64,000 bases of DNA. Origin: Mesorhizobium sp. CA14. Its GTDB lineage: Bacteria; Pseudomonadota; Alphaproteobacteria; Rhizobiales; Rhizobiaceae. The notes under the pieces were generated by a model. That model saw only the letters and a list, made by a program, of their open reading frames with translations, had not been told where the DNA came from and searched no databases. Position numbers and translations under genes: made by a program. Positions 1 to 64,000 of this stretch are shown here, one piece after another. How positions within the stretch are numbered: the first letter of the stretch is position 1; each line of letters opens with the position of its first letter. The stretch covers positions 62,001 to 126,000 of the forward strand of contig NZ_JAIUHR010000006.1 in NCBI RefSeq assembly GCF_020165195.1, read 5' to 3'.

Positions 1-296
1 CCGTAACGGCAAGCACGCTGGGGCTGACGGACTCCAAGCAGTTCTTGCAGTCCGGCTCGTCCGGCGGCGGCGGCCCTGCCTCGTTCGGGAAGCTTGTCAG
101 CCAGGCTGCCAATTCGGCGACGACCGATCTCTTGAACGTGCTCAACACGGTCAAAGGCTTTGGTCAGAACCAGAATAAGCCGTCCGGCGCGACGTCCGAC
201 CTGGTATCGGACAAGGGCAAGCAAGGTGCTGGCTACGGTCAGGCCGACGACACGCTGAAAAAGGCTTTGAAGGATATTCTGAAGCCGAATGACTGA
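1..296 (+). CDS. C-terminal part of an unknown Gly/Ser-rich protein (5' end outside window)
   Basis: The reading frame is open from the window edge (first full codon at base 3) to TGA at 294-296, so this is the last 97 residues of a longer protein. The visible part has a Gly/Ser-rich stretch, then a predicted helical tail rich in Lys, Asp, Asn and Gln. No catalytic motif, membrane segment or glycine-rich calcium repeat is visible. It lies 189 bp upstream of a type I secretion operon on the same strand, so it could be a secreted substrate or an accessory protein. That is inference from position only. I do not recognise the family. Confidence 0.5.
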   Translation, partial: VTASTLGLTDSKQFLQSGSSGGGGPASFGKLVSQAANSATTDLLNVLNTVKGFGQNQNKPSGATSDLVSDKGKQGAGYGQADDTLKKALKDILKPND

Positions 297-485
297 GTGT
301 CGGTCGAGAAAAGCGCGCGCGGGCTTTGCGGAAACGCAGGGCCCGCGTCCTCGCGTCTTGGACAGAGGGAAAAGGCTCGTGCCGCGGCCTTGTTCGCATT
401 ACAATAGAATTGCCGTGCACCCACGCCGGCGCAGTCGTAGCGGCAACGTTCTCGAACCCTCGCTTGTAGGTCGCAGGGGAAGTAG

Positions 486-2789
486 ATGGTGAGCGTTCCT
501 CAATACACCGTGGCTCAGCCGGTCCCAATCCGTACGGATATGGAAGCGCGCGAGGCCGGGAACGGTCGCAAGATCGCAGAGGACCGGATCCCTGGCGGCC
601 CCGCCGCTTTCGATCGGATCGGGCCCCGCGTCAAAGCAATGCTTCAGGTCGCCCGCTATCACGGTGTCGAACTCGACCCCAATGAATTCCGAGCAACGGG
701 CGAAGGGTCGTTTCCAACCGCTTCCGACCTCTCGCAGTGGGCCCAGAACGCCGGGATGTGGTCTCGTGCGTTGCGTATCCGCTGGTCGCATCTGTTGCGC
801 TTTGAGCACGCGGGGCCAATCGTCCTCCTGTTCAACGACGGCGGAGCCGGTCTCCTTGTCGGGGCAAGTGCTGAACACAACCTCGTTTTCCTCAAGAGCG
901 TCGACGCTTCCGACGACGCGGACGCTCTACCAATCGACGAGCTCCGCCTCGCTCAGGTGTGGTCTGGCGAGGCTGTCCTGTTGCGGGCTGCGCGGTCCCA
1001 CGTCGCGGCGGACGCGCCATTCACGTTTGGTTGGCTGATCGATCTGGTGCGGCTTGAGAGCCGCCCGCTGCGCGACATCGGCATCGCCTCGTTTACGCTG
1101 AGCATTCTGACCGTTCTGCCGCCGCTCATCGTAATGACGGTGGTCAACAAGGTGCTGCAGTTCAGCAGCGTTTCGACCCTGGTGCTTCTCTCGGCCGTGA
1201 TTGCTGTGGTCTTCGTCTACGAGACGCTGCTCGGCCATGCTCGGCGGCTGATCGTCAACGTTGTCGGCACGCGTCTGGACACGAAGCTCAATCTGCATGT
1301 TTTCGGCAGGCTGTTGCGGCTGCCTCTCGACTATTTCGAGCGGCATCCCGCAGGCGAGACGATGTATCACCTTGCCCAGGTTTATCGCATTCGTGAGTTC
1401 CTGACCGGCAAGCTCCTCAGCACATTCCTGGATCTGATCACGTTGTGTGTCCTGGTCCCGGTCATCTTCTACATAAATCCCATACTGGCCTGGATGGTGC
1501 TCGCCTGTGCGGTCGTGATCATGGGGACGATCTTCGCTTTCCTCGCGCCGCTGCGTCGACGCTATCAACGCGTCGTGGACGCGGAGACCTTGAAGGCAGC
1601 CGCGCTCGGCGAGACCGTCGTCGGCATCAAGACCGTCAAGGCGCTCGGGCTCGAACTGCAGCGCAAGGCGATGTGGGACGAACGGGTGGCCGACGCGGGC
1701 AAGGCGCGTCTCGCTTTCGGGCAGCTGGCCAACTGGCCGCAGACACTCGTCACGCCGATCGAGCGTGTCATGGTACTCGGCACCATGCTCATCGGCGCCT
1801 ATCTCGCGATGAACGACCGGTCGGGCTACATGGTCGGCAGCCTGTTCGCTTTCATGATGATCGCCCAGCGCGTTGCCCAGCCACTGGTCGGACTGGCGCG
1901 GCTGGTCGAGGATTATGAGGAGGTCAGCGCCGCGATCGGGGAAGCCGCTTCGGTTCTCAACCGGCCATTGGAGAGCAGTTCCAATTCTGCCGGCCTGCGG
2001 CCAAGGCTCGTCGGCGAGATCAGGTTCAGCGATCTGACATTCAGTTACATCGGCACCAAGACGCCGGCACTCGACCGGGTCAGCTTCGATGTCCCGGCCG
2101 GTGCCATGTTCGGCATTGTCGGGCGCAGCGGATCAGGCAAATCGACCATCGCGCGCCTGTTGCAGGGGATAAACCGTGACTACAGCGGGTTTCTCAAGCT
2201 CGACGGGGTTGATCTCAAGGAAATCAACCTCCGCCATTTGCGCCAGGGACTGGGCGTCGTCCTTCAGGACAATTTTCTGTTCCGCGGATCGATCAGGGAC
2301 AACATCATCGCGGGACGTCCTGGTCTGACGCTGTCCGACGCCATGCGTGCCGCTCAACTGGCAGGTGCGGCCGAATTCATCGAACGCATGCCGAACGGCT
2401 ACGACACCTATATCGAGGAGGGTTCGCCCAACTTATCTGGCGGCCAGAAGCAGCGGCTGGCAATCGCTCGTGCGCTCATTCACGATCCGACGATCCTGAT
2501 CCTCGACGAGGCGACGAGCGCGCTCGATCCGGAGAGCGAGGCCGTAGTGAGCGCGAATCTGATGCGCATCGCCAGCGGGCGCACGATGATCATCGTTTCG
2601 CACCGGCTCGCCTCCTTGACCGAATGCGACCAGATCCTCGTCATCGACCAGGGCAAGGTGCTCGATGTCGCTTCTCACCCCGTGCTTTTGGAGCGGTGCG
2701 GTGTCTATCGCCAGCTCTGGTTCCAGCAGAACCGGCACCTTGACGGGCGTCATGGCCGTCTGGCGGCCGTGCCGTCTCGACCCGACTGA
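486..2789 (+). CDS. Type I secretion ABC exporter with degenerate C39-like domain
   Basis: This 767-residue protein has the full layout of a type I secretion ABC transporter. An N-terminal C39-peptidase-like domain (about residues 45-165) is followed by six membrane helices (about 185-470) and a nucleotide-binding domain. The ATPase motifs are Walker A GRSGSGKST (546-554), the LSGGQ signature near 650, Walker B ILILDE (670-675) and the switch His near 706. The C39-like region lacks the catalytic Cys (the equivalent segment reads RVKAMLQVARYHG), as in HlyB-type exporters that bind rather than cleave their substrate. ATG at 486 follows a GGGGAAG ribosome site. It is the first gene of an operon with the HlyD-type adaptor 11 bp downstream. 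No TolC-like outer membrane gene is in the window. Confidence 0.93.
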   Translation: MVSVPQYTVAQPVPIRTDMEAREAGNGRKIAEDRIPGGPAAFDRIGPRVKAMLQVARYHGVELDPNEFRATGEGSFPTASDLSQWAQNAGMWSRALRIRWSHLLRFEHAGPIVLLFNDGGAGLLVGASAEHNLVFLKSVDASDDADALPIDELRLAQVWSGEAVLLRAARSHVAADAPFTFGWLIDLVRLESRPLRDIGIASFTLSILTVLPPLIVMTVVNKVLQFSSVSTLVLLSAVIAVVFVYETLLGHARRLIVNVVGTRLDTKLNLHVFGRLLRLPLDYFERHPAGETMYHLAQVYRIREFLTGKLLSTFLDLITLCVLVPVIFYINPILAWMVLACAVVIMGTIFAFLAPLRRRYQRVVDAETLKAAALGETVVGIKTVKALGLELQRKAMWDERVADAGKARLAFGQLANWPQTLVTPIERVMVLGTMLIGAYLAMNDRSGYMVGSLFAFMMIAQRVAQPLVGLARLVEDYEEVSAAIGEAASVLNRPLESSSNSAGLRPRLVGEIRFSDLTFSYIGTKTPALDRVSFDVPAGAMFGIVGRSGSGKSTIARLLQGINRDYSGFLKLDGVDLKEINLRHLRQGLGVVLQDNFLFRGSIRDNIIAGRPGLTLSDAMRAAQLAGAAEFIERMPNGYDTYIEEGSPNLSGGQKQRLAIARALIHDPTILILDEATSALDPESEAVVSANLMRIASGRTMIIVSHRLASLTECDQILVIDQGKVLDVASHPVLLERCGVYRQLWFQQNRHLDGRHGRLAAVPSRPD

Positions 2790-2800
2790 GCTGGCCGGCA

Positions 2801-4207
2801 ATGAGCAGCACCACTCATTCCACCCTTCCAGTTCACCGGCGCCGACGAGATGCGAGCGATCCGACTGCGCCCGCCATTCTTGAGTTCAAATGGCCGTCGA
2901 CGGCAGTCGCCAATGCACCGATTCCTTGGGTGGCGCGCAGTATCGTGTGGATCGTCTCCAGCATGGTCGCCGCCTTGATTGTGCTCGCGGCGCTGATCCC
3001 CGTCGACCAGGTCGTCACGACAAGGGGGCTTGTGGTCTCGCAATCGCCCAACATCATCGTCCAGCCGTTGGAGACTGCGATCGTCCGATCGATCGAGGTG
3101 CGCGAAGGCCAGCGTGTAAAGGCCGGCCAGTTGCTGGCTCGGCTGGATGCCACCTTCGCTTCAGCGGACCTTACGGCGTTGGCTACTCAGGTCTCAACCC
3201 TCGAAGCTGAAGTGGCGCGCCTCAAAGCCGAGGCCGAGGGCTTGCCTTTCAGCTATGATGGACTGGACCCAAGCTGGACATTGCAGGCCGCGATCTTCGA
3301 TCGCCGCAAGGCGGTATACGATGCAAAGCTGGAGAGCTTCGACAGGCAGCGTGACGAGTTGAGCTCCGTCATCTCGCGCTCACAATCCGATGCAGAGGGC
3401 TATCGGCAGCGTCTGGCTGTCGCGGCGTCGATCGAAAAGATGCGTCAGCAGCTCGAAGAAAGGCAGGTTGGGAGTCGTCTCAACACGCTTCTCGCCGAGG
3501 ACAACTCGGCGGAGATGTCGCGCTCGCTGAACAACGCCGAGCAGACGACCGAGGCTGCCAAGCGTCAGCAGGCCGCGGCCGCAGCCGAGCGTGACGGCTA
3601 CGTGCAGAGCTGGCGTGCCGATGTCTCGCAGAGCCTTTCGGAAGCGAATGCACGCATGTCGGACGCGCGCGAGCTTCTTAACAAGGCGAAGCTGCGCAAG
3701 CAGTTGGTGGAGTTGAGGAGCGAAGCCGATGCGACCGTTCAGTCGGTCGCCAAGGTGTCGGTGGGCTCGGTCCTGCAGTCCGGCGAGCGCCTGATCACAC
3801 TTGTCCCATCCAACGCGGTGCTCGAGATCGAAACCAATATCGTTGGGCGCAGCAGCGGCTTCGTCCATGTCGGCGACCCTGTGGCCATCAAGTTCGATAC
3901 CTTTCCCTACTCGCAATATGGCTTGGCGCATGGCACCGTTCGCGCCGTCAGCCCGGATTCCTTTTCGGCCAGGGAACAAGCGCGCGATCCAAACAGTTCG
4001 CTGGCGATGCTGCCCTCCGATGCAGACCTGTTCTATCGCACCCAGATATCCATCGACGACATAGCACTCCACGGTTTGCCGGCGGACTTCGCGATCAGTC
4101 CCGGCATGCCTGTGACTGCGGACGTGAAGGTGGGCCGCCGCACAGTGCTAAAATATCTGCTGGGCGCCCTGCTGCCGATCGGACAGGAAGCGATGCGGGA
4201 GCCCTAG
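2801..4207 (+). CDS. HlyD-family membrane fusion protein (type I secretion adaptor)
   Basis: This 468-residue periplasmic adaptor should link the exporter just upstream to an outer-membrane channel. A short cytoplasmic N-terminus is followed by one membrane helix (about residues 47-67), a lipoyl-like half-motif, a long Gln/Glu/Arg/Ala-rich coiled coil (about 130-300), and a C-terminal beta-barrel region. The end, with GRRTVLKYLLGALLP, matches the HlyD-type C-terminus. The stop codon at 4205-4207 abuts the ATG of the Sel1-repeat gene, which points to one transcript for all three genes. Family assignment is firm. The secreted substrate is unknown. Confidence 0.92.
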   Translation: MSSTTHSTLPVHRRRRDASDPTAPAILEFKWPSTAVANAPIPWVARSIVWIVSSMVAALIVLAALIPVDQVVTTRGLVVSQSPNIIVQPLETAIVRSIEVREGQRVKAGQLLARLDATFASADLTALATQVSTLEAEVARLKAEAEGLPFSYDGLDPSWTLQAAIFDRRKAVYDAKLESFDRQRDELSSVISRSQSDAEGYRQRLAVAASIEKMRQQLEERQVGSRLNTLLAEDNSAEMSRSLNNAEQTTEAAKRQQAAAAAERDGYVQSWRADVSQSLSEANARMSDARELLNKAKLRKQLVELRSEADATVQSVAKVSVGSVLQSGERLITLVPSNAVLEIETNIVGRSSGFVHVGDPVAIKFDTFPYSQYGLAHGTVRAVSPDSFSAREQARDPNSSLAMLPSDADLFYRTQISIDDIALHGLPADFAISPGMPVTADVKVGRRTVLKYLLGALLPIGQEAMREP

Positions 4208-5923
4208 ATGGCGATCCTCGACCGCCTGACTGCACGTATTCATCCCGCGCTGGCACTTCGCCGGGCGGTCCAGCTCTCCGGCAGCGGCAAGCCTGAGCAA
4301 GCTTTTGTGCTGATGGCCATTGCCGCGCGCGGCGGCATTGTTGAAGCGCAATATCAGGTCGGCCGTTGCTACCTGGAAGGCATTGGCGTGCCGCCAAGCC
4401 ATTCGGAGGGCGCGCGCTGGTTGCGGCGGGCTGCCGATCGCGGCAGCCCCGATGCGCAGGCCCTCCTTGCTGCGCTCTGCGTAGCCGGGCTGGCGCCACA
4501 AGAAATTGGAGCTGGTTCGGAAGGCTTGTTCGAACGAAATTCCTCGGGCGAGCCAGACTTTTCGGCAGCGCTTGACCTCGCGCGGAAAGCCGCCGAAGCC
4601 GGATCCGCTACAGGACAAGCCCTGCTCGGCTACATACTGAGCAAGGGTCCAAAGGCCATGCGCGATCTTGATGCCGCGCATGGCTGGTACGAAAAATCAG
4701 CGGCCGCCGGTTGCCCGGAAGGATGCCTTGGCCTGGCCCTTTCCTTGACCCGGTTGAGGCAGCCGGAGCAGAGAACCAGAATCGCCACAGAGCTTCGTCG
4801 GGCGGCGGACGCCGGTCTGCCAACGGCGATCTATCTGCTTGCCGTTCTCACCGAGCACGGGATAGGAGTGGCTGTCGATCTGGACGCGGCTCAGCGGCTT
4901 TACAGGGACGCGGCGGAGGCGGGACTCGCATCCGCTCAATTCCGGCTGGGGCTGGCACTCATCGAGGGTAGCCTGGTCGATCTGGACCCTGTCGCCGGTG
5001 AAGCCTGGACGCGCCGCGCCGCGCTGGCAGGAAATGCCGAAGCCGCTTATCGCTTGGGCGAACTGTATGCGAGCCGGCCTCAGCGGGATTTTGCGGAGGC
5101 CGCGACCTGGTACCGCCGGGCTGCTGATGGCGGTCACCAGCCGGCGTTACGTGCATTGGCTTCGCTCTATCTCTCGGGCAATGGTGTGGCTCAGGACGCT
5201 GAGGAAGGAACCCGCTTGCTGCGTACCGCAGCAGCCAGCGGCGACCGCGACTCCCAAGTTGATCTGGCAAACCTTGTCCTCGGGGGCGCAGGCGAGCCAG
5301 ATGATGCTGTCAGCGTTGCCGGATGGTTTGGAGCAACCGCATCATCGGGCGATCTGGTTGCGGCGTTCAATCTCGGTCTCTGCTTCGCGGAAGGCGTGGG
5401 TGTCGGCAAGGACCAGGAGCGTGCGGCGCGTTGGATGGGGCGGGCGGCCGAAGGCGTTGCCGAGGCGCAATATATGTATGCCCGCATGCTTCAGGAAGGA
5501 CGAGGCGTGGCTGCCGATCAGGGGCAGGCTCGCGTCTGGTTTGAGCGGGCGGCAAAAGCTGGCCTTGTGGACGCGCAGGTTGCTCTTGCCGAAATGCTTT
5601 ACAACGGTCGTGGTGGGGAACGCTCTGTCGTTGCCGCAGCCCAGCTTTTCAAGCAAGCCGCCGCTGCTGGACATGCCGGGGCGATGTTCGCGATCGGGGC
5701 ATTGTACGAGACCGGACAAGGCCTATCGATCAATCCTAAAGCGGCGCAGGAATGGTTTGCAGCGGCTGCTGAAAGAGGCCATGGGCATGCGCAGCTCATG
5801 CTTGGCCGCTATCTCTCCAGGGGCATTGCCGGCGACCATGACTCCGCTGCCGCCCGCATCTGGTTCGAGCGGGCGGCTGCGCACGGTGTCCAGGAAGCCT
5901 CTGATGAGCTCGCCGAAACATAG
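4208..5923 (+). CDS. Sel1-like repeat (SLR) protein
   Basis: This 571-residue protein is built almost wholly of Sel1-like tetratricopeptide repeats of about 36 residues, with the recurring pattern A..WY..AA..G...A. Some fourteen units run from about residue 20 to the end. SLR proteins act as scaffolds in protein-protein contacts. No signal peptide or membrane segment is obvious, so a cytoplasmic location is likely. It starts on the base after the adaptor stop codon, so it is translationally linked to the type I secretion genes. It may be a secretion-associated chaperone or scaffold, but that role is inferred from the operon only. Confidence 0.85.
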   Translation: MAILDRLTARIHPALALRRAVQLSGSGKPEQAFVLMAIAARGGIVEAQYQVGRCYLEGIGVPPSHSEGARWLRRAADRGSPDAQALLAALCVAGLAPQEIGAGSEGLFERNSSGEPDFSAALDLARKAAEAGSATGQALLGYILSKGPKAMRDLDAAHGWYEKSAAAGCPEGCLGLALSLTRLRQPEQRTRIATELRRAADAGLPTAIYLLAVLTEHGIGVAVDLDAAQRLYRDAAEAGLASAQFRLGLALIEGSLVDLDPVAGEAWTRRAALAGNAEAAYRLGELYASRPQRDFAEAATWYRRAADGGHQPALRALASLYLSGNGVAQDAEEGTRLLRTAAASGDRDSQVDLANLVLGGAGEPDDAVSVAGWFGATASSGDLVAAFNLGLCFAEGVGVGKDQERAARWMGRAAEGVAEAQYMYARMLQEGRGVAADQGQARVWFERAAKAGLVDAQVALAEMLYNGRGGERSVVAAAQLFKQAAAAGHAGAMFAIGALYETGQGLSINPKAAQEWFAAAAERGHGHAQLMLGRYLSRGIAGDHDSAAARIWFERAAAHGVQEASDELAET

Positions 5924-6118
5924 CGGCGATATAGCTCGCGATTTTTGGCTTCCGGGATCAGCATCTGCGATACGCCTCAGATGTTTTCTGGCGTGAGGCA
6001 TGCGAGCATCCAGGCCGCCGATCGACGCCCTGGCGGAATAGCTTGAAGCGAGGACAAGGAGAGGCTCTCACCGGCCGGTCGGTGTTGAAGCGGGCTCGAT
6101 CGGGTACATATTTAAGGC

Positions 6119-6757
6119 ATGCCCGTCCGCCGAAAAGTCGACTTAACAGAAAAACTGATAGCAGAGTGGCCACTCTCCCCAGCGGCAACACTTGGATCGT
6201 CCGTAAGGGCGAGGGGTATTTTCCTCGAGATGCGGGCGCGCCTACCCGTTGCGCTGAGGAAGCTGCTTCACATTGAATCCAGGGTGCTCACCCTGAGGCT
6301 GCCGGAAGGCGCCGACGCCGATGTTGAATCGGCCTCTGCAATCATCACTCAAGCAATGCACAACATCGAAGACCTGCCGGTGATCCCCCGCGAAGTCGAG
6401 GACATCCTGACAATCTCCTTGGCCGAGCGGCACCGCTGGCTGAAGGACGGACGCTTGCAGAGCGCAGGAACCAGAACGGTCAAACTTCGCGGCCGCGCAA
6501 GAAAGATCACCTTCCACGTGTTCGACCCGCGCCATATCGAAGATGTGCTCGACCGCGACCTGGTCACCGCCTGGCGCGACGAGGACGCCGCGACCTCTGC
6601 TGAGAACCGGCGACGCGCTGCCGCGAAGGCTGCCCTGAAGCGTGCCCAAAAAAGTGGCCGTGAGGGTTCAACTTCGGGCGATGGCGACCGGGACAATGCA
6701 TCTCGTTCCAACTTGCGCGGCTGGGAGGATTTCGAGAGCGAGGGTCTTCTGCGCTGA
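6119..6757 (+). CDS. Conserved-looking protein of unknown function
   Basis: A 212-residue, basic, soluble-looking protein. The middle (about residues 70-150) is evenly hydrophobic and charged, as in a folded domain. The C-terminal 60 residues are Arg/Ala/Ser-rich and probably disordered. There is no signal peptide, membrane helix or motif that I recognise. ATG at 6119 lacks a well-spaced ribosome site (AAGG is one base away). An in-frame ATG at 6230, giving 175 residues, is an alternative start. It stands alone between the secretion operon and the peptidase fusion gene. Confidence 0.6.
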   Translation: MPVRRKVDLTEKLIAEWPLSPAATLGSSVRARGIFLEMRARLPVALRKLLHIESRVLTLRLPEGADADVESASAIITQAMHNIEDLPVIPREVEDILTISLAERHRWLKDGRLQSAGTRTVKLRGRARKITFHVFDPRHIEDVLDRDLVTAWRDEDAATSAENRRRAAAKAALKRAQKSGREGSTSGDGDRDNASRSNLRGWEDFESEGLLR

Positions 6758-6856
6758 CAATTTTAAGGCGCGCCTCGGCAACTTGGCGAGCGATCCCGAC
6801 TGACGGGCGTCGATGCTCAGAACTTGTCGGCTCTCCCAAACGGGCATATGATATTG

Positions 6857-6886
6857 TTGAGATGATATATATTACATAAGTATAAA
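6857..6886 (+). promoter_or_regulatory. Candidate sigma-70-like promoter in an AT-rich island
   Basis: TTGAGA at 6857-6862 and TATAAA at 6881-6886 are 18 bases apart. They sit in a strikingly AT-rich patch (about 6845-6912) within GC-rich surroundings. The only gene downstream is the peptidase fusion starting at 6984, which would have a leader of about 90 nt. Sequence-only call. Confidence 0.45.
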
Positions 6887-6983
6887 ATAACAATTTAACA
6901 AATTTAAGAGGAAAGACATTCGCGGGGCGGAGGTCAACCGAGCGGTATCGGTTGGCGTGAACTCGTGGTCCCGGAGGCCGGCT

Positions 6984-9779
6984 ATGGCGAAGACGATCAA
7001 CAAGGGCTTGGGCGCTGGCCAGCCTGGGCCAGATCAGCCGTTTCTCGACACCACCGCCTACGGATCCGGGCCGGACGACTCTGTCTCGGATGTGACCGAG
7101 AACGCCGCCATCACCCACCACGTGGCCACGGTGAACGGGACTTCCGTTCCCTACACCGCCACAGCCGGTCATCTCGTCGCCGTCGATCCGTCGAGTTCGA
7201 AGCCGGCCGCCAAGGTCTTCTATGTCGCCTTCACGGCGGACGGCATGGACGCGACCACCCGGCCGGTGACCTTCTTCTACAATGGCGGACCTGGCTCGTC
7301 GTCGGTCTTCCTGCTGCTCGGCTCGTTTGCGCCCAGGCGCATCAGAACCAGCATGCCGGGCTTCACGCCGCCTCCGCCCTACGCCATGGAGGACAATCCC
7401 GATAGCCTGATCGACCGCAGCGACCTTGTCTATATCAACCCGGTCGGCACCGGCTATTCCGCGGCGATCGCACCTTTCAAGAACCGCGACTTCTGGGGAG
7501 TCGATCAGGACGCCGTCTCGATCAAGCAGTTCATCAAGCGGTATCTCAGCGCTTTCAATCGTTGGAACTCGCCACGCTTCCTGCTCGGCGAATCCTACGG
7601 CACGGCCCGCAGCTGCGTGCTGGCTTGGCTGCTGCACGAGGACGGCCTCGACCTCAACGGAATCACGCTGCAATCCAGCGTGCTCGACTATCCCGCCAAC
7701 TTCTCCAACGCGGTCGGCCTCATGCCGACCTTTGCCGCAGATGCGTGGTTTCACAAGAAGACCGGCATCGAGCCGCTGCCAGCGAACCTCGCCTCGTACA
7801 TGGAGACCGTGACTCAGTTCGCGCAAGGCCCCTACAGTGCAGCACTGAACGCTTTCCCGAAGGCAGACCCCGTGGCGGTGGAGACGCTGAGCCGCTATCT
7901 CGGCTTGCCCGCCAGCGAACTCGGAGGCTGGCGGCTGAATGTGGAGGCTGCCGACCGGCTCGGTCATTCCGCCTTCCTAATCGAGCTTCTGCAGGACCAG
8001 GGCCTAGCGCTGGGCGCCTATGACGGGCGGGTGACCGGCATCGATACGGGCATATCGGCCATCGTCTCGCCCGACGGCGGCATGAACGATCCGACCATGG
8101 CGGCTGTGGGCGGCGTCTACACCACAATGTGGAACAGCTATCTCAACAACGACCTCAAATTCACTGCCACCTCGAACTTCATCGACCTCAACGATCAGGC
8201 CTTCCAGTTTTGGGACTTTAGTCACACCGATCCGACGGGCGCAGTGCAGAAGCCGGACAGCCAGGGCAACCCGACCCTCTACACGGCAGGCGATCTCGCC
8301 GCCACAATGGCCGCCAATCCCGACCTGCTGGTGCTCTCGGCCAACGGCTACTACGATTCGGTGACGCCTTTCTTCCAAACCAAGCTGACGCTGGACGCGA
8401 TGCCGCTGGAGGACGCCCAGGTGCGCGCCAATCTTGCGATCAGGAACTACCCCTCGGGACACATGATCTACCTCGACGGCGCTTCGCGAACGGTCATGAA
8501 AGCCGATCTCGCCGCCATGTACGACCGGGCCGTCGGCACACGTCGCGCCCGCCTGCACGCCCGCGCGGCGCTGTCGCGCGCGGTGCCCAACATCATCCGG
8601 CCCTATTTCAAGCTGCCCGGCGTCGGCGACGTCGCCTTCCGTCCTGCTGCTGCCGGTGCGGAACCGTGGAATGTACCGGATCTGTGCCGGGCCTATGCCT
8701 GGCCGAGCGGCCTCGTCGGCGGCGGCGTCATCGCGATCATCGAGTTCGGCGGCGGGTGGGTGCAGAAGGATATTGATGCTTATTTCCGCTCGACGGGCCT
8801 GCCGGCACCGACCATCGTCGACGTGCCGATCGGCGGCGGCCGCAACGATCCGAACAAGCACTCCGGCAATCCGGCTGCCGACCCGGACCGCGAAGTCGCA
8901 CTCGACATCGAGGTCGCCGCCGCAGCCTACTCTGTGGCCACCGGCGATGCGGCAAGCATCCGCGTCTATTGGGCTGACGCCAGCGACTGGGGCGCGATGG
9001 CGACCGCGATCATCGCCGCCGCGGCCGACGGCTGCGATGTCTGCTCTGTGTCTTGGGGCTCCGACGAGGCTAACTGGAAGTCGGCGGCCGCAATGGCAGG
9101 CATCGACTATCCCGGCAGGCTGAACAAAGCGGCGGAGGCCGCCACCAAGGCCGGCATGATCGTCTTCGCCGCATCGGGCGACAACGATTCCTCGGACGGC
9201 GGGGCCGATCCGGCCAATGTTGACCTGCCGTCTTCCAGCCCGTTCGTCGTTGGCTGCGGCGGCACCATGAAGCCGCACGGCGCCAATGCGGAAGAGACAG
9301 TCTGGAACGACGATCCCGGCAATCCGAACGGCTCGGGAACGGGCGGCGGCTTCTCGGAACTCTTCCGCCCCATGCCGGCATGGCAGGCGGGAGCTCCGCA
9401 CGGCCCCGGCCGCATGGTGCCCGATGTCTCCGCCAGTGCCGATCCCTATACGGGCTACAGTGTCTTCGTGTACGGCCGGCAGGAAGTGATCGGCGGCACC
9501 AGCGCCGTGGCGCCGCTCTATGCCGGGCTATTTGCCGCCTTCGGGCGCAAGCTCGGAATGGTGGCGCCGCAGCTTTGGCTGAACCACACCTGCTTCAACG
9601 ACATAACCACCGGCGATAACGGTTATTTCCGCGCCCGCGTCGGCCCGGACCCCTGCACCGGCATCGGCACTCCTATCGCGGACAAACTGGGCGCGCTGTT
9701 TGAGGCGCCAAGCAAGCCTGCTGCCGAAACGGCGCGCCCAGCGCGCCGCCGACGGCGAAATGCGGCGGCGGTTGCTTGA
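6984..9779 (+). CDS. Fusion of serine carboxypeptidase-like (S10) and sedolisin (S53) peptidase domains
   Basis: One uninterrupted frame of 931 residues holds two unrelated serine peptidase domains. Residues about 1-525 match the S10 carboxypeptidase family: NGGPGSSS at 100-107, nucleophile Ser204 in GESYGT, and likely triad partners Asp458 (NGYYDSVTP) and His493 (SGHMIY). Residues about 535-905 match sedolisins: Glu637 and Asp641 in REVALDIE, oxyanion Asp733 in ASGDND, and Ser840 in GGTSAVAP. The sedolisin calcium-site region DITTGDNG also follows. The usual sedolisin propeptide is absent and the S10 domain takes its place. No signal peptide is visible. ATG at 6984 is chosen over GTG 6957 because GGAGG (6973-6977) is correctly spaced. 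The C-terminus is a basic Arg/Ala tail. All catalytic residues of both domains appear intact. Confidence 0.9.
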   Translation: MAKTINKGLGAGQPGPDQPFLDTTAYGSGPDDSVSDVTENAAITHHVATVNGTSVPYTATAGHLVAVDPSSSKPAAKVFYVAFTADGMDATTRPVTFFYNGGPGSSSVFLLLGSFAPRRIRTSMPGFTPPPPYAMEDNPDSLIDRSDLVYINPVGTGYSAAIAPFKNRDFWGVDQDAVSIKQFIKRYLSAFNRWNSPRFLLGESYGTARSCVLAWLLHEDGLDLNGITLQSSVLDYPANFSNAVGLMPTFAADAWFHKKTGIEPLPANLASYMETVTQFAQGPYSAALNAFPKADPVAVETLSRYLGLPASELGGWRLNVEAADRLGHSAFLIELLQDQGLALGAYDGRVTGIDTGISAIVSPDGGMNDPTMAAVGGVYTTMWNSYLNNDLKFTATSNFIDLNDQAFQFWDFSHTDPTGAVQKPDSQGNPTLYTAGDLAATMAANPDLLVLSANGYYDSVTPFFQTKLTLDAMPLEDAQVRANLAIRNYPSGHMIYLDGASRTVMKADLAAMYDRAVGTRRARLHARAALSRAVPNIIRPYFKLPGVGDVAFRPAAAGAEPWNVPDLCRAYAWPSGLVGGGVIAIIEFGGGWVQKDIDAYFRSTGLPAPTIVDVPIGGGRNDPNKHSGNPAADPDREVALDIEVAAAAYSVATGDAASIRVYWADASDWGAMATAIIAAAADGCDVCSVSWGSDEANWKSAAAMAGIDYPGRLNKAAEAATKAGMIVFAASGDNDSSDGGADPANVDLPSSSPFVVGCGGTMKPHGANAEETVWNDDPGNPNGSGTGGGFSELFRPMPAWQAGAPHGPGRMVPDVSASADPYTGYSVFVYGRQEVIGGTSAVAPLYAGLFAAFGRKLGMVAPQLWLNHTCFNDITTGDNGYFRARVGPDPCTGIGTPIADKLGALFEAPSKPAAETARPARRRRRNAAAVA

Positions 9780-10409
9780 ACCAGCCGGCGCTCCCGAGGG
9801 CCTAATTGCGGCGCGAACCCCGGAACCCGCTTCCAGCCGACATAGGCGTGGCAGCCATCGCACACAATGTCAGAGGTGGCCCTCCGTTCGATGCGTCTGA
9901 AGACTGCAAGCTTTTTGGAACAAAATCTCTCGCTGCCGAGATGGCAGAGGTGTGCAGGGCTTTCAGCCGTTCACTTTGCGCGCCTTTGTCGCTTCGCCGT
10001 TACGGCGGCCTGGAACTCGATTTCGTTTGGATTTCTGCACATGGTCACCAGAGCTGAGCGTCTTCGATGAAGCCTGTCGAACCGCAAATCTCGCATTGAG
10101 CGTCAGCTCGCTTCGAGAGCCGCTCGCTCCGGCGTTGAATAGCGGCGCGGTTATACGGGAGGACACGGGATTAATTTAGTCCTCCTCGTGGTCCGTGGTT
10201 TCGCCAGACCATACGAGAGAATACGAAGGGGGCAGGTTGGCGAACCATCGGCAAGCTATTGATTCTGTACAGAAAACATTGCCCTCTCCGGACACGCATT
10301 ATCGTTACTTGTCAAATAGCATTTGACTCGGAGGTGCCTCCGCGGATCGCCGATCGATTGCGCGTAGTCCGCGCGCCGAACACCGCACCAGTCCGATCAA
10401 TAAGGCGCC
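9780..10409. other. 630-bp gap with no convincing gene
   Basis: Several short frames exist here, but none has a ribosome site, a recognisable motif or a sensible composition. The only structured element I see is the palindrome at 10311-10327, listed separately. The right part presumably holds the promoter of the ArsR-type regulator. Confidence 0.5.
10311..10327. promoter_or_regulatory. Perfect 7-3-7 palindrome upstream of the regulator gene
   Basis: GTCAAAT-AGC-ATTTGAC is a perfect inverted repeat 83 bp before the ATG at 10410. Its size and symmetry suit a dimeric winged-helix regulator, so autoregulation by the ArsR-type protein is a reasonable guess. Not verified. Confidence 0.4.
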
Positions 10410-11423
10410 ATGGGTTCGGCCAGTGCTTTGACTAAATCAGATTCCCAGATATACAAGACAATTTCGGGTTTGGATTTCGCATCGATTGGCCCCTTCATGA
10501 GTCGTAATTTTTTGGTGATCGAGCCTGAAGAGGGCATCGCCGTGCTCAAGGGGCTTGCCTCTTTGGCGCGCATTTCCATGCTGAAATTGCTGCACGAGAA
10601 GGGGCCGATGAATGTCAACGACGTCGCCGCTGTGCTGTCGCTGCCGCAATCGACGGTCTCGACCAATATCCAGGTGCTTGAGGACGCGGGCCTGATCCGC
10701 ACCGAGAACCAAAAGGCGAAGAAGGGCAGCCAGAAGATCTGCTATCCGACCGCCGAAGAAGTGCTCGTGGTCTTCAAGAGCGAGTATCGTGCGGTCAAGA
10801 ACGACGCGATCGAAGTATCGATGCCGATTGGGCTTTACACCGGATTCGAGGTTACCGCGCCCTGCGGTCTCTGTTCGCCGGACGGGATCATCGGTCTGCT
10901 TGATGTGCCCAACACTTTCCTGGATCCGGACCGTATGAAGGCCGGTCTGTTGTGGTTCACGCGCGGCTTTGTCGAATATCAGTTCCCCAACAATGCCAAG
11001 CTCGCCAATACCGAGATTACCGAACTCGAGCTGGTGGCTGAACTGTCCTCGGAAGTGCCGGGCACCAGCGCCGACTGGCCCTCCGACATCACGCTGACGA
11101 TCAATGGCGTCGACGTCGGCACCTGGACGTCACCGGGCGATTTCGGCGACAAGCGCGGCGTTTTCACGCCCTCCTGGTGGAAGCTCAAGGGCTCGCAATA
11201 TGGCAAGCTGAAGAACTGGCGGGTTTCCGCTGACGGAACCTATGTCGACGGCGTCAGGATTTCCGAGACCAGCCTCGCCGCCCTCGATCTCAAGGGCCAT
11301 CATTCAATCCGGGTTCGGATTGGCGTCAAGGACGACGCTGAGCGTCCCGGCGGAATCAATATTTTCGGCAAGGGATTTGGAAACTACGATCAGGACATTC
11401 TGCTGAGGATCAAAACCGGTTGA
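10410..11423 (+). CDS. ArsR-type winged-helix regulator with a large C-terminal sensor-like domain
   Basis: A 337-residue protein. Residues about 40-125 form an ArsR-like winged helix: a LARISMLKLLHEKGPMNV segment, the recognition helix LPQSTVSTNIQVLEDAGLI, then a wing. The remaining 200 residues are beta-rich with many Gly, Trp and Thr, and do not look like a metal site. They resemble a jelly-roll ligand-binding fold, possibly sensing a sugar. The gene lies directly upstream of the GH51 arabinofuranosidase, so it probably controls that operon. ATG 10410 is the longest start. ATG 10497 (MSRNFLV) would give 308 residues and is equally plausible because neither has a strong ribosome site. Confidence 0.8.
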   Translation: MGSASALTKSDSQIYKTISGLDFASIGPFMSRNFLVIEPEEGIAVLKGLASLARISMLKLLHEKGPMNVNDVAAVLSLPQSTVSTNIQVLEDAGLIRTENQKAKKGSQKICYPTAEEVLVVFKSEYRAVKNDAIEVSMPIGLYTGFEVTAPCGLCSPDGIIGLLDVPNTFLDPDRMKAGLLWFTRGFVEYQFPNNAKLANTEITELELVAELSSEVPGTSADWPSDITLTINGVDVGTWTSPGDFGDKRGVFTPSWWKLKGSQYGKLKNWRVSADGTYVDGVRISETSLAALDLKGHHSIRVRIGVKDDAERPGGINIFGKGFGNYDQDILLRIKTG

Positions 11424-11567
11424 TATCATCAAATCGGGTTTCAAAAATAGTCCATTGATTTCAATGTGTTGACTTCGTTTGCGACTGAGATTGTCGGTCA
11501 ATTGTCAGACTTTTGATGGTTTTTCGCTTGACGAATGGATGCCGTTTCCCTCTGATATCTAATAAGG

Positions 11568-11579
11568 TGATTTAAATCA
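11568..11579. promoter_or_regulatory. Palindromic candidate operator before the arabinofuranosidase gene
   Basis: TGATTTAAATCA is a perfect 12-bp palindrome 28 bp before the ATG at 11608. A second, overlapping symmetry (ATCAT-N5-ATGAT, 11576-11590) follows. A TTGACG at 11528-11533 lies upstream and could be a -35 element, but its -10 partner is weak. The site sits where a repressor would block the GH51 operon. Confidence 0.4.
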
Positions 11580-11607
11580 TCATTTATGATATTCTCGGAG
11601 GGAATGC

Positions 11608-13119
11608 ATGAAGGCGGCCGTTACGGCGCATCCGCGTTATATCGTTTCGAAGATCGACCCCAGGCTTTATGGATCCTTCATCGAGCATCTTGGGCGGGCG
11701 GTTTACACCGGTATCTATGAGCCCGGTCATGCGACGGCGGATGACAACGGCATGCGTCGCGACGTCATCGATCTCGTCAGGGAACTCAAGGTTCCGATCG
11801 TCCGCTATCCCGGCGGCAATTTCGTATCCGCTTACAATTGGGAGGACGGCGTCGGCCCCAAGGAAGAGCGCCCGGTGCGCCTCGACCTTGCCTGGCACAC
11901 GTCGGAAAGCAATGAAGTCGGCCTGCATGAATTTGCCGACTGGTGCGCCTCGGCGAACACCGAGATGATGCTTGCCGTCAATCTCGGCTCGCGTGGCCTC
12001 GATGAAGCCCGCAACTTTCTGGAATACACCAATCATCCCGGCGGCAGCGAGTGGAGCGACAAGCGCATCGCCAACGGCCGCAAGGAGCCCTTCGACGTCA
12101 AGCTCTGGTGCCTTGGCAACGAGATGGACGGCCCCTGGCAGATCGGCCACAAGACCGCCGACGAGTATGGCCGCCTGGCCCACGAGACCGCCAAGGCGAT
12201 GCGTGCCTTCTCCAAGTCGCTCGAGCTCGTGGTCTGCGGCTCGTCGAATGCCAAGATGCCGACATACCCGGAATGGGAAGCGACCGTTCTCGATCATACT
12301 TACAACGAGGTAGATTACATCTCGCTGCACATGTATTTCGACAATGAAGCCAATGACGCGCCGAATTATCTTGCCATGAGCGAGAAGCTCGACGCTTACA
12401 TTGTCTCGGTCGCCGGCGTTATCGACTATATCAAGGCCAAGAAGCGCTCCAAGAAGCAGGTCTACATCTCGTTCGACGAATGGAACGTCTGGTACCATTC
12501 CAAGGAGCAGGACAAGAAGATCCTTGGCGGCAATGAGGGCTGGCCTTTCGCCCCGCCATTGCTCGAAGACATCTACAATTTCGAGGACGTGCTGCAGGTC
12601 GGCCTGATCCTCAACACCTTCATCCGTCGTTCCGACGTGGTCAAGATCGCGTGCCTGGCGCAACTGGTCAATGTCATCGCGCCGATCATGACCGTCCCCA
12701 ATGGCCCGGCATGGCGGCAGACGATCTTCTATCCTTATCTCTATGCCTCGATCTACGGCCGCGGCAATGCGCTGGATCTCAAGGTGGAAAGCCCGACCTA
12801 CAGCTCCACCGTCGCCGGAGATGTTTCATATGTCGACGTCGCCGGCGTGCATGACACGGAAACCGGACATGTCACCTTCTTTGCCATCAACCGCCATTCG
12901 AGCGAGGAAATCGAAACCGCGATCGACATAGCGGGCTTCGGCGCAGCTGAGATCGTCGACCATCAGCTGATGACGCACGCGGATCTGAAAGCCGTCAATT
13001 CGGCGCAGAACCCAAGCAATGTCGGGCCCACAAAGGGGACCGGCGCGGCGGCGGTGGGCGGCAAATTGAGCCTGCCGCTGCCGCCCTATTCCTACCAGAT
13101 GGTGCGCCTGAAGCTCTGA
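11608..13119 (+). CDS. abfA: Alpha-N-arabinofuranosidase, glycoside hydrolase family 51
   Basis: A 503-residue enzyme, the normal length for GH51 intracellular arabinofuranosidases, which release terminal arabinofuranose from arabino-oligosaccharides. The (beta/alpha)8 barrel carries the acid/base Glu172 in LWCLGNEMDG and the nucleophile Glu291 in SFDEWNVWY. A C-terminal beta domain ends with PPYSYQMVRLKL. There is no signal peptide, so its substrates must be imported, which fits the ABC importer that follows. ATG at 11608 has GGAGGGA (11597-11603) at good spacing. Its last codons form one arm of a long hairpin, listed separately. Confidence 0.93.
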   Translation: MKAAVTAHPRYIVSKIDPRLYGSFIEHLGRAVYTGIYEPGHATADDNGMRRDVIDLVRELKVPIVRYPGGNFVSAYNWEDGVGPKEERPVRLDLAWHTSESNEVGLHEFADWCASANTEMMLAVNLGSRGLDEARNFLEYTNHPGGSEWSDKRIANGRKEPFDVKLWCLGNEMDGPWQIGHKTADEYGRLAHETAKAMRAFSKSLELVVCGSSNAKMPTYPEWEATVLDHTYNEVDYISLHMYFDNEANDAPNYLAMSEKLDAYIVSVAGVIDYIKAKKRSKKQVYISFDEWNVWYHSKEQDKKILGGNEGWPFAPPLLEDIYNFEDVLQVGLILNTFIRRSDVVKIACLAQLVNVIAPIMTVPNGPAWRQTIFYPYLYASIYGRGNALDLKVESPTYSSTVAGDVSYVDVAGVHDTETGHVTFFAINRHSSEEIETAIDIAGFGAAEIVDHQLMTHADLKAVNSAQNPSNVGPTKGTGAAAVGGKLSLPLPPYSYQMVRLKL

Positions 13120-13135
13120 CTTCAGGCGCACCATC
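13098..13135 (+). terminator. Perfect 16-bp stem-loop spanning the abfA stop codon
   Basis: Bases 13098-13113 and 13120-13135 are perfect reverse complements with a 6-nt loop that contains the TGA stop. No T-run follows, so an intrinsic terminator is unlikely. A transcript stabiliser, processing site or attenuator that sets the ratio of enzyme to transporter is more plausible. Confidence 0.6.
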
Positions 13136-13162
13136 GTGCATGGGCTGAGGAGGAGCCTCGAC

Positions 13163-14254
13163 GTGACGGCCGATATCGAGATCAGGAATGTGAGCAAGCA
13201 TTTCGGTGCCATGACGGTGCTGGATGATCTGTCTCTCTCCATCAAGGCACGCGAATTCATCGTGTTTCTCGGGCCGTCCGGCTGCGGGAAATCGACGCTT
13301 CTGCGCATGATCGCGGGCCTCGAAACTGTCGATACCGGCGAGATAGCCATCAACAACGAGCGTATCGATCATCTGCCGCCGGGCAAGCGCGGCATTGCCA
13401 TGGTGTTCCAGTCCTATGCGCTTTATCCGCATATGAGCGTGCGCGACAACATGGCATTCGGGCTCGAGAATATCGGCATGCCGCGCGACGTCATTGAGGC
13501 GCGCATAAAGGAGAGCGCCCGCATCCTCGAAATGGAGCACCTGCTCGAGCGCAAGCCGGGCCAACTCTCCGGCGGCCAGCGGCAGCGCGTCGCCATCGGC
13601 CGTGCGATCGTCAAGGAGCCGAAGGCCTTTCTGTTCGACGAACCGCTCTCCAATCTCGATGCGGCATTGCGGACCCGTACCCGCATCGAACTTGCCCAAC
13701 TGCACCAGCGCCTGCAATCGACGATGATCTTCGTCACCCACGATCAGGTCGAAGCGATGACGCTCGCCGACCGCATTGTCGTCATGAACAATCGCAAGAT
13801 CGAGCAGATCGGCTCTCCCATGGAAATCTACGACCGGCCCGCGACCAAATTCGTCGCAGGCTTCGTCGGCGCGCCGGCAATGAATTTTGTCGAGGCGACG
13901 CTCGACAGATCGAGCCGGAATGCCAGGGCCAGGTTTGCGGACGGCATATCGGTTCAGACCGAGATCGCCTCCGACCAGACGATCGACGGCAAATACACTT
14001 TCGGCATCCGTTCGGAAGACGTGCGCATCGTTCCCGCCGGGCAGGGCAATGCCGATGGCGTGATCGATGTGCTTGAGCGGCTCGGCGAACGCACCCTGGT
14101 CTACGCCCGGCTTGGCGATGGCCAGCAGATCGTCGGCTCGGATGTCGGCAACAGCCGCGTTGCGGTCGGCGACAAGGTCGGGCTCGCCTTCGACGGCCGG
14201 AAATCGCATCTGTTCGGCGAGACCGGTCGCGCCTGGCACGCGAGGGAGGTCTGA
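13163..14254 (+). CDS. Sugar ABC importer ATPase, MalK/UgpC type
   Basis: A 363-residue CUT1-family ATPase. Residues 1-235 carry Walker A GPSGCGKST, the LSGGQRQR signature, Walker B FLFDEPLSNLD and the switch His in FVTHDQVEAMT. The C-terminal third is the OB-fold regulatory domain typical of MalK-like subunits. GTG at 13163 is preferred over the upstream GTG at 13136 because GAGGAGGAG (13147-13155) lies at ideal spacing and MTADIEIRNVSK is a normal family N-terminus. It is the first transporter gene after abfA and should energise the permeases at 14256 and 15188. Confidence 0.93.
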   Translation: MTADIEIRNVSKHFGAMTVLDDLSLSIKAREFIVFLGPSGCGKSTLLRMIAGLETVDTGEIAINNERIDHLPPGKRGIAMVFQSYALYPHMSVRDNMAFGLENIGMPRDVIEARIKESARILEMEHLLERKPGQLSGGQRQRVAIGRAIVKEPKAFLFDEPLSNLDAALRTRTRIELAQLHQRLQSTMIFVTHDQVEAMTLADRIVVMNNRKIEQIGSPMEIYDRPATKFVAGFVGAPAMNFVEATLDRSSRNARARFADGISVQTEIASDQTIDGKYTFGIRSEDVRIVPAGQGNADGVIDVLERLGERTLVYARLGDGQQIVGSDVGNSRVAVGDKVGLAFDGRKSHLFGETGRAWHAREV

Positions 14255-14255
14255 C

Positions 14256-15191
14256 ATGGATGACCGACGGGCGACGCCGCGGACCGTGCTTCCGGCCGCC
14301 AGCGTCAGAGCTGCAAGCGTCGATATCTACGCTCCGCAATGGCGAAACTTCATTTTCGTTGCGCCGTTCCTGTTCTTCTTCACGACGCTTCTGCTGGTCC
14401 CGCTGTTCTGGGGAATGTGGCTGAGCTTCCACAAGGCCGACACGTTCTCATCCGGAAACTTCGTCGGTTTCGGCAACTATGTCAGGCTGTTTCACGACAA
14501 GGTGTTCTTGCAATCGGTCTGGAATACCTTCTATTTCGTGCTTCTGACGGTGCCGACCCTGGCACTGATCGGCCTTTTTCTCGCGCTTTGCCTCAACCGC
14601 CGCACACGCACAGCCGCGGTGCTGCGGACCCTTTTCTTTTCTTCCTCGGTGCTGTCGGTCACGATCGTCACACTGATCTGGCGCATCGTGTTCATTCCGA
14701 ATGTCGGCCTTCTGTCGACGATCTACGGATGGTTCGGCGCAACCGCCCCGGCTTTCATTTCCGATCCCAGCCTGGCGATGATCGGCATCGCCATCGCCAC
14801 CGTCTGGTGGTGCATCGGCCTGCCGATGATGCTCTTTCTCTCCGCCCTCCAGCAGATTCCGCAGGATATTTACGAAGCGGCAGCCCTGGACAATGCCAAT
14901 CGCTGGCAGACGCTACGCTCGATTACGCTGCCGTCGATCAAACGCACCTTCGTCCTGGTGGTCATTGTCCAGATCGTGCTGCAGTTCCAGCTGTTCGGCC
15001 AGGCTTGGCTGATGACACGCGGCGGTCCGAACAACCTGACCAAGCCGATCGTGCTCTACATCTATGACACCGCGTTCCGTCGCTGGGATCTCGGCATGGG
15101 CGCCGCGGCTTCAGAGGTGCTGTTCATCCTCATCCTGATGGCGGCCATGGTCCAGTACCTGGTCACACGCAACAAGGCAGGTCAGGCATGA
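14256..15191 (+). CDS. Sugar ABC importer permease, MalF/UgpA type
   Basis: A 311-residue inner membrane protein with six predicted membrane helices. It has the EAA loop EAAALDNANRWQTLRSITLP near residues 205-225, where the ATPase docks. ATG at 14256 is 1 bp past the ATPase stop codon and gives a normal-length N-terminal cytoplasmic segment. The stop codon overlaps the next permease by ATGA. Together with the gene at 15188 it forms the heterodimeric channel of a CUT1 importer, here predicted to take up arabinosides. Confidence 0.92.
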   Translation: MDDRRATPRTVLPAASVRAASVDIYAPQWRNFIFVAPFLFFFTTLLLVPLFWGMWLSFHKADTFSSGNFVGFGNYVRLFHDKVFLQSVWNTFYFVLLTVPTLALIGLFLALCLNRRTRTAAVLRTLFFSSSVLSVTIVTLIWRIVFIPNVGLLSTIYGWFGATAPAFISDPSLAMIGIAIATVWWCIGLPMMLFLSALQQIPQDIYEAAALDNANRWQTLRSITLPSIKRTFVLVVIVQIVLQFQLFGQAWLMTRGGPNNLTKPIVLYIYDTAFRRWDLGMGAAASEVLFILILMAAMVQYLVTRNKAGQA

Positions 15192-16036
15192 GGGCTCCAG
15201 CCATTTCCATCAAGGGACGCGCATTCGGCGACCGCGTGTTGCTGGCTCTGGTCATCCTGCTTTCCCTGGTCATGATCGCGCCGGTTCTGTGGGTTATCGG
15301 CCTGTCGCTCAAGGAAAATGCCGAGCTGATGGCAAATCCGAATTCTGTGTTTCAGGCGCCCTATACGCTCAAGAACTACATCAACACCATCGGCACCTCG
15401 TCGGTGTTCGTCTGGGTGTTCAACAGCATCATCGTCTCCGGAGGATTGACGCTCGGAACGCTGATCCTGTCGTCGCTTGCCGGCTATGGCTTTGCACGGC
15501 TGAATTTCCCCGGCCGAAACATCCTGTTCGTGATCGTGCTCTTCGGCCTGGCGGTTCCGGAACAGGCCGTGCTTGTCGCCCGCCATCAGATCTTCAGCAT
15601 GCTGAATTTCCACAACACCTATCACGGGCTCATTCTCCCGGGCCTGTCGGCTTCTTTTGGCGTCTTCCTGATGACCCAGTATTTCAAGGCCATCCCGAAG
15701 GAACTGGACGAAGCCGCCATGCTGGACAATGCCAGCCGGTTCAGGACGTTCTGGAAGGTTCTTTTGCCGCTCACGGTACCCGCTCAGGCAACTCTAGGCA
15801 TCTTCACCTTCCTCGGCGCGTGGAACGATTACTTGTGGCCGCTGATCTCGGCAACCAAGAAGGATATGTACACGCTGACGGTCGGCATGGCCTCGACACA
15901 GACCAATTTCGCCCAGTCGGAAGGCATCGGCTTCTTGATGGCGCAGGCGGTGTTCGCCGGCGCGCCGATCCTGATCGTCTACCTGTTTTTCCAGAAATAC
16001 ATCGTCACGGCCGTCTCGGGCGCCGCGGTGAGATGA
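15188..16036 (+). CDS. Sugar ABC importer permease, MalG/UgpE type
   Basis: A 282-residue permease with six predicted helices and the EAA loop DEAAMLDNASRFRTFWKVLL near residue 180. The length and the positively charged N-terminus are typical of MalG-type subunits. It overlaps the upstream permease by four bases (ATGA), which indicates translational coupling. The solute-binding protein follows after a 94-bp gap that contains no further gene. Confidence 0.92.
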   Translation: MRAPAISIKGRAFGDRVLLALVILLSLVMIAPVLWVIGLSLKENAELMANPNSVFQAPYTLKNYINTIGTSSVFVWVFNSIIVSGGLTLGTLILSSLAGYGFARLNFPGRNILFVIVLFGLAVPEQAVLVARHQIFSMLNFHNTYHGLILPGLSASFGVFLMTQYFKAIPKELDEAAMLDNASRFRTFWKVLLPLTVPAQATLGIFTFLGAWNDYLWPLISATKKDMYTLTVGMASTQTNFAQSEGIGFLMAQAVFAGAPILIVYLFFQKYIVTAVSGAAVR

Positions 16037-16130
16037 CGAAATTGCCTGGCGGCGGGGGAGTGCGTCGCAGCGATTGAAGCATGAAGCCAGTCCAGGGTGG
16101 AGTGGCGCAGATTCAGTAGGAGGAACTGAT

Positions 16131-17450
16131 ATGAAAATGAAGAAAGTCCTGTTTGCAGCGGTCTCGGCGGGCGTGCTGATGCTCGCAAGCCCGAGTTTTG
16201 CAGCGACGGAATTGACCGTGCAGCGCTTTTTCGGTGCCTGCGATGCCGATTTCGGCACCAACACCGATGTCGCCAAGGCAGTGGGCGAATGCGGCATCAT
16301 CACCTCGCTGATCAACAAGTTCAATGCCGACAACCCCGATGTTCACGTCAGCGTCAGCACTGTGGAATGGCCGGGCTATGACCAGCTGACCGCGCAGTTC
16401 GCTTCGGGCGAAGCTCCCGATATCGTTACGATCCATGAATCGGCGCTTTCGGATTACCAGTCCAAGGGGCTGTTGATGCCGCTTGACGATCTGTTGAAGT
16501 CCGTCGGCGTCACACCCGATGCCTTCACGGACGCGGCGCGCAACGGCGCCACCAAGGACGGCAAGATCTATGGCCTGCCGATCGACAGCTGGACGATGCT
16601 CTATCACATCAACATGGATCTCTTCAAACAGGCTGGCCTCGTCAATGCCGACGGCACGCCGATCCTTCCGAAGTCGCCCGAGGAGCTGCTCGCCCAGGCC
16701 GAACAGTTCAAGCAGAAGACCGGCAAGCCTTACTTCGTTCAGAACCTGGCCAATGAGACCGCACTCTATACGCGCAATCTCTACACCTATCTCTTCCAGC
16801 AGAATTCCGATTTCTTCGCCGATCCAAAACATGTGAAGCTGAACACGCCGGAAGCCAAGAAGATCGTCGAGATGTACAAGGCGATCTTCGACAAGGGCTA
16901 CACCACCAAGGACCTCGACTATGGCGGCGCCATCAACGCCTTCCTTGCCGGTGGAGGTGGCGTGCAGCTCAACGGCACGTGGGTTGTCGGCGACAACAAC
17001 GCCCAGTCCGAAACTAAGGGCACGGCCCTCAACAAGGGCGGCTATGCGGTTTATCCGTATCCGCAGCTATTTGCCGGCGCCCATGCGCAATATGCCGACG
17101 GCCACACCTGGGCAGTCTCGCAGAAGGACCGCACACCCGAACAGATCGCGGCTATCGGCAAATTCCTGAAGTTCTTCGCCGACCATGACTTCGATTGGTC
17201 GCGCACCGGCCACCTGCCGGCCTACAAAGCCATCATCGCCTCGGACGCTTTCAAGGCACTGCCGCATCGCAACACGATCGCAGCGGTCGCCGATCTCGGC
17301 AGGCCGCTGCCGTCGGCGGTACAGCGCCAGTTTGCGATCCAGGACATTGTGGGCGAAGAGATGAGCGCTGCAATCACCGGCCAGAAGGACGTGGATGCCG
17401 CACTTGCCGACATGGAAAGCCGCGTCAACGAATTGCTCGCCAACATTTGA
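16131..17450 (+). CDS. Extracellular sugar-binding protein of the abfA-linked importer
   Basis: A 439-residue periplasmic solute-binding protein of the CUT1 class. Residues 1-24 form a signal peptide ending in SFAA. The mature part has the two-lobe pattern of family 1 binding proteins, with a Trp/Gly-rich hinge region (about 270-310). ATG at 16131 has AGGAGGA at ideal spacing. The in-frame upstream start at 16074 would bury the signal peptide and is rejected. The gene is last in the operon rather than first, with its own strong ribosome site. Its ligand is unknown. Arabinose-containing oligosaccharides are inferred from the GH51 gene. Confidence 0.9.
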   Translation: MKMKKVLFAAVSAGVLMLASPSFAATELTVQRFFGACDADFGTNTDVAKAVGECGIITSLINKFNADNPDVHVSVSTVEWPGYDQLTAQFASGEAPDIVTIHESALSDYQSKGLLMPLDDLLKSVGVTPDAFTDAARNGATKDGKIYGLPIDSWTMLYHINMDLFKQAGLVNADGTPILPKSPEELLAQAEQFKQKTGKPYFVQNLANETALYTRNLYTYLFQQNSDFFADPKHVKLNTPEAKKIVEMYKAIFDKGYTTKDLDYGGAINAFLAGGGGVQLNGTWVVGDNNAQSETKGTALNKGGYAVYPYPQLFAGAHAQYADGHTWAVSQKDRTPEQIAAIGKFLKFFADHDFDWSRTGHLPAYKAIIASDAFKALPHRNTIAAVADLGRPLPSAVQRQFAIQDIVGEEMSAAITGQKDVDAALADMESRVNELLANI

Positions 17451-17479
17451 CGACGGACTTATCGAGAACTCTCCCGACG

Positions 17480-17503
17480 CCCGCGACTGGAAACAGTCGC
17501 GGG
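17480..17503 (+). terminator. Stem-loop after the sugar-binding protein gene
   Basis: A perfect 10-bp GC-rich stem (CCCGCGACTG and its complement) closes a GAAA loop, 30 bp after the stop codon. No T-run follows. Its place at the operon end, just before the insertion sequence, suggests transcript termination or 3' end protection. Confidence 0.55.
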
Positions 17504-17723
17504 TCAGCGGTTCGAAAAAGTAGCGCCACAGCAATACTCCCTCGACACCTGGTCAGCCTCTCGCCCAGGTCGGTATAGCGAATTCGATGGTGCGGCTTCG
17601 CGGGCTGATCTTTGGACGGCGGGGCCATGACGGCTGCCCATCAGCAATCTCGCAAGGTCACTTTCAACAGTGCCTTGCCCGCGCACCGCGGCGACGGCAC
17701 AGCCGTCATTTGATGACGTTCTA

Positions 17724-18774
17724 GAGCGAGATGATTTTAGGTTGAACGATATCCAGCGTTTTCGAAGTAGTTGTTGCATTCGGTTGCGGTGAGGCCATCG
17801 AGGATTTCGCCGATGGCGCTGCAGACAGTCTCGACGGTTCGCCGCGCCGCCTTTCTGAGCCAGTGCTTGAGCTTGGCAAAGACTTGTTCGATCGGGTTCA
17901 GATCGGGCGAATATTTCGGCAGGAGCAGAAGTCTTGCGCCGGCGCCGCGAATGGCGCGGCGCACCACCTTGCCCTTGTGCGAGCCAAGATTGTCCATGAT
18001 CACGATATCACCGGGTTTGAGGGTCGGAACCAGCACCTGCTCAACATAGAGCCGGAACCGCTCGCCGTTGATTGGTCCGTCGATCAGCCATGGCGCGTCC
18101 AGACGATCATGGCGCAGTGCCGCCAGGAAGGTCATGGTCTGCCAGTGGCCGTGCGGGACCTCGGCATGGAGCCGCTCCCCGATGGGCGCCCAGCCGCGCT
18201 GCGGCGCCATGTTGGTCTTGGTCCAGGTCTCGTCGATGAACACCAGGCGTGAAGGATCAATCGCTGCGCGATACTTCAACCATTGCTGACGCCGGCGCGC
18301 GACGTCGGGGCGCCGCTGCTCGGCCGCGACCAGCGTCTTTTTTTATAACTGAGCTTCTCCTCGTGAACGAATGCCCAGACCGAGCGGTAGTCCACCTTCA
18401 GGCCGCGGTCGGCCAGTTCCGCGACCAGCCCGCGCAAGGTGAAGGCCTCATTGCGGCAGCGCTCAACCAACCAGTCGCGGTGGGCGCCGCGGATCTTCTT
18501 GGGCTTGTGTCCACCGATCTGGCCGGGGCTGACGCTGCCTGTTTCGCGAAAGCGCCCGACCCATCTGATCACCGAGCTGATGCCGACATCATAACGCGCC
18601 GCTGCTTGCCGGCGCGAAAGTCCCTCCTGCTCGACCGAAGCCACAACCCGGTCCCGAAGATCGTTTGAATATGGCTTGCCCATTCATGCCGGCCTCCTTC
18701 TCCCAGCCAGCATCTTGAATCTGATTTGCAGACCCTTGGGAATCCCTTCGATTCAAGCCAAACTCATCCCGCTC
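17724..18774 (-). mobile_element. Complete IS630-family insertion sequence
   Basis: The 1051-bp element has imperfect terminal inverted repeats: the left end begins GAGCGAGATGATTTTAGG and the right end, read inwards, begins GAGCGGGATGAGTTTGGC. Both ends are flanked by TA (17722-17723 and 18775-18776), the target duplication used by IS630/Tc1-type elements. It encodes a transposase in two overlapping frames on the minus strand. It sits exactly between the two sugar operons. Confidence 0.9.
17737..18683 (-). CDS. IS630-family transposase made by -1 frameshift (orfA 18683-18276, orfB to 17737)
   Basis: The first frame (135 residues from 18683) is the helix-turn-helix DNA-binding half, with [20 protein letters not shown]. 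The second frame (to 17737) is the DDE catalytic half: [17 protein letters not shown], and [15 protein letters not shown] with the final Glu. At 18338-18344 the minus strand reads seven A residues. A -1 slip there changes KLSYKKRRW to [18 protein letters not shown], which restores the usual family sequence. This is the programmed frameshift known in IS630 members rather than decay. All three catalytic acidic residues are present, so the element may be active. Confidence 0.88.
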
Positions 18775-18874
18775 TAGTGAGTCCACAGCCCATGTTGCCC
18801 GAGCGCAACACGGCCGAAAGCGCGTCGCGTCGAACGCGTGGCGTTAGGGCAGGGGAGCCTGACAGCTCCCCTGC

Positions 18875-19684
18875 TCAACCTGGGAAGATCGTGAAACCGC
18901 CATCGACGCGGATGACCTGCCCGTTGATGAAGCGCGCGCGGGGGCCGGCGAGAAAGGCCACCGCCTCGGCGATCTCTTCCGGCTCCGCATACCGGTTTAG
19001 CGATTTCTTGCTCGAGTCCATGCGCGCCGGATCGACCACGCGGGTCGCCTGGAATCGTGCCGTCTTGGTGGCGCCGGGGCTGACCGCATTGATGCGCACG
19101 CCGTCGTCGATCAGTTCCTTGGCGAGGCAGCGCGTGTAATGCACGACCGCGGCCTTCAACGTCGAGTAGACGACCTCGGGCGAGCAGCCGAGGTGAGCCG
19201 CCGCCGACGCGATGTTGATAACGGAGCCGCCGCCGCGCCGCTTCATTGGCGGCACGAAAGCTTGGCAGACCAGCATCGTGCCGATCAGATTGTTCTCGGT
19301 CAGCACGCGGATGTCCTCGAGTTCGATGTCGAGGGCGTTGTTCGGGTTCGGCTTGCTGCCCTTGGCGCCGATGTCGCCGCCAGCACAATTGACCAGCACA
19401 TGCACGTCGCCGAGATCGGCCTCGATCTTGCGCTTCATCTCGGCCACCGCCTCCCGGTCGCCAATGTTGCCGGTCACCCACGTGACCTTCGTCCCATGCC
19501 GCTTCAGGCGCTCGACCACCTCGCCGAGATTGGCGAACTCGCCGTATTTGGACGGAGCTGTTTCGTCCATGTCGTGGACCGCGACATTGGCGCCGAGTTC
19601 CGCCAGGCGCTCGGCCATCACCCGGCCGAGGCCACGGCCGGAACCGGTTACGAAGGCGGTCAATCCATCGAGTTCACGTGTCAC
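18875..19684 (-). CDS. SDR-family NAD(P)-dependent oxidoreductase
   Basis: A 269-residue classical short-chain dehydrogenase. The cofactor motif TGSGRGLG lies at 13-20, NCAGG near 100, a catalytic Ser in NIASAAAH, and YSTLK supplies Tyr and Lys. The C-terminal VDGGFTIFPG is also typical. GTG at 19684 has GGAGAAG upstream. It is the last gene of the minus-strand sugar operon, 18 bp after the isomerase-like gene. A role in oxidising a sugar, polyol or sugar acid imported by the neighbouring transporter is inferred. Confidence 0.88.
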   Translation of the reverse strand: MTRELDGLTAFVTGSGRGLGRVMAERLAELGANVAVHDMDETAPSKYGEFANLGEVVERLKRHGTKVTWVTGNIGDREAVAEMKRKIEADLGDVHVLVNCAGGDIGAKGSKPNPNNALDIELEDIRVLTENNLIGTMLVCQAFVPPMKRRGGGSVINIASAAAHLGCSPEVVYSTLKAAVVHYTRCLAKELIDDGVRINAVSPGATKTARFQATRVVDPARMDSSKKSLNRYAEPEEIAEAVAFLAGPRARFINGQVIRVDGGFTIFPG

Positions 19685-19702
19685 CAGATCTTCTCCACTT
19701 CA

Positions 19703-20713
19703 TCAAACCAAATTGCGCATGTTGGCGGCGCTGCGCCGGATCATGTCGAGCTCGTAGGAAACCAGGGAACCGTCGTCTTCGCGCTCCCAAGGGGTGCGGT
19801 AGTCGGCATCCTCGGGCAGCCGATTGCGCTGCGCGGCCCGCAGGCAGGCCGCAAATTCGCGCGCCGTCTTCGGCGGGTAGCCGTGCCACCAGTCGTCGCG
19901 CAGAAAGCGGACATGCCGTGCCTCCAATGCGCCCGGTTCGAGAACGGCGGTCATGCGATCGTGGTTTTCGGCAAGAATTGCGAACAGCTCGGCAAACGGC
20001 ACCGCGCCATCGCCGATGGCACAACGGATCAGCCGGTAGCCTTCGGCCGTGAACTGCACGCGGTAATCCTTGAGGTGGACATGGCGGACACAGGGTGCGA
20101 TCCGCCGCGTAAAATCGAGCGGCGCTTCGCCAACCGGGAACGTGTTGCCGGTGTCGAATGTGACGCCGACGCCTTCGCCGCCGAGTGCGCAGAAATCGAC
20201 GAGTTCCTGGCTGGTGAAATCCTGGTGGTTTTCGATGGCAAGGACATGGCCTTCGGCAATCGCGCGGGGACCCCATTCCTTCAACCTGTCTCGAATGATG
20301 CCGGCGAACTCGCTCCATTTCTCGCCGGCAGCGTTGCGGTCGCCACATAGAACCGGCGTCAGCGCCGTTCGGATGATTTGGGCCCTCAGAAGACGTGCGG
20401 CCCGAAATGCCTGGTCGAGCGGCTCGCTCACCAGGAGACCGCCGCTGACGATCGGCGTGATCCCAAGGCTGGCGAGCCTTTCCCGCAACGCGATCACCGC
20501 ATCGTCGGAAAGTTCGGTCAGCCAGGGCACCCAGATCTCCAGCACCCGCGCGCCGAGTTCGGTCGCGAGCGCGATGAAGCCTTCCAGCCCTGCCGGTTGG
20601 GGATTGGCGCGTGACGTGCCGCGGCCCTGGAGGCCGAGATGATAGGTCAGACCGTAGGGGTTCAGGCCGACCTGGAGCATGGAGCGATCCTTGGGTTCAG
20701 GTTTTGCGGTCAT
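19703..20713 (-). CDS. Sugar phosphate isomerase/epimerase-like TIM-barrel protein
   Basis: A 336-residue protein of the xylose-isomerase-like TIM-barrel class, which includes sugar epimerases and inosose dehydratases. Supporting segments are the N-terminal GLNPYGLTYH strand, AIENHQDFTSQE with likely metal ligands Glu and His, GVTFDTGN with Asp, and VRHVHLKDYRV with His. ATG at 20713 overlaps the upstream SDR stop codon (ATGA, 20710-20713). The frame is open further upstream, but only within the SDR gene. It is flanked by two SDR genes, so it probably acts in the same pathway. The substrate is not predictable from sequence alone. Confidence 0.82.
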   Translation of the reverse strand: MTAKPEPKDRSMLQVGLNPYGLTYHLGLQGRGTSRANPQPAGLEGFIALATELGARVLEIWVPWLTELSDDAVIALRERLASLGITPIVSGGLLVSEPLDQAFRAARLLRAQIIRTALTPVLCGDRNAAGEKWSEFAGIIRDRLKEWGPRAIAEGHVLAIENHQDFTSQELVDFCALGGEGVGVTFDTGNTFPVGEAPLDFTRRIAPCVRHVHLKDYRVQFTAEGYRLIRCAIGDGAVPFAELFAILAENHDRMTAVLEPGALEARHVRFLRDDWWHGYPPKTAREFAACLRAAQRNRLPEDADYRTPWEREDDGSLVSYELDMIRRSAANMRNLV

Positions 20714-21477
20714 CGCAGGCCGGCGTCTACGGTGATCGACTGCTTGGTGATCATGCGACTGTCGTCGGCGGCGAGGAACAGCACCGTGCGCGCGATCTCC
20801 CCGCCGGTCAGAACCCGGCGGATCATCTGGCGCTGCACGACCTGATCGACCGACGCCTGCGTCTTGTACCAAAGCTGCCGTTGCCGGTCGGTGATGACGG
20901 CACCCGGCTCGATGGCGTTGACGCGGATGTTGTCGGGGCCAAACGCCCGCGCCAGCGCGAATGTCAACCCGACCACCGCAGCCTTGGCCGTCGCATAGGG
21001 CGCCATGTCTGCCGCGCCGAAACGCCAGGCGATCGAGGAAAAATTCACGATCGAACCAAAGCCCAACTCCTTCATGTGCGCATGCACGGCTTGGGCGGCA
21101 AAGAAATGGTGCCTGAGGTTCACGTCCTGGGCGTGATCCCAGTAGTCCTGCGTCACGTCCGCGACCGGGTGGCGATTGTCGTCTGCGGCGTTGTTGACCA
21201 GCACCGCGACAGATCCGAGGCGGTCGCGCACTGTGCCGATCGCGACCTGGAGCGCGGGAATATCGGTCACGTCGCAGTGCATGAATAGCGGCGCGTGCGG
21301 TGCCGAGACGGCGAGTTCCCGCGCGAGCTTGTCGCCGGCTTCCTGCTGCAGATCGAAAAACGCGACGCGTGCGCCATTGGCAGCGAAGGCGCGGACCGTG
21401 TCGGCGCCGATGCCCGACGCGCCGCCAGTGATCAGCACGACGCGGTCGGCCAGGCTCGGATAGATGGCAAAGGACAA
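20710..21477 (-). CDS. SDR-family NAD(P)-dependent oxidoreductase
   Basis: A 255-residue classical short-chain dehydrogenase with TGGASGIG (cofactor binding, about residues 17-24), NNAAD near 96, Ser in NFSSIAW, and YATAKAA supplying Tyr and Lys. The C-terminus ends in SITVDAGLR. The only start in a sensible place is TTG at 21477. The next gene overlaps by four bases, and the transporter ATPase ends 15 bp upstream, so it is within the operon. It differs from the SDR at 18875, so two separate oxidation steps are likely. Confidence 0.87.
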   Translation of the reverse strand: MSFAIYPSLADRVVLITGGASGIGADTVRAFAANGARVAFFDLQQEAGDKLARELAVSAPHAPLFMHCDVTDIPALQVAIGTVRDRLGSVAVLVNNAADDNRHPVADVTQDYWDHAQDVNLRHHFFAAQAVHAHMKELGFGSIVNFSSIAWRFGAADMAPYATAKAAVVGLTFALARAFGPDNIRVNAIEPGAVITDRQRQLWYKTQASVDQVVQRQMIRRVLTGGEIARTVLFLAADDSRMITKQSITVDAGLR

Positions 21478-21492
21478 ATGCGGAAACTCTCT

Positions 21493-22599
21493 TCAGATCA
21501 GGCGTTGGGTGGTCGGGTCGAACAAGCAGGCACGCGCCATGTCGATGCCGAGCGTCACCGTCTCGCCCATCCGTGGCGTGCTGTCGGGGTCGAAACGACC
21601 GGTGATCTCCTTGGCGCCCAGGCGCAGAACGGCCATGGTTTCCGCACCTGTCGGCTCGACCAGTTCGACCATGGCATCGATTTGCGCGATGCCTGGCTTG
21701 CGACGCTGAAGATCGGGATCGAACCGGTAGATGTGCTCCGGCCGAATGCCGAGAACGAGCTGTCGCGGCGTATCGGACGGAAGCGTCTGGACGATCGGCA
21801 GACCGACCGTCTTGCCGTCGGCGGTCGACAGGGCAACCGTGGGGCGACCGCCTTCTTCGCCCAGTTCGGCCGGCAGGAAGTTCATCGCCGGCGAACCCAT
21901 GAAGCCCGCGACGAACATATTGGCCGGGCGGTTGTAGATCATGGCCGGCTCGTCGAATTGCTGAACCGAGCCTTGATGCATCACGGCTATGCGCGAGGCG
22001 AGCGTCATCGCCTCGACCTGATCGTGGGTGACATAAACCGTCGTCTTGCCGACGCGGTGATGCAGCTTCTTGATTTCTGTACGCATGTCGACGCGCAGCT
22101 TGGCGTCGAGATTGGAGAGCGGCTCGTCGAACAGGAAGAGTTTCGGATCACGCACCAGCGCCCGGCCCATCGCGACGCGCTGGCGCTGGCCGCCCGAAAG
22201 CTGTCCGGGCTTGCGCCCAAGCAGCGGTTCGATCTGCAGAAAAGCAGCAACCCGCTTGACGGCCTCGTCCTGCTGCGGCTTCGGTACGCGGCGGCTTTCC
22301 ATGCCGAAGGTGATGTTCTCGCGCACCGTCATCGTCGGATACAGCGCGTAGGACTGGAACACCATGGCAATGTCGCGGTCTTTCGGCGCAACCGCATTGA
22401 CCAGCCGGCCGTCGATGCGGATCTCGCCGGAGGTTACGGTTTCCAGCCCGGCTATCATCGCGAGCAGGGTGGACTTGCCGCAGCCGGACGGTCCGACCAG
22501 GGCGACGAACTCGCCGTTCTGCGCCTCGAGATCGATGCCCTTCAGCACCTCGACCGTGCCGTAGTTCTTGCGCAGCGATCGGATGGTCAATGTCGACAT
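21493..22599 (-). CDS. Sugar ABC importer ATPase, MalK/UgpC type
   Basis: A 368-residue CUT1 ATPase with Walker A GPSGCGKST, LSGGQRQR, Walker B LFLFDEPLSNLD, the switch His in YVTHDQVEAMT, and a C-terminal OB-fold regulatory domain ending at residue 368. ATG at 22599 has GAAGAAGG about seven bases upstream. It follows the permease gene by 52 bp and precedes the SDR and isomerase genes on the same strand. It is a paralogue of the ATPase at 13163. Confidence 0.93.
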   Translation of the reverse strand: MSTLTIRSLRKNYGTVEVLKGIDLEAQNGEFVALVGPSGCGKSTLLAMIAGLETVTSGEIRIDGRLVNAVAPKDRDIAMVFQSYALYPTMTVRENITFGMESRRVPKPQQDEAVKRVAAFLQIEPLLGRKPGQLSGGQRQRVAMGRALVRDPKLFLFDEPLSNLDAKLRVDMRTEIKKLHHRVGKTTVYVTHDQVEAMTLASRIAVMHQGSVQQFDEPAMIYNRPANMFVAGFMGSPAMNFLPAELGEEGGRPTVALSTADGKTVGLPIVQTLPSDTPRQLVLGIRPEHIYRFDPDLQRRKPGIAQIDAMVELVEPTGAETMAVLRLGAKEITGRFDPDSTPRMGETVTLGIDMARACLFDPTTQRLI

Positions 22600-22651
22600 G
22601 CGATGCCCTTCTTCGGAGACCGGACGATCCGCGACATGCGATAAGTCCCGC

Positions 22652-23557
22652 TCACTTGATTGCGCCTTGGGTCAGGCCGCGGACGAAATACTTGCCGCCG
22701 AAGAGATAGATCAGCAGCGGCGGCAGCGCGCCGATCAGCACGGCGGCGCTCATGACGTCATAGGCGCGTACGTTCGTGCCGCTCGCCGTCAGCGCGACGA
22801 GCGCGGCCGTGATCGGCTGTTGCTGCCCGGAGGTGAAGACGACGCCGAACAGATATTCGTTCCAGATACCGGTGAACTGCCAGATCACGGTGACGATCAG
22901 GATCGGCGAGGAAAGCGGCAGAATTATCTTGCGGAAGATGCGCCAGAAGCCTGCGCCGTCGATGCGCGCCGCCTTGATCAGATCGTCGGGGATGCTGACG
23001 TAGTAGTTGCGGCAGAACAGGGTGGTGAACGAAATGCCCTGGATCACATGGATGACGATGAGCCCGTAGGTCGAATTGCTGAGGCCCAGATTGCCGAGGA
23101 TGAACGCCCACGGCATCAACGAGATCTGGCCCGGAATGAAGACGCCGAGCAGCATCAAGGTGAACAGCGCTTCCGAACCCTTGAAGCGCCATTTCGACAG
23201 GATGTAACCGTTCATCGCGCCGACCGTCGTCGAGATGATCGTTGCCGGAATGGTCATTTTCAGGGAGTTGTAGAAGTTGCGCTGCATGCCCTCGCAGGTG
23301 CCGCCAATGCAATAGGTGCTCCAGGCCTGGCTCCAGGCTTCAAGACGGAAGCTGCGTGGCAGCGAGATCAACCCGTTGCGCGCGATCTCTTGCTGATCGC
23401 GGAATGAATTCAGCACCACGACCAACAACGGGACCAGATAGATCGCCGCGAAGACAACCAGCAGCCCATAGATGACTAAGCGGGTGAGAAGATGCCTGCG
23501 CGCCGTAACCGTGGCGGCGCGATGATCGAGCGACCGGTCCAGCGCTGCGTCAACCAT
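22652..23557 (-). CDS. Sugar ABC importer permease, MalG type
   Basis: A 301-residue permease with six predicted helices and an EAA-like loop (KAARIDGAGFWRIFRKIILP, near residue 200). ATG at 23557 overlaps the stop of the upstream permease by eight bases. The longer upstream frame would add a non-family N-terminus. A Cys-containing periplasmic loop (CIGGTCEG near residue 88) resembles a feature I associate with glucose/mannose-type CUT1 permeases. That substrate hint is weak. Confidence 0.9.
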   Translation of the reverse strand: MVDAALDRSLDHRAATVTARRHLLTRLVIYGLLVVFAAIYLVPLLVVVLNSFRDQQEIARNGLISLPRSFRLEAWSQAWSTYCIGGTCEGMQRNFYNSLKMTIPATIISTTVGAMNGYILSKWRFKGSEALFTLMLLGVFIPGQISLMPWAFILGNLGLSNSTYGLIVIHVIQGISFTTLFCRNYYVSIPDDLIKAARIDGAGFWRIFRKIILPLSSPILIVTVIWQFTGIWNEYLFGVVFTSGQQQPITAALVALTASGTNVRAYDVMSAAVLIGALPPLLIYLFGGKYFVRGLTQGAIK

Positions 23558-24485
23558 GTCCGGCTTCCTTGCGCCGGCGCCAAACCACCCAGAACGAATA
23601 GGGCACCAGCACCACGGCAAGCGCGGCAAGCATCATGATGGCCGCCGCGGCGCCTTCGCCGATCTGGCCGCGTTGGAACATCAGGTCATAGACGTAGATG
23701 GCGGGGAACGTGGTCGAGATCCCCGGCCCCCCTTTCGTGAGGGCCGCCACGAGGTCGAAGGTCTTGATGGCGAACTGGATCTGGATGACGGCGACGGCCA
23801 GGAAGATCGGCGCAATCGTTGGCAGAAGCACTTTGCGATAGATGCGGAAGGTCGAGGCGCCGTCGATCTGGGCGGCCTTGACGAGGTCCGAATCCACCGA
23901 GCGCAGACCAGCCAGGAAGAGCGCCATGGCAAAGCCCGAGGACTGCCAGACACCGGTGATGATCACCGCGTAGATCGCATGGTGCCGGTCGCTGGCGAGT
24001 GCGAAACTGAAATTCGTCCAGCCCAATCCGCGCACCATCGCCTGGATACCGTCGGTCGGGTTGTAGAGCCAACTCCAGACCGTGCCCGTGACGATGAAGG
24101 AGACGGCCAGCGGATAGAGGAAGATCGTCCGCCAGACCGCCTCGCCGCGCACGCGCTGGTCGATCAGGATCGCCAGCAGCAGTCCCACGGCCATCGAGCC
24201 GACGATGTAAAAACCACTGAAGAGAAAGAGGTTGTTGTAGGCGATGTTCCAGCGCCGGTTCGCCCAAAGCGACGCGTAGTTCTCCAGGCCGACGAAGTCG
24301 TAGCTCGGGAGCAGCGAGGAGTTCGAGAGCGAGATGTAGAGCGTCCAGCCGGTGAACACGAAGACGTAGACGAGGCTCGCCACAAGGGAGGGGCCGAGCA
24401 CCAGCAAGGGCACCGCGGAGCCCAGCCGCTCCCGCCAGGGGCGGGCGGGCGCCGGGACCGATAGAATCAGGTCGTGATTTGACAT
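23550..24485 (-). CDS. Sugar ABC importer permease, MalF type
   Basis: A 311-residue inner membrane permease with six predicted helices. The EAA loop is KAAQIDGASTFRIYRKVLLP near residue 215. ATG at 24485 begins MSNHDLILSVPAPARP, a cytoplasmic N-terminus. It lies 66 bp after the solute-binding protein gene, with a stem-loop in the gap, and overlaps the next permease by eight bases. It forms the channel with the gene at 22652. Confidence 0.9.
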   Translation of the reverse strand: MSNHDLILSVPAPARPWRERLGSAVPLLVLGPSLVASLVYVFVFTGWTLYISLSNSSLLPSYDFVGLENYASLWANRRWNIAYNNLFLFSGFYIVGSMAVGLLLAILIDQRVRGEAVWRTIFLYPLAVSFIVTGTVWSWLYNPTDGIQAMVRGLGWTNFSFALASDRHHAIYAVIITGVWQSSGFAMALFLAGLRSVDSDLVKAAQIDGASTFRIYRKVLLPTIAPIFLAVAVIQIQFAIKTFDLVAALTKGGPGISTTFPAIYVYDLMFQRGQIGEGAAAAIMMLAALAVVLVPYSFWVVWRRRKEAGHG

Positions 24486-24512
24486 TTCGAGCGCGGGACT
24501 GAGAGGGAGGAC

Positions 24513-24543
24513 GGCCGGGTGCGGGTAGCCATTGCGCCCGGCC
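24513..24543 (-). terminator. Stem-loop between binding-protein and permease genes
   Basis: GGCCGGG (24513-24519) pairs with CCCGGCC (24537-24543), with partly paired inner bases and a loop of about nine. It lies immediately after the solute-binding protein stop codon on the minus strand. Such hairpins often raise binding-protein mRNA above permease mRNA. That function is inferred here. Confidence 0.45.
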
Positions 24544-24551
24544 GGTTCCGT

Positions 24552-25817
24552 CTACTTCTGTGCTTCTGCCGCGTCGGCCATCGCATTGGCGCCGCCCTCG
24601 GCTGACATGTCTGGCGTCGCCACGAACTCGGTGATGGCGTCCATGATCGCGCCGCGCATCTTCTGCGGGATGGTCATGTTGTGCGCCATCGAGCGGACCA
24701 GCGTGCCTTCCTTGATCGAAGCCTGCAGATCCTTTTGCGAGAGCTGCTGGCACGGATTGAAGCCCTTCGACAGATCGATGTCCAGGCGTGCGGGGATCGA
24801 GCCCTTGGCCTGGTTGAAGACCGTCTGGAAGTCGGGCGACAGGATCAGGCTGGCAAGCAGCTTCTGGCCATCGATGTAATCCCGATCCTTCTGCTTGAAG
24901 AAGACGACCGAGTCCGAGTTGAGGATGAAGCCGGGCTTGCCCCAATCGGTCGGCGCCTGGGCGCAGACATAGTCGGTGCCTTCCTTGAAGCCGGCGGCTG
25001 TCAGCAGGCCGATCGTCCAGTCGCCCATGATGTGGAACGCCGCGTCGCCCTTGCCGACGAGCGCCGACATCGAATCCCAGTCGCGGCCAACCATGCCCGG
25101 ATCCATGTACTTGCTCGTCATCAGCCGCATCTGCTCGAAGGCCTTGACCATCCCCGGGCTGCGCATGGATTCGACATCGCCTTCGACGAAGGCCTTGCGA
25201 TAGAGATCGATGTCCTGGCCATAGAGCACGACCTCGAACACCGTCGAATCCGTCCAGTCGGCGGTCGAATGCGAGATGCAGATCTTGCCTGAGGCGACGA
25301 TCTTGTCGCAGGCTGCATTGAACTCGGCCCAGGTCTTGGGCATTTCCGCCACGCCAGCCGCCTGCATGACCTTCGGCGAGGCCCAGAGCCAGTTGATGCG
25401 GTGGATGTTCATGGGAGCGGCGACCCATTTGCCGGTCGGCTTCATCACCGGAAGCAATTCCGGCGCGACGACTTTCTCCCATCCTTCCGAGCCCGCCAAC
25501 TCGTCGAGATCGGCGGTCATGCCGGTCTGGTTCCACTCGGCGATTTCCGGACCTTTAAGCTGCACGGCAGGCGGGGCATTGCCGGCGATTACGTCGGCAC
25601 GCAGCTTGGCCAGCGTATTGGCCGTGTGACCGGCGATCGAGGTCTGTTCCCATTTGCCGCCCTTGGCGGTGAACATCTCGCCGAGCTTGGCGATCGCCTG
25701 GGCATCCGATCCAGTCGCCCATTGGTGCAGAAGGTTCGTCTTGGGCTCGGCGAAGGCTGCCCCGGCGACAAAGGTCCAGGCAGCAGCTGCCGCTAAGGCG
25801 GTCATGACGCATTTCAT
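24552..25817 (-). CDS. Extracellular sugar-binding protein of the second importer
   Basis: A 421-residue periplasmic binding protein with a signal peptide cleaved after AGAAFA (about residue 23). The mature protein starts EPKTNLLHQWATGSDAQA, a start I associate with glucose/mannose-type CUT1 binding proteins. This is a soft substrate hint. ATG at 25817 has GGGAGTGAAACG upstream. It is the first gene of a minus-strand operon running to 18875 and is divergent from the ROK regulator, with 145 bp between them. Confidence 0.9.
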   Translation of the reverse strand: MKCVMTALAAAAAWTFVAGAAFAEPKTNLLHQWATGSDAQAIAKLGEMFTAKGGKWEQTSIAGHTANTLAKLRADVIAGNAPPAVQLKGPEIAEWNQTGMTADLDELAGSEGWEKVVAPELLPVMKPTGKWVAAPMNIHRINWLWASPKVMQAAGVAEMPKTWAEFNAACDKIVASGKICISHSTADWTDSTVFEVVLYGQDIDLYRKAFVEGDVESMRSPGMVKAFEQMRLMTSKYMDPGMVGRDWDSMSALVGKGDAAFHIMGDWTIGLLTAAGFKEGTDYVCAQAPTDWGKPGFILNSDSVVFFKQKDRDYIDGQKLLASLILSPDFQTVFNQAKGSIPARLDIDLSKGFNPCQQLSQKDLQASIKEGTLVRSMAHNMTIPQKMRGAIMDAITEFVATPDMSAEGGANAMADAAEAQK

Positions 25818-25962
25818 CGTTTCACTCCCATATGATGTTGCACGGTTCGTATCGACCGCTTATGGCCGCGGTTTGAAGCCGCCGCCGGCGAGATGGGTTA
25901 ATCTCGAGTTCTTTCCAAGATGACATATTGGAGCTATCAGTCAACGATGTTTATGTTGATCC

Positions 25963-27168
25963 ATGACAAAACCTTCGCTTAGAACCTGGCTGATCGACAG
26001 ACCGTCCGCGTCGCCGGAGAGCATGATCGTGCGGTGCCTGAGCGAGCGCGGCGTGCTCTCCGCGTCGCAGATTACACGCGTCACCGGTCTGGCGCGCTCG
26101 ACGGTCTCAACCGCGCTCAACGGCTTGAGAAAATCGGGGATGGTGATCGAAGCCCCGGCCAGCCGCGATGGGGTCAGAAGCATCGGCAGGCCGGCCGCGG
26201 CCTTGACGCTCAATCCGACAGCGGGCACCTGCGTTGGAATTCACCTGGCTCTTCAGGAGATACGGCTCATCGTCGCCGATGTCTCGCATTCCGTCATCGC
26301 CGAACAAATTATCCCGATGCCTCTGGACTACCAGCCGCAACAGGCGGCCCAGATGGTCAAATCGGCAATTGCCCAGTCTTACAAGGAAAACGGTTTGCCG
26401 ATGGCGGGGCTCCTGGGGGTTGGGGTTTCCGTCTCTGGCCCTGTCAGCCGCGATGGAGTGGTGCTGCGCGCGAGCATGGTTCCAACATGGGCCGGCGTCA
26501 ACATACGAGATGTGTTCGGACCCGTCCTGGAGCAGCCGATCTTCGCCGACAACGAAAGCAACTGCTCGGCCATTGCGGAGCTGATGTGGGGTGCGGCCAT
26601 CGGCCAGGACGATTTCGTGCTGTTCAAGATCGATCTGGGTGTCGGTGGGGCCATTGTCCAGCATGGCCGGCTGGTGACGGGCATCGCCGGCGGCGCCGGC
26701 GAATTCGGGCACATCAGCATCGACCCCGGCGGCGATCTTTGCCGCTGCGGCAATCGCGGATGCCTGGAGCTCTATGCCAGTTTTGCCCGGCCACTGGAAC
26801 AGATCTCGCGTATCGTGCGGCGGCAAGTCACCATGGGCGACGTCATCACGATGGCCGAGCAGGGGGACGTCAGGGCGTTGCGGATGATCGAGGATACCGC
26901 CGAGATCGCCGGCCGGGGTCTCGGCTTGATCGGTTCGGTGCTCAATCCGCCGCTCATCATCATCGGCGGCCACATGGCTTTAGCTGGCGACATTCTGTTG
27001 ACGCCGCTGATCGCGTCCTATGAACGCCACACGCTCATCAAATCCCGCGATATCGCCCCGGCCCTGCGCACGCGGATAATCGTAGGCAAGCACACCGAAA
27101 ACGATGCATTGCTGGGCGCCGTCGGCCTCGTGCTGAGACATCAGACAGAGAGACTGTCGATCGGCTGA
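25963..27168 (+). CDS. ROK-family transcriptional regulator
   Basis: A 401-residue repressor-type protein. The N-terminal winged helix (about 20-80) includes SASQITRVTGLARSTVSTALNGL. The ROK domain follows, with the ligand/ATP loop KIDLGVGGAI, the GGAGEFGHI segment, and the zinc ligands in CRCGNRGCLE. These proteins sense sugars or sugar phosphates and usually control adjacent uptake operons. It is divergent from the importer operon starting at 25817, so it very likely regulates that operon and itself through the shared 145-bp region. Confidence 0.92.
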   Translation: MTKPSLRTWLIDRPSASPESMIVRCLSERGVLSASQITRVTGLARSTVSTALNGLRKSGMVIEAPASRDGVRSIGRPAAALTLNPTAGTCVGIHLALQEIRLIVADVSHSVIAEQIIPMPLDYQPQQAAQMVKSAIAQSYKENGLPMAGLLGVGVSVSGPVSRDGVVLRASMVPTWAGVNIRDVFGPVLEQPIFADNESNCSAIAELMWGAAIGQDDFVLFKIDLGVGGAIVQHGRLVTGIAGGAGEFGHISIDPGGDLCRCGNRGCLELYASFARPLEQISRIVRRQVTMGDVITMAEQGDVRALRMIEDTAEIAGRGLGLIGSVLNPPLIIIGGHMALAGDILLTPLIASYERHTLIKSRDIAPALRTRIIVGKHTENDALLGAVGLVLRHQTERLSIG

Positions 27169-27506
27169 TTGGCCAGACCGCTCAGAGAATGGTTCCGGGA
27201 GCTAACGACGCTCAAGAAGCTGGCGAACTATAGTACCGAAGGCTGAATCTGCAGCCAGCTTGTCCCGCCATCGTATCGGAGCGGGCATCTGGCACGGCTA
27301 GTCGAACTGATGATTGCCAGACCAGCGACACCTGTTGCAGGCGCGAGTCTCCATTGCACGTGCACGGTTTCCGCTATAAAAAATTCGACCGGCTCGCATT
27401 CAAGCTTTGCCTATCGGATGGCTCAATCGGCCAGCCTCTAAAAATATCCACGAGCGTCGGATCAAAATCGCCACTGGCACGTTTAGCCTAGTTAAGCAGG
27501 ATGGAT
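27169..27506. other. 338-bp gap with no gene seen
   Basis: No frame with a ribosome site or recognisable content is present. The region must carry the end of the ROK transcript and the promoter of the hybrid kinase. I see no clear promoter motif or hairpin. Confidence 0.5.
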
Positions 27507-30500
27507 ATGGCCAAGCCGAGATTCCCTATTGTCGGCATCGGCGCTTCGGCCGGCGGCATCCCCGCCATGGAAGAACTTTTTCATGGCGTCCCTTCCAGTC
27601 CTGGCATTGGCTTCGTCATCGTTACGCATCTAAGTCCGGAACGCGAGAGCCTCCTCCATGAAGTGGTTGGCCGCTATACCGATATCCCCGTCAAGGTCGC
27701 CGAGGATGGCATCGAGGTCCGGCCCGACGTCATTTACGTCATGCCGCCCAACGCGATTTTGACGATCGAAAACACCGCTCTCAGACTACGGCACCCGAAC
27801 TCCGTATCGAGGGAGCGCAAGCCGATCGACATCTTCTTCAGCGCGCTGGCTGAGGACCACGGGGAATACGCGGTTGGAATTGTTCTGTCTGGCGGAGATT
27901 CAGACGGGACGCTGGGTGTGAAGGCGATCAAAGAGCATGGCGGACTGACGCTCGCTCAAATCGCCGACGGGTCTGGGCCGCGTAATCCGGACATGCCTCA
28001 AAGTGCCATCGGTTCAGGGTTGATCGACATCGCCGTCCCCGCACGCGATATGGGAGAAAAGCTTGCCGAATTCGCGCGCAGTTTCGAATTGCTGGACGAA
28101 CCGGTGGCTGACGGCAGGGCGGAGGATGGGAGCGTCAGCGACGCGCAAAACGAAATATACGCCATCCTGCGCAGCCACTCCGGACATGATTTCTCGGGTT
28201 ACAAGACCAAGACGGTGCTTCGTCGCGTCAGGCGCCGCATGCAGATCAAGCAGCTCAGTTCGATCGACAGTTATGTCGACCTGCTGCGCTCGAGCGCAGA
28301 CGAGGTCCGCTTACTGTTTCGCGACTTGTTGATCAACGTCACCAACTTTTTTCGCGACGCCGATGCCTTCAAGATTTTGGAAGAAACGGTGATCCCAAAA
28401 CTGTTCGAAGGCCGCGACGCCAATGACACGATCCGCATCTGGGTTCCCGGGTGTGCGACGGGAGAAGAGGTCTTTTCGATCGGCATGCTGATGCGTGAGC
28501 ACATGGACACGCTGCCGGTGGTGCCGCGTGTGCAGATATTCGCAACCGATATCGATGACGCCGCACTGAGTGCCGCCCGCGCGGCACGCTATACCGAACC
28601 GTTGCTGGCCGGCGTTTCACCCGAACGTCGCGAACGCTTCTTCAACAATGACGGCACGAGCTTTGTGCTGCATAAGAGCGTGCGCGATCTTTGCATCTTC
28701 TCTGCCCACAACGTCATTCGCGATCCGCCGTTCTCACGCATGGACATGGTCTCATGCCGAAATCTGTTGATCTACTTCGGGCCCGACGTTCAAAAGCAGG
28801 TCATTCCGACATTTCACTACTCACTGAAGCCAGGCGGCTATCTGTTCCTCGGCACATCGGAGAGCCTGAGCCAACACAGCGAACTGTTCGCGCCGGTCGA
28901 CAAGAAACATCGCATTTTCAAGGCACGCGAACACGCGGCGCCGCCGCGCCTGCCCCTTCTGCTTAATGCAGCGTCCTCGAGCAGTTTGCTAAAAGCCGGC
29001 GACACCCGTGCGGGACGCGGCTTGTCCTATTCGCTGCGCCAGGTCGTCGAAGCTCAAGTACTGGAGCGCTACGCGCCAGCCCATGTCGTCGTCAACGGCG
29101 AAGGAGATGTCGTCTATTATTCCGGCAGAACGGGCAAATACCTCGAACCGCCGCAAGGTGTGCCGAGCCGTCAATTGCTGACGATGGTGCGCAGTGGGCT
29201 GCGCCTGGAACTGCGTGGCGCGTTACGGGAAGCGGCCGAAAACAGGCGTCCCGTCGTGCGGGAGGCGATTGCCGTTGAGGAGGACGACGACCGCGTCCAG
29301 TTTGTAACCTTGACCGTCGAACCTCTGGCCGATCGCGGAAGCGAACCGCTTTTCCTTGTCCTTTTCGAGCCGGTGGGGCGTTCGCAGCCGCGGACGGCCC
29401 AGACGGGTTCCCAGTCGGCGGCCGGCGGATTGGCGGATCTGGAGCGCGAGCTGCGCGACACCCGCGAGCGCCTGCAATCGACAATCGAAGAGTACGAAAC
29501 CGCGCTGGAGGAACTCAAATCCTCCAACGAGGAGTTGGTCTCGGTCAATGAGGAAGCGCAGTCGTCCAACGAGGAGCTCGAAGCCTCCAAGGAGGAGATG
29601 CAGTCCCTCAACGAGGAGCTGAGCACGATCAATGCCGAGCTGGTATCGAAGGTCGAGGATCTCGATCGCGCCAACAGCGACCTGAAGAACCTGTTCGACA
29701 GCACCGAGATCGCGACTGTCTTCCTTGATCCCAAGCTGGTCATCCGCAGCTTCACCCCAGCAGCTTCTTCATTCTTCAATCTGCTGCCGAGCGATGTCGG
29801 TCGTCCGCTTACCGATCTTGCCAGCCGGCTCGATTATCCGCAGTTGCGCGAACACATCGCGCAGGTTTTTCGGTCGGGCGAGATGATCGAGCATCAGCTT
29901 TCGCGCGACGGTGACGGCGTTCACTATCTCGTCCGCCTAATCCCCTACCGGGATGCCGTCGGCAAGATACAGGGCGTCGTCGTGACCTTCGTTGACGTCA
30001 CGACCCTGGCCCAAGCGGAAGCTCATCAGCGGGTCCTCATCTCCGAGCTCAATCATCGGGTCAAGAATATGCTGGCTGTTACCGTGAGCATTGCCAGCCA
30101 GACCCTGAAGAATGCTGAATCGCCGGAAGTCTTTGCAGAAGCGCTGATCGGCCGCCTACAGGCGATGGCGAGGGCCTACGGCGTGCTGTCGCGTGAAAGC
30201 TGGAAAGAGGCGTCGGCTGAAGAGATCGTTCGGCAGGAATTGGAACCCTTTGGGTTGGAGCGCAGCACCAGGGCCGGTGAAGACGTCCGTTTGAAACCCC
30301 AACAGGCACTTTCCCTTGGAATGGTTCTCCACGAACTGGCGACCAATGCCGCCAAATACGGAGCGCTGTCCGCGGCGAGTGGGAAGGTGGCGGTCACTTG
30401 GTTCGTGCTTGGCCAGGAATTCCGCTTGGAATGGACCGAAACGGGCGGCCCGCCGGTCAAGCCGCCCGAAAAGTCCGGATTTGGTTTGGCTCTGGTTAAA

Positions 30501-30611
30501 GGTGAAGTCGAATACCGGCTGGGCGGCAAATTCGAAACAACTTACGACACCAACGGTTTTAAGCTGAGATTGGCGTTTCCACTCGATCGCCGGGAGACGG
30601 CAGTTGGCTAG
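27507..30611 (+). CDS. CheB-CheR-PAS-HWE hybrid sensor histidine kinase
   Basis: A 1034-residue soluble multidomain protein. A CheB methylesterase domain (about 5-190) has GASAGG (Ser), THLSP (His) and LSGGDSDGT (Asp). A CheR methyltransferase domain (about 210-480) has VTNFFRD, PGCATGEE and SCRNLLIYF. A region of about 150 residues follows, then a coiled coil of EELKSSNEEL-type heptads (about 650-720), a PAS domain (about 725-840), and a kinase of the HWE class. The kinase has the phospho-acceptor His in LNHRVKNM, HELATNAAKYGAL and the W.E motif in EWTETGG. No membrane helix is seen. ATG 27507 is preferred to 27501 because AGGA is then correctly spaced. The stop overlaps the response regulator gene by eight bases. 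Confidence 0.93.
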   Translation: MAKPRFPIVGIGASAGGIPAMEELFHGVPSSPGIGFVIVTHLSPERESLLHEVVGRYTDIPVKVAEDGIEVRPDVIYVMPPNAILTIENTALRLRHPNSVSRERKPIDIFFSALAEDHGEYAVGIVLSGGDSDGTLGVKAIKEHGGLTLAQIADGSGPRNPDMPQSAIGSGLIDIAVPARDMGEKLAEFARSFELLDEPVADGRAEDGSVSDAQNEIYAILRSHSGHDFSGYKTKTVLRRVRRRMQIKQLSSIDSYVDLLRSSADEVRLLFRDLLINVTNFFRDADAFKILEETVIPKLFEGRDANDTIRIWVPGCATGEEVFSIGMLMREHMDTLPVVPRVQIFATDIDDAALSAARAARYTEPLLAGVSPERRERFFNNDGTSFVLHKSVRDLCIFSAHNVIRDPPFSRMDMVSCRNLLIYFGPDVQKQVIPTFHYSLKPGGYLFLGTSESLSQHSELFAPVDKKHRIFKAREHAAPPRLPLLLNAASSSSLLKAGDTRAGRGLSYSLRQVVEAQVLERYAPAHVVVNGEGDVVYYSGRTGKYLEPPQGVPSRQLLTMVRSGLRLELRGALREAAENRRPVVREAIAVEEDDDRVQFVTLTVEPLADRGSEPLFLVLFEPVGRSQPRTAQTGSQSAAGGLADLERELRDTRERLQSTIEEYETALEELKSSNEELVSVNEEAQSSNEELEASKEEMQSLNEELSTINAELVSKVEDLDRANSDLKNLFDSTEIATVFLDPKLVIRSFTPAASSFFNLLPSDVGRPLTDLASRLDYPQLREHIAQVFRSGEMIEHQLSRDGDGVHYLVRLIPYRDAVGKIQGVVVTFVDVTTLAQAEAHQRVLISELNHRVKNMLAVTVSIASQTLKNAESPEVFAEALIGRLQAMARAYGVLSRESWKEASAEEIVRQELEPFGLERSTRAGEDVRLKPQQALSLGMVLHELATNAAKYGALSAASGKVAVTWFVLGQEFRLEWTETGGPPVKPPEKSGFGLALVKGEVEYRLGGKFETTYDTNGFKLRLAFPLDRRETAVG

Positions 30612-30963
30612 CGCACGGATTCTGGTTGTTGAGGACGAGTGGCTGATCGCCGAGGATCACAAGGATGTTCTCGAAAAAGCGGGCTATGAAGTTGTGGGAC
30701 CTGCCGCATCCGTACGCAGCGCGATCGGGCTGATCGAAAACGAAGTTATCTCGGCGGCGGTGCTGGACATCGGCCTCAACGGCGAGACGAGCGCTGCGCT
30801 GATACCATTCCTTGCGGAACGAGACATTCCGTTCGTTTTTGCAAGCGGATATGTGCCGCCGGACGTTCCAATGGAATTACGTGCCTATCAAATACTGCCA
30901 AAGCCTGTGCTGGCCCTTACGCTCATTGAAGCCGTTAGCGGCATGCTAAATGGCAACAGCTAG
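30604..30963 (+). CDS. Single-domain response regulator
   Basis: A 119-residue receiver domain without an output domain. The acidic pocket is VVEDEW, the phospho-acceptor Asp lies in AVLDIGLNGE, the switch Ser is in FASGY, and the conserved Lys is in LPKPV. TTG at 30604 overlaps the end of the upstream kinase by eight bases, so the two are translationally coupled and surely partners. HWE kinases often signal to such stand-alone receivers that act as phosphate shuttles or protein interaction switches. Confidence 0.92.
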   Translation: MASARILVVEDEWLIAEDHKDVLEKAGYEVVGPAASVRSAIGLIENEVISAAVLDIGLNGETSAALIPFLAERDIPFVFASGYVPPDVPMELRAYQILPKPVLALTLIEAVSGMLNGNS

Positions 30964-31082
30964 CGATACCGCCTGCTGATAGGGACAGACCTGACGAAGC
31001 AGTCACCGGGGAAACGTCTTCAGCCGTAGCTGAGGTCTCCTCCGCCATGTCCCATTATTTTTGATCAATCGCCAAGTCGGCG

Positions 31083-33401
31083 CTAGCGAGATGGCGCCGA
31101 AGTCGTCATCACGCGGACCGGCACCGACTTTGCCGCCGGCACATGAGCCTTTTCGGCTCGGTGCCACAGCGGAATGAGCGGATTGAGCTCGGGATAGTAG
31201 CCGGCGCAATCGCCGCGTGGAATTGAATAGGGAGTGACGCGCAATCCGTGCACGCGGCGCTCGACATTATCGGCTGCCGCCGATTCCAGATCGATCTCCT
31301 GTCCGTCATGGAGTCCCAGCCGTTCGATATCGTGCTCGTTCATGAGCAACACCATGCGCGTCCCGTCGATGCCGCGAAGGCGATCGCGGTAGCCGTAGAC
31401 GGTAGTGTTGAATTGATCGTTGGAGCGAACCGTGATCAGCGTCAGCACGTTGGATTGCGAGACGTCAATGTCCGGATCCGTTTCCAGCATCGTCGGCGGC
31501 TTGAAGTTAGCCTTCTTGTTGGGGGTCTGCCACACCCGTTTCGAAGCCTTGATGTCGCGATGAAACCCGCCAGGCGCCAGGAAGCGTTTGTTGAAGTCCT
31601 TGAAATGGTCCGGATAGCAACGTTCGATCTCGTCCCGCACGCGGGCATAGTCGGCCACCCATTCATCCCACGGAATCGAGCTCTTGCCGGCAACTGTCGC
31701 TTTGGCGAGTTCGGCAACGATGCGCGGCTCGGAGAGCAGGTTGGGTCCGGCTGGCGGGCGATAGCCGAAGGAGCCATGGATGCAGGCGGTGGAATCCTCA
31801 ATGGAGACGTGCTGCTCGCCGGTATCCTGCCGGTCCTTCTCGATGCGCGAAAGGCAGGGCAGCAAATAGGTGACGGCTCCCGGTATCAGGTGACTGCGGT
31901 TCAGCTTCGTGGCGATCTGGACATGCAATCTCAGATGACGCCAGGCGTCTTCGACAAGCCCGGTTTCCGGGACGGCCCGGACGAAATTGCCGCCCAGCCC
32001 AATGAACGCCCTCACCGAGCCGTCGATCACGCCCTCGCATGTTTCGACGGTGTCGCGCCCTTTCTCGCGTGGCGGTTCGAACCGATAAAATTCGGCAAAC
32101 TTGTCGAGCGGCACAAGCTCGGGCTTTTCGGAGATGCCGACGGTTCTTTGGCCTTGAACATTGGAGTGGCCGCGAAGCGGGGACACGCCGGCGCCTGGCT
32201 TACCGATATTGCCACGCATCAGGAGCAGGTTGCAAAGCATGTGGACGTTCTCGGTCCCGTGCCGGTGCTGCGTCAGGCCCATGCCGTAATTGCCGATGAC
32301 CGCGGAAGCCTTGCTGTAGACATCCGCCACATGCTCGAGGTCGGCGCGCGCGATGCCCGAACGCATCTCGATTTTTTCCCACGGTGTGCGGCGTAGATAG
32401 GCCTCGAACGCATCGAAGCCGTGCGTGTGTTCTTCGATGAAAGCGGTGTCGAGGACGCGCGGTGCGCCGGTCCGCCTTGCCGCGTCGTCGAGCGCGAGAA
32501 CGGCTTTCGCGATGCCGGTCATGGCGGCGATATCGCCGCCGCCGCGGATCTGGAAGAAGTCGCTGGACATCTTGGTGCCGGCGCCCGGCGAAAGCATTTC
32601 AACCGGGTTCTGCGGATTCTTGAAACGCTTCAGGCCGCGTTCCGGCAATGGATTGAACGTGATGACCGGTATGCCGCGCTGGCGCGCCTCCTCGATCGGG
32701 TGAAGCAATCTGGGCGCGGTCACGCCGGTATTGTGGCCGAAGAAGAACATCAGGTCGCTACGGCTGAAATCCTCCAGTTGCACGGTACCGACCGGCGAGC
32801 CGATCGATTCAGGCAGGCCGACCGAGGTCGACTCGTGGCACATGTTCGAAGAGTCCGGCAGATTGCTCGAGCCGTAGATGCGTGCGAAGAGCTGATACAT
32901 GAACGATGCCTCGAGCGAAGCGCGGCCCGAGGTGTAGAACACGACCGATTTCGGATCGAGTTGGCTCAGCTCTTCGCCGATATCCCGGAATGCGGCCTCC
33001 CACGCCACCCGCTCATATTTGTCGGTGACCTCGTTGTAGCGCATCGGCTCGAGCAGGCGACCCTGCTTTTCCAGATCGTGATCGGGCCAGTCGAGCAGCT
33101 CGTTGACGGAATGCGCGGCGAAGAACTCCGGGCCGCAGCGCCGCTTCGTCTGATCCCAGATCGTCGCCTTGGCGCCATTCTCGCAGAACTCGAACGGGCG
33201 CGGCTCGGCAGGCTTCGCCCAGGAACAGGAGACGCACATATAGCCGTCCGCCTTGTTCTGCTTGAGCAGCGTGCTCCAGATGCCGGACGTCAGCAGACCT
33301 TCTGCGCGAGCCTTGCGGATCAGCGATCTGAGGGATCCCCATCCGCCGGTCGGGTGGTTGTATTTGCGGATTTCGATGTGGTTGGTGGTGGAGGGCCTCA
33401 T
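31083..33401 (-). CDS. FdhF/YdeP-family molybdopterin oxidoreductase
   Basis: A 772-residue formate dehydrogenase alpha-like molybdoenzyme of the YdeP type. The N-terminus has MCVSCSWAKP and a later Cys in FEFCENGAKA instead of the four-Cys cluster motif of true formate dehydrogenases. Central parts include SGRASLEASFMYQL and GLTQHRHGTENVHML. The C-terminal molybdopterin guanine dinucleotide-binding domain has LITVRSNDQFNTTVYGYRDR. E. coli YdeP is linked to acid resistance, and its substrate is unknown. ATG at 33401 is chosen because upstream residues are non-family and a stress-type promoter (33435-33459) ends just before it. No chaperone or partner subunit is adjacent. Confidence 0.88.
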   Translation of the reverse strand: MRPSTTNHIEIRKYNHPTGGWGSLRSLIRKARAEGLLTSGIWSTLLKQNKADGYMCVSCSWAKPAEPRPFEFCENGAKATIWDQTKRRCGPEFFAAHSVNELLDWPDHDLEKQGRLLEPMRYNEVTDKYERVAWEAAFRDIGEELSQLDPKSVVFYTSGRASLEASFMYQLFARIYGSSNLPDSSNMCHESTSVGLPESIGSPVGTVQLEDFSRSDLMFFFGHNTGVTAPRLLHPIEEARQRGIPVITFNPLPERGLKRFKNPQNPVEMLSPGAGTKMSSDFFQIRGGGDIAAMTGIAKAVLALDDAARRTGAPRVLDTAFIEEHTHGFDAFEAYLRRTPWEKIEMRSGIARADLEHVADVYSKASAVIGNYGMGLTQHRHGTENVHMLCNLLLMRGNIGKPGAGVSPLRGHSNVQGQRTVGISEKPELVPLDKFAEFYRFEPPREKGRDTVETCEGVIDGSVRAFIGLGGNFVRAVPETGLVEDAWRHLRLHVQIATKLNRSHLIPGAVTYLLPCLSRIEKDRQDTGEQHVSIEDSTACIHGSFGYRPPAGPNLLSEPRIVAELAKATVAGKSSIPWDEWVADYARVRDEIERCYPDHFKDFNKRFLAPGGFHRDIKASKRVWQTPNKKANFKPPTMLETDPDIDVSQSNVLTLITVRSNDQFNTTVYGYRDRLRGIDGTRMVLLMNEHDIERLGLHDGQEIDLESAAADNVERRVHGLRVTPYSIPRGDCAGYYPELNPLIPLWHRAEKAHVPAAKSVPVRVMTTSAPSR

Positions 33402-33434
33402 GGTGGAACTCGGTCGGCTATCGCTTTGATCTCC

Positions 33435-33459
33435 AACCCTTCTGGCGCCGTTATGTTCC
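33435..33459 (-). promoter_or_regulatory. Candidate EcfG/RpoE2 promoter of the FdhF-like gene
   Basis: On the minus strand GGAAC (33459-33455), 16 bases, then GGTT (33438-33435), about 33 bp before the ATG at 33401. It fits the rhizobial general-stress sigma consensus GGAAC-N16/17-CGTT except for one base. Confidence 0.6.
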
Positions 33460-33556
33460 AGTGCCGGCGAACGCTGCGGCAGAGTCGTTCTGCGCGAGAT
33501 GGGCCGCCTAGCCTGCTCGGCCGTCGACAACTGCCCGCCGTGACCTGTCCGGCAGC

Positions 33557-33581
33557 GGAACATTTGACCCCTTTACCGGTT
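33557..33581 (+). promoter_or_regulatory. Candidate EcfG/RpoE2 promoter of the small membrane protein gene
   Basis: GGAAC at 33557-33561, 16 bases, GGTT at 33578-33581, about 75 bp before the ATG at 33657. It is divergent from the similar site at 33435-33459. Confidence 0.6.
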
Positions 33582-33656
33582 AGCCAACACCGGGTTTGGC
33601 GTGTCACGGCAACCCTGGTTGCGGGAGCATTGCCTTCGATCCGGGAAGGAAGACCA

Positions 33657-33818
33657 ATGTCAGGCACCGATTTATGGCTCATCGTCGTCGCGGGCGGTCC
33701 CCTCCTTCTTTTGCTCGTGATCGTCTACGTTCTCCTCACCCGCCGGCGCCGCGGACCGGCGGAGCAACGCGAAAGCGACCGGGCAGCCGAACGTCTGTAC
33801 CGAGAGGAAGGCGACTAG
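33657..33818 (+). CDS. Small single-span membrane protein
   Basis: A 53-residue protein that begins MSGTDLWLIVVAGGPLLLLL. One hydrophobic helix (about 6-27) is followed by a basic RRRR stretch and a charged tail. GGAAGGA lies just before the ATG. The layout closely mirrors the 54-residue protein at 43909: Trp near position 7, an AG.PL core, a Tyr, then an Arg cluster and PAE. Both follow a stress-type promoter, so they are probably paralogues. Function unknown. Confidence 0.7.
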   Translation: MSGTDLWLIVVAGGPLLLLLVIVYVLLTRRRRGPAEQRESDRAAERLYREEGD

Positions 33819-33924
33819 AGCCCTGGCGGCGCCGCATCCAAGGCAGTGTCGTTGAGGGCGGAACAACGCGGGGCCGTCGCTATTATCGAAGCGGACGTGA
33901 AGATCGACACCGGAGCAACGGTTG

Positions 33925-34731
33925 ATGGCCAACGACGAGCTGCCGGGAGTGCTGGCGACGCTGCCTGTGATCAACGCCAAGGCGGAGCCCACGCCGAAGA
34001 GCGCGGAGGCGGAAGCTTTCTATACGCAGGCGATCCGCGAGCTCGCCGCCACCGACATTCCTTTTCTGGTTGCCGGGACCTATGCGGTGAGCGCCTATAC
34101 CGGCGTCGTGCGTCAGACCAAGGACCTCGATATCTTCTGCAAGGCCGGCGATTGCCCGCGCGTCCTCGCCCATTTCAAGGATATCGGCTACGCCGTCGAG
34201 ATTGAGGATGATCGCTGGCTGGGGAAGGTCTTCGAAGGTTCGCATTTCTTCGATGTGATCTTTGCATCAGCCAACGGCACCATGCTGGTGGAGGACCAGT
34301 GGCTGGAGCATGCCCGCCAGGTCGAGCTGCTCGGCAGCCGTGTCCGGATCATCGGACCGACGGAGCTCATCTGGTCGAAATGCTTCATTCAGGACAGGGG
34401 CCGTCACGATGGCGCCGACATCGCCCACACCATCCTCAAGGCGCATGATCAGGTCGACTGGCACAGGCTGCTTTCCTATCTCGACGTCCACTGGGAGGTG
34501 CTTTTGATGCAGTTGCTCAACTTCCGCTGGATCTATCCGAGCGAGCGCGACCTTGTCCCCGACTGGCTGCTCGACGATCTGCTCGAGCGGCTGGCCACAC
34601 AGCGGCGGCTGCCGTCGCCCAGAATGAAGATCTGCCGTGGCCGGCTGCTGTCGCAGATCGATTATGAGATCGACGTCAAGGAATGGGGCTTCGCAGGCGT
34701 CGGCGGCGTTGGAGAATTCCGCGATGGCTGA
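33925..34731 (+). CDS. Nucleotidyltransferase-like protein
   Basis: A 268-residue protein with a minimal nucleotidyltransferase fold. VAGTYAVSAYTGVVRQTKDLD supplies the helix-turn and the first two metal-binding Asp residues, and SHFFDVIF gives a possible third. The C-terminal half is helical. It resembles the broad class that includes AbiEii-like transferases and nucleotide-adding enzymes, and the substrate cannot be told. ATG 33925 directly follows a TTG in frame. The gene overlaps the metallophosphoesterase by eight bases, so the pair is co-translated and may act on one substrate. Confidence 0.75.
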   Translation: MANDELPGVLATLPVINAKAEPTPKSAEAEAFYTQAIRELAATDIPFLVAGTYAVSAYTGVVRQTKDLDIFCKAGDCPRVLAHFKDIGYAVEIEDDRWLGKVFEGSHFFDVIFASANGTMLVEDQWLEHARQVELLGSRVRIIGPTELIWSKCFIQDRGRHDGADIAHTILKAHDQVDWHRLLSYLDVHWEVLLMQLLNFRWIYPSERDLVPDWLLDDLLERLATQRRLPSPRMKICRGRLLSQIDYEIDVKEWGFAGVGGVGEFRDG

Positions 34732-35473
34732 ACAAAGCAAGGCAGACCGCAAAGCGAGCGGAAACGGCAAAGTCAAAGTCGCCGCTGTGGGCGATCTGCA
34801 TGTTCAGGAAGATGCGCAGACCTCCTACCGCGATCTGTTCGGCGAGGTTTCGCGCGAAGCCGATGTCCTGGTGCTTACCGGGGACCTCACCAATCTCGGC
34901 AAGCCGAAGGAGGCCGAGCTTCTGGCGGAGGATCTCCGGGCCTGCTCGATTCCCGTGGTCGCGGTGCTCGGCAACCACGACTACGAATCCGGTTGCTCAG
35001 AGCAGATCGCGGCGACGCTTCGCCATGCCGGCGTGCATCTCCTCGACGGACAGGCGACGGAGCTGATGGAGGTCGGCTTTGTCGGCGTGAAGGGCTTTGT
35101 CGGCGGTTTCGGCTCGAGGATGCTTGGGTCCTTCGGTGAGCCGGCAATCAAGGCCATGGTGGCCGAGAGCGTCAGCGAGGCGATGCGGCTCGAAAATGCC
35201 ATGCGGCAAGTCCGCGCCAAGCACACGCTTGTGGTGCTTCACTACGCACCGATCGTGGAGACGGTCGCTGGCGAGCCGCCGGAAATCTTCCCGTTCCTCG
35301 GCTCTTCCCGGTTGGCCGAAACGATCGACCGGTTCAAGGTGAGCGCCGTCGTGCACGGGCATGCTCATCGTGGCACTTTCGAAGGCCAAACTCCCGGCGG
35401 CGCGAAAGTTTACAATGTCGCCATGCACATCGCGAAACCGACCGGCCGGCCTTACGCACTGCTCGAGATCTGA
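34724..35473 (+). CDS. Metallophosphoesterase
   Basis: A 249-residue calcineurin-type phosphoesterase. The metal-binding motifs appear in order: GDLHVQE, TGDLTNLG, LGNHDYE, and VVHGHAHRG near the C-terminus. There is no signal peptide. ATG at 34724 overlaps the nucleotidyltransferase stop codon (34729-34731). Enzymes of this class cleave phosphomono- or diesters, and the substrate is unknown. The tight link to a nucleotidyltransferase suggests an add-and-remove pair. Confidence 0.88.
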   Translation: MAEQSKADRKASGNGKVKVAAVGDLHVQEDAQTSYRDLFGEVSREADVLVLTGDLTNLGKPKEAELLAEDLRACSIPVVAVLGNHDYESGCSEQIAATLRHAGVHLLDGQATELMEVGFVGVKGFVGGFGSRMLGSFGEPAIKAMVAESVSEAMRLENAMRQVRAKHTLVVLHYAPIVETVAGEPPEIFPFLGSSRLAETIDRFKVSAVVHGHAHRGTFEGQTPGGAKVYNVAMHIAKPTGRPYALLEI

Positions 35474-35497
35474 GCCGGTCAGCGATTTGGTGACCGG

Positions 35498-35779
35498 CTA
35501 GACTTCGTCAAACCGGCTGCCTTCCTTGGAAGGATCCTTGGACAGCACACGCTCTTCCTGGTCATCGGGCAAGGCTTCGTCACTTTCCTGGAAGGGGTTA
35601 TCGTCATCCTCTTCCGGCAGATCGCCTTCCGCTTCAGCATCATCCTGCGGGTCACCGTTCACGGCAACGCTGTCAGGCAGGATTCTGCCGCCCTCCAGGG
35701 CATCCCAGTCCTGCTGCTCGATGGTCGGGGCTTCGGTTTCTTCGGTCTTTGCAGACCGCTGTTTGTCGCGCGGGTCCAT
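35498..35779 (-). CDS. Small, highly acidic protein of unknown function
   Basis: A 93-residue protein starting MDPRDKQRSAKTEE, with a very high Asp/Glu content, one patch of hydrophobic residues (GGRILPDSVAV) and no Cys. It looks soluble and largely disordered. ATG at 35779 has GGAG nearby. A stress-type promoter lies 35 bp upstream. It probably belongs to the general stress regulon. The biochemical role is unknown. Confidence 0.65.
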   Translation of the reverse strand: MDPRDKQRSAKTEETEAPTIEQQDWDALEGGRILPDSVAVNGDPQDDAEAEGDLPEEDDDNPFQESDEALPDDQEERVLSKDPSKEGSRFDEV

Positions 35780-35810
35780 GACGTTCTCCAATGCTGGGGT
35801 TCGAGTGAAG

Positions 35811-35835
35811 AACCTTTCGCCGAAACAGTTGTTCC
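35811..35835 (-). promoter_or_regulatory. Candidate EcfG/RpoE2 promoter of the acidic protein gene
   Basis: Minus strand GGAAC (35835-35831), 16 bases, GGTT (35814-35811), about 32 bp before the ATG at 35779. Confidence 0.6.
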
Positions 35836-36071
35836 GCTTCTTACACAATCACGGAACGGTTGGCGCGATTGCCCGGGAACAGCCTTCCCATCACGGCAGC
35901 GTGCCCGGTCATCCGTGTATTCATGCGGTGATGGGCTATGGCGGCAGATCACCTTTTCACAAATTGCTTCCGAGATCGTTTCCGCCCCGATCGCCGGCGC
36001 ACAGGATGCCGATGCGGATCTCTTCGCTTTCAAAACGTGATTCTGAGAGGCTGTTGCGAGCGGATTGGAAG

Positions 36072-37085
36072 CTATTCGATCTGCTCGAACGTGCACTGGC
36101 TCGGCGCCTTGTCGGGTCGCCAGCGCAAGAGTCTCGTGCCGTGCCGGAAACGGTCGCCGGTGACTTGGTCGAAGCGGACCTCGACGACCAGTTTTGGCCG
36201 CACCGGTTCCCACGCGCCGCTGCGTTCGGTGCTCCATCGGCTCGGCCCGCCTGGTGCCTTGCCGGTGAAACCTGACCCGCCACGCAACTTCTCGAGCCTC
36301 TCGGTGAGAGCGGCGCGCTCGCCATTGGCGATGGTCGAGGTGAAGCCGACATGATCGAGCTGCCCATTGTCATTGTAGAGACCAAGCAGCAGCGATCCGA
36401 CTAGCCGCGTGCCACTGAGATAGCGAAAGCCGCCGACCACGCAGTCGGCTGTGCGTAGCCGTTTTACCTTGATCATAGCGCGCTCGCCGGGCCGATATGG
36501 CTCGTCGAGCCCCTTGGCGACAACTCCGTCGGTCGAACCCTGGCCCGAGCCCCGCAGCCATTGCTCGGCAGTCGCAATGTCGGTGGTCGATCGCGATAGC
36601 CGCAGCGCTGCGCCTGCGTAGCCGGACAAGAACGTTTCCAATGCAGCGCGTCGGTCGGCCAGGGGCGCTTCGAGCATGATCTTGCCGGTCGGCGCGACAA
36701 GCATGTCGAACAGGATCAATCGCGCCGGCGTCTCCATGCTCAGCTTGCGAATGCGGCTTTCCGCCGGATGCAGCCGCATCTGCAACGCGTCGAAGGAAGC
36801 GCGACCGTCGATCTCGATCACGATCTCGCCATCGACGACGAAATCCTCGGCGTCGAGCCTTCGTACCATGGTGATCAGCTCCGGAAAGTAGCGCCCGAGC
36901 GGCTTGCCGGATTTGGCGCGAAGATCGACATCCTCCTTGCCCTTGAAGGCGAGGCAGCGGAAGCCATCCCATTTCGGCTCATACTGCCAAGGCCCGTTCT
37001 CCGTCGGCAACATTTCCGCAGTTCGCGCTTCCATCGGCGGCGTGTCCAACGGCAACGGAAAGCTGTTCGCCCGAGCGGCTACCAT
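36072..37085 (-). CDS. ATP-dependent DNA ligase (LigD/LigC-type ligase domain only)
   Basis: A 337-residue ATP-dependent DNA ligase. The AMP-accepting Lys38 lies in YEPKWDGFR, followed by DGEIVI, FDMLV, DGVVAKGL and MIKVKR. A C-terminal OB domain ends TRLLRWRPDKAPSQC. It has the adenylation and OB domains but neither the polymerase nor the phosphoesterase domain of full LigD. It is thus of the LigC type associated with non-homologous end joining or base excision repair. No ku gene is in the window. ATG at 37085 overlaps the GFA fragment by seven bases. Confidence 0.9.
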   Translation of the reverse strand: MVAARANSFPLPLDTPPMEARTAEMLPTENGPWQYEPKWDGFRCLAFKGKEDVDLRAKSGKPLGRYFPELITMVRRLDAEDFVVDGEIVIEIDGRASFDALQMRLHPAESRIRKLSMETPARLILFDMLVAPTGKIMLEAPLADRRAALETFLSGYAGAALRLSRSTTDIATAEQWLRGSGQGSTDGVVAKGLDEPYRPGERAMIKVKRLRTADCVVGGFRYLSGTRLVGSLLLGLYNDNGQLDHVGFTSTIANGERAALTERLEKLRGGSGFTGKAPGGPSRWSTERSGAWEPVRPKLVVEVRFDQVTGDRFRHGTRLLRWRPDKAPSQCTFEQIE

Positions 37086-37246
37086 CGCTCTTCCGTATCG
37101 CGATGAGGCAGGTCGATGCCGCAGCTGTCGCAATCACAGTAGTGCACACGTGGATCGCCGGCCACACGGTAACGGATCCTGCCGCAGAGGCATCCGCCTG
37201 AACGTTCGCCAGTCGCCGGGTTGGTGAGAGTCTCTGCTGCATCCAT
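37079..37246 (-). pseudogene. Truncated GFA-family (glutathione-dependent formaldehyde-activating-like) fragment
   Basis: The 55-residue frame carries SGGCLCGRIRYRVAGDP and HYCDCDSCG, which are the N-terminal zinc-binding Cys motifs of the GFA family. The protein then stops after 18 more residues, where family members continue for another 70 or so. I find no continuation in another frame, because the ligase gene begins at once. It looks like a remnant left by a deletion. It could still be translated and coupled to the ligase gene. Confidence 0.6.
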
Positions 37247-37283
37247 CCAGCTGAACGCTCGGCGCCGGATCTGGTTTCCGGCG

Positions 37284-37308
37284 GGAACAGCCAACAAACC
37301 AAAGCGTT
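37284..37308 (+). promoter_or_regulatory. Candidate EcfG/RpoE2 promoter of the isochorismatase-like gene
   Basis: GGAAC at 37284-37288, 16 bases, CGTT at 37305-37308: an exact match to the rhizobial general-stress consensus. It lies 114 bp before the ATG at 37422. Confidence 0.6.
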
Positions 37309-37421
37309 GTTCAACATTCCAAGGATCAGGGCTTGATCTCCAATCACCACTGCCGCGCGTTGCCGTACATGCATTTCCGCTTCATTCCGCTTCCGCCGAG
37401 CCGAATTTATCGGGTGTTCTG

Positions 37422-38030
37422 ATGTCAGCTCCAGGCTTGACCTACGGGCCGCTTGGCGATCACTGCGCCCATCTTTGCGTCGACATGCAAAAGCTGTTTG
37501 CCGAGCCCTCGGAATGGGCAACGCCCTGGATTACCCGGGTCCTTCCGCGAATTGTCAGTCTGGTCGAAAGAAAGGCCGAGCAAACGATCTTTACCCGCTT
37601 TATTCCGGCGGCGAGGGCGGGGCAGGGTGCCGGTACCTGGAGACGCTACTACGAGCGATGGGCCTCGATGACGATTGAAGCCGTCGGTCCGCAGATGGTG
37701 GACTTGCTGCCGGCGCTGCGCGCATTTTGTCCGCCGGCCCAAGTGATCGACAAGCATGTCTATTCGCCCTGGCCGGAGGGCAGACTGCAGGCTGAGCTTG
37801 CCGGCCGAGGTGTCGATACTTTGGTGATCACCGGCGGCGAAACCGATGTCTGCGTTCTCGCCACCGTTCTGGGAGCGATCGACATCGGCTACCGCGTCGT
37901 GCTGGTCACGGATGCGCTTTGCAGCTCTTCCGACGCTACTCATGATGCGCTGATGACCGTCTATCATCAGCGCTTTGCCCAGCAGGTTGAGACGGTAGAG
38001 ATGGAGGTCGTTCTCTCGGCCTGGAATTGA
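37422..38030 (+). CDS. Isochorismatase-family cysteine hydrolase
   Basis: A 202-residue protein with the complete catalytic triad of the family: Asp21 in CVDMQK, Lys111 in VIDKHVYSPW, and Cys144 in GETDVCVLATVLGA. The family hydrolyses isochorismate, nicotinamide and related amides or ethers, and the substrate here is not evident. ATG at 37422 gives the usual family N-terminus. It lies convergent to the PPC-domain gene, with only seven bases between stop codons. Confidence 0.88.
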   Translation: MSAPGLTYGPLGDHCAHLCVDMQKLFAEPSEWATPWITRVLPRIVSLVERKAEQTIFTRFIPAARAGQGAGTWRRYYERWASMTIEAVGPQMVDLLPALRAFCPPAQVIDKHVYSPWPEGRLQAELAGRGVDTLVITGGETDVCVLATVLGAIDIGYRVVLVTDALCSSSDATHDALMTVYHQRFAQQVETVEMEVVLSAWN

Positions 38031-38037
38031 GAGGCTG

Positions 38038-38481
38038 CTACGCCTCGAGATCGATCAGCGCAACGCCAAGCTCGGAACGCTTCCGGCGGCGCAGGTGGCC
38101 GGGCGATTCCAGCACCGTGACCTCCAGCGTGGGTCGCACGTAGCCTTCCAGCAGGTGTCCGCCTCGCGTCGACCCATCGCCGAGGCCGAGCACGGCATGC
38201 ATGTGAAGACTGGGTTTGCCTCTATCGTCGACGGCAATGTCGCCGATCGCGCTCAGCACTTCGCACTGCTCATCGACGGGAATCCTGCGATAGGATTTCG
38301 ACTGGAAATCGAACCAGCCGACCACCGCCTTCTCGAATGCCCCGATTGCGGTCAGGGATGCGGCGGTCATTCCCTGCTCGACCGCAAAGGCTGTCAGGCA
38401 AGCGAAAGCTTCTTCGCCCGGGTCAAGCACGACCACAAATGTCCTTTGTTCGGATGTCTCGCCAACCAGCTTCGATTTCAT
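38038..38481 (-). CDS. PPC (DUF296) domain protein
   Basis: A 147-residue single-domain protein of the plant/prokaryote conserved (PPC, DUF296) family. Supporting segments are FVVVLDPGEEAFACL, TAIGAFEKAVVGWFD, and the metal-binding-like SLHMHAVLGLGDG followed by GGHLLEGYVRPTLEV. PPC proteins form trimers, and their bacterial role is obscure. ATG at 38481 is preferred to TTG 38487. A GGAAC-N16-AGTT element lies 36 bp upstream. Confidence 0.88.
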   Translation of the reverse strand: MKSKLVGETSEQRTFVVVLDPGEEAFACLTAFAVEQGMTAASLTAIGAFEKAVVGWFDFQSKSYRRIPVDEQCEVLSAIGDIAVDDRGKPSLHMHAVLGLGDGSTRGGHLLEGYVRPTLEVTVLESPGHLRRRKRSELGVALIDLEA

Positions 38482-38516
38482 GATCAACTCGCGTCAACGG
38501 CCACCGCCAAGGGCCG

Positions 38517-38541
38517 AACTCGGAATCGGGCTGCGTGTTCC
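38517..38541 (-). promoter_or_regulatory. Weaker EcfG/RpoE2-like element of the PPC-domain gene
   Basis: Minus strand GGAAC (38541-38537), 16 bases, AGTT (38520-38517). The first base of the -10 element differs from the best sites. It is divergent from the site at 38605. Confidence 0.4.
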
Positions 38542-38604
38542 TTGCTTGTTTCTGGAGCCGTGGAGCACCTTTTTGTGAAGCTCGGCCGTTTCGCGGGTTA
38601 ATTC

Positions 38605-38629
38605 GGAACAATGCTTCCGGTCATTGGTT
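38605..38629 (+). promoter_or_regulatory. Candidate EcfG/RpoE2 promoter of paoABC
   Basis: GGAAC at 38605-38609, 16 bases, GGTT at 38626-38629, 33 bp before the ATG at 38663. Confidence 0.58.
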
Positions 38630-38662
38630 GGGGCCAATGACCAGCCAGCGACGGAGCGAGCC

Positions 38663-39280
38663 ATGTCCCAGCCTTCAGCCTCACATGTTGCTCTCAACCG
38701 GCGAAATTTCATGACAGGCACGGTGTCCGCCGCCGCGGCCGTGCCCCTGCTTGGCTCACCGGCGAAGACGCAAGAAGTCACACAGTCGAGGGCACGACTA
38801 AGGGAGCCGGTCGTCACGACGTTGCGGATCAACAAGCAACGTCACGAGCTTTCGCTCGATCCCAGAACGAGCCTGCTCGACGCGTTGCGCGATCACGCCG
38901 GGCTCACCGGCACCAAGAAAGGCTGCGATCACGGCCAGTGCGGCGCGTGCACGGTGCTGGTCGACGGCAAGCGCGTACTTTCTTGTCTGAGCTTCGCGGT
39001 GATGAACGACGGCAAGGAGGTGACGACGATCGAAGGGCTCGCGTCCAGCGACGGCAAGCTGCATCCTATGCAGCAGGCCTTTATCGACCACGATGCCTTC
39101 CAGTGCGGCTACTGCACGCCGGGCCAGATCATGTCGGCGATCGGCTGCGTCAATGAAGGTCACGCCGAATCCGAGAATGACATCCGTGAATATATGAGCG
39201 GCAATATCTGCCGCTGCGCCGCCTATCCCAACATTGTCGCCGCCGTTCTGCAGGCACGCGGCGAGACAAGAGGGGCATGA
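38663..39280 (+). CDS. paoA: Periplasmic aldehyde dehydrogenase, [2Fe-2S] subunit
   Basis: A 205-residue xanthine-oxidase-family small subunit with an N-terminal Tat-type signal (NRRNFMTGTVSAAAAV). Two iron-sulfur motifs are present: CDHGQCGACTVLV with the downstream Cys in LSC, and CGYCTPGQ with NICRCAAY. It matches E. coli PaoA (YagT), part of a molybdenum aldehyde dehydrogenase that detoxifies aromatic aldehydes in the periplasm. ATG at 38663 gives a proper Tat signal. It lies one base before the FAD subunit gene. Confidence 0.92.
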   Translation: MSQPSASHVALNRRNFMTGTVSAAAAVPLLGSPAKTQEVTQSRARLREPVVTTLRINKQRHELSLDPRTSLLDALRDHAGLTGTKKGCDHGQCGACTVLVDGKRVLSCLSFAVMNDGKEVTTIEGLASSDGKLHPMQQAFIDHDAFQCGYCTPGQIMSAIGCVNEGHAESENDIREYMSGNICRCAAYPNIVAAVLQARGETRGA

Positions 39281-39281
39281 G

Positions 39282-40304
39282 ATGCGACCTTTCGTCTATG
39301 AACAACCGACCGACATTTCCGCAGCGGTCGCGCTGGCGTCCAACTTCACGACCCGCGACGATCAGCCGACGCGAGCCAATGCGCAGTTCATCGCCGGCGG
39401 CACCAATCTCGCCGATTATATGAAATTGGGGGTCGCTGAGCCGAACCGTCTGCTCGACCTCAACCGGCTCGAGGAGCAAAAGCTCAGGCAGATCCGGGTA
39501 ACGGAAGACGGCATCCGCTTCGGCGCCCTGGTTCGGATGGGCGAGGCTGCGGATCACCGCGAGATCAAGGAGCGCTATCCGGTCATTGCCGAGAGTTTGC
39601 ATTTGGCGGCAAGCGGCCAGATCCGCAACATGGCAAGCCTCGCCGGCAATGTCCTGCAGCGCACGCGCTGCGAATATTTTCGCGAGACGTCTTGGGCTTG
39701 CAACAAACGTATGCCGGGGTCGGGCTGTGCCGCGATGGACGGCTTCAACCGGCAGCATGCGGTGCTGGGGGGCAGCACCGCGTGTATCGCCACCTATCAT
39801 GGCGACTTCGCTCAGGCGCTGATCGCGCTCGACGCCGTCGTCCTCACCGAAGGTTCGCGCGGCGCGCGCAAAATCCCGTTCGCCAAACTGCATCGGCAGC
39901 CCGGCGATACGCCGCATATCGAGACGGATCTCGCCGCCGACGAGATCATCACCGCCATCGAGGTACCGGCTCTGCCGTGGGGCCGGCGCTCGCTCTATCT
40001 CAAGATCCGCGACCGCGAATCCTATGCCTTTGCGCTGGCTTCGGCGGCCGTTGCGCTCGACCTCGACGGCGAGACTGTGCGCGAGGCACGCATTGCGCTC
40101 GGCGGCGTGGCGACCGTGCCGTGGCGCGCCAGCGCGGCCGAGGAAGTCCTGCAAGGGAAGAAGCTTGACGATGCATCGGCAGGAGCAGCGGCGGACGCCG
40201 CCTTCGCCGAGGCCCAGCCGCGCCAACACAACGCGTTCAAGATCGAACTCGGCAAGCGAACATTGGTGCGCGCGCTGCTCGAAACCCGCGACATGAAGGT
40301 GTGA
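39282..40304 (+). CDS. paoB: Periplasmic aldehyde dehydrogenase, FAD subunit
   Basis: A 340-residue FAD-binding subunit starting MRPFVYEQPTD. FIAGGTNLADYMK and NMASLAGNVLQRTRC are the FAD contacts. The following Cys pattern (CEYFRET-WACNK-GSGC) is the extra [4Fe-4S] site characteristic of PaoB (YagS). There is no own signal, as expected for a subunit carried across by PaoA. The stop overlaps GTGA at the start of the large subunit. Confidence 0.92.
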   Translation: MRPFVYEQPTDISAAVALASNFTTRDDQPTRANAQFIAGGTNLADYMKLGVAEPNRLLDLNRLEEQKLRQIRVTEDGIRFGALVRMGEAADHREIKERYPVIAESLHLAASGQIRNMASLAGNVLQRTRCEYFRETSWACNKRMPGSGCAAMDGFNRQHAVLGGSTACIATYHGDFAQALIALDAVVLTEGSRGARKIPFAKLHRQPGDTPHIETDLAADEIITAIEVPALPWGRRSLYLKIRDRESYAFALASAAVALDLDGETVREARIALGGVATVPWRASAAEEVLQGKKLDDASAGAAADAAFAEAQPRQHNAFKIELGKRTLVRALLETRDMKV

Positions 40305-40306
40305 CC

Positions 40307-42586
40307 ATGGACGCTGCCGCTCCAAGACCCAAGGAAAACCAGGGCGAACCGCTGCCGCGCGTGGATGCGCGGCTGAAAGTCACCGGGCAGGCGCACTACC
40401 CCGCCGACCTGCCGGCCGCCAGCATTGCCTATGGCGCGCTGGCCACCAGCAGCATCGCCAGAGGCAAGGTGACGAAGCTTCGCCTCGACGATGCCCGCGC
40501 TGTGCCTGGCGTGCTCGACATCGTCACCTATGGCGACATGGACAAGATCGACAAACCGAAATTCGGCAATTCCAGCGCCACATCGATCGGTCCACTGCAT
40601 GACCGGACGATCTTCCATGACGGCCAGATCATCGCGCTCGCGGTTGCCGAGACTTTCGAGGCGGCCGAAGAGGCGGCGCAGTTGATCCGCGCCGAATATG
40701 AGGAGGACAAGCCGACCGCGAGCTTCGACAGTCCGGGCACGAAGACCGTTGCGGCGGCCGGCAAAAGCCCGATGTTCAAGGAAGACGTCAAGGCCGGCGA
40801 CTTCGACGCCGCCTTTGCCGCGGCGGCGGTCAAGATCGACCAGCGCTATTCGACGCCCACCCAGCATCACAATCCGATCGAGCTGTTCTCGACGACCGCG
40901 TACTGGCAGGGCGACCAACTCGTCGTGCATGAGCCCTCGCAGAACGTCACCGGCTGGAAAGTCGAGCTTGCCAGACAGCTGAAGATGGATCCGGCGAATG
41001 TGCGCATCGTAAGCCCCTTCATCGGTGGCGCATTCGGTTCGAAAGGGCCGATGACCCCGCGCACCGCGATCGTTGCCGTTGCCGCCAAACGGCTCGGGCG
41101 TCCGGTGCGTTGCGTGACAAGCCGCATGCAGGCTTTCGGCACCCAGACCTACCGGGCTGAAACGCGGCACCGCATCAGGATCGGCGCCGGCAAGGACGGC
41201 CGCATCACCGCTTTCGCGCATGAAGGCTGGGAGGTGACCTCGCGCCCCGATCTCTATGTCGTCGGCGGCACGTCGGCCACGGGCCGCATGTACGGCTATG
41301 GCTCGGTGCTGACCCATGTCTCGCTGGTGCAGGCGGACCGCAACACGCCGGGTTACATGCGTTCGCCCCCCGAGACGCCTTATGTCTATGCGCTTGAAAA
41401 CGCCATGGACGAGATGGCGGTGGCGCTTGGCATGGATCCGGTCGAGTTCCGCCGGATCAACGAACCGAAGACAGAGCCGATCGGCAAGAAACCGTTCTCC
41501 AGCCGCTCGCTGATCCAGTGCTACGACCAGGCGGCGGAGGCCTTCGGATGGGCCAGACGCGATCCGAAGATCGGCGCGATGCGCGACGGCGAGTGGCTGA
41601 TCGGCATGGGCTGCGCCACGGCAATCTATCCCACCGCCGTCGCGCCATGCGCGGCGCGCGTGCGCCTGACGGTCGATGGCGATGTGCGCCTGCAATGCGG
41701 TTCGCACGAGATCGGCACCGGCGTGCGCACCGTGGCCGGCCAGATGGCGTCGGAGCGGCTCGGCGTCGCGATCGACAAGATCAGTGTCGAAATGGGCGAC
41801 AGCAGCCTGCCTCCTGCGCCCGTCTCAGGCGGCTCGATCTCCACGGCCAGCGTGTGTTCGGCGGTGCTCAAGGCCTGCGACGCTATCCGAACCAAGCTAT
41901 TTGCCGCCGCGACTGCCGAGGGCGGTCCGCTGGCCGGCTCCCATAATGAGGAATTCGACCTTGCCGACGGAAAGATCGTGGCGAAGAGCGGCGCGTCGGC
42001 CAAGGTCGAGAACGTACTGAAAGCCATGCAGGTCGGCGCGATAGAGGAATATGCCGAGTTCGCGCCCAAGGGCGCGACACCGGAAGCACTGAAGAAGCTC
42101 TATGCGGGCACGCCGGAATTCCACGGCGGCGAGCAGGACGAGGACTCGGTGAAATATGCCTTTGGCGCCGAGTTCGTCGAAGTGCGCATCAATCGCTACA
42201 CCAGGGAAATCCGCGTGCCGCGCATCGTCGGCGCATTCGCGGCCGGCCGCATCATGAACACGCGCACGGCGCGCAGCCAGCTGATGGGCGGCATGATCTG
42301 GGGCATCGGCCAGGCGCTGCATGAGGCGACCGAGGTCGACAGGCGCTACGCCCGCTACGTGAACCGCGACCTGCAGGACTATCTCGTGCCGGTCAATGCC
42401 GACATCAAGGACCTGCAGGTGATCCTGGTTCCGGAGATCGACCACGCGGTCAACCCGGCCGGCGTGAAAGGCTTGGGCGAACTGGGCAATGTCGGCACGG
42501 CTGCCGCCGTCGCCAGCGCGGTCTTCCACGCGACGGGCAAGCGCATCCGTGACCTGCCGATAAGGATCGAGCAGTTGCTCGTCTGA
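40307..42586 (+). CDS. paoC: Periplasmic aldehyde dehydrogenase, molybdenum-binding subunit
   Basis: A 759-residue large subunit with the molybdopterin-binding segments IGGAFGSKGP, GYMRSPPETPYVYALE, and the catalytic Glu in KGLGELGNVGTAAAV. The length fits PaoC (YagR). GTG at 40301 is a possible alternative start that overlaps paoB. ATG 40307 is listed. A paoD (YagQ)-type cofactor insertion chaperone does not follow. The next gene is convergent, so maturation must rely on a gene elsewhere. Confidence 0.92.
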   Translation: MDAAAPRPKENQGEPLPRVDARLKVTGQAHYPADLPAASIAYGALATSSIARGKVTKLRLDDARAVPGVLDIVTYGDMDKIDKPKFGNSSATSIGPLHDRTIFHDGQIIALAVAETFEAAEEAAQLIRAEYEEDKPTASFDSPGTKTVAAAGKSPMFKEDVKAGDFDAAFAAAAVKIDQRYSTPTQHHNPIELFSTTAYWQGDQLVVHEPSQNVTGWKVELARQLKMDPANVRIVSPFIGGAFGSKGPMTPRTAIVAVAAKRLGRPVRCVTSRMQAFGTQTYRAETRHRIRIGAGKDGRITAFAHEGWEVTSRPDLYVVGGTSATGRMYGYGSVLTHVSLVQADRNTPGYMRSPPETPYVYALENAMDEMAVALGMDPVEFRRINEPKTEPIGKKPFSSRSLIQCYDQAAEAFGWARRDPKIGAMRDGEWLIGMGCATAIYPTAVAPCAARVRLTVDGDVRLQCGSHEIGTGVRTVAGQMASERLGVAIDKISVEMGDSSLPPAPVSGGSISTASVCSAVLKACDAIRTKLFAAATAEGGPLAGSHNEEFDLADGKIVAKSGASAKVENVLKAMQVGAIEEYAEFAPKGATPEALKKLYAGTPEFHGGEQDEDSVKYAFGAEFVEVRINRYTREIRVPRIVGAFAAGRIMNTRTARSQLMGGMIWGIGQALHEATEVDRRYARYVNRDLQDYLVPVNADIKDLQVILVPEIDHAVNPAGVKGLGELGNVGTAAAVASAVFHATGKRIRDLPIRIEQLLV

Positions 42587-42594
42587 CAGCCCTG

Positions 42595-43689
42595 CTACTC
42601 CTTCAGACCGGCAACGCGCTCGAGAAGAGGCTTCTGCAGGGCCGGGAAGCGGCCGATGGCCGTCATCGCAAGATTTCGGAACGTCTGCACGAATCTGTTG
42701 GTCGACTGCACCGTCGACAGAACGCGTTCGCTGAGCTCGATCCAGCGATGGCCCACCGGCCGGCGCTCATCCGTGTATCCAGCCAGCGTGCCGTCGCCGA
42801 AACGCCGGGCGAAGGACGCGGCATCCTCGATGCCGAGATTCATGCCTCGCGCGCCAAGCGGCGAATGGACATGCGCGGCATCGCCGCCGAGGAAGACGCG
42901 GGCGGTCTGGTAGCGTCTCGCCTGCTTCGCAGGAATATGGAAACGGTCGGTCCGCAGCACCTGCGACACGCGGTAATTGCCCGGCACATGCGCCAATGCA
43001 TCGGGCGTGTTGGAGACGGAGCGAAAACGGCTGTCGCCGATCGGTATGATGAAGCCGACGTCGCCGCCACGATTGACGAATGCCTGCGCAGAACCCGGCT
43101 CGTAAGGCCAGGATGCGATCTCCGCATCAGTGATGCTCCATTGCCGCCTGTGCGTGTAGCCCTCGAATTCGATGCCTGAGGACTTGCGCACCGAGCTGTC
43201 GGCGCCGTCGGCGCCGAAGACGATGTCGAAGCTGTGTCTTTCCTCGTGACCGCTTCGGCTGATCCTGGCCTCCACCTTATCGGCGTGCTCAGTGAGGCCG
43301 ACCAGTTCCGTGCGCCATTCGACGTCGATGCCGAATGTCGCCAGCGTATCGGCCATGATGCTTTCGGTGACGCGCTGTGGCAGCGACAAGAGGAAATTGT
43401 AGCGGTGCGGCAGCAGCGAGAAGTCGATTGTGAGAAGCTCCCGCGCTTCCACATGGAAATGCGCGTGGCGTATCTTGAGCCCCTCGGCCAACAGCTTCCT
43501 GCTCACCCCCGACGCTTCGAGGACATCGAGGCTGTGTGCGCTGATTCCCACAGCCTTGCTGAGCGCCGTGGGCCCATCCTTCTTGTCTATGATGCGGGAA
43601 TGGGCGCCGCCTCGCGCCAGCTCCAGCGCGGCGGTCAGTCCTGTCGGACCGGCGCCGACTATGAGGATGGAAGCTTTTTCTCGGGGCAC
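42595..43689 (-). CDS. FAD-dependent aromatic monooxygenase-like protein
   Basis: A 364-residue flavoprotein of the PheA/TfdB/UbiH-like class. The N-terminal dinucleotide motif is ILIVGAGPTGLTAALELAR, the middle GADGADSSVR is the second FAD contact, and the third is FLGGDAAHVHSPLGARGMN. The C-terminal thioredoxin-like domain of phenol hydroxylases is absent. GTG at 43689 is chosen because GGGAAAGG precedes it and the family begins there. The frame is open to 43917 but that part has no family character. The stop lies nine bases from paoC in convergent orientation. The substrate is unknown. Confidence 0.83.
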   Translation of the reverse strand: MPREKASILIVGAGPTGLTAALELARGGAHSRIIDKKDGPTALSKAVGISAHSLDVLEASGVSRKLLAEGLKIRHAHFHVEARELLTIDFSLLPHRYNFLLSLPQRVTESIMADTLATFGIDVEWRTELVGLTEHADKVEARISRSGHEERHSFDIVFGADGADSSVRKSSGIEFEGYTHRRQWSITDAEIASWPYEPGSAQAFVNRGGDVGFIIPIGDSRFRSVSNTPDALAHVPGNYRVSQVLRTDRFHIPAKQARRYQTARVFLGGDAAHVHSPLGARGMNLGIEDAASFARRFGDGTLAGYTDERRPVGHRWIELSERVLSTVQSTNRFVQTFRNLAMTAIGRFPALQKPLLERVAGLKE

Positions 43690-43840
43690 GATCGTCGCCT
43701 TTCCCAAACTGTCCGCACGGGTGCGGCACTTGTCGACGATATGATGAGACGGAACGCTTTGCGGGATGAGAGGTTGCGCACCGATCAGCCTCTCCACCCA
43801 TCTGTGTTTAGCGATGGACGCTTTTCGCCCGGTCGTCCTT

Positions 43841-43865
43841 GGAACTGTTTTTTCCCACGCCGGTT
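43841..43865 (+). promoter_or_regulatory. Candidate EcfG/RpoE2 promoter of the second small membrane protein
   Basis: GGAAC at 43841-43845, 16 bases, GGTT at 43862-43865, 43 bp before the ATG at 43909. Confidence 0.6.
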
Positions 43866-43908
43866 TGAGTATGGGCCAACCTGACAGCAACAGGGCAGAG
43901 TGACGTTC

Positions 43909-44073
43909 ATGTTTCACCTTGGCGTGTGGATGCTGCCCATCGCGGGCATCCCTCTGATCCTCATTCTGATCTGGATGTATTTCCTCGCCAGGCGCCGAAG
44001 CCGGCGGCCGGCGGAGCGGAAGGACGGTCCGTCACAGCCGACGGGGCGGCGTCGCAACGACCTGAAGCACTGA
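43909..44073 (+). CDS. Small single-span membrane protein, paralogue of the one at 33657
   Basis: A 54-residue protein that begins MFHLGVWMLPIAGIPLILIL. The hydrophobic helix spans residues 5-26, followed by ARRRSRRPAE and a Pro/Arg-rich tail. The Trp, AG.PL core, Tyr, Arg cluster and PAE motif line up with the 53-residue protein at 33657. The ribosome site is weak. A stress-type promoter sits 43 bp upstream. Function unknown. Confidence 0.68.
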   Translation: MFHLGVWMLPIAGIPLILILIWMYFLARRRSRRPAERKDGPSQPTGRRRNDLKH

Positions 44074-44101
44074 AGTCTTTAGCCCGACTGACCGATCTCT
44101 G

Positions 44102-46558
44102 TCACCCGGCCGGCAAAGCGTAGGCGATGACTTCGTCGCCGACCTTGGTTTCCATGAAGTGGTGGCCGCCGGGCGCGATGACGACATACTGCCTGCCGTC
44201 GGCCTCATAGGTCATCGGCGTCGTCTGGCCGCCGGCGGGAAGATCGGCCTGCCACACCTCCTTGCCGGTCTTGATGTCGATGGCGCGCAGCTTGTTGTCG
44301 GTCGTCGCGGCGATGAAGATCAGGCCGCCGGCCGTCACCAGCGGACCGCCATTGTTCGGCGTCCCGATGGTCAGCGGCAGCATTGAAGGAATGCCGAAGG
44401 GGCCGTTGTTCTCGGCGCTGCCGAGCGGCTGGTCCCACAGCGTCCTGCCGGTCTTGAGGTCGATGGCGCGGATATGGCCATAGGGCGGCTTCGAGCAGAG
44501 AAGGCCCGTGGACAGGCGCCAGCCGGCATTGACCGCGATGGCGTATGGGGATCCGGCCTGCGGGTCGCCGATGTCCTTCACCTTTTTCGGACTGCCGCCC
44601 TTGTCGATCGGCTTGAAGCCCATCTCGTCCGCCTTCTTGCGCGGAATGAGCTGGTCGTAGTTCGGCATGTCGTTGTAGTTGGCGATCAGCACGCCGCTGT
44701 CGGTGTCGACGGCGATGCTGCCCCAGTCCGAGCCGCCATTGTAGCCGGGATATTGGATGAACGGCCGGTCGACCGTCGGCGGCGTGTACTCGCCTTGGTA
44801 GGAGGCGCGATGGAACTGGATGCGGCAGTAGAGCTGATCCAGCGGGCTCATGCCCCACATGTCCTTTTCGGTGAGCGCCGGCTGATCGAGATGCGCGTAG
44901 CCGGAATAGGGCTGCGTCTTGGAAAGCTTATCCGGCTCGACGCCGCCCGAAGGAGCCTTGCGCTCCTCGACCGGGAAGAGCGGCTTTCCGGTCTTGCGGT
45001 CGAGCACATAGATCTGGCCTTGCTTGCTGGGCACGATGATGGCCGGGATCTTGCCCGTCACGGCCGGGAAATCGACCAGCGTCGGCTGCGAGCCGAGGTC
45101 GTAGTCCCAAAGGTCGTGGTGCACCGTCTGGAAATGCCAGACCGGCTTGCCCGTCGTGACATCGATGGCGACGAGCGATGAGTTGTATTGGTTTTCGAAA
45201 TCCTTGCGGTCAACACCGTAATAGTCGACTGCGGCATTGCCGAGCGGCAGGTAGACATAGCCGAGCTGCGGATCGGCGGCGGCGACGGTCCACATGTTCG
45301 GCGTGCCGCGGAAATAGGTGTCCCCGGCGGGCGGCGTGCCGGTGCGATCGGGATGGCCCATATCCCATGCCCAGGCCAGCTTACCGGTGACGGCGTTGTA
45401 GCCACGGATGACGCCTGAGGGCGCATTCTTGGCCTGGCCGTCCTTGACCTGCGCGCCCACCACGGCGATGCCGCGCACGATGGTCGGCGGCGCGGTGACG
45501 GAATACCAGCCAGGCACCGTCTCGCCGATGCCCTGATTGAGATCGACGCTGCCTTGCTGACCGAAATCCTGGCAGGGTTTGCCCGTCTTGGCATCGATGG
45601 CGATCAGCCTTGCGTCCAGCGTTCCAAAGATGATCCTTGTGGCGCAGGCCTGGTCGGCGTTGGCGCCTGGAACGGAGAAATAGGCGACGCCGCGGCAGCT
45701 CGCGCCGTAGGGTATCGCGTTGTCCGACACTTTGGGGTCGTAGCGCCATTCTTCCTTGCCGGTTCGGGCATCGGCAGAAATGACAATGTCCTTGGCCGAG
45801 CAGGCGTAGAGGTGGCCGCCGATCTCCAGCGGCGTGTTCTCGGGCGAATAGAGGTCCTTGGTTGCGCCATTCGGCATATCGCCGGTGTGGAACGACCAGG
45901 CGCGGGTGAGCTTGGAGACATTCGCCGCCGTGATCTGATTGAGCGGCGAATAGCGTGTCCCCAGTTCCGATCCGCCATAGACGGGCCAATCATTGCCGGC
46001 CTGATGGACCGCAGCATCCTGCGACGGCGGCGCGCTGTTCGGCGCCGGCTGCGCGGCAGGCGCCGGCGGTTGCGCCGGTTGTGACTGCGCCAAGGCATTG
46101 ATGTGCAAGAAGCCGAACGCGCCCAGTGCAATGACCGGCAGCAGCAAGCCGGTCACATAGGCTGCGTTTCGGTTCCCGCGCCCAGTCCGGTTGCGGAAGG
46201 CGGGGATCGCGAGCAGAACGAAGATGAGGATGACCGTGGGGGCGAGCACACGCGGCATCAGGGCCCAGCCATCGAAACCCACCTCCCAATAGGCCCAGGC
46301 GAGCGTGGCGAGCCAGGTCAGCAAGTATAGCCAGACGCCGGCCATGTTCCCCGCCAACAGCAGGATGCCCGCGAGCAGCAACGCGATGCCAGCCGGCAGA
46401 TAATACCATGAGCCGCCGAGCGCGACCAACCAGGCACCGCCGCCGCCGATCAGCACGCCGAGGACGATCAGCAGAATGCCGATCAGCGCTCTCCACCAGA
46501 AAGCGATGCCGCGATGGCGTGCAGCGCGACGAGGGTTGTTTGCAGCGGCGTCGGTCAT
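44102..46558 (-). CDS. gcd: Membrane-bound PQQ-dependent glucose dehydrogenase
   Basis: An 818-residue enzyme. Five predicted membrane helices (about residues 20-150) anchor and bind quinone, and a Pro/Ala/Gln linker leads to the eight-bladed PQQ propeller facing the periplasm. Recognisable parts are NDWPVYGGSELGTRYSPL, VGAQVKDGQ, FDYDLGSQPTL-like WDYDLGSQ, and the C-terminal GGHHFMETKVGDEVIAY. It oxidises glucose and other aldoses to lactones and passes electrons to ubiquinone. PQQ synthesis genes are not in the window. ATG at 46558 is chosen over an upstream in-frame start that lacks family sequence. It is divergent from the ACIII operon, to which its electrons could flow. Confidence 0.92.
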   Translation of the reverse strand: MTDAAANNPRRAARHRGIAFWWRALIGILLIVLGVLIGGGGAWLVALGGSWYYLPAGIALLLAGILLLAGNMAGVWLYLLTWLATLAWAYWEVGFDGWALMPRVLAPTVILIFVLLAIPAFRNRTGRGNRNAAYVTGLLLPVIALGAFGFLHINALAQSQPAQPPAPAAQPAPNSAPPSQDAAVHQAGNDWPVYGGSELGTRYSPLNQITAANVSKLTRAWSFHTGDMPNGATKDLYSPENTPLEIGGHLYACSAKDIVISADARTGKEEWRYDPKVSDNAIPYGASCRGVAYFSVPGANADQACATRIIFGTLDARLIAIDAKTGKPCQDFGQQGSVDLNQGIGETVPGWYSVTAPPTIVRGIAVVGAQVKDGQAKNAPSGVIRGYNAVTGKLAWAWDMGHPDRTGTPPAGDTYFRGTPNMWTVAAADPQLGYVYLPLGNAAVDYYGVDRKDFENQYNSSLVAIDVTTGKPVWHFQTVHHDLWDYDLGSQPTLVDFPAVTGKIPAIIVPSKQGQIYVLDRKTGKPLFPVEERKAPSGGVEPDKLSKTQPYSGYAHLDQPALTEKDMWGMSPLDQLYCRIQFHRASYQGEYTPPTVDRPFIQYPGYNGGSDWGSIAVDTDSGVLIANYNDMPNYDQLIPRKKADEMGFKPIDKGGSPKKVKDIGDPQAGSPYAIAVNAGWRLSTGLLCSKPPYGHIRAIDLKTGRTLWDQPLGSAENNGPFGIPSMLPLTIGTPNNGGPLVTAGGLIFIAATTDNKLRAIDIKTGKEVWQADLPAGGQTTPMTYEADGRQYVVIAPGGHHFMETKVGDEVIAYALPAG

Positions 46559-46682
46559 GACATTTTCCAGCGTGAAACAGATCGTGATATCTGGCGAACG
46601 CATGGGAGCGGCTGTGGTTGCGGATTAAATCCGCGACCTGTTCCCGGTTGCAGTCACCATTCTGTGATTCCGACACGGGCTC

Positions 46683-46708
46683 GGAACCTTAGCGGCGAAA
46701 GCACCGTT
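46683..46708 (+). promoter_or_regulatory. Candidate EcfG/RpoE2 promoter of the ACIII-caa3 operon
   Basis: GGAAC at 46683-46687, 17 bases, CGTT at 46705-46708, 46 bp before the ATG at 46755. The motif matches the general-stress consensus exactly, with the 17-base spacer. Confidence 0.6.
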
Positions 46709-46754
46709 AGGGGGCGTCAACTCTGGGTTCGCCTTCAGCAGAATCGGCGAGGGG

Positions 46755-47394
46755 ATGCCGCAAATCTTCTCGAAAAACGCCAATGGCGTTGCGCGCTTTG
46801 TCATCTGGGGAAGTTGTGCAGTTCTGTTGATCGCAGCCGCGATCGGGACAATCCTTCCCCGTTCGGACCTAGTAACGGGAGTAGGTGAGCCATTGGCGCA
46901 GCCGGTGCCGTTCAGTCACAAGCACCATGTCGGCCAGCTCGGCATCGACTGCCGTTATTGTCACAATGGCGTCGAGACCTCGTCTTCGGCGGGTCTGCCG
47001 GCCACCGAAGTTTGTATGACCTGCCATTCGCAGCTTTTCACCAATGCCGATATGCTGGCGCCGGTCCGCGCAAGCTTGGCCGGCGGCAAGCCGATCGAAT
47101 GGCAGCGCGTCAACAGCGTGCCCGACTTCGTGTTCTTCAACCACGCCATTCACGTCAACAAGGGCGTCGCCTGCGAGACCTGTCATGGTGAGGTCGACGA
47201 CATGCCGCTGACGAGGCGGGCGCATACGCTGAGCATGGAGTGGTGCCTCGGGTGCCACCGCAACCCGGAGCCGCATTTGCGTCCGCCGCAGGACGTGTTC
47301 CTGATGCACTGGCAGCCGCCTGTGGACATCGATGAGATCAGGCGGCAGCTGATCGGCGTGCTCGACATCCACCCCGAGACGATGACGGATTGCT

Positions 47395-47411
<17 letters not shown>
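46755..47411 (+). CDS. actA: Alternative Complex III subunit A, pentaheme cytochrome c
   Basis: A 218-residue protein with one N-terminal membrane helix (about 14-34) and five CxxCH heme motifs: CRYCH (66-70), CMTCH (87-91), CETCH, CLGCH and CYVCH. Extra His residues (FSHKHHVG, FNHAIHVN) are probable axial ligands. This is the pattern of ActA, which collects electrons from quinol oxidation in Alternative Complex III. It is the first gene of a twelve-gene operon. The next gene starts 17 bases before its end. Confidence 0.93.
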
Positions 47412-50362
<2,951 letters not shown>

Positions 50363-50370
<8 letters not shown>

Positions 50371-51721
50371 AGCGAGCGCGAACAGCCCGGCCGTCCTGCA
50401 CGGCCGTCACGATTTTCCAGAGATCAGCGGACGCATCGGTTCGATCGTGCTCAACGGCCGCCTGCCGCGGCATTTCTGGACCGCGTTCTTCCTCTGCTTC
50501 CTGCTGGTTTTGCTGCTGCTCTATTCGATCACATATCTGATAGCGGTCGGCGTCGGCGGCCTCGGCATCAACATGCCGGTGGTCTGGGGCACGATGATCT
50601 CCAACTTCGTCTGGTGGATCGGCATCGGCCATGCCGGCACGCTGATCTCGGCGGTGCTGTTGCTGCTGCGCCAACCATGGCGCGCCTCGATCAACCGCTT
50701 CGCCGAAGCCATGACGCTGTTTGCCGTCGCTATGGCCGGCCTGTTTCCCATCCTGCATCTTGGGCGACCGTGGTTCTTCTACTGGCTGCTGCCGCTGCCC
50801 AATGTGCATATGCACTGGCCGCAGTGGCGAAGTCCGCTGGTCTGGGACTTCGCGGCGATCGCCACCTACGCGACCGTCTCGCTGCTGTTCTGGTATATGG
50901 GCTTGCTGCCCGACCTGGCGGTGCTGCGCGACCGCGCCAGGTCGAGGCCGGCGCAGCTCTTCTACGGCATATTGGCGCTCGGCTGGCGCGGCTCGGCCTT
51001 CCATTGGGCGCGCTACCAGACCGTCTATTTCCTGCTTGCCGCTTTGGCCACGCCGTTGGTCGTCTCGGTGCATTCGATCGTCTCGCTCGACTTCACCTTC
51101 GCGATCACGCCCGGTTACCACTCGACGATCTTCCCGCCCTATTTCGTCGCCGGCGCGCTGCTCTCCGGCTTCGCCATGGTGCTCACCATCGCCATTCCGC
51201 TGCGCTGGGCCTTCTCGGTCAAGGACCTGATCACGCTCAGGCACATGGACAATGCCGCCAAGCTGATGATCGCCGCCGGCATGGTCGTCGCCTATGGCTA
51301 TGTCTCGGAGGCATTTTTCGCCTGGTATTCGGGCGCGCCCTACGAACGCGCCATGATGGTGCAACGGGCCGTAGGTCCCTACGCGCCGCTGTTCTGGACA
51401 ATGCTCAGCCTGAACTGCGGCGTGCTGCAACTGCTGTGGTTCAGACGCATCCGGCGCAACATGCCGCTGCTGTTCGCGATCGCCGTCGCCATCAATGTCG
51501 GCATGTGGATCGAACGCTACATCATCGTCGTGACGGGGCCGAGCCGAGATTATCTGCCGACCTCCTGGGGCGAGCAATCCTTGACCTGGCTCGATTTCGG
51601 CATCCTGTTCGGCTCGATCGGCACTTTTTTCGCACTCGTCTTCCTGTTCATCCGCATCCTGCCAGCGATCACCATCTTCGAGGTCGAGGAACTGGCTGAG
51701 GAAGAGGGCAAGCTCAGATGA
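50363..51721 (+). CDS. actC: Alternative Complex III subunit C, NrfD-like quinol-binding membrane protein
   Basis: A 452-residue integral membrane protein with about ten predicted helices of the NrfD/PsrC family, the quinol-oxidising core of Alternative Complex III. Typical segments are MISNFVWWIGIGHAGTLIS near residue 80 and MWIERYIIVVTGPSRDYLP near 385. ATG at 50363 overlaps the actB stop by eight bases. The in-frame upstream start at 50339 is rejected on that ground. Confidence 0.92.
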
Positions 51722-52245
51722 GCCTCTACGGTCTCATGGCGGTGTTTGCCGAGCCCGAAGCGCTGATCGAAGCCGCGCGCGGCATGCGCGAGCGCGGCTA
51801 TCGGCGCATGGATGCGTTCTCGCCGTTTCCGATGAAGGAGCTTGACGGGATATTGGAGATCCCGAAGACGCGCCTGCCTTGGGTCGTGCTCGCCGGCGGC
51901 ATCGCCGGCGCCGTACTCGTCTATGCGCTGGTCTGGTACTCGGTCGAGATCGACTACCCCGTCAATGTCGGCGGCCGGCCGCTGCATTCCTGGCCGCCTT
52001 TCGTCGTCATCGCATTCGAGGCCGGCATCCTCGGCGCTGCCTTCGCCGGCTTCCTGGGTGTGCTCGCAGCCAATGGGCTGCCCCGCTATCACCATCCGGT
52101 CTTCAACGCCGAGAGCTTCAGCTACGCGCGCGGCGGCAAGTTCTATCTGCTGATCGAGGCGACCGATCCCAAATACCGCAAGGGCGTGACGAGGGGCCAG
52201 TTGACGCGGCTCGGCGCCGAGCTCGTCGAGGAGATCGAGGCGTGA
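51718..52245 (+). CDS. actD: Alternative Complex III subunit D (DUF3341)
   Basis: A 175-residue protein with a short soluble N-terminus (MSLYGLMAVFAEPEALIEAA) and two membrane helices (about 58-80 and 97-120). It ends in a short soluble domain. This is the DUF3341 layout of ActD. It overlaps actC and actE by four bases each (ATGA and GTGA). Its exact role is unknown. It is a structural subunit in the solved ACIII complexes. Confidence 0.9.
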   Translation: MSLYGLMAVFAEPEALIEAARGMRERGYRRMDAFSPFPMKELDGILEIPKTRLPWVVLAGGIAGAVLVYALVWYSVEIDYPVNVGGRPLHSWPPFVVIAFEAGILGAAFAGFLGVLAANGLPRYHHPVFNAESFSYARGGKFYLLIEATDPKYRKGVTRGQLTRLGAELVEEIEA

Positions 52246-52778
52246 GCCGCCTCGGCCTCACGCTTATGATCGGTGCGCTGGCCGTCGCCGGCTGCCGGCA
52301 GGATATGGAGGACCAGCCGCGTTACGATCCTCTGGAGGCGAGCAGCCAGTTCGCCGACGGCATGTCGGCGCGCACGCCGGTGCCGGGTACGGTGGCGCGC
52401 GACGCCGATCTGATGCCGGTCCCCGACAAAATCCCTTATCCGATCACCATCGAGCTTCTGCAGCGCGGACGACAGCGTTTCGACATCTTCTGCTCACCCT
52501 GCCACGACCGCACCGGCGATGGTCACGGCATGATCGTCCAGCGCGGCTTTCCGGCGCCGCCGAGCTATCATCAGGATGCGCTCCGCAAGGCCTCGGACCG
52601 ACACTTCTACGACGTCATCACCAACGGCTATGGCGCCATGTATTCCTACGCGGCGCGAGTGCCGCCGCAGGACCGCTGGGCGATCGTCGCCTATATCCGC
52701 GCGCTGCAATATTCGCGGGCAGCGCCGGTCGCCGAACTTCCGCAAGCGCTGCGCACGCGGCTCGAGGCGTCGCCATGA
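52242..52778 (+). CDS. actE: Alternative Complex III subunit E, monoheme cytochrome c lipoprotein
   Basis: A 178-residue protein. The N-terminus MSRLGLTLMIGALAVAGC is a lipoprotein signal with the lipidated Cys at 18. One heme c site, CSPCH (84-88), is followed by GYGAMYSYA, whose Met is the likely second ligand. It fits ActE, which passes electrons from ActA to the oxidase. GTG at 52242 overlaps the actD stop (GTGA). The longer frame upstream has no signal and is rejected. Confidence 0.92.
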   Translation: MSRLGLTLMIGALAVAGCRQDMEDQPRYDPLEASSQFADGMSARTPVPGTVARDADLMPVPDKIPYPITIELLQRGRQRFDIFCSPCHDRTGDGHGMIVQRGFPAPPSYHQDALRKASDRHFYDVITNGYGAMYSYAARVPPQDRWAIVAYIRALQYSRAAPVAELPQALRTRLEASP

Positions 52779-53890
52779 GCCGCGTCGAGCAAGGCTTTCT
52801 GGCGGCGGGCGCCGTAGGACTTGTCGTCTGCGGTCTGGGCGCATCGCTCGATGCCAAGGCGATGCTGAGCGCCTGGCTCCCCGCAATTCTCTTCGCGCTC
52901 AGCCTGCCGCTCGGCGCGCTGACCATACTGATGGTGCACGGGCTGACCGGCGGGCGCTGGGGCGATGCGGTCCGCCAGCCTTTGCGGATCATGATCGCGA
53001 TGCTGCCATTTGCGCTCATCTTGCTCCTGCCGGTGCTGATGCGGCTCGACCTGATCTTCCCATGGGCCGGCGCCGATCCCGCGATGCGTTCTGAGCAGGT
53101 TCGCGAGAAGCTTGCTTATCTCAACGTGCCGTTCTTCCTGCTGCGCTTTGCCTCCTGCGCTGCTATCTGGCTCGTTCTCGCGTGGATGGTGCTCGACGCG
53201 ACAAGCGAAGAGGCCGGCTCGAACGACCGTAGCGGAAAAAAATACGCGCTGGGCCTCATCCTTCATGCGCTAGCCGTCAGCGTTTTTGCCATCGACTGGA
53301 TGCTGTCGCTCGAGCCTGAATTCACCTCGACCATCTATGCGCTTTGCGAAGCCTCGGCCGAGGTGGTCGGGGCATTCGCGGTTGCCGTCCTGGTGCTGGC
53401 GGCAAGGCGGGCAGTGGAAGTCATGCCCGGCGGCGAGGAAGACGTCGCGCTCAGCGAAGATCTTGCCAACATGCTGCTCGGCTTCGTGCTGACCTGGATC
53501 TATCTCGCTTTCATGCAATGGCTGGTGGTCTGGGGCGGCGATCTGCCCGATGAGATTCATTGGTACGTCATCCGCGGCGACGATGGATGGCGCTACCTGC
53601 TCTACCTGTTGGTCGCCTTGCAGATGGCTGCCTTCGCGGGTCTGCTCAGCCGGAAGCTGAAACGCAGTCATGCCGGGCTGGTCTGGCTCGCCGGAATTGC
53701 CTTGGCAGGCCATTTCGCCGATGTGTTCTGGCGTATCCGCCCGCCACTCTTTTCCGGCGGGCTCCTGGCATTGTGGCATGATGCGGCCGCCTGGATCGGA
53801 GTGGGCGGGCTGTGGCTCGCGCTGTTCCTCTTCCTGCTCCGCCGACCGGACAAGATCCTCTGGTGGAAGCGCGAGGTCGCCCATGGCTAA
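52775..53890 (+). CDS. actF: Alternative Complex III subunit F, integral membrane protein
   Basis: A 371-residue membrane protein with about ten predicted helices, shorter than ActC and distantly related to it. Segments such as ALSLPLGALTILMVHGLTGG and AVSVFAIDWMLSLEPEFTST are typical of ActF. It overlaps actE by ATGA and the next small gene by eight bases. It completes the ActABCDEF set. Confidence 0.9.
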   Translation: MSRVEQGFLAAGAVGLVVCGLGASLDAKAMLSAWLPAILFALSLPLGALTILMVHGLTGGRWGDAVRQPLRIMIAMLPFALILLLPVLMRLDLIFPWAGADPAMRSEQVREKLAYLNVPFFLLRFASCAAIWLVLAWMVLDATSEEAGSNDRSGKKYALGLILHALAVSVFAIDWMLSLEPEFTSTIYALCEASAEVVGAFAVAVLVLAARRAVEVMPGGEEDVALSEDLANMLLGFVLTWIYLAFMQWLVVWGGDLPDEIHWYVIRGDDGWRYLLYLLVALQMAAFAGLLSRKLKRSHAGLVWLAGIALAGHFADVFWRIRPPLFSGGLLALWHDAAAWIGVGGLWLALFLFLLRRPDKILWWKREVAHG

Positions 53891-54329
53891 GGCGCACCAT
53901 CACCCCGAGACGCGCGATGTCCAGCCGCGTGTGCTGCTCGCTTTCGGCGCCGGGCTGTTGCTGTTCATCGCGTTAGCCGCGATCGGCGTGAAGCTCATCT
54001 TCAACACCGCGCCGACCTGGTTGCCGCTGCCAGCCAACACCAATCCCGAAAACCCGGGTCTGCAGACCGCGCCAAAGCAGGATCTGGCCGCGTTCCGCGC
54101 CGAGGAGGATCGCCAGCTCAAGACGCTTGGCTGGGTGGACCGCAACGCCGGCATCGCGCGCATTCCGATCGACGACGCCATGTGGGCGGTGGTCAGCCAC
54201 GGCCTGACGGATTGGTCGCAACAGACGGCAGCGGCCACGGAGCCTGATAATTGCGCATTGCTTACAACTGCGGTTCCCCGCGCACCGCAGGCCGAAAGCT
54301 GCCGGCAGCAGGACGGAACAGGGCGATGA
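53883..54329 (+). CDS. Small membrane protein between ACIII and oxidase genes
   Basis: A 148-residue protein with one membrane helix (about 18-40) and a periplasmic part containing LKTLGWVDRNAGIARIPIDDA. That motif recurs, as I recall, in small proteins encoded next to SCO and cytochrome oxidase genes. A role as assembly factor or accessory subunit is likely but unproven. It overlaps actF by eight bases and the SCO gene by four, so it is made as part of the operon. Confidence 0.8.
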   Translation: MAKAHHHPETRDVQPRVLLAFGAGLLLFIALAAIGVKLIFNTAPTWLPLPANTNPENPGLQTAPKQDLAAFRAEEDRQLKTLGWVDRNAGIARIPIDDAMWAVVSHGLTDWSQQTAAATEPDNCALLTTAVPRAPQAESCRQQDGTGR

Positions 54330-55078
54330 GAAGCTTGTTGGCTTCGCTTTGTCTGTTCGTTGCCGGCATGGCGTTTGCCGCCGAACGACCGACCTTCGAT
54401 CCGAAGCCCGGCGCACAGCTCAGCCTTGAGCGGGAATTGGTCGATACTAGCGGCCGGAAGCTGACGCTTGGCGAGACGCTCGATGGGCGTCCGGCGCTCG
54501 TCATCTTTGGCTACGACAAATGCCCGAACCTTTGCGGCGTCACCCAGCAGGCCGTCGCGTCCGACCTGAAGAAGACATCGCTTCGCCCTGCAGATTATCG
54601 CGCGCTGTTCATCTCGATCGACCCCGATGAGACCTCCGCCGATGCCGCAGAAGCGCAAGCTGAAATCGCGTCCGCCGCCGGCCCCGCTGGCGCGTCCGCC
54701 TGGCGGTTCCTGACAAGCAGCGATGGCGCCGGCGCGGCGCTTGCCAACGAGGCCGGCATCACTTTCGACCGGCGCAAGGGCATCGATCAGTTCGTTCATC
54801 CGATCGCGGTCATTGCGCTGACGCCTTCTGGCCGAATTTCGCAGGTATTGCCGGCCTTGACCTTCACGCCGCGCGATCTCCAGCTCGCGCTGGTCGAAGC
54901 GTCGGCCAACAAGCTCGGGTCGATTGCCGATCATGTCTTCCTGTTTTGCGCGGGGTTCGACAGTTCGAAAGGCCAGTACACTCCCGTAATCTGGGCGGCG
55001 CTGAAAGTGACAAGTTTGGCAACGGCGCTTGGTCTCGCCGCGATCGTGCTCTGGCAAACCCGCCGGAGGGCAAGGTGA
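54326..55078 (+). CDS. SCO1/SenC-family copper chaperone
   Basis: A 250-residue protein with an N-terminal signal (MRSLLASLCLFVAGMAFAA) and a thioredoxin-like domain. The copper ligands are Cys66 and Cys70 in CPNLC, and His158 in FVHPIAV. A C-terminal membrane helix (about 220-243) is unusual for classical SCO, which is N-anchored, but common in the forms next to ACIII-caa3 genes. It delivers copper to the CuA site of the oxidase subunit II encoded next. It overlaps both neighbours by four bases. Confidence 0.9.
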   Translation: MRSLLASLCLFVAGMAFAAERPTFDPKPGAQLSLERELVDTSGRKLTLGETLDGRPALVIFGYDKCPNLCGVTQQAVASDLKKTSLRPADYRALFISIDPDETSADAAEAQAEIASAAGPAGASAWRFLTSSDGAGAALANEAGITFDRRKGIDQFVHPIAVIALTPSGRISQVLPALTFTPRDLQLALVEASANKLGSIADHVFLFCAGFDSSKGQYTPVIWAALKVTSLATALGLAAIVLWQTRRRAR

Positions 55079-56028
55079 GCTTCGGGGTTCCCTTCTTCCC
55101 GCACGAAGCCTCGTCCGAAGCCGGCTATGTCGATGCGCTGTTTTACACGCTGCTCGTTTTCTCAGCCGTTCTCGGATTGACACTCACCGGCCTCGTCGTC
55201 GGCTACGCGGTGAAATACCGCGTCGGCTCGAAGGCGGATCGCACAGGACAGCGCTCCCGCACCATGTGGCTGGAGATGAGCTGGACCGTCGCCAGCCTGA
55301 TCATCGCCTTCATCTTCTTCGGCTGGGGCGCAGTGCTTTTCGTTCGCCGCGACCATCCGCCGGCGGACGCGCTCGAGATCACGGGGCTTGGCAAACAGTG
55401 GATGTGGGAGTTCAAGCAACCCGGCGGCCAGCGAGAGATCAACGAGCTGCACGTTCCGGTCGACAAACCGGTCGTCGTGTCGCTCGCCTCGCAGGACGTT
55501 ATCCACTCCTTCTACGTGCCGGCCTTCCGCATCAAGCAGGACGCGGTGCCTGGCCGCACGACGCATGTCTGGTTCATCGCCACCGAGCCCGGCCGCTACC
55601 ACCTGTTCTGCGCCCAATATTGCGGCACGCAGCATTCCGAAATGGGCGGCTGGGTGACTGTGATGGCACCCGAGCAATATGCGGCGTGGCTGAACAGCCA
55701 GGGCGAAGGCGAGACGCTTGCCGCAGGCGGCGAGAAACTGTTTCGCGCGCTGGGCTGCTCCGGCTGCCATGGCGCGAGCAGCAAGGTGAGGGCGCCGTCG
55801 CTTGACGGAATCTTCGGCCGACCGGTGGCGCTCGACAATCAGCAGACGGTGATCGCCGACGAGCGCTATTTGCGCGACTCCATCCTCAATCCGAAGAAGG
55901 AGATCGCCGCAGGCTACGAGCCGGTCATGCCGAGCTTCGACGGCCTGATCGACGAAGGCGAGCTGCAGATGCTGCTTGCCTATCTGAAGTCGCTTTCGCC
56001 TCAACCAACGGCTGGAGCCAAGCCATGA
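55075..56028 (+). CDS. coxB: caa3 cytochrome c oxidase subunit II with fused cytochrome c domain
   Basis: A 317-residue subunit. Two membrane helices (about 22-45 and 70-90) precede the CuA domain with ligands His144, Cys179, Cys183, His187 and Met190 ([12 protein letters not shown]). A C-terminal cytochrome c domain has CSGCH (228-232) and a probable Met ligand in MPSF. This fused heme defines a caa3-type oxidase. There is no lipoprotein signal. GTG at 55075 overlaps the SCO gene (GTGA). Confidence 0.93.
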
Positions 56029-57668
56029 CCAACGCGGCGATGCAGGGTACATATCTCGGCCAAGGCAGCGGCCTGCGGGCATGGCTTCTCTCCACCGACC
56101 ATAAGCGCGTCGCGTGGCTCTATCTCATCTCGCTGACGGCCTTCTTCTTTCTCGGCGGCGCCATGGCGGTGCTGATGCGGATCGAGCTGGCGACACCGGC
56201 AGGCGATCTCGTTTCCGACGATGTCTACAACAGGCTGTTCTCGCTGCACGGCATCATCATGGTCTGGTTCTTCCTGGTGCCGTCGATCCCGGCGACCATG
56301 GGCAATTTCCTTTTGCCGCTGATGATCGGCGCGCGCGACCTCGCTTTCCCTCGGCTCAACCTCGCCAGCTGGTACGTCTTCATTTTCGGCAGCCTGTTCG
56401 CGCTGTTTGCGGTGGTGGCCGGCGGCGTCGACACCGGCTGGACCTTCTACACGCCGCTGTCGACACTCTATGCCAACGGCTTCGTCTCGACCGCGGCATT
56501 CGGCGTCTTCGTCGTCGGTTTCTCTACGATCATGACCGGCATCAATTTCATCGTCACGGTGCACACGCTACGCGCGCCGGGGCTCACCTGGTTCCGACTG
56601 CCGATTTTCGTGTGGACACTCTACGCCACCAGCCTGGTGATGGTGCTGGCAACCCCGGTGCTCGCCGCCTCTCTGATCCTGATCGTGCTGGAGCGCGTGT
56701 TCGGCATCGGCATCTTCAATCCCGATCTCGGCGGCGACCCACTGCTCTTCCAGCATCTTTTCTGGTTTTACTCGCACCCGGCCGTCTACATCATGATCCT
56801 GCCCGGCATGGGTGTGGTGTCGGAGGTGCTGCCCTGCTTCAGCCGCCGGCCGCTGTTCGGCTACAAGGCGGTGGCGATGTCGTCGATGGCGATCGCCGTC
56901 TTCGGCTTCCTGGTCTGGGGCCACCATATGTTCGTCAGCGGACAGTCGGCCTATGCTGGCGTGGTGTTCTCGTTCCTGTCCTTCTGCGTCGCTATCCCGT
57001 CGGCGATCAAGGTCTTCAACTGGAGCCTGACGCTGCGCAAGGGCGAGATCAGCTTCGAGACGCCGATGCTCTATGCGTTGTTTTTCCTGGGGCTGTTCAC
57101 CTTCGGCGGATTGGCCGGGCTGTTCCTTGCGGCGTTGGCGGTCGATGTCCATGTCCACGACACCTATTTTGTCATCGCGCATTTCCACTACATCATGGTC
57201 GGCGGCATGGTGACGGCCTATATGGCTGGCCTGCATTTCTGGTGGTCGAAGTTGACCGGCCGCATGTATTCGGAAACGGCGGGGCGTATAGCGGCGACCG
57301 TCACCTTCGTCGGCTTCAATCTCACCTTCTTCCCGCAATATATGCTGGGCTTCAACGGCATGCCCCGGCGCTATCATACCTATCCGCCGGAGTTCCAGTT
57401 CTGGAACGTATTGTCCTCGGCCGGCGCGGTGGTGCTGGCGATCGGCTACCTGATGCCCTTGTTCTACCTCGGCTGGTCGCTGTTTCGCGGCGCCCGGGCG
57501 CCCGATAATCCGTGGAACGCCACCGGGCTCGAATGGCAGACAAGCTCGCCGCCGCCGCCGCACAATTTCGAGACTATGCCGGTCGTGACGCGACCGGCCT
57601 ATGCCTACGACATGAAGGGGCTCGAGCACGAGCGCTTCAGTCCGCACCGGGAGGAGGCGGCGCGATGA
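56025..57668 (+). CDS. coxA: Cytochrome c oxidase subunit I, heme-copper type A2
   Basis: A 547-residue, twelve-helix catalytic subunit. YSHPAVY at 249-255 holds the CuB ligand His251 and the cross-linked Tyr255. The YSHP form, without the Glu of mitochondrial-type oxidases, marks the A2 subfamily. [16 protein letters not shown] supplies the heme ligands in helix X, and GHHMFVSG the other CuB histidines. It reduces oxygen and pumps protons. It overlaps coxB and coxC by four bases each. Confidence 0.95.
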
Positions 57669-58300
57669 GCGGCACCGAAAGCGTCGCTTTCGACACACCC
57701 CAGCGCGAACGGCGCGCCGACACTTTTGCGATGTGGGTGTTCATCGGCTCCGAGGCGATGCTGTTCGGCGCGATTTTCCTTGTCTTTCTCGTCGCCCATA
57801 TCGATTTCGGCCCCGCTTTCGCCGCCGCCTCGAAGCGCCTTTCTCTGCCGCTCGGCACCTTGAACACGGCCGTGCTGATCACCAGCAGCTTCACTATGGC
57901 ATTGGCGCATATGCTTGCGCTTCATAGACGTTGGCGCCCGACAATTTGGGCGCTGGTCGCGACTGCGGCGCTAGGCGTGTGCTTCCTGATCGTGAAGGGG
58001 ATCGAATACGGAAAGGAGATCAGCGAAGGACTGGCGCCGCTTCTCGGCCTGCCGTTCCGCTATGCAGGACCGGATCCCGTGCACGCCGAATTCTTCTTCG
58101 GCCTCTATTTCACGATGACCTCGCTACATGCGCTGCACCTGATCGGCGGCATCGTCGTCATCGCCGGAATGATCGCGCTGTGGCGGCCCTCCGGCCCCGC
58201 CAACCGCCTGCGCCGGGTGGTTGCCGTCGGCCTCTACTGGCACTTCGTCGACATCATCTGGGTGTTTATGTTCCCCGTCCTCTACCTGATCAACCGATGA
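57665..58300 (+). CDS. coxC: Cytochrome c oxidase subunit III
   Basis: A 211-residue membrane protein with about five predicted helices, the short form of subunit III found in caa3 and quinol oxidases. [18 protein letters not shown] and [20 protein letters not shown] are family signatures. It stabilises subunit I. It overlaps coxA and the next gene by four bases each. Confidence 0.93.
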
Positions 58301-58545
58301 GCGAATTGCGCAAACTCACCTTCGGCTATCTCGGGCTGCTCGCGCTGCTGGCACTGACGGTCGGCTCGTCCTTCGTCGCTCTCGGCGGGTTCAACGTCGC
58401 GCTCAACCTGGCGATCGCCGCCGCAAAGGCGATCCTGATCGCCATGCTGTTCATGCATCTGACCGGCACGTTGCCGCGGCTGGCCGTCGCGGCCGCCGGG
58501 CTCTGGCTCGTCATCCTGTTCGGGCTGACGCTGATCGGACGGTAA
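58297..58545 (+). CDS. Cytochrome c oxidase subunit IV, small membrane protein
   Basis: An 82-residue protein with three predicted helices. AAAKAILIAMLFMHLTGT is the hallmark of prokaryotic oxidase subunit IV (CyoD/CtaF-like). It overlaps coxC by ATGA and is the last gene of the operon. The next gene is convergent. Confidence 0.88.
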   Translation: MSELRKLTFGYLGLLALLALTVGSSFVALGGFNVALNLAIAAAKAILIAMLFMHLTGTLPRLAVAAAGLWLVILFGLTLIGR

Positions 58546-58640
58546 ACGGCGCCCAGCGCTTGGGCTCCGTAGTTGTCAATCAACCGGAGGAAGCGCTGAG
58601 CCCGCCAGCACAAGCTGATGGTCGACCAGGCTACGTTCAA

Positions 58641-59078
58641 TCAATGAGTGGTCTGCGAATGCTCGCCGCCGGGCCGCGAAATGTCGCGCAAAGCCCCTCC
58701 AGCCTCGGCTGTTTCACCATTTGTCGCAAGGTCGCCAATGGAGACGATGCCGACGAGCCGCTTCTCTCGATTGAGAACAGGGAGTCGGCGCACCTGCAAG
58801 TCGCCCATGTTCTTGAGCACATGCTCGACCTCTTCGTCATCAAAGCAATATTTGACCTCCGCACTCATGACATCAGATACCTTGGCATCGGGGCCTTTAC
58901 CCAACGCCACTCCACGGATGGCGATATCGCGATCGGTTATCATGCCGACCAACCGACCATCGTCGCCTACGGGAACGGCTCCTGCATCGAGCCTGCCCAT
59001 CATCTGCGCCACATCGCGAATTGACTGTTCGGGACTCGCGATCGCCACATCCCTTGTCATGCAACTGCCGATTTTCAT
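58641..59078 (-). CDS. CBS-domain pair protein
   Basis: A 145-residue protein made of two CBS domains (about 8-60 and 72-125). The repeats are recognisable as DGRLVGMITDRDIAIRG and EKRLVGIVSIGDLAT. Such stand-alone pairs bind adenine nucleotides and act as energy or stress sensors. ATG at 59078 has GGGAGA upstream. The longer open frame to 59486 has no family character. A stress-type promoter lies about 50 bp upstream. Confidence 0.9.
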   Translation of the reverse strand: MKIGSCMTRDVAIASPEQSIRDVAQMMGRLDAGAVPVGDDGRLVGMITDRDIAIRGVALGKGPDAKVSDVMSAEVKYCFDDEEVEHVLKNMGDLQVRRLPVLNREKRLVGIVSIGDLATNGETAEAGGALRDISRPGGEHSQTTH

Positions 59079-59128
59079 TGTGTTCTCCCAAAGATACGAA
59101 CCCGCCGCCGGATCGATATTTGACCAGG

Positions 59129-59153
59129 AACAACTGCCTGGCGGGAGTGTTCC
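59129..59153 (-). promoter_or_regulatory. Candidate EcfG/RpoE2 promoter of the CBS gene
   Basis: Minus strand GGAAC (59153-59149), 16 bases, TGTT (59132-59129), about 50 bp before the ATG at 59078. Confidence 0.5.
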
Positions 59154-59580
59154 ATCACAAACACCGTAACGAGCAAGCCATGATCCGCCGGGCCGGACGC
59201 CGGCTGGGTTGAGGCCGGTTGAGATGGATTTAGAATCCTGCATTCGTTGCCAAATCAGCGGAACGGCCCTGCAGCTGCTGGATTGGCGTGGAACCGAAAA
59301 CTTTTTCTGATGTTGGGCAGGAAAGGAAACCTGCACAATTTCAAAATCACCGAAACGAGAAAGACAACGCAAATCAACGTCGTACGACCCCAATCCACCC
59401 AATCCAAAGGACAAGCCGCCAAGGGACACGCGTGACAACCCGACGCCGAATCCGGACGGTCCTAATGAATTGTCAGATGTGCGCACTCAAGAATACGTCG
59501 AAATCAGGCCCGATCCGAAGCGCTAGCGTTCGCCTCCTGTAGCGGCCGTTCCCGGTCGAGGATCTCCGCGAGGATGTCCG

Positions 59581-59605
59581 GGAACATTGGACATCGCTGG
59601 CAGTT
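59581..59605 (+). promoter_or_regulatory. Weaker EcfG/RpoE2-like element upstream of the gene at 59764
   Basis: GGAAC at 59581-59585, 16 bases, AGTT at 59602-59605. It is 158 bp before the ATG, farther than the other sites. Confidence 0.35.
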
Positions 59606-59763
59606 CGGGTTTGGTTCAGACGTCGCTTCAAGGCGTCTGTCGAAGATCGGTGGGCAACACCTGATCGGCCCGGGTCTGTCCCTCGCAGGCGTGGGCTTCA
59701 TGCCCCGGCAGGATCTGCCGTGCCGCTGTGCAGATGTCGCCGCCACAACCACAGGAGACAGCA

Positions 59764-60195
59764 ATGAAGCATCAGACCTCATATGAACTTCAATCGGTGG
59801 CAGTCGTCGATCGGCTTGGATTGGTTCCTCTGGCAACAAGAGCGCAGCGGATCGAGCGGTGGGCGGAATTGCTCGACCGAAATCCCCTGCGTTGCCTCTC
59901 GGCCCTGACGGGAACCGAATATGTCGATCCTGAAGTTCGCGAACGGGTGCGGGCGGACGGATCCCCGCTCACGGTTGCGTTCGACGATCCGTTGCTGCGC
60001 GCGGCCGGATTGCAATCGGATACTTATGGCGAGGCGAAGCGCTTTTTCGAACTCTCCGATTGGCAATTGCATGACGTCGTCTGCAGCTGCCATGCCGGGG
60101 CGACGATGCAGGCCAGTTGGGCTGCGGCGCGGGTGCGTAGGCTGATAAACGGCAGCCGGTTCTTCGCCTGGCTCAGAAGCCGCTTCCTGCATTGA
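59764..60195 (+). CDS. Conserved-looking protein of unknown function
   Basis: A 143-residue soluble protein. An N-terminal helical part (WAELLDRNP) is followed by a Gly/Asp-containing middle and a Cys pair (VVCSCHAGA, about residue 107) near the C-terminus. There is no signal or membrane helix. ATG at 59764 has AGGAGA at good spacing. I do not recognise the family. It stands among small stress-type genes. Confidence 0.7.
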   Translation: MKHQTSYELQSVAVVDRLGLVPLATRAQRIERWAELLDRNPLRCLSALTGTEYVDPEVRERVRADGSPLTVAFDDPLLRAAGLQSDTYGEAKRFFELSDWQLHDVVCSCHAGATMQASWAAARVRRLINGSRFFAWLRSRFLH

Positions 60196-60460
60196 AGAAG
60201 GCTAGCCGCCCGGCGAGCGCAGGTCGCCGGCGGCTCGGTGCGCCGCGCCTACACCAGCGCGACCAACAGGGAGATCGCAGGGAAACTGGGCGATGAAATG
60301 CGATGGCGGCTGTCGGTCCCCGTCGCCTATGCGCATCGGTTCAGACGGAAGACCGCATGGAACCATTCCGCCGACGCACGATGAAGTCGGACCAAGACAA
60401 CGACAGCGCGGGGGATCTTCCGTAGACGACGTCGCCACCCGGTGAGGCGGCTCCATGCTC

Positions 60461-60598
60461 TCAGCCGTTCTGGTCGATAGCGTGCGGCGAAGGCTGCTGG
60501 GCACCGCCGTTCCGACGCCTGCCGGTGTGGTCGGCCCAGACCCATACAGCAACCGCCACGATCACCAGGATGACGACCAAGGCAATGATACGACGCAT
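60461..60598 (-). CDS. Tiny single-span membrane protein
   Basis: A 45-residue protein starting MRRIIALVVILVIVAVAVWV, with a single helix and a basic then Pro/Gln/Asn-rich tail. It starts 14 bp after the DUF2934 gene on the same strand, so they are probably one transcript. The ribosome site is poor, which lowers confidence. No known function. Confidence 0.5.
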   Translation of the reverse strand: MRRIIALVVILVIVAVAVWVWADHTGRRRNGGAQQPSPHAIDQNG

Positions 60599-60612
60599 CG
60601 GCGCGGCGGGCT

Positions 60613-60816
60613 CTAGCCGCCTGGCTTGTTGACGGTCGGATCGGAGCCGACGCCAACCACCGGATCGGGGGCAACCGGGCCGCGCTCGGCTTCCGAGCTT
60701 TCCGACTCGATCTCTTGGACGGCTTGATCCCAATGTTCCTGCTGGCGTCCCTCGGGGCGGCCTTCGCGCTCCCAGAGCTCATGGGCGCGTTGTCTGATGC
60801 GTTCTTCCCTGTCCAT
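60613..60816 (-). CDS. DUF2934-family small protein
   Basis: A 67-residue protein. Its N-terminal half (RIRQRAHELWEREGRPEGRQ) is the DUF2934 motif, a short helical domain common in alphaproteobacterial stress loci and of unknown function. The C-terminal part is acidic and Pro/Gly-rich. ATG at 60816 has GAGGAGG upstream. A weaker stress-like element, GGAAC-N16-GATT, lies at 60884-60860 on the same strand. Confidence 0.8.
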   Translation of the reverse strand: MDREERIRQRAHELWEREGRPEGRQQEHWDQAVQEIESESSEAERGPVAPDPVVGVGSDPTVNKPGG

Positions 60817-60915
60817 GCGGAACCTCCTCTCGCGCCGGGCTGGCGCTGAAGCCAGGCCTAATCGGGCGACGGGAAGTTTGTTCCATCAAGACTCGAATTG
60901 GACCGCGCCGCGTTG

Positions 60916-60940
60916 GGAACGCCGCCCTCGTCGAAATGTT
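60916..60940 (+). promoter_or_regulatory. Candidate EcfG/RpoE2 promoter of the gene at 60966
   Basis: GGAAC at 60916-60920, 16 bases, TGTT at 60937-60940, 25 bp before the ATG. Confidence 0.5.
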
Positions 60941-60965
60941 ATCTTTCATCCAACAGGAGATTGTC

Positions 60966-61277
60966 ATGAAGGACAGCCAGAACCGCCGCGAGACGGGCGC
61001 CAGGAAATATCCCCCCAACACCGATCCGGATCCAAGCGACCAGTTCTCCCAGGACGCCGCCAGCAACGAAAAGCCCCATGTCGGTCCAGGTCTCAGCCGC
61101 AAGCAAGGTGAGGTCGAGGACAAAACCCATCAGTCCGAGGGCCGCAATCCGGCCCGCCAGACACCAAGCCCGGCGACGGAAAAGAGCTCAGGCGCAGGCC
61201 CGGCCGTTGCGGAGCGCTCCAAGGACGCAAAGGCCCCCCGGAGCGGCCGTCAGCCCGGCGCCTATGTGAAGGAATGA
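60966..61277 (+). CDS. Hydrophilic, probably disordered protein of unknown function
   Basis: A 103-residue protein rich in Pro, Gly, Ser, Lys, Arg and Gln, with no hydrophobic core, Cys or Trp. It begins MKDSQNRRETGARKYPPNTD. ATG at 60966 has AGGAG at good spacing. The composition resembles small hydrophilic proteins induced in stationary phase or under desiccation. It follows a stress-type promoter. Confidence 0.7.
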   Translation: MKDSQNRRETGARKYPPNTDPDPSDQFSQDAASNEKPHVGPGLSRKQGEVEDKTHQSEGRNPARQTPSPATEKSSGAGPAVAERSKDAKAPRSGRQPGAYVKE

Positions 61278-61296
61278 GCCGGACCGGGTGCGCCGT

Positions 61297-61321
61297 GGAA
61301 CATAGCTTTGACTTCCAGGTT
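61297..61321 (+). promoter_or_regulatory. Candidate EcfG/RpoE2 promoter of the gene at 61417
   Basis: GGAAC at 61297-61301, 16 bases, GGTT at 61318-61321, 95 bp before the chosen ATG. Confidence 0.55.
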
Positions 61322-61416
61322 TGGTAGCAACCGCCGTCGGCGACTTCCGCATGCCGGCGGCGGATTGTGAGGCCCCGGGGCCTATCCGGGGCCGCCGCAG
61401 ACACGGCGGGCCGGCG

Positions 61417-61806
61417 ATGGACAGAACAGCCCCAAGCAGACGCCTCCAAAAACGGACAGGCGCGGCGGCCTGCCGATCAACCAAGCGACGCCGATCGAAG
61501 GCCTGGCTGGTTCTGCCGGCAAGTATCGTGGCAAGTTTCCTTTGCGTCCCGGCATTGGCGCACCAGGCGCCGGCAGGCTGGCAGTACGATCCTTCATGCT
61601 GCGCCGGGGTGGATTGCTATCAGGCGCCGCCTTCGGACGTGAAGGAGACGAAATATGGCTATCAGCTCTCGACCGGAGAACTGATCCCCTACAGCGATCA
61701 CCGCATCAAGCGATCGCGTGATGAATATTTTCACGAGTGCAAGCCTGGGGGCGACACCCAATCCCAGCACTCCTTCTGCCTTTATGTTCCGGACCGCGGG
61801 ATGTAG
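61417..61806 (+). CDS. Secreted or periplasmic Cys-containing protein of unknown function
   Basis: A 129-residue protein with a long, very basic N-terminal stretch, then a hydrophobic signal segment (WLVLPASIVASFLCVPALA) ending near residue 48. The mature part has five Cys residues (PSCCAGVDCY, FHECKPG, SFCLYVP) and a strand-rich centre. It is probably exported and disulfide-bonded. ATG 61417 is the best of several in-frame starts, but the long basic leader leaves the start uncertain. Family not recognised by name. Confidence 0.7.
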   Translation: MDRTAPSRRLQKRTGAAACRSTKRRRSKAWLVLPASIVASFLCVPALAHQAPAGWQYDPSCCAGVDCYQAPPSDVKETKYGYQLSTGELIPYSDHRIKRSRDEYFHECKPGGDTQSQHSFCLYVPDRGM

Positions 61807-61837
61807 GCCGGGCGGCTCGACCGCAAGATCGCCAAGG

Positions 61838-61870
61838 AAGAAGGCTCGTCCCTGAAAGGCGGGCCTTCTT
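61838..61870. terminator. Stem-loop between convergent genes
   Basis: AAGAAGGC (61838-61845) pairs perfectly with GCCTTCTT (61863-61870) around a 17-nt loop. It lies between the stops of the genes at 61806 and 61899, so it could end transcripts from both sides. There is no long T-run. Confidence 0.5.
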
Positions 61871-61898
61871 GGTGTGCAAGCCAGGCAGGCCGACGAGC

Positions 61899-62198
61899 CT
61901 ACTTGTTGCAGTTCTGCATGTTGGATGTAGTGTTGCCGCTGGCAGTGTTGTTGTCGATGTCGTTGCCGGCCGCATCCTTGCACCGGTCGCTGCCTCCGTT
62001 GGGCCTGGCTGTCGTGTTCGTGCTGTTTGTGGCGTTCGGATCGATCGTGCCGCCATTGCCGTTGTTGTTCATGCCATTGGTCCCGGTCGTGGTCCCTGTG
62101 GTGCCCGTCGTGGCGCCGGTACCGGAGCCGCTGGATTGTGCCATCGCAGACGTGGCCAGCACGATTGCGACAGCCGAAGCCGAGAGAAGTCTAATCAT
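61899..62198 (-). CDS. Small exported Gly/Thr/Asn-rich low-complexity protein
   Basis: A 99-residue protein with a clean signal peptide ending in SAMA (about residue 20). The mature part is mostly Gly, Thr, Asn and Ser with a run of GTTGTTTGT type, and two Cys residues near the end (DRCKDA and QNCNK) that could form a disulfide. ATG at 62198 has AGGAG upstream. A stress-type promoter lies at 62240-62264. It is probably a surface or periplasmic filler or protective protein. Function unknown. Confidence 0.75.
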   Translation of the reverse strand: MIRLLSASAVAIVLATSAMAQSSGSGTGATTGTTGTTTGTNGMNNNGNGGTIDPNATNSTNTTARPNGGSDRCKDAAGNDIDNNTASGNTTSNMQNCNK

Positions 62199-62239
62199 GG
62201 GGAGTCTCCTGTTTTATCGCCTGATTGCGATACGATTCA

Positions 62240-62264
62240 AACAAGAGACTCCTGCCGATGTTCC
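62240..62264 (-). promoter_or_regulatory. Candidate EcfG/RpoE2 promoter of the low-complexity exported protein
   Basis: Minus strand GGAAC (62264-62260), 16 bases, TGTT (62243-62240), about 42 bp before the ATG at 62198. Confidence 0.5.
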
Positions 62265-62329
62265 AACTGGGTTATGCATAAGTTATACTTTGTTGTTACG
62301 TTGTTCCGGGCATAGCAACGTAAGAACGA

Positions 62330-62533
62330 TTATTTGTTTGTACGAATTTTCTGCCTTGGGTTGATTCCGCCGGCGGCGTTGGTGTCGTTCTCGACATCCC
62401 CTTCGACCGTGTTCTCGCCATGCTCCAGTTCATCGCCCTCCTTGATGGTGCCCTTGGAGGTGCCGATGCCGGGATCGTTCGCCATATCCGCGTCGCTCGG
62501 TTTTTTCGATTTCGGGTGCTGGTTTCCACTCAT
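62330..62533 (-). CDS. Small hydrophilic protein of unknown function
   Basis: A 67-residue acidic and polar protein starting MSGNQHPKSKKPSDADMAND. It has no hydrophobic core and looks disordered. ATG at 62533 is chosen over ATG 62539 because GAGGA is then six bases away. It follows a stress-type promoter (62560-62584) and resembles in style the gene at 60966, without obvious shared sequence. Confidence 0.68.
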   Translation of the reverse strand: MSGNQHPKSKKPSDADMANDPGIGTSKGTIKEGDELEHGENTVEGDVENDTNAAGGINPRQKIRTNK

Positions 62534-62559
62534 GACCATTCCTCGCTCTTGTCTTTCCG

Positions 62560-62584
62560 AACCGAAAGCGGCGCCGGATGTTCC
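62560..62584 (-). promoter_or_regulatory. Candidate EcfG/RpoE2 promoter of the small hydrophilic protein
   Basis: Minus strand GGAAC (62584-62580), 16 bases, GGTT (62563-62560), 27 bp before the ATG at 62533. Confidence 0.58.
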
Positions 62585-62588
62585 GCCG

Positions 62589-64000
62589 TCAGACGCCGAA
62601 TGGATAGGTTTCAGGCATGCCTCCAGCCGCGTGCTCGGGTCCAAGAGGCGTGACGGCGCTGGTTTCATCGAACCAGACGAAGGTGTCGAACTGCCGCGCC
62701 AGCGAAGCGTCGGCATAATGGCTGTGCAGTTCGGTTTCCGGTCGGTAGATCACGCCGATGAAGCGTTCCAGGCGACGCTCCGTCAGCCGGTCGCGCAGCT
62801 TCGGATCGCGTCCGAGGTCAAGCAGGAACCGCTCGACGCCGGCGTCGTGGCAGAGCCGCTCGTAGCTGTCCTCGCGCGAAGGCCGCACCGACTTGATTTC
62901 CATCTCGCCGTCCCAGTCGGTTGCCGCGGCGACAGTGCCTGCATGCGTGCCGAAACCGATGAGCGCCGCGGCATCGCCGAACCGCTGCCGGCAGAGTTGG
63001 CCGATATTCACTTCCTCGCGCGAGATTCCCATTTCGGTGTAACGGGCGTCGCCGATATGGGAATTGTGCGCCCACACCACGGCTTTGGCGTTCGGACCCC
63101 GCGCGCCGAGAATACGTTCCAGCGTTTCGAACATATGCGTATCGCGCAGATTCCAGGATTGCGATCCGCCATAGTACATGGTGCGGTAATAACGCTCGGC
63201 GGAGGCAATGAGCCTAGCGTTCTGCGCGGCGTCGAAAAGTTCGTCGCCGTCCTGGCCGGCTTGATCGAGTTGCCTCGCCAGCATGTCGCGGCACTGCTGG
63301 AGGACGGCTTCCTCGCAGTCGCGATAGCCTTTGGTCAGCGCGGCCCGGGCATAGGTAGACGGTTCAGTCTGCCACGGCGTCAGGCAGCCATAGCGTTCCC
63401 GCGCAACCCTCGCCGCTTCCGGGTCGACGCGGTCGAGATATTCCAGGACGGCGGCGATCGAGCCGCGCATGTTGTAGATATCGAGGCCATAAAAGCCTGC
63501 TTGCGGCTGGAGTGCCTTGACCTTGTCATTGTGCTCGCGCAGCAGTTCCACGAATGCCGCGACGTCGGTGTTGCGCCACATCCAAGTTGGAAAGCGCTGG
63601 AACGGCCGATCGGCGCCGGGCGAGGCACCGCGGCCGCGGACATAACGGTCGATCGCGGCGGCATCGGGCCAATCGGCCTCGACCGCGACGATGGTGAAGC
63701 CATGCCTCTCGATCAGCCTTTTGGTTATTGCCGCGCGCGCCCGGTAAAATTCGGACGTGCCATGGCTGGCCTCGCCAAGCAGGACGATCCGCCGGTCCGC
63801 AAACCGGTCGAACGCTTCGGCGAAGCCGGGGTCGTCGAAGTCCAAAAGCGGCTCGGCTGCCGCCGCGATCATCTCCGGCAGGCTGCGCGGACGGGCAAGC
63901 GGCATCGTGCGGGCAATCCCTGGGCGGCTTTCCTCCCGCCAGCCCTGTTCGCCAATCAACGGGACGAAGCGCACCCCGCCGAAGTCCTCCTCGCTGTAAG
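62589..64000 (-). CDS. Erythromycin-esterase-family protein, probably fused to a protein-L-isoaspartate methyltransferase (5' end outside window)
   Basis: The frame is open to the window edge. The visible part contains an erythromycin-esterase-like hydrolase (about 440 residues) with LLGEASHGTSEFYRAR, AVEADWPDA, FYGLDIYNMRGS, VVWAHNSHIGDARY and FIGVIYRPETELHSHY, including the His and Glu residues of the active site. Upstream of this the translation ends a preceding domain with GGVRFVPLIGEQGW, which resembles the C-terminus of protein-L-isoaspartate methyltransferase. GTG 63974 would be a poor start. A fusion or read-through with that enzyme is therefore likely. True macrolide resistance is unlikely, because the family is broad and mostly uncharacterised. 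Confidence 0.82.
   Translation of the reverse strand, partial: YSEEDFGGVRFVPLIGEQGWREESRPGIARTMPLARPRSLPEMIAAAAEPLLDFDDPGFAEAFDRFADRRIVLLGEASHGTSEFYRARAAITKRLIERHGFTIVAVEADWPDAAAIDRYVRGRGASPGADRPFQRFPTWMWRNTDVAAFVELLREHNDKVKALQPQAGFYGLDIYNMRGSIAAVLEYLDRVDPEAARVARERYGCLTPWQTEPSTYARAALTKGYRDCEEAVLQQCRDMLARQLDQAGQDGDELFDAAQNARLIASAERYYRTMYYGGSQSWNLRDTHMFETLERILGARGPNAKAVVWAHNSHIGDARYTEMGISREEVNIGQLCRQRFGDAAALIGFGTHAGTVAAATDWDGEMEIKSVRPSREDSYERLCHDAGVERFLLDLGRDPKLRDRLTERRLERFIGVIYRPETELHSHYADASLARQFDTFVWFDETSAVTPLGPEHAAGGMPETYPFGV

Follow-up and report, generated by a model that had tools for sequence, protein, structure and literature searches.

An S10-S53 Fusion Encoded in One Reading Frame

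Mesorhizobium sp. CA14 carries a gene in which an S10 (serine carboxypeptidase-like) half and an S53 (sedolisin) half are joined in a single frame. Our analysis of the window (the whole stretch of 64,000 nucleotides that was studied) confirmed that this fusion is real and under selection. The gene and its parts are as follows:

6984..9779, + strand: S10-S53 fusion gene, one frame of 931 amino acids, ATG at 6984, stop codon ending at 9779
6984..8528, + strand: S10 half, residues 1-515, with the triad Ser204, Asp458 and His493, NGGPG at residue 100 and GESYG with Glu203
8529..8651, + strand: junction, residues 516-556, variable except for an invariant PYF at 540-542
8652..9704, + strand: S53 catalytic domain, residues 557-907, with Glu637, Asp641, Asp733 and Ser840
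9705..9776, + strand: basic C-terminal tail, residues 908-931, not conserved among fusions

The frame is open from a GTG at 6957 through the stop codon ending at 9779. A GGAGG sequence is located six bases 5′ of the ATG at 6984, and the identical motif with the same spacing is found at the chosen ATG of three other fusions (L005, L009 and L011; see below). The segment between the upstream 212-amino-acid gene and the fusion, positions 6820-6920, has 30% G+C in a window of 62% G+C and is perhaps a promoter region.

The Pfam family Peptidase_S10 matched residues 60-206 with an E value of 3.2e-12 (47 bits versus a cut-off of 21.9), and Peptidase_S8, the Pfam family under which S53 enzymes fall according to PMC5567314, matched the C-terminal half with an E value of 1.8e-7. 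A phmmer search against solved structures retrieved kumamolisin for residues 531-906 (6.5e-61); the S10 half matched cathepsin A weakly, with a best E value of 1.8e-5 (4az0), and only over about residues 76-243. An earlier note on this DNA, made from the letters alone, had described one frame with S10 and sedolisin halves, and the seven catalytic residues that it named proved right both in identity and in number.

Each of these residues (Ser204, Asp458, His493, Glu637, Asp641, Asp733 and Ser840) is invariant in all eight intact fusions. Ser204, Asp458 and His493 are also invariant in the 54 rows of a wider S10 alignment, where Asp458 and His493, which lie outside the Pfam and PDB matches, were assigned by this invariance and by the known S10 motif. 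Asn100 and Glu203, the carboxylate-binding residues of S10 enzymes, are conserved in the same 54 rows. In a wider S53 alignment, Glu637, Asp641 and Asp733 are present in 42 of 42 rows and Ser840 in 41; the single exception is the solved pro-kumamolisin 1t1e, which has an alanine there. When the window gene was compared with each of the seven other intact fusions, dN/dS was 0.076-0.196 for the S10 half and 0.066-0.260 for the S53 half, rough figures since several dS values are close to saturation. These ratios show both halves to be under purifying selection, and both are putatively active.

The modelled S53 half superposes on kumamolisin 1gt9 with a Z score of 35.2 and an rmsd of 2.4 over 303 residues at 40% identity; the fold matches to kumamolisin cover residues 559-907 only and include no residues of the S10 half. 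Two AlphaFold2 runs, with 30 and 146 alignment rows, gave mean pLDDT values of 52.0 and 54.5; most of the S10 half stayed below 50, too low to judge an alpha/beta-hydrolase fold there.

Occurrence of the Fusion

The whole fusion was used as a query in a homologue scan with one genome per species, covering 84,980 species, and the best 80 of at least 581 confirmed relatives were sorted by gene arrangement. Seven of these 80 are one-frame S10-S53 fusions:

L003: Rhizobium dioscoreae
L005: Roseiarcus fermentans
L006 and L010: Phyllobacterium
L007 and L011: Hyphomicrobiales metagenome-assembled genomes
L009: Mesorhizobium sp. AR07

Two more of the 80 (L004 and L008) are frame-broken fusions. Tandem S53-then-S10 genes account for 68, in one of which (L047) the S53 part is read in two frames; the genes are convergent in two, and in L064, at the edge of a contig, S10 alone is visible. 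Genomes with matches spanning both halves numbered 2 of 397 in the order, 2 of 297 in the family, 2 of 81 in the genus, 1 of 385 in the class and 2 of 398 in the phylum. These draws overlap, and at most two candidates per genome were scored in those for the order, family, class and phylum. Where a draw gave two matches, the second was the frame-broken L004 (genome G069). The fusion is, thus, rare. Neither this architecture nor the S53/S10 gene pair was found described in open-licence papers, in line with the statement in the earlier note that the domain order was not known to it as a described architecture.

Broken relatives are of several kinds. The frame break is in the S53 half of L004 and in the S10 half of L008, and most of the S10 half has been lost from L269; given these three broken copies, the gene seems to be dispensable in some strains. 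A copy on a plasmid of Rhizobium sp. AB2/73 has kept the S53 half, which is 98.5% identical to that of L003, and has lost most of the S10 half, with a frame shift at the junction. Eight plasmid records cover at least 80% of the query at 48-57% identity, in two to three pieces. A 1299-amino-acid frame of G1310 was considered as a further fusion and rejected: it matches S10 only and has a hydrophobic N-terminus ahead of the S10 part. Three genomes of the same genus (G928, G946 and G925) have S53 genes that match without an S10 half and are 40-45% identical to the S53 of the window.

The broken frames of L004 and L008 demonstrate that the gene is sometimes read in two frames, as would be expected if two genes had been merged by a sequencing or assembly error, the case in which the earlier note would have given up the fusion. 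That explanation can be set aside almost with certainty. The same fusion in one unbroken frame, with PYF always kept where the halves meet, is present in seven further assemblies. Moreover, since the split relatives are mostly in the opposite gene order, a misread stop codon between two genes could not yield the order S10-S53.

Split S53 and S10 Genes in Burkholderiaceae

Since a query with the whole fusion could favour paired genes, a separate search with the S10 half alone was run on 200 genomes from the family to which Paraburkholderia xenovorans belongs. Among the matches listed, 91 near-full-length places in 90 genomes had 64-69% identity; a partial match (G854:C23, 64% over residues 12-291) stands outside this set. 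The 91 places were examined as 30 returned loci, 9 fetched loci and 52 more, with L186-L188 repeating places already counted. An S53 gene lies alongside the S10 gene in every one of the 91. The arrangement is tandem, S53 then S10, in 88, convergent in two and S10 then S53 in one (L195), so that, quite apart from the fusion, the two genes have stayed together in three different orders; the genomes are related and the 91 places, hence, are not independent events. In L195, the split pair in fusion order occupies positions 4001-7333, and its genome (G824) also carries a usual S53-then-S10 pair (L242).

The association does not extend evenly to other S10 enzymes. In the next S10 clade (56-62% identity, 33 listed places), an S53 gene was found within 4 kb in none of 10 sampled places; in a more distant group (43-46% identity), one was found within 4 kb in four of nine. 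In the S53 tree, the S53 proteins of the latter group and of L195 fall outside the usual partner S53 group, which suggests that the pairing may have originated more than once. The four pairs of the 43-46% group are L177, L180, L181 and L183, and three of their four S53 proteins are strongly hydrophobic at the N-terminus (2.47-2.58).

A conserved third gene beside the pair was looked for and rejected. The 14 largest clusters of neighbouring frames, many of which are probably spurious, reach up to 18 of 30 loci, include no fusion locus and look like shared chromosome order.

Phylogeny of the Two Halves

In the S10 tree, 24 sampled S10 proteins from pairs form one clade (99/99), and the fusion S10s are placed, unresolved, at the base of this clade and not inside it. 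L195 stands beside the fusion S10s, and the fork joining the pairs, the fusions and L195 is weak (88/73). The S10 clade whose N-termini are hydrophobic comes next. The fusion S10s do not form one clade in the best tree, and a single clade is not rejected (p 0.251). In the S53 tree, the eight fusion S53s form one clade (100/100) with a long stem (1.85), located beside kumamolisin (94/89) and outside the partner S53s; a tree that unites them with the partner S53s in one clade is not rejected (p 0.145). Long branches drew a warning from the tree program, for example, L195 with L202 in the S53 tree and L184 in the S10 tree.

That the fusion descends directly from the paired genes of Burkholderiaceae was considered and is not shown by these trees, in which both the S10s and the S53s of the fusions lie outside the pair clades. 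Since the tests reject neither grouping, the direction of the change is not given by the trees. We infer that the fusion arose from a split pair.

Absence of the S53 Prodomain

The Pro-kuma_activ prodomain (PF09286) is present in the S53 proteins of L012 and L044, which are pair partners, and of L195 and the stand-alone L199. The window protein, L003 and L006 gave no hit to it at E values up to 1, and the observation of the earlier note that the usual propeptide is missing is upheld. A whole-genome search at E values up to 1 found no PF09286 in any of five fusion genomes, as judged with one family model that a very divergent prodomain could escape; a prodomain supplied by another gene was, thus, not found in these five genomes with PF09286. 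One copy above the cut-off was found in each of two split-pair genomes, on the S53 gene, and among 14 control genomes there were matches in six, above the cut-off in one. The prodomain is shared by kumamolisin and the partner S53s, and the simplest view is, hence, that it was lost in the fusion line, probably as a derived step.

Over residues 513-560, which include the junction, the other fusions are 26-85% identical to the window, and only PYF is invariant in the junction (eight of eight). This PYF, part of RPYF in the window, aligns with RPHFRL at the end of the pro-kumamolisin propeptide. From the S53 prodomain, only the conserved end (RPHF, here RPYF) remains at the fusion junction.

These findings bear on the possibility, also raised in the earlier note, that the S10 half stands in for the lost prodomain: it would assist the folding of S53 and hold the enzyme inactive, its cleft occupied by the PYF linker, until an acid-triggered cleavage. 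The S10 half does occupy the usual place of the prodomain; PF09286 was not found in the five fusion genomes searched and is present on the S53 gene in both split-pair genomes; and PYF is kept in an otherwise variable junction, aligned with a sequence that is presumably the first self-cleavage site of pro-kumamolisin (His171-Phe172). However, conserved S10 catalytic residues and purifying selection would be needless in a pure chaperone, S10 domains and S53 prodomains have different folds, and the AlphaFold2 models contain no usable S10/S53 interface. We consider such a replacement possible but rather unlikely. It does not exclude, and is not excluded by, a coupling of two working peptidases. 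A version that unites them, in which the S10 half would fold and restrain S53 via the retained RPYF linker and acid cleavage there would turn one zymogen into two cooperating peptidases, we regard as unlikely.

Export Signals and Neighbouring Type I Secretion Genes

A hydropathy scan (not SignalP) revealed no strongly hydrophobic N-terminal stretch in the window protein (0.55), consistent with the earlier remark that no signal peptide is visible, and the best value among the seven other fusions was 1.09. Strongly hydrophobic N-termini were equally lacking from all 18 S10s sampled in the paired group (best 0.74) and from all 18 partner S53s sampled (best 1.11). Since the split S10 and S53 genes are also without a signal peptide, its lack is not special to the fusion, and the idea that the signal was lost as a result of the fusion is not supported. 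Stand-alone S53s were low too (four of four, best 1.12), so that weak N-terminal hydrophobicity in S53 is not special to the pair. In the next S10 clade, the values were at least 2.25 in 10 of 10 sampled proteins, and in other rhizobial S10s they were at least 1.93 in 11 of 13.

Two genes upstream of the fusion could offer another way out of the cell:

486-2789, + strand: ABC transporter, type I secretion-like, below NCBIfam cut-offs
2801-4207, + strand: HlyD adaptor, above the NCBIfam cut-off

If the fusion protein were a substrate of this adjacent type I secretion system, it would be exported with no need of a signal peptide, and the HlyB-like and HlyD genes are indeed found 2.8-6.5 kb upstream, on the same strand, both in the window and in L008. 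The association breaks down elsewhere. In L003, L006, L007, L009 and L010, about 10 kb of upstream sequence contained no HlyD match, and transporter matches were weak or missing (up to 199 bits, versus 1665 in L008). Among 81 genomes of the genus, the transporter (at least 82% identity) is present in 29 and the fusion in two, and both occur together only in the genome of the window; the second fusion genome, with a frame-broken copy, is without the transporter. In L008, which came from a separate scan, transporter and fusion are together and the fusion is broken. A 1208-amino-acid DUF4347-collagen protein encoded directly upstream of the transporter is a likelier substrate. RTX-type GGxGxD repeats are common, though not universal, in type I secretion substrates, and no such repeat is present in the whole protein of any of the eight fusions. 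Export of the fusion by this route is, in our judgement, very unlikely, and we judge the type I secretion genes at 486..4207 to be neighbours that are probably not part of the fusion system.

Several other genes in this region were noted. The HlyD adaptor gene is directly followed by a Sel1-repeat protein gene (4208-5923), also present in L008. The 212-amino-acid protein encoded at 6119-6757 has no Pfam or NCBIfam match at E values up to 0.01 and has a counterpart at the corresponding position of L008 (Mesorhizobium sp. CA8). Downstream of the fusion, positions 10410-11423 encode an ArsR-type helix-turn-helix protein of 337 amino acids, with a long C-terminal part without a Pfam match; beside its gene are genes for an arabinofuranosidase and for the ATPase of a sugar ABC transporter. 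In L185, positions 12667-16290 encode a transporter and an adaptor of type I secretion-like character, and ahead of them lies the gene for a 1208-amino-acid DUF4347-collagen repeat protein, the likely substrate.

Discussion

The explanation towards which we lean is that the gene encodes a coupled endopeptidase and carboxypeptidase, one protein made of two peptidases from families that, in other bacteria, work alongside each other. A kumamolisin-like S53 gene and a closely related serine carboxypeptidase-like S10 gene are kept adjacent in Burkholderiaceae; in a few Hyphomicrobiales, the two are joined, with S10 in front, and of the S53 prodomain only the final residues are left. The S53 half would cut proteins or peptides internally at low pH, the S10 half would then trim the new C-termini, and joining on one polypeptide would keep both activities at one substrate. 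That the two may act in sequence, as the earlier note had suggested, is the favoured reading and is backed by the conserved S53/S10 gene pairing; it draws on this pairing and on the functions of the two families, and it should be borne in mind that neighbouring genes need not encode enzymes with a common peptide substrate. All details of this scheme (substrate, acid pH, order of cuts and place of action) are presumptive. It is odd that neither half has an export signal, which would count against extracellular acid digestion.

Both families are known. The S53 half shares with kumamolisin and pro-kumamolisin (1gt9, 1t1e) the catalytic fold, the Ser-Glu-Asp set and the oxyanion Asp; unlike them, the fusion is without the Pro-kuma_activ prodomain and has an S10 domain in its place. 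The S10 half shares NGGPG and GESY with cathepsin A, the lysosomal protective protein (4az0, 1ivy), in the aligned part, as well as the Asp and His of the triad by their invariance in the wider S10 alignment; the sequence match is weak and, unlike cathepsin A, the fusion S10 is without a signal peptide and is joined to S53. The closest relatives are the tandem genes of Burkholderia, Paraburkholderia and their relatives, whose S10 proteins are 64-69% identical to that of the window; these differ in that S53 and S10 are separate proteins, with the S53 gene mostly leading and the prodomain retained in the S53s that were checked (L012 and L044). Fungal sedolisins and S10 carboxypeptidases, which act jointly in acid digestion, are separate proteins, in contrast to the one fused protein described here. 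The survey PMC5567314 describes most serine protease families as single-domain and states that sedolisins and S10 carboxypeptidases are often secreted in fungi. What is new with respect to the open-licence papers searched is the fusion itself, together with the finding that this S10 group is constantly paired with S53.

A link is, thus, made between two peptidase families that tend to be treated separately, with S53 being the constant neighbour of one Burkholderiaceae S10 group. Since neither partner has an export signal, it may be asked in which compartment these supposedly acid-active enzymes act. The fusion also offers a natural case in which to see if the catalytic domain of an S53 enzyme can dispense with the prodomain, or if a different enzyme domain can substitute for it.
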